In this document: piece by piece, positions 1-24,314 of the stretch | Layout of the letters: each line of letters begins with the position of its first letter | Numbering within the stretch: the first letter of the stretch is position 1 | IMG/VR virus record: IMGVR_UViG_3300023284_000416 | Location: 1-24,314 of that record | Reading direction: 5' to 3' (one strand) | DNA: 24,314 bases | Source of the DNA: a virus | Notes under the pieces: model-generated | Seen by the model: the letters and a program-made list of their open reading frames with translations, nothing else | The model's database searches: none | Told to the model about the DNA's origin: nothing | Made by a program: the position numbers and the translations under genes

Positions 1-1075
1 AGTCCAACAATTTCAAGGCCTCGGATGGATAACGAGTGGCCAGACCGGATTCTGCAAGCTCCTTGACCGGCAAATTATAGGCAGTCGATTTGCGAAGAAG
101 CTGTTGAAGGATCCCTAGTGCCTGCTGGAAGTGAGAGCCGGAGCGGATGCATACTTCGGCAAATGCGGCTGATTCAGTCCCAGAGCGACGGTCGAACGAT
201 TTCGGCCACACCTCCGAAATTAGTGGCATGATTCGATTTGTCCAATAGTCTTCCCGCTGGTCACCAGCATCGACAAGCGCCTTGGCCAACATTCTTGCAG
301 ATTCTGCTAAGCCCTCGACTGGCAAGGCATTAAATGTGTCTCTGAGCTCGTCATTGGTGAAGTGATCCCGTAACTCTACTGTTGTGATCGCGAGTAGCGA
401 TGCGTATTGACTATCGTGCTCCCCAAGGTTTTTGTAGTGACTAGCTGTTGCAAGGAACGATGTCTTGAATGATTCAAGTAGATCGCGCGAAATCCGCGGC
501 GTCCACAAGTACCCCTCCCATACCGAACGGGCCTCCTGTGGATCACTGTTCCAGTTGAAATAAGGTAGTAGACTCTGAACTGTCCATCGCGGATCAACTA
601 GATATAGTGCACTCAAATGCTCTGCCATTATAACCCGACCGTGCGGTAGCTTAATCACTTTTGAATCTGCCATGCGATTAAGTCTGATCTTTAGCGGCTG
701 TGGCAACCCATCATTAGCTTTAGGTCGTGTTCGATACCACCAATTAATGAGCGCTTCGGCAACTTGCCCGAGGGGGTGGTTGATGGCCTTGAATACGGGA
801 TCCTCATCGGGAACGAATGCTTCTAAGGATGCGCAATCTATCAATCGATCAATGAGTTTTAGGCAGTTTTCACCCGGCGTCGCAATATAAGAATTGATCA
901 CGAACGTCAGCCACCAGCTCAGGGTATGAGCGAGAAGGTGCTCATCGAGGCCACGCTTCGGTACGACCGTGCTGTGCCGGCAGAGGGCCTGAACGACGGT
1001 CTCGGAGGGATCAATCTCGGTGTGACGACGATCTAGCCCATCTGGGCCTCGGTTTCCCCGGCCGAGTAAAACCAT
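1..1075 (-). pseudogene. C-terminal part of a SIR2/DUF4020-type (Dsr1-like) defence protein, 5'-truncated, runs off left edge
   Basis: One minus-strand frame is open from about 1095 to position 1 and continues out of the window (about 358 codons). Reading from the right, it carries the blocks HTLSWWLTFVI, INHPLGQVAEALINWWYR, HGRVIMAEHLSALYLVD, WEGYLWTPRISRDLLE and REDYWTNRIMPLISEVWPKS. From memory these match the C-terminal DUF4020-like region of large SIR2-family proteins, which includes the defence-associated sirtuin Dsr1. In those proteins an N-terminal SIR2 domain depletes NAD on phage infection. Here the frame stops at about 1095 and the upstream DNA is phage tail sequence, so no SIR2 domain is present on this side. 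The first in-frame ATG is at 1075-1073, with no convincing ribosome site. The alternatives are a short independent gene or an assembly chimera. The coding frame itself is convincing; the family name is an inference. Confidence 0.6.
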
Positions 1076-1080
1076 GTACC

Positions 1081-1086
1081 AGGAGG
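1081..1086 (+). promoter_or_regulatory. Ribosome binding site that sets the start of the first tail gene
   Basis: AGGAGG lies 8 bases before ATG 1095. An in-frame ATG at 1074 lies upstream of this site and has no Shine-Dalgarno sequence of its own, so 1095 is the better start. Confidence 0.75.
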
Positions 1087-1094
1087 ATAGAGCA

Positions 1095-1961
1095 ATGGAT
1101 CAGGAGCAAAGTCCTACCCCGGAGCCCCCGAAGGCCCCACCGACCAGTCCAGCGGCGTCCAGCCGCTTGAAGTTTCCTATCGAGCTACCCTCGGGCGGCT
1201 ACGTCTATGGAGACAAGCTGCCTGGAGGCAAGTTGGAGATCGGTCCTCTCACCACGCGGGAGGAGATGATAATCGCTGGCTTCCGGGAGTCCGGGAACAG
1301 CGACGTGAACATGCTCGTGGACTCGATCCTGAAAAGCTGCATCACGCTGCCGGAGGGGTTCGTCTACGAGGACCTGCTCATCACCGACCGCTTCTTCTTG
1401 ATAGCCAATGTGAGGGCTATCAGCTTTGGAGAGAAGTACGGCTTCCAGTGGCGCTGCCCTTGCACCAACAAGGCACAGCGGGCCGTGAAGAATCTCCCTG
1501 GTGACCTGAAGCTGTTCAAGCTGGAGAACGGATACCATGAGCCGTTCGAGGTCAAGCTGCCGATGTGTGAACGGACAGTCGGCTTGCGCCTGCTCCGGAT
1601 CAGCGATGAAAGGGCCATTGAACACTATCGTGAACAGATGATTGATCGAGCAAAAGAAGCCCCGATAGGTGATCCGGGATACTTCTTCAAGATGGCTCGC
1701 CGGATTGCCACCTTGGACGGACAGGTCCCCGAGATCGACGCCAAGCTGGAGTTCGTGGGGAATCTGCTCTCCGTGGACTCCATCGAGATGCAGAACGAGT
1801 ACGAGAAGAACGAGTCAGGTTTTGAACTGAAAACCATAGTCCAATGCCGTTTCTGCGGTCAGGAGAGGGAGATCACAATGCCGTTTTCGGCTGAGTTCTT
1901 TCGTCCTGAGCGACCTGGACGAGGCCGGGAAACAGCAGTACCTGAGAGGGATACTCCATGA
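1095..1961 (+). CDS. T4 gp26-like baseplate/tail assembly protein (zero-frame product)
   Basis: This 288-residue protein has a Pro-rich N-terminus (residues 5-20). Next come FPIELPSGGYVYG (27-39) and PLTTREEM (51-58), which are typical of the T4 gp26 baseplate family (PF12322). Two cysteine pairs, CPC at 121-123 and CRFC at 251-254, could form one zinc site, like the CPKC pair in T4 gp26. The last 20 or so residues after FSAEFF (264-269) are low-complexity and Arg/Pro-rich and look non-native. From there the +1 frame carries the better-looking coding sequence. The gene lies directly before the tape measure gene, the usual place of tail assembly chaperones, so it may act in tail or baseplate-hub assembly. 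The sheath and tube genes usually found upstream are absent from this window. Confidence 0.7.
   Translation: MDQEQSPTPEPPKAPPTSPAASSRLKFPIELPSGGYVYGDKLPGGKLEIGPLTTREEMIIAGFRESGNSDVNMLVDSILKSCITLPEGFVYEDLLITDRFFLIANVRAISFGEKYGFQWRCPCTNKAQRAVKNLPGDLKLFKLENGYHEPFEVKLPMCERTVGLRLLRISDERAIEHYREQMIDRAKEAPIGDPGYFFKMARRIATLDGQVPEIDAKLEFVGNLLSVDSIEMQNEYEKNESGFELKTIVQCRFCGQEREITMPFSAEFFRPERPGRGRETAVPERDTP
1896..1904 (+). other. Candidate +1 ribosomal frameshift site
   Basis: In the zero frame the codons are TTC TTT CGT. A Phe tRNA on TTT (1899-1901) could slip forward one base to TTC (1900-1902), after which the next codon is GTC at 1903. The zero frame then degenerates, while the +1 frame continues with LSDLDEAGKQQYL. 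A second slippery run, TTTT at 1884-1887, is a less likely site because the FSAEFF block that follows looks native in the zero frame. Confidence 0.5.
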
Positions 1962-2157
1962 CATCGTATACCTGACCTGGAACGAAAACTCCAGCTACAG
2001 CTACGCTGATGTCATGGGCATGTCCCGGCTGGAGCGGAAGCTTTTGAACGATACGATTGGTGAGGTCATGCAGGAGCGGAAGAAACAGCAGGAACAGGAC
2101 GCTAGTAGGTCTCGGGCGCGAGCAAGCTCTGCGGGTCGCAGGAGAGGACGACGATAA
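1903..2157 (+). CDS. +1-frame extension: small helical tail assembly chaperone-like domain
   Basis: These 84 codons read in the +1 frame relative to the gp26-like gene. The stop TAA (2155-2157) overlaps the tape measure ATG as TAATG, matching the coupling seen through the operon. The product has the pattern LRGILHDIVYLTWNENSSY, then ADVMGMSRLERKLLN, then a KKQQEQ helix and an Arg-rich tail. This resembles the short helical domain of tail chaperones, which often reads as hydrophobic-Y...S..DV..M...ER. No ATG, GTG or TTG precedes the domain; the first ATG (2014) lies in its middle. Expression as a fusion of about 353 residues by frameshifting is therefore the simplest model, as for lambda G/GT, which also sits before the tape measure gene. 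A sequencing error or a real frameshift mutation could also explain it. Confidence 0.65.
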   Translation, partial: VLSDLDEAGKQQYLRGILHDIVYLTWNENSSYSYADVMGMSRLERKLLNDTIGEVMQERKKQQEQDASRSRARASSAGRRRGRR

Positions 2158-3956
2158 TGGCCCTTGACGACCAGGCCATGGAATTTCAGATCGGTATGGA
2201 CATCAAGGACCTCCTCTCTCGGGTGGATGACCTTGAAGGCTCCTTTGAAGACTTCGTCAAGGCCGGCGAGGATGCCGGCGACCAGGCTATAGACACCTCT
2301 AAATCCATGGACATGATGGCAGCCTCTGCGGAGAGCGCTGGGATAGCTGTGAAGGCGCTCACCATCTCGGCCGTGGCCTTGGGGGCTTTTGGGATCGGTG
2401 CTCTGCTGGATGGGTTCACGTGGCTCATCAAGAAGGGCTTCGAGGCCCAGGATATGTTTCGGGGCCTCGCTGTCCAGACAGGTATGACTATCGAGGAGAT
2501 GGACGCCTATGGGGACGTGGTATTCGAGTCCACGAAGCGTTATGGTCTGGCCCTGCGTGAAATCAACACGATAGCCACCTTCGTCGCCACCAACTCCCTC
2601 CGAGGCCGGAAGAATATCGAGGACTGGTCGGACTCCCTGGCTGCTCTCCAGACGTTCACGAAATCCAATGAGGAGACGACCAGAACCTTTGGTGATCTGG
2701 CGATCAACTTATACAGGACCTCTGGCAAGGAGGCCAAGAAGTTCGGATTCGGCCTGGAGGCGGCATTCCATGCCGCCAATATAAGCTTCGATGAGGGCGT
2801 AGGAATCCTCAAGTCTTTGGAGGAAGTGACGGCGACGATGCCTGGACGGGAGAAAGAGATGGCCATGCAGATTGCCGTGGCCACCTCAGCCCTTAAAGAT
2901 CAGGGATTCACCACTGAGGAGAGCATCGGCCTCGTCAACCAACTGTTTGACCGCAACAGCCGACTTGGGGCTCAATTCTTCAAGCTGGCCCGTCATGACC
3001 TGCCGGCGGCGGTCGGGAAGTCATTGGAATACGTCCGGTCTCTCGGTCTCACGGAGCAGAATCTGGACCTTGTGGCGGAGCAGCTTGGTCTCAGCCGGGT
3101 CGCCACCAACAAGGCTATGACCGCCACGTTTGATGCCACGAAAGCTCAAGGCGCTTTCAACAAGACCATGAATATGTCTATGACCGAGATCATAGAAAAC
3201 AAAAAGAGTATGCAGAGCCTCGGTGATCTGTGGAGTCAGGTCTGGGGCAAGCTGAAGGGTATCTTCACTGAGTGGGGAAGCCACATTGCCTCGTTTCTCG
3301 ATAAGCCGGCCCGTGCCTTTTTAATAACCATAGGCGATCTTACAGAGCGCTTCCGTCAGGCCAAGACATGGGGTGAGTTCGTGGGCATTATCAAGGACGA
3401 GTGGAAGAAGTTTACTAAATGGTGGAACGAAACCCTCCAGCCTACGGTCGGTGAGAATTGGGACAAGCTCGTTAAATGGATGAAACAAACGGCACTACCG
3501 ACACTCGAAACGGCATTCGTAGAATGGGTAGTCCCGTTCTCCAGGAGAATCGGGAAGATGCTGTTCGAGGGGATGAAGGAGCAAACTGCCATCGCCGCTG
3601 GAAACATAACCGGAGATGTATTGGAGGCGGCTACGTTTGGCCTCTATGAATCTCCGGAGACCTTCCTGAGAAAGCACAAAGCAGCTATGGGCGGGGTAGT
3701 CAGGGGAAGGACGCCAAGGACAGCAGGGGGCGTCGTGGGTGGTCCTTTGCCCGCTGCACCTGCTGGAGCCGTAGAGCCGAAGGTCATGGTCTCGAACCAG
3801 ATAGACAACTCTGATGTGGTGAAGGCGACAGAGGAGAATACCGAAATAAACAAGCAAATCCTAAAGTTCATCAAAGGTGGTGGGGCGCTTATCGCGTCAC
3901 ACCAACCGGCTCCCACTAACTGGAGTCCTAGTCCTCTGATGGCTGGGAACATCTGA
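2157..3956 (+). CDS. Tail tape measure protein
   Basis: This protein has 599 residues. It begins with a charged helical region (1-55). A strongly hydrophobic, Ala/Gly-rich stretch follows (about 61-93, KALTISAVALGAFGIGALLDG), as in tape measure proteins. A long helical body comes next, then a Trp-rich amphipathic region (about 365-465, with WKKFTKWWNE and WDKLVKWMK). The C-terminal linker is Gly/Pro-rich (about 528-558). In this family the protein fills the tail tube, sets tail length and is ejected into the cell. By the usual 1.5 angstrom per residue, about 600 residues would fit a tail near 90 nm, which is an inference. The position after the chaperone-like gene and before the baseplate genes fits. 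Its stop overlaps the next ATG as TGATG. Confidence 0.8.
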   Translation: MALDDQAMEFQIGMDIKDLLSRVDDLEGSFEDFVKAGEDAGDQAIDTSKSMDMMAASAESAGIAVKALTISAVALGAFGIGALLDGFTWLIKKGFEAQDMFRGLAVQTGMTIEEMDAYGDVVFESTKRYGLALREINTIATFVATNSLRGRKNIEDWSDSLAALQTFTKSNEETTRTFGDLAINLYRTSGKEAKKFGFGLEAAFHAANISFDEGVGILKSLEEVTATMPGREKEMAMQIAVATSALKDQGFTTEESIGLVNQLFDRNSRLGAQFFKLARHDLPAAVGKSLEYVRSLGLTEQNLDLVAEQLGLSRVATNKAMTATFDATKAQGAFNKTMNMSMTEIIENKKSMQSLGDLWSQVWGKLKGIFTEWGSHIASFLDKPARAFLITIGDLTERFRQAKTWGEFVGIIKDEWKKFTKWWNETLQPTVGENWDKLVKWMKQTALPTLETAFVEWVVPFSRRIGKMLFEGMKEQTAIAAGNITGDVLEAATFGLYESPETFLRKHKAAMGGVVRGRTPRTAGGVVGGPLPAAPAGAVEPKVMVSNQIDNSDVVKATEENTEINKQILKFIKGGGALIASHQPAPTNWSPSPLMAGNI

Positions 3957-4747
3957 TGGCCAGTCCTCTTGACCGCCCAGCGCAGCGGCAGTTTTATCTG
4001 GTCCTGGACCATTCAACGGTTCTTCCAGGAATCAGAAGGTTTGGTATTGATGACCGTCTGGAGTTCGCAGAGCTTCCAGAGGAGTTGACGATGACGCGCT
4101 CTGCCAACTACATCGACATAGACATTGTGGGACGATCGGAGCCCTTGAAGTCCTACGCCAATAGCCCGTCCACGACCTTCGATTTCAGTGTAAAGTTTGT
4201 GGCCATAGGTAACACCCTGGCCGCTGCCGTGGGAACCAGTAGCCTGGCTGTTCTGGGCCAGGCGGCTATAGCGTCTGGCTTGGTAGCTGGAGGAGTCAGG
4301 GGCGCAGGTAGGGTTTTGGGAGACTCGGTCGTTGACAATTCCTTCCTGAGTGCGGTGTCTGACTCAGGTGCTGGAAAGATCGCAGCCCTGGAGCTTGAGG
4401 TTCACCAGAAGATTCGCTGGCTGGAGGCGCTGACCTACGCCCAATATGACAACCAGGGTCGGGCTTTCCCACCTCCAGCTTTCTTCCTGATCTACGGTCT
4501 GAACCTTGCGCGCAGGTGCATCATGCGCTCGGTAAGCATAGTCTTCAAGGGACCTTGGGATGTGACCGGGCTACTGTGCCACGTCGCTGAGGTTTCCATA
4601 ACGGCCGAGGAAGTCAACGCAGTCCCGAAATCCTATACCGATGCGAGAAACGGGATCACACGTACTTCGTCTGGCCCGTTCGACGCTCGGTTTCCTGGGG
4701 TCGTAGCAACGGCCGCTGTTGCCACTGTATCGAGGTTCCTTTTCTGA
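3956..4747 (+). CDS. Baseplate or tail-tube initiator-like protein
   Basis: This 263-residue protein lies between the tape measure and the LysM/gp53-like gene. The N-terminal block ELPEELTMTRSANYIDIDIV (about 38-57) and the later PPPAFFLIYG and SVSIVFKGPWDVTGLLCHVAEVSITAEEV blocks (about 179-222) look like beta-rich proteins at the tube-to-baseplate junction of contractile tails (T4 gp48/gp54 or XkdP-type). An Ala/Gly-rich hydrophobic stretch (about 80-130) separates the two halves and may be an insertion. It is not a clear membrane span. Both ends overlap neighbours by one base (TGATG). The exact family is an inference from position and pattern. Confidence 0.5.
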   Translation: MASPLDRPAQRQFYLVLDHSTVLPGIRRFGIDDRLEFAELPEELTMTRSANYIDIDIVGRSEPLKSYANSPSTTFDFSVKFVAIGNTLAAAVGTSSLAVLGQAAIASGLVAGGVRGAGRVLGDSVVDNSFLSAVSDSGAGKIAALELEVHQKIRWLEALTYAQYDNQGRAFPPPAFFLIYGLNLARRCIMRSVSIVFKGPWDVTGLLCHVAEVSITAEEVNAVPKSYTDARNGITRTSSGPFDARFPGVVATAAVATVSRFLF

Positions 4748-5082
4748 TGGGTGAGACCGGATCAGTCGAGCTATCCATCCTCAGTCGATACCGGCGCACG
4801 GACGTGCTCCAGGAGGAGGCTGGATCGGACCTTTTCTTTGACGTGTGGAAACCTCCCAGAATCTTGCGGAGGACCGAGCCGACCATCCACGTAGTCACTG
4901 AGGAGGAGATCGGCCGTCCGGACCTGATCGCATTCAGGGTCTACGGAGACTCGGATATGTTCTGGGCCATTGCCATCCAGGATGAGAACCAGATATTCAA
5001 CCCTCTCAGGGACATGGTCGTGGGCCAGAAGCTCACTGTGCCACACAAGGATGACGTGATCGCAGCACTGTTGGCGGAGTAA
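4747..5082 (+). CDS. LysM/gp53-like baseplate wedge protein
   Basis: A 111-residue protein. Residues 52-100 hold TEEEIGRPDLIAFRVYGDS, then MFWAIAIQDENQIFNPLRDM and GQKLTVP. This is the pattern of LysM-like domains in short baseplate proteins, including T4 gp53: a helix with D-L-I-A, the YGD turn, a W, N-P and a closing L-x-V-P. In contractile tails such proteins join wedges to the hub rather than bind cell wall. The start overlaps the previous stop (TGATG) and the stop overlaps the hub gene (TAATG), so it is likely translated by coupling. Confidence 0.65.
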   Translation: MGETGSVELSILSRYRRTDVLQEEAGSDLFFDVWKPPRILRRTEPTIHVVTEEEIGRPDLIAFRVYGDSDMFWAIAIQDENQIFNPLRDMVVGQKLTVPHKDDVIAALLAE

Positions 5083-6422
5083 TGGGCGAAGTAAACACAG
5101 AAAACCCGAGAATCCCGTTCCTGGAATTGGGGTTTGGCAGCGAGGTGATCCCGTTGCAGTTGGTCGATCACGTCCCATCAGCGACTGGACGCAGGGCACT
5201 TCTGGAGGAGGCGGTCTACACTGAGACGAGTCTCGGTGGTGGCAACCTCATGGAGATGACGCTCTTTGATCCAGACTACGACCGGCTTGAGGAGCTATTC
5301 ATCCGGTTTATGTCCAAGGTCAAGTTCCGTTTCGGGTGGAGGGGTATTACAGGACGCGAATCCCAGGAGAGGGAAGGATGGGTCTGGAAGCTTCAGCCCG
5401 AGATTCTCCCCATGCAAGGTACACGGCTCCGGGTCACGATGCTCGACAGACCGTTTGCCAGGCTGCTTCAGCAGAATGTGACCAAGCCTTTCGTTGAGCA
5501 GACCATCTCCAGCATGGTGGGAGAGATCGCTCGTCTGAACAAGATCGTTGACACCACGATAACGCCCACGTTGGGAAACTTCACCCTTCGGATCATCAAC
5601 TCGAATCCGTATAAGTTCATCAAAGGAGAACTTCTGACCAAAGCAGTTACAAGGGATGGCAGAAAAGGCTTCAACTTATTCTTCATTGGACCTCGGATGC
5701 TTTTCGTCCCGAATCCTGCGGATGTCAAGGTGATCCGGCGGTACATCTATGGCAGGGATAGGTTGACTGATCTCATCAGGTTCTCCCCCAATTTTGAGAA
5801 CGCCTATGCCATCATGCTCGGAGGCGGGAACACGAAGACTCGGGCCGTAGACCCGCTGACCAAGAAGCCGATCGAGACGGTCCAGACAGATGCCAACAAC
5901 ACCAGACAGCCCAAGACAGCTACAAAGGCCATAGACCCGGACCCGAACCAGGGGGAATCCACGCTGGCCAAGAGCCAGGCTCCTGGTGGACAGCACATCA
6001 ACCGAATCTACCAGGTGCCCTTCAACACCCAGGAGGAGATCGAGGCTTGGGCCGGGTACAAGAGGGCTCGGGCTGAGCAGATGCGTTTCACTGCCGATGC
6101 TGAGGTCGTCGGAGACCCGAACATCCATCCCAATGACTACGTTGAGGTTCTGGTGGTAAAGACAGCGGACATTCGGGCTCTCAACTTCGACCGTGACGTT
6201 CACAGGTCCTCGTCAGGAACCTACCGGGTCCATGCCGTAACCCACACGATAAACTCGGCCGGTTACACCACTTCTATGTCCTTGCACCGAGAGAACTCTT
6301 TCCTCGGTACGCTCAACGTCCAGGGCTTCGTCAGAGAAGCCATCTCGGCTCGGCTGCTTGTTGGTGGTCAGATCGAACTCGTTACAAGAGTGGCGAGCCT
6401 AATCCCCGTACTGTTTAGGTAG
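5082..6422 (+). CDS. Baseplate hub protein (gpD/T4 gp27-like)
   Basis: This 446-residue protein comes just before the gp5-like spike gene, where hub genes usually lie. The N-terminal half contains ETSLGGGNLMEMTLFDPDYDRL and KFRFGWRG (about 46-90), the usual hub pattern of a structural beta domain followed by a remark of units such as F.G. The middle (about 258-300) is a Lys/Thr/Pro-rich low-complexity linker. The C-terminal third contains GDPNIHPNDYVEV and GTYRVHAVTHTINSAGYTT, as in gpD and gp27-type proteins, where this part forms the ring that receives the spike. The gene is followed after 4 bases by the spike gene. The family assignment rests on these patterns and gene order. Confidence 0.7.
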   Translation: MGEVNTENPRIPFLELGFGSEVIPLQLVDHVPSATGRRALLEEAVYTETSLGGGNLMEMTLFDPDYDRLEELFIRFMSKVKFRFGWRGITGRESQEREGWVWKLQPEILPMQGTRLRVTMLDRPFARLLQQNVTKPFVEQTISSMVGEIARLNKIVDTTITPTLGNFTLRIINSNPYKFIKGELLTKAVTRDGRKGFNLFFIGPRMLFVPNPADVKVIRRYIYGRDRLTDLIRFSPNFENAYAIMLGGGNTKTRAVDPLTKKPIETVQTDANNTRQPKTATKAIDPDPNQGESTLAKSQAPGGQHINRIYQVPFNTQEEIEAWAGYKRARAEQMRFTADAEVVGDPNIHPNDYVEVLVVKTADIRALNFDRDVHRSSSGTYRVHAVTHTINSAGYTTSMSLHRENSFLGTLNVQGFVREAISARLLVGGQIELVTRVASLIPVLFR

Positions 6423-6426
6423 AGAC

Positions 6427-7260
6427 ATGGGAGAGCCTAATCCAGCATCTGAAAGCGCTCTGAGAGGCGAGCAAGAAGGCCAGACAGAGCGCTATGTGAA
6501 GGGCTTGTACCGGGCTGAGGTCGTGGATGACCAGGACCCGGATCAGCGGGCTCGGGTCAAGGTACGGGTCCACCAGCTTCATGGCACGCCGCAGGAGACT
6601 CCGGACGTTGACCTTCCTTTCGCCGAGCCTGCATTCCCAACTTTCGGAACGCAGGACCCGGACGGTGGGGCCGCTGTACTTCCTGGATGGGTGACAATCC
6701 CACCCGTGGGAACGACGCTCTGGGTAGCCTTCGAGAATGGCTACGTCGAGAATCCAGTCTACATCGGCCAGTGGTATGGCAAGGTCGGCGGCGTAGAGCT
6801 TCCGAGCGAGGCCGATGACCAGAACTTAGATGGCTCCAGTGTCCTTCCCAAGCGACGGGTCATCAAGACGCCGGCCGGGCACACCATCGAGATCGACGAC
6901 AATGAGGATACCAAGGGAATCCGTCTCTCGACACCCCTTGGCAAGAAGATCAACCTGGACGATGCAAACGACAAGATACAGATCGAGGACCAGTCTGGCG
7001 TTGTGATCGAGATCGACGCGGCTACTGGAACGGTGAAGGTTACACACACCTCTGAGGTTGAGGTGGAAGCCCCCTCGATCAAACTTGGTGCCACTGCTTC
7101 TGATAAACTTATGAGAGACGTTATCATTCCAAAGCTGGATGGTCACTCTCATACGATTCTCTCTGGGTCGTCTGCTGGAGAGACGAGCACTATGTTAGCC
7201 AGCGGAACCAATCCAACAACTCTGGTCGGAGACGACACAAGCAAGGTGGTTGGTGAGTAA
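6427..7260 (+). CDS. gp5/VgrG-like baseplate central spike protein without a lysozyme domain
   Basis: A 277-residue protein. Residues 20-120 form the OB-fold, with Y-x-A-x-V-x-D-x-x-D-P-D-x-x-x-R-V-K-V-R-V at 29-48 and the closing GTTLWVAFENGYVENPVYIGQWY. Residues 145-220 carry the repeated short strands of a triple-stranded beta-helix (GHTIEIDD, KIQIED, VVIEID, VKVTHTSEVEVEA). The C-terminus is Ser/Thr/Gly-rich with HSHTI at 240-244 and shows no PAAR domain, so any metal-binding tip would have to be these histidines or another protein. T4 gp5 carries a lysozyme insert that is missing here, as in P2 gpV. The spike pierces the outer membrane on contraction. Confidence 0.8.
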   Translation: MGEPNPASESALRGEQEGQTERYVKGLYRAEVVDDQDPDQRARVKVRVHQLHGTPQETPDVDLPFAEPAFPTFGTQDPDGGAAVLPGWVTIPPVGTTLWVAFENGYVENPVYIGQWYGKVGGVELPSEADDQNLDGSSVLPKRRVIKTPAGHTIEIDDNEDTKGIRLSTPLGKKINLDDANDKIQIEDQSGVVIEIDAATGTVKVTHTSEVEVEAPSIKLGATASDKLMRDVIIPKLDGHSHTILSGSSAGETSTMLASGTNPTTLVGDDTSKVVGE

Positions 7261-7628
7261 TGGCGTCAGGAATCGCGCTACCGATGGTGAAGGACGCCAA
7301 GGGCCTCTGGTCCCCCAGGAGCTTGGATCAGCTTGTGAAATCGTCCATCCAACTCATCATGGGAACGATTCCCGGAGAGAGACCACACCTTCCTGACTTC
7401 GGAAGCCGGCTTCACGAGCTTGTATTTGAGCAGGCAGATGACATACTGGTAGCACTGGCAAGGCGGTGGACCATTGAGGCCATCTTGAGGTGGGAGCCTC
7501 GGGTAACGGTCTTAGGCGTCCAGGTCGAGATCGAGCAAGAGAACTTTCGGATCATCGTGGATTTCGTGGTCTTGGCTGATCCGAACCGCGAGAAGCGGGA
7601 AGTTGTCTTCCCCCTCCGGAGACTCTGA
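7260..7628 (+). CDS. gp25/gpW-like baseplate wedge protein
   Basis: This 122-residue protein matches the GPW/gp25 family in length and pattern. It has LIMGTIPGERPHLPDFGSRL followed by HELVFE at residues 32-57, including the conserved arginine-x-x-x-P-D-F-G-S block. The C-terminal strands VLGVQVEIEQENFRIIVDFVV also fit the family. gp25 forms part of the wedge that starts sheath contraction. Its start overlaps the spike stop (TAATG) and its stop overlaps the gpJ-like start (TGATG). Confidence 0.88.
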   Translation: MASGIALPMVKDAKGLWSPRSLDQLVKSSIQLIMGTIPGERPHLPDFGSRLHELVFEQADDILVALARRWTIEAILRWEPRVTVLGVQVEIEQENFRIIVDFVVLADPNREKREVVFPLRRL

Positions 7629-10105
7629 TGGCCAACGAGAATCAACTACCTCCGGTAAGCCTCGTAGCCCGTGATTTCAACACGATCCGGGACGCGCTGA
7701 TAGGTCACGTCCAGACCTTCTTCGGGGACGACCAGGACGATTTCCTGGAGTCCAATCTGGGCATTATGATCCTGGAGATGGTTGCCTTCATCGGCGACAA
7801 CATCAGCTTCTACATAGACCGCTCCAGCAACGAAGCCTTCCTGCCCACGGCTCAGAGCCGCCGGAACGTCCTCAACCTCGTCAAGCTGGTCGGATTCGTC
7901 CCCAGGACGGCTACGCCGGCCCTGGTGCCCTTGCAGGCCCTGTTCCAGGCCGTACAGGCTGCCACGACGACGATCAATGCCGGCACCCAGGTCACAGACC
8001 CCAATGGCACGATCTACGAGATTCTCCAGAATGTCAACATCCCGGCCGGCGTGCTCGACAGCAGGGCCGTCGTGGTCACGGCCGAAGTGCTCATCACCGC
8101 TCCTGGAGTCACGACCGTATTCAGCTTGCAACTGCTGAATCTCAATATCAATAAAAACAGCATCGCAATGACCCATACGGTTCCGGGTCCCACGACGCAC
8201 ACGGACGGCGTGGACGATGGGAACGGGGGCCTGTCCGGGACCAACATCGCCAGCGGTACAATCGACTACGACACGGGCGAGATCGAGATCACGTACACGG
8301 TGGCTCCAGCCGTTGGTACGGACATCCTCATCAGCTATACCTTTGAGGTTCCGATCACGGCCTTCGAGGGCCAGAGCGCTTCGGACACATTCTCCTCAGA
8401 CGGCACAGGATTCCAGGAACTCAAACTCACCCAGACTCCCGTGCTCGTGGACCCGCTCATCCGAACGACCCTGCCGGTCCCGGATGCTGCCCCGATCACT
8501 GTGAAGGTGGACGCGGTTGTATGGACCCGAGTGGAGTCCTTTGTAACGGCCGGCCCGACCAGCGAGGTCTACGTCCTGGAGATCGACGAGAACGATAACG
8601 TCACCATCCAGTTCGGAGACAACATCCAAGGCAAGATTCCGCCGCAGGGCATTGGCAACGTCGTCATCGACTACCGGATCGGTGGTGGTCTGGTCGGCAA
8701 CATTGCGATCAACTTCATCGACACCAGCATCAACGGGACCTCGGGCGGGAACCCGGTCAGCTTAACTATCAGGAACCCGGAGCGTGGCTCTGGTGGCGCT
8801 GAGAGGCAATCTACGGCGGAGATCAAGCTAGAGGCTCCTCGCTTTGCCCGGACCAATGACACGGGCACGACCGAGGAAGACTTCGATACACTGTCCTCGA
8901 CGTTCAGTGACCCGAGTGCTGGTACAGTGGCTCGGGCGAAGTCTCGTCTCACCCCCGTCCAAACTATCGACGCAGAGCAGATCGTCAATAGCCAGGTGAT
9001 CGCGTCTGGAGACGGATCGAAACTTTCCTTCGACAGTGCTGCCAACATCGAAGACCTGCCATTCGCCCGCGTGCCACTGATCTTCAACGCTACCGATCCG
9101 AGGATCACGATCACGGCTACGGTCTCGTCCAGCGCCGTGGTCATAACGGATGACGGGGCCGGAGCCCTGAGCGGTACAAGCGTGACCGGAGCGATCAATC
9201 AGACTACTGGTGAATGGACGTTGGTGTTCACGGGTACTGCTCCCGACGTTGGGACAAACATCACGGCTACTTATGCTGTACAGGAGAAGCAGTTCGAGCT
9301 TCCATCCAACAACATCGAGATATACGCCTGGGCCTTTGACGCACTCGGGAATTTGGTCCAGCCCAGCACGCCACTCAAGGACGCGCTCAAGGACTTCCTG
9401 GACGGAAAGAAGGTCCTGAACACCTCTGTGCAGGTAATCGACGGACTGAACATCACGGTCGATTACGACATGACCGTGGAGTTTGATACTCAGGTGGCGC
9501 AGTCGGATACGGAGGATTTGATCCAATCTACCCTGGAGGCTTTCTTTGCCTCCAGCGTGAATGTCGAGCCCGGAGACACGATCAAGCTGGCCGCGATCTA
9601 TGACGTGCTGTTCCCACTCAGGGGGATCATCTCCGTCATCATCGACAATATCACGGTCAAGCAGCAGATTGGTATCTCGGATGGCTCGGACATCGTCTTC
9701 CGGACTGACGAGGCTCTGTTCTCCACTGCTGCGGCTCCAGGGCTGTTCATCCCATCTGGCCGGGTCCCGATCAAGAAAACTGCTGGGACGATCAAGGTCT
9801 CCAAGATCGACACGCTTGGCGTGGAGACGGCGTTGGGGGCTGATGCCAGTTTCATAGTCGTTGGAGGCGACGACGTTGCAGTCTTCGATGTTACCGGGCT
9901 CTTGGATACTGGCTCCACCTTGAATCTCGCTACAGGACGCTTTCAAATCTTCCTGGACTCAACCGACACCGCCAACACCCGGTACTTCCTGGAGTTCATC
10001 CTCGACAACGACACGGCCGGCCAGGGTATCCTGGATGTTGTGGTCGGCGTGTTCGAGATCGCCGTCCTGGGTGACATTGTCGTCAACAGTGTGAAGATCA
10101 ACTGA
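7628..10105 (+). CDS. gpJ/T4 gp6-like baseplate wedge protein with inserted beta modules
   Basis: An 825-residue protein, much longer than P2 gpJ. The N-terminus (15-100), with DFNTIRDAL, DDFLESNLGIMILEMVAFIGD and RRNVLNLVKLVGF, is typical of Baseplate_J proteins. The core continues at about 290-450 (ENDNVTIQFGDNIQGKIPP) and at 575-680. Inserted in it are beta modules at about 155-245 and 457-552, with DDGNGGLSGT or DDGAGALSGT, then a TG turn, then AP..GT.I..sY. A weaker third copy lies near 682-795. A similar module sits in the next tail protein. These look like Ig-like decoration domains. The stop lies in TGATG; the next real tail gene lies 640 bases on because an HNH gene has been inserted. 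Confidence 0.85.
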   Translation: MANENQLPPVSLVARDFNTIRDALIGHVQTFFGDDQDDFLESNLGIMILEMVAFIGDNISFYIDRSSNEAFLPTAQSRRNVLNLVKLVGFVPRTATPALVPLQALFQAVQAATTTINAGTQVTDPNGTIYEILQNVNIPAGVLDSRAVVVTAEVLITAPGVTTVFSLQLLNLNINKNSIAMTHTVPGPTTHTDGVDDGNGGLSGTNIASGTIDYDTGEIEITYTVAPAVGTDILISYTFEVPITAFEGQSASDTFSSDGTGFQELKLTQTPVLVDPLIRTTLPVPDAAPITVKVDAVVWTRVESFVTAGPTSEVYVLEIDENDNVTIQFGDNIQGKIPPQGIGNVVIDYRIGGGLVGNIAINFIDTSINGTSGGNPVSLTIRNPERGSGGAERQSTAEIKLEAPRFARTNDTGTTEEDFDTLSSTFSDPSAGTVARAKSRLTPVQTIDAEQIVNSQVIASGDGSKLSFDSAANIEDLPFARVPLIFNATDPRITITATVSSSAVVITDDGAGALSGTSVTGAINQTTGEWTLVFTGTAPDVGTNITATYAVQEKQFELPSNNIEIYAWAFDALGNLVQPSTPLKDALKDFLDGKKVLNTSVQVIDGLNITVDYDMTVEFDTQVAQSDTEDLIQSTLEAFFASSVNVEPGDTIKLAAIYDVLFPLRGIISVIIDNITVKQQIGISDGSDIVFRTDEALFSTAAAPGLFIPSGRVPIKKTAGTIKVSKIDTLGVETALGADASFIVVGGDDVAVFDVTGLLDTGSTLNLATGRFQIFLDSTDTANTRYFLEFILDNDTAGQGILDVVVGVFEIAVLGDIVVNSVKIN

Positions 10106-10129
10106 TGACAACCCCACCAACCATAGGGA

Positions 10130-10660
10130 TCACATTGCGATTTTGGTTTGTCGTGCTGGTGGGTTGGATAGGTATACTTGAGCAGCTTGAAGCGCGAGTG
10201 GATTCTCTTCCAAGAAGCCTAGAACGGCGTTACACAGTGAACACAATAGACCACGGACTTCTCCTGTTTTGTGGTCGTGGTCAACCTGTAACCTTTTGTC
10301 TCTACAGGTTGAACTCTCTCGTCTGCAAATGGCACACTTACCACCCTGTGCCACAAATAGCCTATCGTAGTCCTTTAGACCTATGCCATATCTCCTCAGC
10401 AAATTTTTGTTCCGATGCCAATCCTTATTGTTATGGTAATGAGCCTTTGCCTTTTCACAGACGCTCTTTTTGTTCCGCTCGTACCATTTGCGAGACTGGA
10501 TTCGCACACTTTCCCTACGGGCTGGGTTGTTTGCAGCATAGGCTCTTTGTGTGGCGTTTGTACACTCACGACATTGCGGCTTTAACCCATCTGGGCTACA
10601 AGAATACCTGCCAAAATCGCATAGCGGTTTGGTGCTCTTACACTTTGTACAGGTTTTCAT
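10130..10660 (-). CDS. Endonuclease VII-like HNH homing endonuclease, antisense in the baseplate operon
   Basis: A 176-residue protein. The C-terminal half is a recombination endonuclease VII domain (PF02945). It has CAIC at 109-112, LQVDHDHKTGEVRG with catalytic-type DHDH at 127-130, then CSLCN at 140-144; the four cysteines would bind zinc. The N-terminus adds a second CxxC pair (C4/C7 and C30/C33) followed by a basic helical linker (39-90), probably for DNA recognition. Stand-alone genes of this kind are mobile in phages. It lies on the strand opposite the tail operon, exactly between gpJ and gpI. The A+T content and codon use are visibly unlike the flanking genes, as expected for a later arrival. 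A candidate promoter precedes it. Confidence 0.88.
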   Translation of the reverse strand: MKTCTKCKSTKPLCDFGRYSCSPDGLKPQCRECTNATQRAYAANNPARRESVRIQSRKWYERNKKSVCEKAKAHYHNNKDWHRNKNLLRRYGIGLKDYDRLFVAQGGKCAICRRESSTCRDKRLQVDHDHKTGEVRGLLCSLCNAVLGFLEENPLALQAAQVYLSNPPARQTKIAM

Positions 10661-10695
10661 TTGGTTTTTCCAGGCTGGTGGCTCTTGATCCTCAT

Positions 10696-10724
10696 ACTAT
10701 ATATTTTCAGAGGACAGGATACAA
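10696..10724 (-). promoter_or_regulatory. Candidate sigma70-type promoter for the antisense HNH gene
   Basis: On the minus strand TTGTAT (10724-10719) and TATAGT (10701-10696) are separated by 17 bases. The matches to consensus are four of six and five of six. Transcription would start near 10689, about 30 bases before the ATG at 10660. This would let the HNH gene be expressed independently of the tail operon. Confidence 0.45.
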
Positions 10725-10745
10725 CCTAAAGTCAGGAAAGGCATA

Positions 10746-12341
10746 ATGGCTCTCAGACTCGACCTAGCCTCGCTGCCAGACATCTATGCTCTGTTCCCGG
10801 AGCATACGAGGGTCGAGGACAATTTCATCGTCGGCAGCGACGGTGTGGAGTTTCAATGGGATGACCCCTCGGTCCAGTGGGACGAGGTGGGCGTCCAGTG
10901 GGACAAGCTCACCTTCCCGGAGCCGATCCTGCGTTTGACCACACGGGTCCTCCAGCGCGAGTTGAACCAGTTCGTTCAGGACGTAGACAAGTTCCTGACC
11001 ATATTCGACGTGGACGCGGCCGATCCGGAGTTCCTGCCTTACCTCGCCAGTCTCCTTGGCTTCACTCTCAACACCGAGGTTGGGGACTTGGAGCAGCGTG
11101 AGTTCATCAAGAAGCTCGTAAACTGGTACAGGATAAAGGGAACCAGGCAGTCGTTCTTTGTCATGTTCCGGTCTCTGGGCTTCGAGCCTACGATCCTCCA
11201 GCTATACCAGATCAACAGTGAGCCAGCGGTGGTCTCGGGATCACCAGTGGATGTGGTGACTGGCTTTGAGCCTGACCTGCTTCAGGACAACACGATAGAC
11301 AACGAGGTCATCGCTACCGGAGACGGGATCACTACTGCCTTCGGCGACTTCTTCCTCAACAATGCTGCACTCATGCGTGGGACCGTTCAGATCACTGTTG
11401 AGGACGTGGGCCTCCGGGCCACTGACACCGCTGGTCTCATCGACCCGTCCAAGGGCACGATGGATGGTCCTGGCTTCATCAGTGGCACGACCGTTGAGTA
11501 CAAGAGCGGCAAGATCGTGGCACTTACCTTCGACACCGCTCCAGCCACTGGCAAGGAGATTCGGGTCAGCTACAGCTTCTTCCGGGACGCTTACCCCAAC
11601 CCCTACGACAATGCCGAGAGCTTCGATGTGCCATTCGCGTCTGGGATCGAGGTCTTCAGCAGCGACGTGGCATTCCGGTCCAGCTTCTTTGACCTAACGC
11701 TGACGCCGATCAACCCAGCCCTTGGCCTCGACATTACAATCATTATCCGAATCTTAGACCTGCTCGATAGGGTCAAGCCAGCGCACTCGGTAGTCCGTAA
11801 CTTGACGCTCGCTATCATCTTGGAGGACCTGCTGGTACTGTCGGATGAACTGGCGATCATCCTGAAGTTCGTTCCAGAGTTCTTCCCGACTGACCTGACT
11901 CTCTATCATGGGAAGGGCCTCGACATAGCCTGTGATCCCTTCGCTGCCTTGAGGGACGGGCTCGGTGTACATCCAGGACAGCCGGCCGCGAATCCTATCC
12001 AGAGTGGCACGGTCACCTTTGACGCTGCTCCAACGACATTGAGCTTCACTACGGCCCTCGTAGTCCTCGGAGCACCAAACCTCTCTGTACCGACGAAGGG
12101 GCCGATCAACGGAGAGGCCAGAGCCATCAGTTCCATCGTGGACGGAGGCAGCTTTCGTACGGTAAACTTGTCTACTGCTCTGTCCGTGGCACCAACTGTC
12201 GGTGACAGTTTCTCGCTCCTGGACGGAACTGCTCAGAGGGATCGGCTCACCACTGATCCGCAGGACGAGCTTGAGTTCGAGAAGTTCAATCAGCCAGGAA
12301 ATACATCTGCTGGTCCACCGATCCTGTTAGGAGTCCTATAG
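10746..12341 (+). CDS. gpI-like phage tail protein (baseplate) with an inserted beta module
   Basis: This 531-residue protein begins like P2 gpI-family tail proteins. It has LDLASLPDIYALFPEH at 5-20, then LQRELNQFVQDVDKFLTIFDVDAAD, FLPYLASLLGF (97-107) and KLVNWYRIKGTRQSFFVMF (123-141). In P2-like tails gpI links the baseplate wedge to fibres. Residues 37-54 contain three QWD repeats spaced by seven. Residues 187-279 form a beta module like those in the gpJ-like protein (GDGITTAF ... GFISGT ... SGKI ... TFDTAPATGKEIRVSYSF). The start has its own site, AGGAAAGG, 5 bases upstream of the ATG. This ATG overlaps the stop of an open plus-strand frame across the HNH insertion. Confidence 0.8.
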   Translation: MALRLDLASLPDIYALFPEHTRVEDNFIVGSDGVEFQWDDPSVQWDEVGVQWDKLTFPEPILRLTTRVLQRELNQFVQDVDKFLTIFDVDAADPEFLPYLASLLGFTLNTEVGDLEQREFIKKLVNWYRIKGTRQSFFVMFRSLGFEPTILQLYQINSEPAVVSGSPVDVVTGFEPDLLQDNTIDNEVIATGDGITTAFGDFFLNNAALMRGTVQITVEDVGLRATDTAGLIDPSKGTMDGPGFISGTTVEYKSGKIVALTFDTAPATGKEIRVSYSFFRDAYPNPYDNAESFDVPFASGIEVFSSDVAFRSSFFDLTLTPINPALGLDITIIIRILDLLDRVKPAHSVVRNLTLAIILEDLLVLSDELAIILKFVPEFFPTDLTLYHGKGLDIACDPFAALRDGLGVHPGQPAANPIQSGTVTFDAAPTTLSFTTALVVLGAPNLSVPTKGPINGEARAISSIVDGGSFRTVNLSTALSVAPTVGDSFSLLDGTAQRDRLTTDPQDELEFEKFNQPGNTSAGPPILLGVL

Positions 12342-12791
12342 ATGACTCAAGGATTCGACCCAACCGTACCACAGGTGCTCTCGGACCTGCTCTCTCCCGA
12401 GATGCGGACCAACTTGCTGGCCCTTGTCACGTCTCACGCTGGCCCAACTGAACCTACTGGAGCTACGCAGGGATTCGTATGGCTGGACACGAGCGTCCCA
12501 TCGAACCTGAAGCTCAAGCAGCACAATGGGACGGCCTTCGTCACCCTATTCCAATTTATCAACTCCACGCCCCTTGCCTCTGGGGCCGTGACGAAGTTCG
12601 TTCACACCCAGACTCCAGTTGCTTCTCCGTGGAGTATCAACCATGCTCTGGGGACTCTCGATGTGGTGGTGATCGTCTACGATGCCAGTGACGAAGTGAT
12701 TATCCCTGACAAGATTATCCTTACCGACGCAAACAACATCAGCATTGAGTTCACGCCGGCTCAGTCTGGAAAGGCCGTCATAATCGGCTAG
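12342..12791 (+). CDS. Small tail fibre-associated protein
   Basis: A 149-residue protein directly after the gpI-like gene, with no gap. Residues about 45-70 (GFVWLDTSVPSNLKLKQHN) are a short motif common in phage fibres and in proteins that sit on the baseplate. Residues 88-148 (FVHTQTPVASPWSINHALG ... VVVIVYDASDEVIIPD ... GKAVIIG) match a repeated beta domain common at the C-termini of short fibre proteins, with the HTQ..P...W...H.LG pattern. It is probably a fibre tip or connector. No chaperone or peptidase signature is seen. The TAG stop overlaps the ribosome binding site of the next gene. Confidence 0.55.
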   Translation: MTQGFDPTVPQVLSDLLSPEMRTNLLALVTSHAGPTEPTGATQGFVWLDTSVPSNLKLKQHNGTAFVTLFQFINSTPLASGAVTKFVHTQTPVASPWSINHALGTLDVVVIVYDASDEVIIPDKIILTDANNISIEFTPAQSGKAVIIG

Positions 12792-12800
12792 GAGAAGACA

Positions 12801-13424
12801 ATGCTCTGGACGAAACTACCTTCCGGGCTGATCGTGCCCAAGGACCACAAGGCCCTAACCGAGCTTGGGGGCCGGTCCAGGAGAGGTATGCAGGATGCCC
12901 TGACCATGCGTGGGCATTTGGACATCATCAAGGTCCATGAGAATGGGACTCCGTGGACTCCTCGGTACGACGACGGTGGCCGGTTCATCCCACCGGCTGA
13001 TTGGAAGTCACGCAGACGAGACCTCGTCTATTCTCGTCGTAACCTGATCGTCACATTGGGCCGGGAGTCGGCAGCCCAACTTGTCGGTCTGGGTGGTGGA
13101 GGAGCCAGCCTCAACAAGCACCTCGGTTTCATGGCATTTGGCCGAGGTTCCGGAGGCGGGGCGACTCTACCCCTTCCGGCCAACACTGCTTTGCTCATCG
13201 AGACGCTCCGAAAGACTGTCACAATCACTTTCCCGCTCACCACCACGGTTCAGGCAGATGCTGTGGTAGCTTCGACCGAACTCATCGTGCCACCCAATGA
13301 CGTGATCGACGAGGCTGGTCTGTTCAGTGCAGACAATACGAGCATGTTCACACACCGTACCTTCCCGACGCAGACCCATACGTCGGCGTTTTCCTTTGAA
13401 TTTCGCTGGCGCATCGTGTTATAA
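12801..13424 (+). CDS. Structural tail protein of unknown family
   Basis: A 207-residue protein. The start is supported by AGGAGAAG at 12790-12797, just before ATG 12801. The N-terminal part is polar, with no signal peptide. The middle has a glycine-rich stretch, LVGLGGGGASLNKHLGFMAFGRGSGGG (about 94-119). The C-terminal part (about 130-207) is beta-rich and ends FSFEFRWRIVL. Proteins of this type lie between the gpI-like gene and the fibre in some myoviruses and are likely structural. I do not recognise a named family. The stop lies inside a 14-base perfect palindrome. Confidence 0.5.
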   Translation: MLWTKLPSGLIVPKDHKALTELGGRSRRGMQDALTMRGHLDIIKVHENGTPWTPRYDDGGRFIPPADWKSRRRDLVYSRRNLIVTLGRESAAQLVGLGGGGASLNKHLGFMAFGRGSGGGATLPLPANTALLIETLRKTVTITFPLTTTVQADAVVASTELIVPPNDVIDEAGLFSADNTSMFTHRTFPTQTHTSAFSFEFRWRIVL

Positions 13425-13428
13425 CACG
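13415..13428. repeat. 14-base perfect palindrome at the end of the structural gene
   Basis: CGTGTTATAACACG is a perfect palindrome. It covers the last codons and the TAA stop of the preceding gene and ends 10 bases before the homing endonuclease ATG. It could be part of a dimer-binding site, a cut site or a remnant of insertion. It is too short, with no T run, to be a terminator. Confidence 0.6.
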
Positions 13429-13438
13429 TAGGTATAAC

Positions 13439-14218
13439 ATGGAACTACCGACCAAAATACCCTGTCTGATTTGCGGCAAGATGCTTGGCGTGCTCAACAA
13501 GCACGTGAAGTTCGTGCATGGCATCTCGGGAGATGAATACAAAGCCAAGTACGGTGGCGAGGTCGTGGCCCCAGCGGTCCTGGCCAAGCGCACACGTAGC
13601 TGCAAGCGCTTCTGGAACACACCAGAGGGTAAGGACAAGGCTCGTGACCGATGTGCCCTCAACACCCCAGAGAACATTGCGGCCCGATCCCACATCATCG
13701 CAGCAGCCAACCGCAACCCAGCCCACAAGAAGGCTCGGGCCGAAGGCTTCAAGCGGTGGGTATACGAGACGGAAGACGGTAGGAAGTTCAGAGACTCTCA
13801 GGCTAAGAGCATGAAAGGCAAGGCGGAGAGGATTTGGAAAGACGATTCCTTTAGGGAAAAGATGAGAGAGGTAGGCCGGAGGAACTTCCAACGGGTCAGT
13901 GCACATAACGTGGACCCTAACGGCCTTGAGCTAAGATTCTACGAGATCGCCCTCCAGGCCGGGATCGACGTGACCTATACCGATCACAAGTTCTGGAAAC
14001 GGTTGAAAGATGGTCGATCTATCACACCAGACTTCATGGTTGATGGGCTGGTCATCGAGATATACGGTGACTACTGGCATAGGGGTGATGATCCTCAAGA
14101 CCGTATTAACGATTGGGATTCTGTTGGCCTGACAGCCATCGTCATTTGGGAACACGAGATGAAAGAACCGGAGCAGGTGCTACAGCGCCTAGCTGGCTTC
14201 TTGGAGGATGTAGCCTAA
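13439..14218 (+). CDS. Vsr-like (EDxHD) homing endonuclease with a MucR-type zinc finger
   Basis: A 259-residue protein. Residues 9-38 form a MucR/Ros-like C2H2 finger (C9, C12, H22, H27, then HGISGDEYKAKYG). Residues 50-150 hold basic helical repeats, such as FWNTPEGKDKARDR and RIWKDDSFREKMREVGRRNF, like NUMOD-type DNA-binding linkers. The C-terminal nuclease has NGLE (E164), TPDFMVDG (D198), VIEIYGDYWH (E207, H214) and VIWEHEM (237 region). This is the order seen in very-short-patch-repair and EDxHD homing nucleases such as I-Bth0305I. Unlike the other two endonucleases here, it lies in the operon direction. Its stop overlaps the tailspike ATG (TAATG), so it may feed ribosomes to that gene. 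Confidence 0.82.
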   Translation: MELPTKIPCLICGKMLGVLNKHVKFVHGISGDEYKAKYGGEVVAPAVLAKRTRSCKRFWNTPEGKDKARDRCALNTPENIAARSHIIAAANRNPAHKKARAEGFKRWVYETEDGRKFRDSQAKSMKGKAERIWKDDSFREKMREVGRRNFQRVSAHNVDPNGLELRFYEIALQAGIDVTYTDHKFWKRLKDGRSITPDFMVDGLVIEIYGDYWHRGDDPQDRINDWDSVGLTAIVIWEHEMKEPEQVLQRLAGFLEDVA

Positions 14219-16767
14219 TGGCACCGGAAATCGTCTATGACGTTCTGGGAGTGAAGTCGGATGATCTCGCCGTCGAGGTGATCCGTCAGTTCGTTGCTCC
14301 GGACCCGCTTTTCTTCTCCGTGGACAACCGGCCGATCAACGATCTCGCACAGCGGGACGTTGACATCGTGGGCTTCATCGACACTGAGCTTCGGCCAGTG
14401 ATCCACATCCCCGTTGCCAATCTGGCTGCCTTGAAGGCTATCGTAGCGGCTGACCGATTCGACAACCAGGTCGCCCACGTGGATTCCCCGAACGAGTGGT
14501 GGAAGTTCGATGCAAGCTCTACCGCAACCAACGACGACGTTCGTGTCGCTCAACCGACTGCGGGCACTGGCCGTTGGCTGAGACTGGCCGACGAGACTCA
14601 TCTCACAGTTCACCGAGCGGTTGCCGATCTCACTGCACTTGCCGCGATTCCTGCTGTGGATGAGGTTGACAATCAGATCATCCATGTCGATTCCGAGCAG
14701 GTCAACTACAAGCTGGATACAGGATCAGCGGCTACGGCTGACGGCAAACACATCGTCACAGCTACAGGTGGCGGCAGGTGGTTCCGGCTTCATGGTGATG
14801 GCACTGTTGCTCCTGCTGGGACCGTTCATCACGATACGGCCAGTCTGATCCATGGCCAGGCGGTCGCTGCCGACTGGATCACGACCGCTACTGGCGACTC
14901 AGTCAAGGACCACTTGGACGAACTGGCTACGCGGGGCGTCTTTGTAGCGAAGATCGGGGGAACCAGTCCAGACTACGCGGGAACGGCCATCCGAACAGCG
15001 CTCTCAGACTTCCAGAACTCTAGCCGAGAGTTTGCGCTTTTCATTGTCCGGGAGGACATGGTGTTTTCTGGTGGTGCCCTGACCGTAGACAAGCCGTTCA
15101 AGATGGTCGGTCAGAGTGCTGGTGAGTACGACCTCTCGTTCAACGGATCAGATGTTCTGACGATTGATACAGAGGCCACAACCGGTCCAGGGTTTGCAGA
15201 GGCGGAGTTCGTTCATATAAACATTGACAGGGGAGCCGCTGGGACTGGAGGCATTCTCTTTCCCAAGGACTCCTCGTTACGCATGAGATTCGGTAAAATC
15301 ACCGATGCTGCAACCGGCCCTACTGTCGATTTCATTCGGTTCACTGCCGATGGCATCATCGAACTGGAAGCCACTAGCCTGGTTGCTATCGCTAACCAGA
15401 GCTTGATCTCCGGCGTTACCCTCACGGTCACGTGCAGAAGGTGCAACATTGCCGATACCGTAGGTGAGACGTTTAGTGCGACAACACTTGAGTTGTACCT
15501 GCTCGAAGGCACCACGTTCCTTACGGACGATTTCACGAGTGTGACAACACTCCGGGTGTGGCTGGATGGTACGTCGATTCTCTCTGGGGACACTCAGATA
15601 CCAACGGGATTCACGAACCTTGAAGTATCTGGGAGAGACTTTTGGACTCCGCAATTTGCCGTCCTTGGTCTCAGCTTCTCAGACGCTGTGAACTTCAACA
15701 TCAGTAGCCATCTTGAACTGGCAAATGCGGTGATCTCGCTGGGCTCTACTGTCATCACCGTTTCCAGATCAGATTTGAAAATCAGTGGGAGCGGACGGGG
15801 TTCCGATGGGACGAGGATAGAAGGCTCTCCATCTGCCACTGGCAACAATGTAATAACTCTGACTGGAAGCCGTATTCGTATTGAAGGAATTGTGTTCAGG
15901 TCCAGCCCCTCAGTGGCTAGTCATACAGGAGCAGTTATCTCAGGCACTCTTGATGGCTTAGAAGTTGTGGACTGTGAGTTCCAGGCTGAGGGGTCGAACG
16001 ATACTGGTGGGGCGATTCTCTTGGGGTCAAGTGGAGCCTTTGCTAGAGACAGAAACCTCGTTAGAAATTGTTGGGTCAGAAGTTCTCCAGACGGTACACC
16101 CGCCGTCTGGAGAGGCACCGCAGTTGTCGTGAATGGGTCAGGGCTGATAGAAAACGCCATGGTAGAGGACTTTGAGGTTAATGGCATCAGTGCAACGTCT
16201 ACTAATAACCCCATACACACAGGTGGTAGGGTATCCAACTGTGTTGTTGATATGTCGGGAATCATATCAGGCGCTGCTGTCGGTATAGGTGCTCAAGGGG
16301 TTCTACTGACCAACTGTAGAGTGCGCTGTCCTGGCTTGGGAACGAATCAAGATACAGCAATAGCTATTAAGGTGACGAACGCAGGAGGCGTGACCACAGG
16401 CGAAGGCGCAGTTGTCTCTAACTGCCAGATAAGTGGCGAGGGCACTTCAAGCGCCAGAAGGATAGGGATCGGTATCTCCATACCCTCTGGTTCTGACCAA
16501 TGTAAGATCAGTGGGTGCAGCATCAAGGACTTCAGGAAGCAGGGCATCTTGATCGCAGGAGCCCTTAACATCGTCGTCCACAATATCATAAGCTCGATCA
16601 ACGACGGCACCGACAGCCCCGCTATCGAAACCATAGTCACCACAGGGCTAAACAACCTCATAGACGCAAACCTTGAGACAACGACTTCTGGTTACGTTAA
16701 TGGGGGAGGTGCAACGAACCACTTCGACGTTGCCAACACTGACAACACTGGGAACAAGACTGTATAA
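14218..16767 (+). CDS. Tailspike/tail fibre with tandem N-terminal modules and a beta-helix body
   Basis: An 849-residue protein counted from ATG 14218; the longer frame back to 14113 only overlaps the upstream nuclease gene. The N-terminus (27-52) has APDPLFFSVDNRPINDLAQRD, a pattern common in fibres that attach to the baseplate. Two related modules follow, at about 66-123 and 135-191. Each has A.L..L.AI.A.D..DNQ..HVDS, a substrate-like W/Y-K-x-D stretch and G.GRW.RL. From about 270 to 840 the sequence is a run of short Gly/Asn/Ser-rich beta turns such as VVDCEFQAEGSNDTGGAILLGSSGAF, typical of a right-handed parallel beta-helix. Such spikes bind, and often cut, surface polysaccharide. No catalytic residues can be named from sequence alone. 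Confidence 0.75.
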   Translation: MAPEIVYDVLGVKSDDLAVEVIRQFVAPDPLFFSVDNRPINDLAQRDVDIVGFIDTELRPVIHIPVANLAALKAIVAADRFDNQVAHVDSPNEWWKFDASSTATNDDVRVAQPTAGTGRWLRLADETHLTVHRAVADLTALAAIPAVDEVDNQIIHVDSEQVNYKLDTGSAATADGKHIVTATGGGRWFRLHGDGTVAPAGTVHHDTASLIHGQAVAADWITTATGDSVKDHLDELATRGVFVAKIGGTSPDYAGTAIRTALSDFQNSSREFALFIVREDMVFSGGALTVDKPFKMVGQSAGEYDLSFNGSDVLTIDTEATTGPGFAEAEFVHINIDRGAAGTGGILFPKDSSLRMRFGKITDAATGPTVDFIRFTADGIIELEATSLVAIANQSLISGVTLTVTCRRCNIADTVGETFSATTLELYLLEGTTFLTDDFTSVTTLRVWLDGTSILSGDTQIPTGFTNLEVSGRDFWTPQFAVLGLSFSDAVNFNISSHLELANAVISLGSTVITVSRSDLKISGSGRGSDGTRIEGSPSATGNNVITLTGSRIRIEGIVFRSSPSVASHTGAVISGTLDGLEVVDCEFQAEGSNDTGGAILLGSSGAFARDRNLVRNCWVRSSPDGTPAVWRGTAVVVNGSGLIENAMVEDFEVNGISATSTNNPIHTGGRVSNCVVDMSGIISGAAVGIGAQGVLLTNCRVRCPGLGTNQDTAIAIKVTNAGGVTTGEGAVVSNCQISGEGTSSARRIGIGISIPSGSDQCKISGCSIKDFRKQGILIAGALNIVVHNIISSINDGTDSPAIETIVTTGLNNLIDANLETTTSGYVNGGGATNHFDVANTDNTGNKTV
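16084..16113. repeat. 11-base inverted repeat inside the tailspike gene
   Basis: The arms TCTCCAGACGG (16084-16094) and CCGTCTGGAGA (16103-16113) are exact complements around an 8-base loop. The RNA would fold into a strong hairpin in the middle of the coding sequence. No T run follows, so it is not an intrinsic terminator. Confidence 0.6.
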
Positions 16768-16770
16768 CCC

Positions 16771-16787
16771 CGGATCATGGTGATCCG
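16771..16787. repeat. Short inverted repeat before the holin-like gene
   Basis: The arms CGGATCA and TGATCCG face each other across TGG in the 40-base gap between tailspike and holin-like genes. Only ATTT follows, so termination would be weak at best. It could be a processing or attenuating hairpin, or chance. Confidence 0.4.
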
Positions 16788-16807
16788 ATTTCACAGGAGG
16801 AAACCCC

Positions 16808-17335
16808 ATGCGTAGTTGGACCTTGAGAGTATTGGCAGTATTGACTCTGATGTTCGTGTTCGCCGGCCCTGGAATCTCCCAGGAGGCACCGGCCCCTGCT
16901 CCGACTGCTCCAGCAGTCACGGCTCCGGCCGATCCGGCACCAGTGGCTGAGGTCAGCGAGGAGGAAGCAGGCTTCATCGCCAGCAACATTGAGGGCATCG
17001 TGGCCGTGATCGGTGGCATCCTCACCCTGCTCGCCGGCCTGGGCGTGTTCGGGAAGTACAAGGAGAAGATCGAGAAGATCACCGAGAGCAAGACCTGGGA
17101 GATCGCCAAGTCGGCTGTCGTGGAAACCTACCACGAGTACGTCCGGGGAATCCAGAAGGGACGCGAGGACGGCAAGCTGACGGAGGAGGAAGCCAAGGAG
17201 GCCCGCCGGCTGGCCACTGAGAAGATCAAGTCTCTGGGCAAGTCGGAAGGCGTGAAGATCGTCAAGTCCCAGCTTCCGAACCTCGTGGAACTGGCCGTGA
17301 ACTTTATGAAGAAGAAAGCCAAGGAAGCGAAGTAG
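16808..17335 (+). CDS. Holin-like membrane protein with a signal-type N-terminus
   Basis: A 175-residue protein with a strong ribosome site (AGGAGG at 16796-16801) before its ATG. Residues 1-24 are a signal-like segment (two Arg, then LAVLTLMFVFAG). A Pro/Ala-rich linker follows (27-48), then one transmembrane segment (about 62-82, IEGIVAVIGGILTLLAGLGVF). The remainder is a long charged helix (about 83-175) rich in Lys and Glu. Helical C-termini with G...K.TEEEA.EA are seen in some large holins (superfamily 6 type). Its position after the fibre and before an Rz1-like lipoprotein fits a lysis role. No endolysin is visible nearby. A different envelope function is possible. Confidence 0.45.
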   Translation: MRSWTLRVLAVLTLMFVFAGPGISQEAPAPAPTAPAVTAPADPAPVAEVSEEEAGFIASNIEGIVAVIGGILTLLAGLGVFGKYKEKIEKITESKTWEIAKSAVVETYHEYVRGIQKGREDGKLTEEEAKEARRLATEKIKSLGKSEGVKIVKSQLPNLVELAVNFMKKKAKEAK

Positions 17336-17337
17336 CC

Positions 17338-17574
17338 ATGGCGATCGGCAAGATCATCGAGACGGTTTTGAAGATTCTGGCTGACTTCGTGAGCATCAAG
17401 AAGCAGCGGGTCGAGCAGGACATCCGCAACGAGGTCAAGAACGAAGCCCAGGACCTGGAAGACGACGCCGACCGCCGGCTTGCAGAAAGGAGAGTGGCCC
17501 TTGAGAAGGACGACGACGTGGCTCTTGCCACTGATCTTGATGAGCTTCTGCGTGAGTCTGAGCGCCTGTCGTGA
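17338..17574 (+). CDS. Small helical protein, possible inner-membrane spanin partner
   Basis: A 78-residue protein starting 2 bases after the holin-like stop. The first 20 residues (AIGKIIETVLKILADFVSIKK) form an amphipathic, moderately hydrophobic helix, less hydrophobic than a normal membrane span. The rest is highly charged and probably a coiled coil (about 22-75). The lipoprotein gene begins inside this gene in another frame, the arrangement seen in Rz/Rz1 spanin pairs. If so, this would be the Rz side, but the weak N-terminal span makes this uncertain. Confidence 0.5.
   Translation: MAIGKIIETVLKILADFVSIKKQRVEQDIRNEVKNEAQDLEDDADRRLAERRVALEKDDDVALATDLDELLRESERLS
17488..17494 (+). promoter_or_regulatory. 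Ribosome binding site for a TTG start inside another gene
   Basis: AGGAGAG lies 6 bases before TTG 17501, within the helical gene that it overlaps. It favours TTG 17501 over the upstream in-frame TTG at 17480, which lacks such a site and would put nine extra residues ahead of the signal sequence. Confidence 0.55.
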
Positions 17575-17806
17575 ACCCAAGCCGGTCATCCGGCCGGTTC
17601 CCGGCACGTTCAAGATTTTCACCTTCAAGGAGGGTGAGAATATCAAGATGCCTTACGACGGCGTGGGGCTCACGAAGGCTGCTTACGACGAGATCACCCG
17701 GATCAAGACAGAAGACCTGAGAAGGCTCAGGGAGCGCCGTCTACGTGAGCTTCGGGAGGCGTCTCCTCCTGCTGCTCCTTCAGCGCCTCCAACCCCTCCT
17801 CAGTGA
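17501..17806 (+). CDS. Rz1-like outer-membrane spanin lipoprotein (TTG start)
   Basis: A 101-residue protein read in a different frame from the gene it overlaps at its 5' end. The N-terminus is RRTTTW, then hydrophobic LLPLILMSFCVSLSAC. The lipobox L20-S21-A22-C23 gives a lipid-modified Cys. The mature part has a basic helical stretch (about 65-88, DLRRLRERRLRELRE) and ends in a Pro-rich tail (PPAAPSAPPTPPQ), as in Rz1 lipoproteins. Its 3' end overlaps a convergent minus-strand gene by 80 bases. The lipobox supports a Gram-negative-type host. The pairing with the 17338 gene is an inference. Confidence 0.6.
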   Translation: MRRTTTWLLPLILMSFCVSLSACREPKPVIRPVPGTFKIFTFKEGENIKMPYDGVGLTKAAYDEITRIKTEDLRRLRERRLRELREASPPAAPSAPPTPPQ

Positions 17807-18107
17807 TCTCAACGGACTCGGTGGGGCCGGGGAACCCTGCCGGGTATGGGTGTCGCTCCAGGCGATGCTCATCCTCCTGGCCCGAGGGAGGGGCTTCGGC
17901 CTCTCTCTCGGGTTTTTTCTGAGTCACCGACCTGGAGCGACTTGACTTCCGCAGGTCCACTGACGTGCGGGTTGGAACGTAGGGTAGGTTGATGCTCCAA
18001 TCGGGAAGTGGGCCAGAGCATTTCACACACTTGTTGGAAGCAAAGCCAAGAGACTGGCCGGCGGGGAACTTCTCCCCACACCCTAGACATACCTGATAGA
18101 CACTCAT
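17727..18107 (-). CDS. Zinc-ribbon protein with acidic Pro-rich tail, end of leftward block
   Basis: A 126-residue protein. The start at 18107 is supported by AGGAG upstream and by a one-base TAATG overlap with the previous gene. A longer frame to 18299 only overlaps that gene. Residues 7-30 have CLGCG and CVKCS, a likely zinc ribbon. The middle is Arg/Ser/Lys-rich and the C-terminus is Glu/Pro-rich (EEGLEALKEQQEETPPEAHVDGAP). The rightward terminator lies inside this coding sequence. No family recognised. Confidence 0.65.
   Translation of the reverse strand: MSVYQVCLGCGEKFPAGQSLGFASNKCVKCSGPLPDWSINLPYVPTRTSVDLRKSSRSRSVTQKKPEREAEAPPSGQEDEHRLERHPYPAGFPGPTESVEITEEGLEALKEQQEETPPEAHVDGAP
17881..17918 (+). 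terminator. Strong intrinsic terminator of the rightward late operon
   Basis: The arms pair as a 14-base stem (17881-17894 with 17899-17912; three G-T pairs) closed by a TTCG loop flanked by C and G, the stable cUUCGg tetraloop. Six Ts follow at 17913-17918. It ends plus-strand transcription 75 bases after the lipoprotein stop, and lies inside the opposing minus-strand gene. On the minus strand the T run becomes an A run before the hairpin, so leftward transcription should not stop here. Confidence 0.9.
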
Positions 18108-18307
18108 TACCACTCCTTTTTCTTTATCGTGCCGTCTGGGTTGTAATGCTGTGGGTAGCGCATCCGCGCCTCTTTTAGTATTTGTTCTTCTACCTTTTTC
18201 AGTGGATGCCACTTCTTGCAACGTCGGCACTGCGGAGCCGGATAGGTTGGATCGGTGTGACCATCCCAATCGTGAAAGCCCAGAAGGCACAGTAGCCAAC
18301 GAATCAT
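18107..18307 (-). CDS. Small CxxC protein, DUF1660-like phage type
   Basis: A 66-residue protein with a good ribosome site (AAGGAGG before ATG 18307). The N-terminus IRWLLCLLGFHDW and CRRCKKWH at about 27-34 resemble the short phage proteins with L-C-x-L-x-G-H-x-W followed by CxxC (DUF1660-like). The C-terminus is basic. It overlaps both neighbours (ATGA upstream, TAATG downstream). Function unknown. Confidence 0.6.
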   Translation of the reverse strand: MIRWLLCLLGFHDWDGHTDPTYPAPQCRRCKKWHPLKKVEEQILKEARMRYPQHYNPDGTIKKKEW

Positions 18308-18672
18308 GTGGCCTCCTTCAGCCGTGCTTCCAGTGACGGGATGTCCACAAACAGACAGTGCCCGCGAAAAAGCAGTTCCTCCAGCACGTTCAAGCCCTTC
18401 CCATCGGCATACGCGATGTAGTACCGCGCTCTGTCAGGAATAACACCGAGGATCGGGATGCTACCTAGAGTCCCGAGTTCCCCGTAGCTCACCCATTCAA
18501 ACCCTGTCCCGGCGAGTCCACAGCACTCAAACCACTTGAAGCGTATGAAGTCTGAGTCGAAGGCTCTCGTTCCAGGATAGACGAACGCAGCATGTGACCA
18601 CTCTCCCAGGAGCCTGTGTTCAGCATCGTTCAGTTTGACAGTCAGCTTTCCGTTGCCTTCGATGAGGTTCAT
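18304..18672 (-). CDS. Hypothetical protein
   Basis: A 122-residue protein in the middle of the leftward block. It starts 1 base after the upstream stop and its stop overlaps the next ATG (ATGA). It looks globular, with an FIRFKWFECCGLAG stretch near 42-55 and SIPILGVIPDRARYYIAYADG near 71-90. No signal peptide, membrane span or known motif is seen. Confidence 0.6.
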   Translation of the reverse strand: MNLIEGNGKLTVKLNDAEHRLLGEWSHAAFVYPGTRAFDSDFIRFKWFECCGLAGTGFEWVSYGELGTLGSIPILGVIPDRARYYIAYADGKGLNVLEELLFRGHCLFVDIPSLEARLKEAT

Positions 18673-18673
18673 C

Positions 18674-18880
18674 CTACCCCCTGCTGAACATCGCTACGAA
18701 GCCCACGAAACTCAGGATACAGAGAATGGCCATGGCCGCAATCCAGGCTGGGCTGAACATCCACAAGGTCTCCATCCGTAGGACCTGGAGGTGGTTCAGG
18801 ACGGTGAATGACGCGGTCACCAGAACTGCGATGAATACCAGTAGATAGACCAAGCTCCTCAGAATGTCCATGAAGTTCAT
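18674..18880 (-). CDS. Small membrane protein with two spans
   Basis: A 68-residue protein with two hydrophobic segments, about 7-28 (LRSLVYLLVFIAVLVTASF) and 44-66 (PAWIAAMAILCILSFVGFVAMF), joined by a short polar loop. It overlaps the SEC-C gene stop by 4 bases. It might be a holin or a superinfection-exclusion factor, but nothing in the sequence decides. Confidence 0.6.
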   Translation of the reverse strand: MNFMDILRSLVYLLVFIAVLVTASFTVLNHLQVLRMETLWMFSPAWIAAMAILCILSFVGFVAMFSRG

Positions 18881-19194
18881 CGGTGTCGCTCCTTCAGTAT
18901 CTCTCGGGCTTCTTTGACTTCTTCCTCGGTGTGTCCTTGCCGTCTCAACTCGTCGAAGAATCCTTCCATGCCCTGGTTGCGGATCGGCTGAGGGAACTCC
19001 TGAGCCAGTCCACCGGCCAGAGCCAGATGGGCCGCGATATGGCGCATGTCAAGTGTCACCATCTTGGGGACATCAGGCTCAGGCAGCTTGGGCTTGGTGG
19101 CCTTGAGCTTGGGCTTCTTGTCCTTAGCAAGGCAGCACTTCTTGTACTTGATGCCGCTTCCGCAGTGGCAAGGTTTGTTGCGTCCGAGATTCAT
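18877..19194 (-). CDS. SEC-C motif protein
   Basis: A 105-residue protein whose N-terminus RNKPCHCGSGIKYKKCC (5-21) is a complete SEC-C zinc motif (CxC...CC), as at the C-terminus of SecA and in many small proteins. A Lys/Pro-rich linker (22-43) and a helical C-terminus follow. The motif binds zinc and helps protein or nucleic-acid contacts; here it stands at the N-terminus of a short protein. Role in the phage unknown. Confidence 0.8.
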   Translation of the reverse strand: MNLGRNKPCHCGSGIKYKKCCLAKDKKPKLKATKPKLPEPDVPKMVTLDMRHIAAHLALAGGLAQEFPQPIRNQGMEGFFDELRRQGHTEEEVKEAREILKERHR

Positions 19195-19201
19195 CTGCGG
19201 C

Positions 19202-19753
19202 CTACTCTGAGTCCAGGAACCTGCGGATACTGTTGTTCGGCCGGGCCACCTTGATCCGGTCCTTGGTAACGAACCGGCCCGCGATCTCCTTGGCCTCCCT
19301 GTGACTGTCCACCTTGGGAGGGCTGAAAATGCGCCCGGTTGAGCTTTTCAGATACCAGTGTTTTCCCTTGGGCCATTTTGACAGGGTGATGACTTCTTCA
19401 TCATCCGTGTCTGGCCAAACAAGATTCTCGCTCTCAAACGTGTCCAGTATGTTAAAACGTCCTGGGGGAATAATGCCACCCACTTTATTCACCAGAAAGT
19501 GCTTACCGGACAGTAGGTGCCTGTCTGCTGTTTGAAGCCATTTGGCTCCAAGGCTCACCGGGTCCAGTATCACAGAGTGTGGTCCTACAGGAATGCCGTT
19601 CCTGAAGTTGTGAGGGTCTCCACCGATCGTCTGGTACAACTTGTGTACGACACCGTTGTGTACCTTGTCAGCGGTCTCGAAATCAGAAACTCTGAGTAGC
19701 CATTGAGGTGGATCGAACCTGTTGACCTTGCGGTAGACGAAGGTGTAGGGCAT
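19202..19753 (-). CDS. Hypothetical protein
   Basis: A 183-residue protein starting with ATG 19753, which overlaps the stop of the upstream gene. Trp/Lys-rich stretches such as LSKWPKGKHWYLKSSTGRIF (about 124-143) alternate with charged segments. No cysteine pairs, membrane spans or known motifs are seen. The tight spacing on both sides supports a real gene. Confidence 0.6.
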   Translation of the reverse strand: MPYTFVYRKVNRFDPPQWLLRVSDFETADKVHNGVVHKLYQTIGGDPHNFRNGIPVGPHSVILDPVSLGAKWLQTADRHLLSGKHFLVNKVGGIIPPGRFNILDTFESENLVWPDTDDEEVITLSKWPKGKHWYLKSSTGRIFSPPKVDSHREAKEIAGRFVTKDRIKVARPNNSIRRFLDSE

Positions 19754-20391
19754 TACTTGCGTTTCCGCCGCTTGCGCTTCGTGTCTTTGGGCCAGCCCTT
19801 GGGGAACTCGGGGCGGTCAACGTCCATGGGGCGCTCAGGACCGTCCGCGAACACGGAGTCTGCAATCGGGCGGTCCCCCGCCTCCTCGTTCTCGACCCCG
19901 GCGGCTTTGAGGCGCTTGGCGTACTCGGCCTGCATTCGGTCCATCCAGTACCGGACGGATTCCCGGACCTTCTCCTCGTGCTCCATCCGGGCCTTGATGA
20001 CCGGGTGGCCGTAGTGGCGTTTGGAGCAGGTCTCGCACTGCACGCTGTAGCGGTCGAATCTACCAGACTCCCAGAGCTTCCCCTTGCCCTCGCAGTCCTT
20101 GCAGTCCTCGAACCCGATGAAGGTCCGACGATCACGGCGGTGAGATGGGCAGCAGGGCGGATGGCTCCAGTCGAAAGCCCCACTCTCCAAGGGCTCCTCG
20201 CTGACCTTGTAGGGACCACCATTCTGGCAACTGTAGCAGAGTCCAGTGTAGGTCCCGGCGTAAAGCTCCGCCGGCCGGTGGCCGTTCGGATTGAGCTTCT
20301 TGCCGCACTTGGTACAGGGCCAACTGGCAGGAAACATGCCGTCCCGGTCCATGTGCTTGTAGGTCTCTTTGATGGCCTCGTGGACGCTCAT
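19753..20391 (-). CDS. Multi-CxxC zinc protein
   Basis: A 212-residue protein with several likely zinc-binding pairs: C26/C29, C52/C55, C80/C81, C97/C100 and C119/C122. The fourth (CKDCEGKGKL) is of the CxxCxGxG kind seen in DnaJ-type fingers. The C-terminal third is charged and ends in a basic run (KDTKRKRRKRK), which suggests nucleic-acid or nucleoid contact. Its ATG overlaps the upstream stop (ATGA). The function is not recognised. Confidence 0.65.
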   Translation of the reverse strand: MSVHEAIKETYKHMDRDGMFPASWPCTKCGKKLNPNGHRPAELYAGTYTGLCYSCQNGGPYKVSEEPLESGAFDWSHPPCCPSHRRDRRTFIGFEDCKDCEGKGKLWESGRFDRYSVQCETCSKRHYGHPVIKARMEHEEKVRESVRYWMDRMQAEYAKRLKAAGVENEEAGDRPIADSVFADGPERPMDVDRPEFPKGWPKDTKRKRRKRK

Positions 20392-20663
20392 CGCTCACCT
20401 TCCTTCCGGGCCAGAATCTTGCTGTTCCAATGGGCGTCGTAAAGCCCCTGGAGCTTGTCAGCGGCTCGCTCATGGGCCTCCGTGAACAGGTCGTCGAAGT
20501 TGTCGTCCACGACCTTGTCAGGCACCTCTGTGCCATCCCCATCCCAGACGGCTGAGATGATCTCAACTATACGATCGTTCCAGACAGTGGCCTTGAACGT
20601 GGCGTCAGTCTCTACGCCTCCGATCTCCAAGCTCAGGCCGAAGTCCACAGTCACGTTGCTCAT
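20388..20663 (-). CDS. Hypothetical protein, first gene after a strong promoter
   Basis: A 91-residue acidic protein. The start at 20663 has GGAGGAAC upstream. An in-frame ATG at 20687 lies at or before the predicted transcription start and can be discounted. The N-terminal half is beta-like (NVTVDFGLSLEIGG, FKATVWNDRIVEI), and the rest is helical and acidic. No family recognised. Confidence 0.65.
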   Translation of the reverse strand: MSNVTVDFGLSLEIGGVETDATFKATVWNDRIVEIISAVWDGDGTEVPDKVVDDNFDDLFTEAHERAADKLQGLYDAHWNSKILARKEGER

Positions 20664-20691
20664 CTCGTTCCTCCCTCCACTATCCATTACT

Positions 20692-20720
20692 ATATTACAT
20701 CATTACAGGGAGAGTGTCAA
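20692..20720 (-). promoter_or_regulatory. Near-consensus sigma70-type promoter for the distal leftward genes
   Basis: On the minus strand a perfect TTGACA (20720-20715) is followed after exactly 17 bases by TAATAT (20697-20692, five of six). The start point would be near 20685, just before the ribosome site of the 20663 gene. It should drive the genes from 20663 down to 17727. This 75-base gap is the only sizeable non-coding stretch in the leftward block. Confidence 0.8.
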
Positions 20721-20738
20721 GAAACCTTTCAGGAAACT

Positions 20739-20942
20739 TTACGTCTCCTTTTCCAGTTTTTCAATGAGTATCTCTGCTTCACGGAGCCATAGCTCGCAGG
20801 AGCGAAACTTACGATTCTGACACAGTGTTTCTACCCAATCTAGGTCACGGCCTATCTGCTCCAGGGCACCAGCCTCTGAGCCTTCTGGTAGGGCCTTTGC
20901 CCGGGAACGAAGCTCAGAAAGCATGTCGGTCGTTTTGCCCAC
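20739..20942 (-). CDS. Small helical hypothetical protein (GTG start)
   Basis: A 67-residue, almost wholly helical, charged protein with two Cys (CQNRKFRSC, about 41-49). The GTG start overlaps the stop of the Topo VIA-like gene as TAGTG, so translation is probably coupled to it and the two may work together. No family recognised. Confidence 0.55.
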   Translation of the reverse strand: MGKTTDMLSELRSRAKALPEGSEAGALEQIGRDLDWVETLCQNRKFRSCELWLREAEILIEKLEKET

Positions 20943-21835
20943 TACAGACTCTCTGTGATCTCATCCCAATTCCCCGAGATTTCTCCCAGAAGGCGCTGGG
21001 CTTCTACCTCCTTCTCTATCGCGTCGTCCCAGAGGTCCTGGTCACGGACCTCTATGACTGCACCATGGATCAGATCGTTCAGCACCTCTGGCTCCAGGGC
21101 GTCAAGCTCCCAGGACTCGTCTCCGAACTCCGCAATGTAGGCATCGGCACGTGGGTCCTGGACCTTGGCCGGGTTGGGCGGTGGGCTGTAGGTTTCGATA
21201 TGGGAGAAGTTCAAGGCCAGTCGGTCCACCTTTATCCTACCCATGAATACCGACAGGCGGTCCTTGATGTCCCGCGTCATGTCGATCCCAGACGGATCGT
21301 GGTCTCCGAAGTGCAGGATCAGCGGAGTCTGGCCGGCCTTGATGTACTTCTTCAGGCGTTCAGAGGCTTCCCACATCGCGGTCACTGAGGAGTAGCCCCG
21401 GCACGCGAAGTAGGAGATGTCCAACTCTTCGCACGTGTCGGAGATGAGACCGACCAGTGCGTCCTTCTCGATCCAGACCTCGGGCCGGAAGTCTTGATCC
21501 TCCCACTTGTCGTAGGCGAAGGTCCTGGCGCAGATGTCCACGATGGACTCCGGAGACTCCCAATGGCTGTTCTGCTCTAACTTCCGCCCACGATCCTTGA
21601 TATGGTCCCAATCCAAGAGGCCGTTCATCCGGCCCTTGGCAATGATGTCACCGAGCCGGCTGTAACTCCGTTGAGTGTTTTCGATTATGGTTCGTGCTAC
21701 TAGCTGATAATAAACGCCGCGTAAGGTCAGTTCATAGCCTTTCTGTGCATAGTCCTCTAGGATTGTGTTAGCTGTCTCGATAATGGCTAGTGAGTCTGCC
21801 GTGAGCCTTTGGTTGACGTATTGGATTTTAGGCAT
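20942..21835 (-). CDS. Topoisomerase VI A/Spo11-like protein (Mini-A type)
   Basis: A 297-residue protein from ATG 21835 (AAGG upstream); a start at 21862 adds nine residues but lacks a ribosome site. Residues 37-43, TLRGVYY, match the catalytic Tyr motif of the winged-helix (5Y-CAP) domain of Topo VI subunit A and Spo11, with Y42 or Y43 as nucleophile. A Toprim domain follows: E123 in WIEKDALVGL, the conserved middle AMWEASERLKKYI, and GDHDPSGIDM (177-186) with D178 and D180 as metal ligands. Known Mini-A proteins are stand-alone A subunits found in phages and plasmids. No B subunit (GHKL ATPase) is in the window. It might cut DNA or rejoin it during replication or recombination. Confidence 0.75.
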   Translation of the reverse strand: MPKIQYVNQRLTADSLAIIETANTILEDYAQKGYELTLRGVYYQLVARTIIENTQRSYSRLGDIIAKGRMNGLLDWDHIKDRGRKLEQNSHWESPESIVDICARTFAYDKWEDQDFRPEVWIEKDALVGLISDTCEELDISYFACRGYSSVTAMWEASERLKKYIKAGQTPLILHFGDHDPSGIDMTRDIKDRLSVFMGRIKVDRLALNFSHIETYSPPPNPAKVQDPRADAYIAEFGDESWELDALEPEVLNDLIHGAVIEVRDQDLWDDAIEKEVEAQRLLGEISGNWDEITESL

Positions 21836-21893
21836 TGACCTTGCCTCGTCTTTGTAGTACATCTAACTCTACTACACACAAGGAGCATAGCAA

Positions 21894-22376
21894 ATGAGAA
21901 AGAAAGGCAACCTGATAGACATACCAAATGACATTCCAGAAACTGAGGTTGCTTATGCTGCTGGCATCTTCGATGGTGAGGGTTGCATTTCGATTACTAA
22001 GCAGAATGCTGGAAGGTGTGGTCGTATTAACGTGAGCCATCGTCTTTTCATCAAGATTACTATGGGCCATAGACCCACGATTGATTGGCTCAAAAACACT
22101 TTCAAGGTGGGGTCGGTCACTGTTCAAAAGCATAAGAAGTACAATGATGGATACAACTGGTGGGTAGCAGCCAACGAGGCAATAGAAATACTGAGACTCT
22201 TTAGGCCATTCCTCAAGGTGAAGGCCAAAGAAGCCGACCTCGCGTCTGAGTTCTCTAACATCACATGGGATCAAGGTAAGCTCCGGACACTTCCACCAAA
22301 GGTTGTTTCCGAGCGTGAGAGGTACTATCACCTTATGCAAGAGGCTAAACCTTCCCATAGGTTCAGGGTTAGTTAG
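21894..22376 (+). CDS. LAGLIDADG homing endonuclease, opposed to its neighbours
   Basis: A 160-residue protein with a clear ribosome site (AAGGAG before ATG 21894). Residues 20-30, AYAAGIFDGEG, are a LAGLIDADG motif with D27 or E29 as the metal ligand. Only one copy is seen, so it should act as a homodimer. The later W-L-x-x-x-F and NWWVAANEAIEILRLFRPFLKVKAKEA stretches fit the family. It is on the plus strand within the leftward gene block, between the Topo VIA-like gene and a zinc protein. Its stop touches the convergent minus-strand stop at 22373. It is a free-standing mobile gene; no intron is needed. Confidence 0.85.
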   Translation: MRKKGNLIDIPNDIPETEVAYAAGIFDGEGCISITKQNAGRCGRINVSHRLFIKITMGHRPTIDWLKNTFKVGSVTVQKHKKYNDGYNWWVAANEAIEILRLFRPFLKVKAKEADLASEFSNITWDQGKLRTLPPKVVSERERYYHLMQEAKPSHRFRVS

Positions 22377-22606
22377 AGAAGTCCTCTACCACGATACCTG
22401 CGCTTCTTCACTGGCCCCGCTTCCTGGAGCCGTTGGAGAAGTCTCTCCTTGGGAACCTTGTGTTCCCAGCCCTCGCAGGTGTCCGACGCATACGCTATGA
22501 ATGGTAAGGACAGGCCAGTGTCTCTGTCCGGATGGTCACAGTGGCCGATGTCACCAGCCTCCTCACGCCAGTGCGTGCAGTTTTTGCAGACCCTCTGGTT
22601 AGCCAC
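22373..22606 (-). CDS. Cys-rich zinc-binding phage protein (GTG start)
   Basis: A 77-residue protein starting at GTG 22606 (MANQRVCKNCTHW). The pattern CKNCTHW, then GHCDHP, then DTCEGWE is common in short phage proteins that bind zinc. The start lies inside a 19-base segment that holds the ribosome site, the upstream gene's stop and this start. Longer starts at 22630 or 22660 would overlap the upstream gene more and lack ribosome sites. The end is basic (KKRRYRGRG). Function unknown. Confidence 0.65.
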   Translation of the reverse strand: MANQRVCKNCTHWREEAGDIGHCDHPDRDTGLSLPFIAYASDTCEGWEHKVPKERLLQRLQEAGPVKKRRYRGRGLL

Positions 22607-22616
22607 CGCTGGCCTC
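22598..22616 (-). promoter_or_regulatory. Overlapping ribosome site, stop and GTG start (copy 1)
   Basis: GGAGGCCAGCGGTGGCTAA reads on the minus strand as the last codons (EASGG) and stop of the upstream gene. It also gives the GGAGG site and the GTG start of the next gene in another frame. Confidence 0.6.
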
Positions 22617-22883
22617 CAACAGTGTGCCATGCGTAAGGTGCTTGAGTGCTTCCTCGTCAAGAACCCACTCGTTGACCATCTTGTATATATGCCTGTCGAT
22701 CGCTATCATTGGATCTGAATGGAGCGTATAGTTAGGGTCATCGAAAAGATCCCGCAAGGCAGAATAAATCTCGTTGAGTGTACGAGTTCCCGTCAGGCTA
22801 CCGACCCATCCGATCCGTTTCCGATCCGTATCAACCAGAAAGTCTCCTTCGAGAATCGTATCGTGCCCAAGGAGCTTGCTCAT
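22599..22883 (-). CDS. Small phage protein with structural-protein-like sequence
   Basis: A 94-residue protein from ATG 22883, which directly follows the stop of the PGDYG-like gene, with AAGGA upstream. The order DFLVDTDRKRIGWVG, TLNEIYSALRDLFDD, PMIAIDRHIYKMVNEW and LKHLTHGTL recalls a module at the start of some phage structural and fibre proteins, where the same order of a short beta strand, helix, and Y-x-x-x-N-x-W occurs. Here it stands alone in an accessory block. The match is from memory and low in certainty. Confidence 0.55.
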   Translation of the reverse strand: MSKLLGHDTILEGDFLVDTDRKRIGWVGSLTGTRTLNEIYSALRDLFDDPNYTLHSDPMIAIDRHIYKMVNEWVLDEEALKHLTHGTLLEASGG

Positions 22884-22885
22884 AG

Positions 22886-23221
22886 CTAGTCCTTCACAAG
22901 GTCGAAGCTCTTGTTGAAGTGGTCTGGTCTGTAAGTCCAATACTCACCGTTGTCCTCGGTAACGATCCAATCTCCGGGACAGACAAGGACCCGAATGAAC
23001 ATCTGAATCCAACCATGCCTAAGCATCTTCTGACCACAAGTATCACAGGCGCGATCACTAGACTCACCATTTGGGCTCCATCGGTGAACGAGCATACCTT
23101 CTTCGATAGTAGATGGGGGAATGCCATTACAAAGCCCAACGAACCCGTCCTTCGGATGATCGCCGTACTTCCACCACTGCGTCGCCTCAACGACGGAGTT
23201 CTTTTTGCGATACTTAGCCAC
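22886..23221 (-). CDS. PGDYG-like phage hypothetical protein (GTG start)
   Basis: A 111-residue protein. The N-terminus AKYRKKNSVVEATQWW and the C-terminus PGDWIVTEDNGEYWTYRPDHFNKSF match a common phage family with K-Y-R-K-K-P-x-x-V-E-A-x-Q-W at one end and P-G-D-W/Y-I-V-T with K-P-D-x-F at the other. Between them is CDTCGQKM, a possible zinc pair. The GTG start at 23221 sits 6 bases after GGAGG inside the copy-2 overlap element. Function unknown. Confidence 0.7.
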   Translation of the reverse strand: MAKYRKKNSVVEATQWWKYGDHPKDGFVGLCNGIPPSTIEEGMLVHRWSPNGESSDRACDTCGQKMLRHGWIQMFIRVLVCPGDWIVTEDNGEYWTYRPDHFNKSFDLVKD

Positions 23222-23231
23222 CACTGGCCTC
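23213..23231 (-). promoter_or_regulatory. Overlapping ribosome site, stop and GTG start (copy 2)
   Basis: GGAGGCCAGTGGTGGCTAA differs by one base from the copy at 22598-22616. It has the same roles: end of the upstream gene (EASGG and stop), GGAGG site, and GTG-GCT-AA start of the next gene. Confidence 0.6.
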
Positions 23232-23465
23232 CATCAGCTTCGCCAAGCGCTCTGGATCGTTGGCGATCTTATCAATCACCAGGCCCATATAGCACTCACG
23301 AATCTCCTTACTGTTGAAATCATCAATTACCGCCAGCAGCACCTTGCGACACTGCTCCATGCGGTAGCGTTCAACCACTTGCTCACACGAACATTCGTCA
23401 CCCCCGAGATATATGCATGACGCGATCCGAGTCACTAAGTCCTTTGTGGTCATCTCGGCAGTCAT
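23214..23465 (-). CDS. Small hypothetical protein
   Basis: An 83-residue protein. The ATG at 23465 overlaps the upstream stop (ATGA) and follows GGAGAAGG. It is helical and charged, with two Cys near GDECSCEQV (about 23-31). The last residues, LMEASGG, are fixed by the overlapping start signal of the next gene. No family recognised. Confidence 0.6.
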   Translation of the reverse strand: MTAEMTTKDLVTRIASCIYLGGDECSCEQVVERYRMEQCRKVLLAVIDDFNSKEIRECYMGLVIDKIANDPERLAKLMEASGG

Positions 23466-24010
23466 CCGCCTTCTCCTGTCGCGGCCTCGATCAGAATGCC
23501 CACTGGACAGTCTGGCTCATGCTTCGGATCGTCTATCTCCATGTCTGTTCCACAGGACCGGCAATGCCAATGGCCTGTCCCGTCCGCAGTGGACCAGCGT
23601 GAGAACGGGAAGCGCCCCTTGATCCACTTCAGTGCCTTCCGAAACCTCTCGACCTTCATACACAGCGTCGCGGTCTCGTTGTCTCTGAATTCGCGTCGTA
23701 AAATATCAGCGATCTTGCCCGCTAATTCATTATGGACAAACTTCGTTGGATCTTGCATCTGACCCGCAACTAGGGGCACCGCCATTCTCACAATCTTCCA
23801 TGCAGTGTCGTCGAACCTATTCTTTGCAGGCGTGGCCTCAAGTTCACTGTTCCAGAAATATCGGTGGCTTGTCTTTCCTTGATTTCCATGGCATACCTTG
23901 CAGTACCAATCGCCTGCTTTGACTGAATCGAACTGATCGGCATTCAGCATCTTGGGCTGATCCTGATCCACAGGCAATAACTCGTTGCTGCATTCAGGAC
24001 ATAGGGGCAT
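23462..24010 (-). CDS. Hypothetical protein with three Cys clusters
   Basis: A 182-residue protein. AAGGAGG precedes ATG 24010, which overlaps the end of the upstream gene. Cys pairs lie at CPEC (4-7), WYCKVCHG (about 36-41) and WHCRSCGTDM near 148-154, followed by HEPDCPVG. The centre (about 70-135) is helical. Zinc ribbons at both ends suggest nucleic-acid or protein binding. No family recognised. Confidence 0.6.
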   Translation of the reverse strand: MPLCPECSNELLPVDQDQPKMLNADQFDSVKAGDWYCKVCHGNQGKTSHRYFWNSELEATPAKNRFDDTAWKIVRMAVPLVAGQMQDPTKFVHNELAGKIADILRREFRDNETATLCMKVERFRKALKWIKGRFPFSRWSTADGTGHWHCRSCGTDMEIDDPKHEPDCPVGILIEAATGEGG

Positions 24011-24314
24011 CGCCAGCCTCCTTCGTCTTGCCCTTGAGAATAAAGATCACGTACCACACGTGCTTGAGATTCTCGGCCACGTTCTTACCAACGACTGTCT
24101 TCGCCCGGTTGAGAGAGCGGAACTCCTTTGCAGTGTGCATCCAGAGGATGTTGTCCTCCGCCAACTTGAACCCCCGCGCCTTGATCTCTGCAATCGCCTT
24201 ATGAAGTATGTGGTTGGCTTGATCTTCGTTGTCTTTTTGGGCGTCCATGACAGCCAGTTCCATCTGAGCAGACGTGGTAACCGGGTATTCCTGGTGACCT
24301 GTCTCCACTACAGT
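23994..24314 (-). CDS. Hypothetical protein, possibly 5'-partial at window edge
   Basis: At least 104 residues. The frame stays open to the right edge (24314), so the true start may lie outside. Inside the window, GTG 24308 and ATG 24263 are possible starts. The product is helical and charged, with ILWMHTAKEFRSLNRAK in the middle and a short hydrophobic VWYVIFIL near the end. Its stop overlaps the next ATG. No family recognised. Confidence 0.5.
   Translation of the reverse strand, partial: TVVETGHQEYPVTTSAQMELAVMDAQKDNEDQANHILHKAIAEIKARGFKLAEDNILWMHTAKEFRSLNRAKTVVGKNVAENLKHVWYVIFILKGKTKEAGDAPMS

What the first reader, a model, noticed from the sequence alone, without database searches (positions are those of the whole stretch)
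1878..2157. Probable programmed +1 frameshift making a chaperone-like fusion before the tape measure gene
The +1 frame has 84 codons of good protein-like sequence, no usable start codon before the domain, and a stop in TAATG with the tape measure gene. The zero frame becomes low-complexity after FSAEFF. TTC TTT C at 1896-1902 could allow a +1 Phe slip. This copies the position and logic of lambda G/GT, but in a gp26-like myovirus gene.
Basis: partly seen in the sequence, partly recalled or inferred. Interest (0 to 1): 0.75.

Follow-up and report, generated by a model that had tools for sequence, protein, structure and literature searches.

The report
+1 frameshift in phage tail chaperone
A virus of bacteria very probably makes a longer version of its tail-building helper protein by letting ribosomes skip one base at a fixed spot; the helper family and this general trick are known, but a large branch that skips forward (+1), perhaps aided by an RNA hairpin, does not seem to have been described.

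Summary
A T4 gp26-type gene (1095-1961) runs into an 84-codon +1 frame (1903-2154) that ends in TAATG with the next gene and has no ATG/GTG/TTG before its 38th codon.

It is not a sequencing error: a relative with 71% identical gp26 keeps both frames and the same GAG TTC TTT CGT CCT GAG. In 116 of 118 readable loci of the wider family the C-terminal domain is in the +1 frame. In the window's slip class the second Phe codon is UUU in 21 of 21 lineages, while the first varies (12 UUU, 9 UUC).

The short form's predicted structure has the HK97 tail assembly chaperone as top PDB match, and T4 gp26 and gp51 share its Pfam family. So this is a short/long tail chaperone pair like lambda G/GT.

Such chaperones, including -1 poly-T versions in T4-like phages (Vladimirov 2022, known to me only as cited), are known. 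What looks new is a whole +1 branch, and a candidate stimulator: a stem-loop just 5' of the slip, stronger than synonymous codon choice predicts in +1 but not in -1 members. Translation was not measured.

The parts
1081..1086 (+). AGGAGG, likely ribosome binding site of the gp26-type gene
   Evidence: read from the sequence; 8 bases before ATG 1095
1095..1961 (+). gp26-type gene, short tail assembly chaperone form (288 aa, stop TGA 1959-1961)
   Evidence: Pfam T4_baseplate E 3e-13; PHROG 150 baseplate hub; model matches HK97 tail assembly chaperone 2ob9
1880..1891 (+). candidate 5' stem-loop GCCG-UUUU-CGGC directly upstream of the slip site
   Evidence: group tests; L002 has CUGCCG-UUCU-CGGCAG. 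For the window alone the rank within its gene is only 0.22
1896..1902 (+). +1 slip site UUC UUU C: P-site tRNA-Phe re-pairs from UUU (1899-1901) to UUC (1900-1902)
   Evidence: identical in L002; second Phe codon TTT in 21/21 lineages of this class
1903..2157 (+). +1 frame, C-terminal domain of the long form (84 codons and stop TAA 2155-2157); counterpart of the end of T4 gp51
2140..2147 (+). AGGAGAGG, likely ribosome binding site of the tape-measure gene, inside the +1 domain
   Evidence: read from the sequence
2157..3956 (+). putative tape-measure protein (599 aa), overlapping the +1 stop by TAATG
   Evidence: position, length, weak PHROG 167 (tail length tape measure, E 0.31); 57% identical in L002

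Best explanation
The locus encodes the tail assembly chaperone of a myovirus as two nested products from one start. Most ribosomes stop at 1961 and give the short gp26-type form. A minority slip one base forward at GAG UUC UUU CGU: peptidyl-tRNA-Phe on UUU re-pairs on the overlapping UUC and decoding goes on with GUC in the +1 frame. This gives a 353-residue long form whose C-terminal helical domain corresponds to the end of T4 gp51. By analogy with lambda G/GT, the short form should coat the tape-measure protein and the long form should bring in tube subunits. Shown here: both frames, their conservation, selection on UUU at the slip codon, homology of both domains, a chaperone-like fold. Inferred: that slippage happens and at what rate, that the 5' stem-loop helps it, and the division of labour.
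For: Both frames and the slip sequence kept in L002. +1 offset in 116/118 readable loci, including GXN1 with the same TTC TTT CGT. Second Phe codon TTT in 21/21 lineages of this class (13.6 expected, P about 1e-5), first Phe codon 12/21; in the sister class TTT 55/55 and CTT 14/16 among Leu cases: the codons that re-pair at +1. L122 has no ATG/GTG/TTG anywhere in its 73-codon extension. L048, where the domain has its own ATG, has a drifted site TTC CTT TGG CCA GAT. C-terminal domains of +1 and -1 groups are related (hhalign 91%), and the -1 domains to T4 gp51's end (92%). Short-form model: HK97 chaperone top PDB match, Z 5.8, 94 of 107 residues, next row 2.2.
Against: No protein or reporter data. 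No Shine-Dalgarno element at prfB spacing and no downstream RNA structure. The A-site codon CGU is neither a stop nor known to be rare here. Z 5.8 is middling by the tool's own notes. The window domain against the -1 group without its relatives is weak (13-25%).
Confidence: 0.92

Rival explanations
1. The +1 frame is a separate gene, started by a non-standard or internal start codon through translational coupling.
For: Some relatives have start codons near the beginning of the +1 extension, and L048 has such an arrangement.
Against: No ATG/GTG/TTG before codon 38 in the window and none at all in L122; ATG 1878 is in the zero frame and is CTG in L002; this would not explain UUU at the slip codon in 21/21 lineages.
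Confidence: 0.05
2. Sequencing or assembly error: one base gained or lost in a gene that is really a single frame.
For: The window is a single metagenomic virus record.
Against: L002 and isolate genomes (SP-15, LIS04, GXN1, immuto, Mel-JY01, RM378) show the same offset, as do 109 IMG/VR loci bar two.
Confidence: 0.005
3. The second frame is reached by RNA polymerase slippage, not by the ribosome.
For: Many sister-group relatives have seven or more T's at the site (TTTTTTTGG).
Against: In the window, L002, GXN1, L106 and L114 the run is only TTCTTTC, and in other loci TTTCTTTGG, too short for polymerase slippage as generally understood (own knowledge).
Confidence: 0.02

Closest known systems
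Lambda gpG/gpGT tail assembly chaperones (reviewed in PMC5009743)
   Different: Lambda shifts -1; here +1. The short form is a gp26-type protein of about 270 residues, larger than the compact HK97 chaperone (107 residues in 2ob9).
T4 gp26/gp51 and the -1 poly-T chaperones of T4-like phages (Vladimirov et al. 2022, as cited in PMC10885494 and PMC12846349)
   Same: Same Pfam family, same FF at the end of the short form, related C-terminal domain; T4 makes short and long forms from two genes.
   Different: Those phages shift -1 at T TTT TTC or use two genes; the window's branch shifts +1 at UUU C, UUU U or CUU U.
Bacterial prfB (RF2) +1 frameshift (own knowledge)
   Same: P-site re-pairing by +1; CUU U, used by part of the sister group, is the prfB slip codon and next base.
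   Different: No stop codon in the A site and no Shine-Dalgarno element three bases upstream; a hairpin sits upstream instead.
HSTV-2, archaeal myovirus, tail chaperone said to be 'very likely +1' (PMC5009743)
   Same: +1 direction in a myovirus tail chaperone.
   Different: Relation to the gp26 family was not tested here.

Membership tests
[quoted passage not shown]
   tape-measure identity itself is by position and weak hit
Frameshifted tail assembly chaperones (lambda G/GT type) | Chaperone fold of the short form | tested here: met
   HK97 chaperone 2ob9 is top PDB match, Z 5.8, rmsd 5.6, 94 of 107 residues, well above the next row 2.2; Z is middling, so a moderate test
Frameshifted tail assembly chaperones (lambda G/GT type) | Both forms made in a fixed ratio and absent from the virion | not testable with these tools
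   needs mass spectrometry
T4 gp26/gp51 family (Pfam T4_baseplate) | T4_baseplate domain | tested here: met
   E 2.9e-13, 50.4 bits against a cut-off of 24.5; T4 gp26 and gp51 both match it
T4 gp26/gp51 family (Pfam T4_baseplate) | gp51-type C-terminal domain | tested here: met
   by chain: +1 domains to -1 domains 91%, -1 domains to T4 gp51 end 92%; directly window to -1 group only 13-25%
-1 poly-T frameshift class of T4-like phages | Shift of -1 at T TTT TTC | tested here: not met
   window and 115 other loci are +1; the tree puts them beyond a 100/100 branch, with one -1 member (LR756511) nested among them
prfB-type +1 frameshift | Stop codon in the A site and Shine-Dalgarno element at three bases | tested here: not met
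   A-site codon CGU; no such element by eye in 21 group-B sites

The most novel reading that the evidence does not exclude
A large, old branch of gp26-type tail chaperones uses +1 instead of -1 frameshifting, driven by P-site re-pairing on UUU Y or CUU U together with an mRNA stem-loop lying immediately 5' of the slip, in the ribosome's exit region, as a new kind of +1 stimulator in place of a Shine-Dalgarno element or a downstream structure.
Probability: 0.35. Interest if true: 0.68.

Novelty: new variant of a known kind. Interest (0 to 1): 0.52.

Why it matters
It extends the T4-like chaperone story to hundreds of mostly unannotated phages; in SP-15, LIS04 and GXN1 the long form's domain is missed or only partly annotated. 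One protein family split between +1 and -1 shifting at the same place is a natural comparison of the two mechanisms. The slip-codon statistics and the 5' stem-loop make a mechanism for bacterial +1 frameshifting testable with short reporters. It also explains why cyanophage gp51 lacks about 200 N-terminal residues (PMC3037559): that part is gp26.

Tried and rejected
Downstream RNA structure: no signal. Shine-Dalgarno element at prfB spacing: not seen. Internal ATG 1878 behind a purine-rich stretch: zero frame, and CTG in L002, so not a start for the domain. Closer relatives in IMG/VR through five scans with the window's own genes: none. 245 genomes of the L002 phylum: five genomes with matches, of which only G001 (L002's own genome) is of the +1 class; the others that could be read (L173-L175, L177, L178) carry the domain in the -1 frame. 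PDB by sequence: nothing. Fold search with the C-terminal domain: 'Tape measure chaperone' of Citrobacter phage Moogle at rank 3 but E 0.45, not counted as evidence. Vladimirov 2022 is not held, so whether it mentions +1 cases is unknown.

Full report
OBSERVATION. The gp26-type ORF starts at ATG 1095 behind AGGAGG and ends at TGA 1959-1961. The +1 frame is open from after TAG 1837 to TAA 2155-2157. The zero frame reads GAG TTC TTT CGT CCT GAG; the +1 frame after TTT C reads GTC CTG AGC GAC (VLSDLDEAGKQQYL...). No ATG, GTG or TTG lies in the +1 frame before 2014. Its stop overlaps the ATG of the next gene at 2157.

FAMILY. The zero-frame product matches Pfam T4_baseplate and PHROG 150, baseplate hub. 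The +1 domain alone matches nothing convincing in either library. Downstream genes are baseplate proteins by PHROG.

CLOSE RELATIVE. The only close relative found is L002, a contig binned with a Neomarinimicrobiota MAG. It has the same gene order and the same two frames; gp26 is 71% identical and the +1 domain 60%. From 1860 to 1908 the two DNAs differ at 3 positions, against 57 of 180 in 1722-1901. After the zero-frame stop the mismatches fall 15/14/33 on +1 codon positions, so that frame is coding.

DISTANT RELATIVES. tblastn on phage records (extended) led to SP-15, LIS04, GXN1, immuto, Mel-JY01, RM378 and the uncultured giant phage LR756508: in all of these the domain downstream of gp26 lies in the +1 frame. 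In LR756511 and in cyanophages, Caulobacter Cr30, Sinorhizobium phiM9, Ackermannviridae, Vibrio D492, Cronobacter S13 and Pseudomonas Milchi it lies in the -1 frame, mostly at T TTT TTC. T4 gp26 and T4 gp51 both match T4_baseplate, and gp51 carries an extra C-terminal stretch: T4 has the short and long forms as two genes. In the tree they group together (94/87) on the -1 side of a 100/100 branch; 39 +1 rows and LR756511 are on the other side (T4gp51, RM378 and phiM9 are long branches).

SURVEY. Two profile scans of IMG/VR gave 115 loci, one of them reporting at least 591 relatives. With the isolates, 118 loci could be read; the extension is +1 in 116. Slip contexts are TTT YTT TGG CCT GAC (group A), TTY TTT CGT CCN (group B, with the window) and a few others. 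In group B the second Phe codon is TTT in 21 of 21 lineages (13.6 expected from each gene's own usage, P about 1e-5), while the first is TTT in 12 of 21. In group A it is TTT in 55 of 55, and 14 of 16 Leu cases in the whole set are CTT. UUU before C or U, and CUU before U, are codons whose tRNA can re-pair at +1. L048, whose domain has its own ATG, reads TTC CTT TGG CCA GAT.

FOLD AND HOMOLOGY. The short form is modelled at pLDDT 93. Its best viral match is SP-15 gp26. Its best PDB match is the HK97 tail assembly chaperone, Z 5.8 over 94 of 107 residues, the next row being 2.2. The +1 domain is a confident three-helix model. HMM comparison links the +1 domains to the -1 domains (91%) and these to the T4 gp51 end (92%).

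STIMULATORS. Downstream structure shows no signal. Upstream, a small stem-loop abuts the slip: GCCG UUUU CGGC in the window, CUGCCG UUCU CGGCAG in L002. Against synonymous-codon shuffles, the nine codons before the Phe pair fold better than control stretches of the same genes in group B (18 lineages, p 0.008 over the first two offsets) and, over a wider stretch, in group A (38 lineages, p 3e-6), but not in the -1 group (11 lineages). In one subgroup of 12 the stem shows compensatory changes (11 cells changed on both sides; 8 of 500 shuffles as high). Of four loci fetched later, L145, L146 and L148 fold a stem at the same place and L149 a different one. This is suggestive, not proof: the pattern was seen first and tested afterwards, and the lineages are related.

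PRIOR ART. The lambda mechanism and its spread are reviewed in PMC5009743, which calls it widely conserved 'except T4' and mentions one probable +1 case, the archaeal myovirus HSTV-2. PMC10885494 and PMC12846349 cite Vladimirov et al. 2022 for T4-like chaperones: a short gene plus a long gene in some, poly-T -1 signals in others. That paper is not held. PMC3037559 reports that cyanophage gp51 lacks about 200 N-terminal residues and does not mention frameshifting. I found no description of the +1 branch in the open library, which is no proof that none exists.

CONCLUSION. A programmed +1 frameshift making the long tail assembly chaperone is by far the best reading (0.92). It is a new variant of a known kind; the +1 branch and the 5' stem-loop are the parts worth a specialist's time.

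Noticed in passing
window 1-1036: The end of a tail tube gene (RYDRAVPAEGLNDGLGGINLGVTTI*, about 960-1036) matches the tube gene of L002, but everything to its left is unrelated (a minus-strand ORF without Pfam hit). Either something is inserted in the tube gene or the contig is chimeric at about 955.
   Followed up: partly
L002:3756-3758: The gp26 gene of the close relative has an in-frame TAA near its start; sequencing error or a broken copy.
   Followed up: no
L048:1501-2600: A natural exception: the C-terminal domain follows gp26 as an ORF with its own ATG, and the slip sequence has drifted.
   Followed up: partly
window 20942-21862, minus strand: A 306-residue protein that looks by eye like a topoisomerase VI A / Spo11-type TOPRIM protein, but without a Pfam hit.
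   Followed up: no
window 10130-10660 (minus), 13439-14218 (+), 21894-22376 (+): Possible homing or recombination endonucleases between structural genes: Endonuclease_7, a ROS/MUCR zinc-finger protein, and LAGLIDADG_1. The Endonuclease_7 gene lies antisense to a long plus-strand ORF (10105-10746).
   Followed up: partly
L126, L127, L128, L132, L133, L123: A third slip class reading GAA TTA TTY AAT CCC AGT or similar, also +1, where the exact slip point is unclear (CCC A is one candidate).
   Followed up: no
L007 (LR756511.1) about 3700: A -1 site (GGT TTT TTC TTC) nested inside the +1 branch of the tree, an apparent return to -1.
   Followed up: partly
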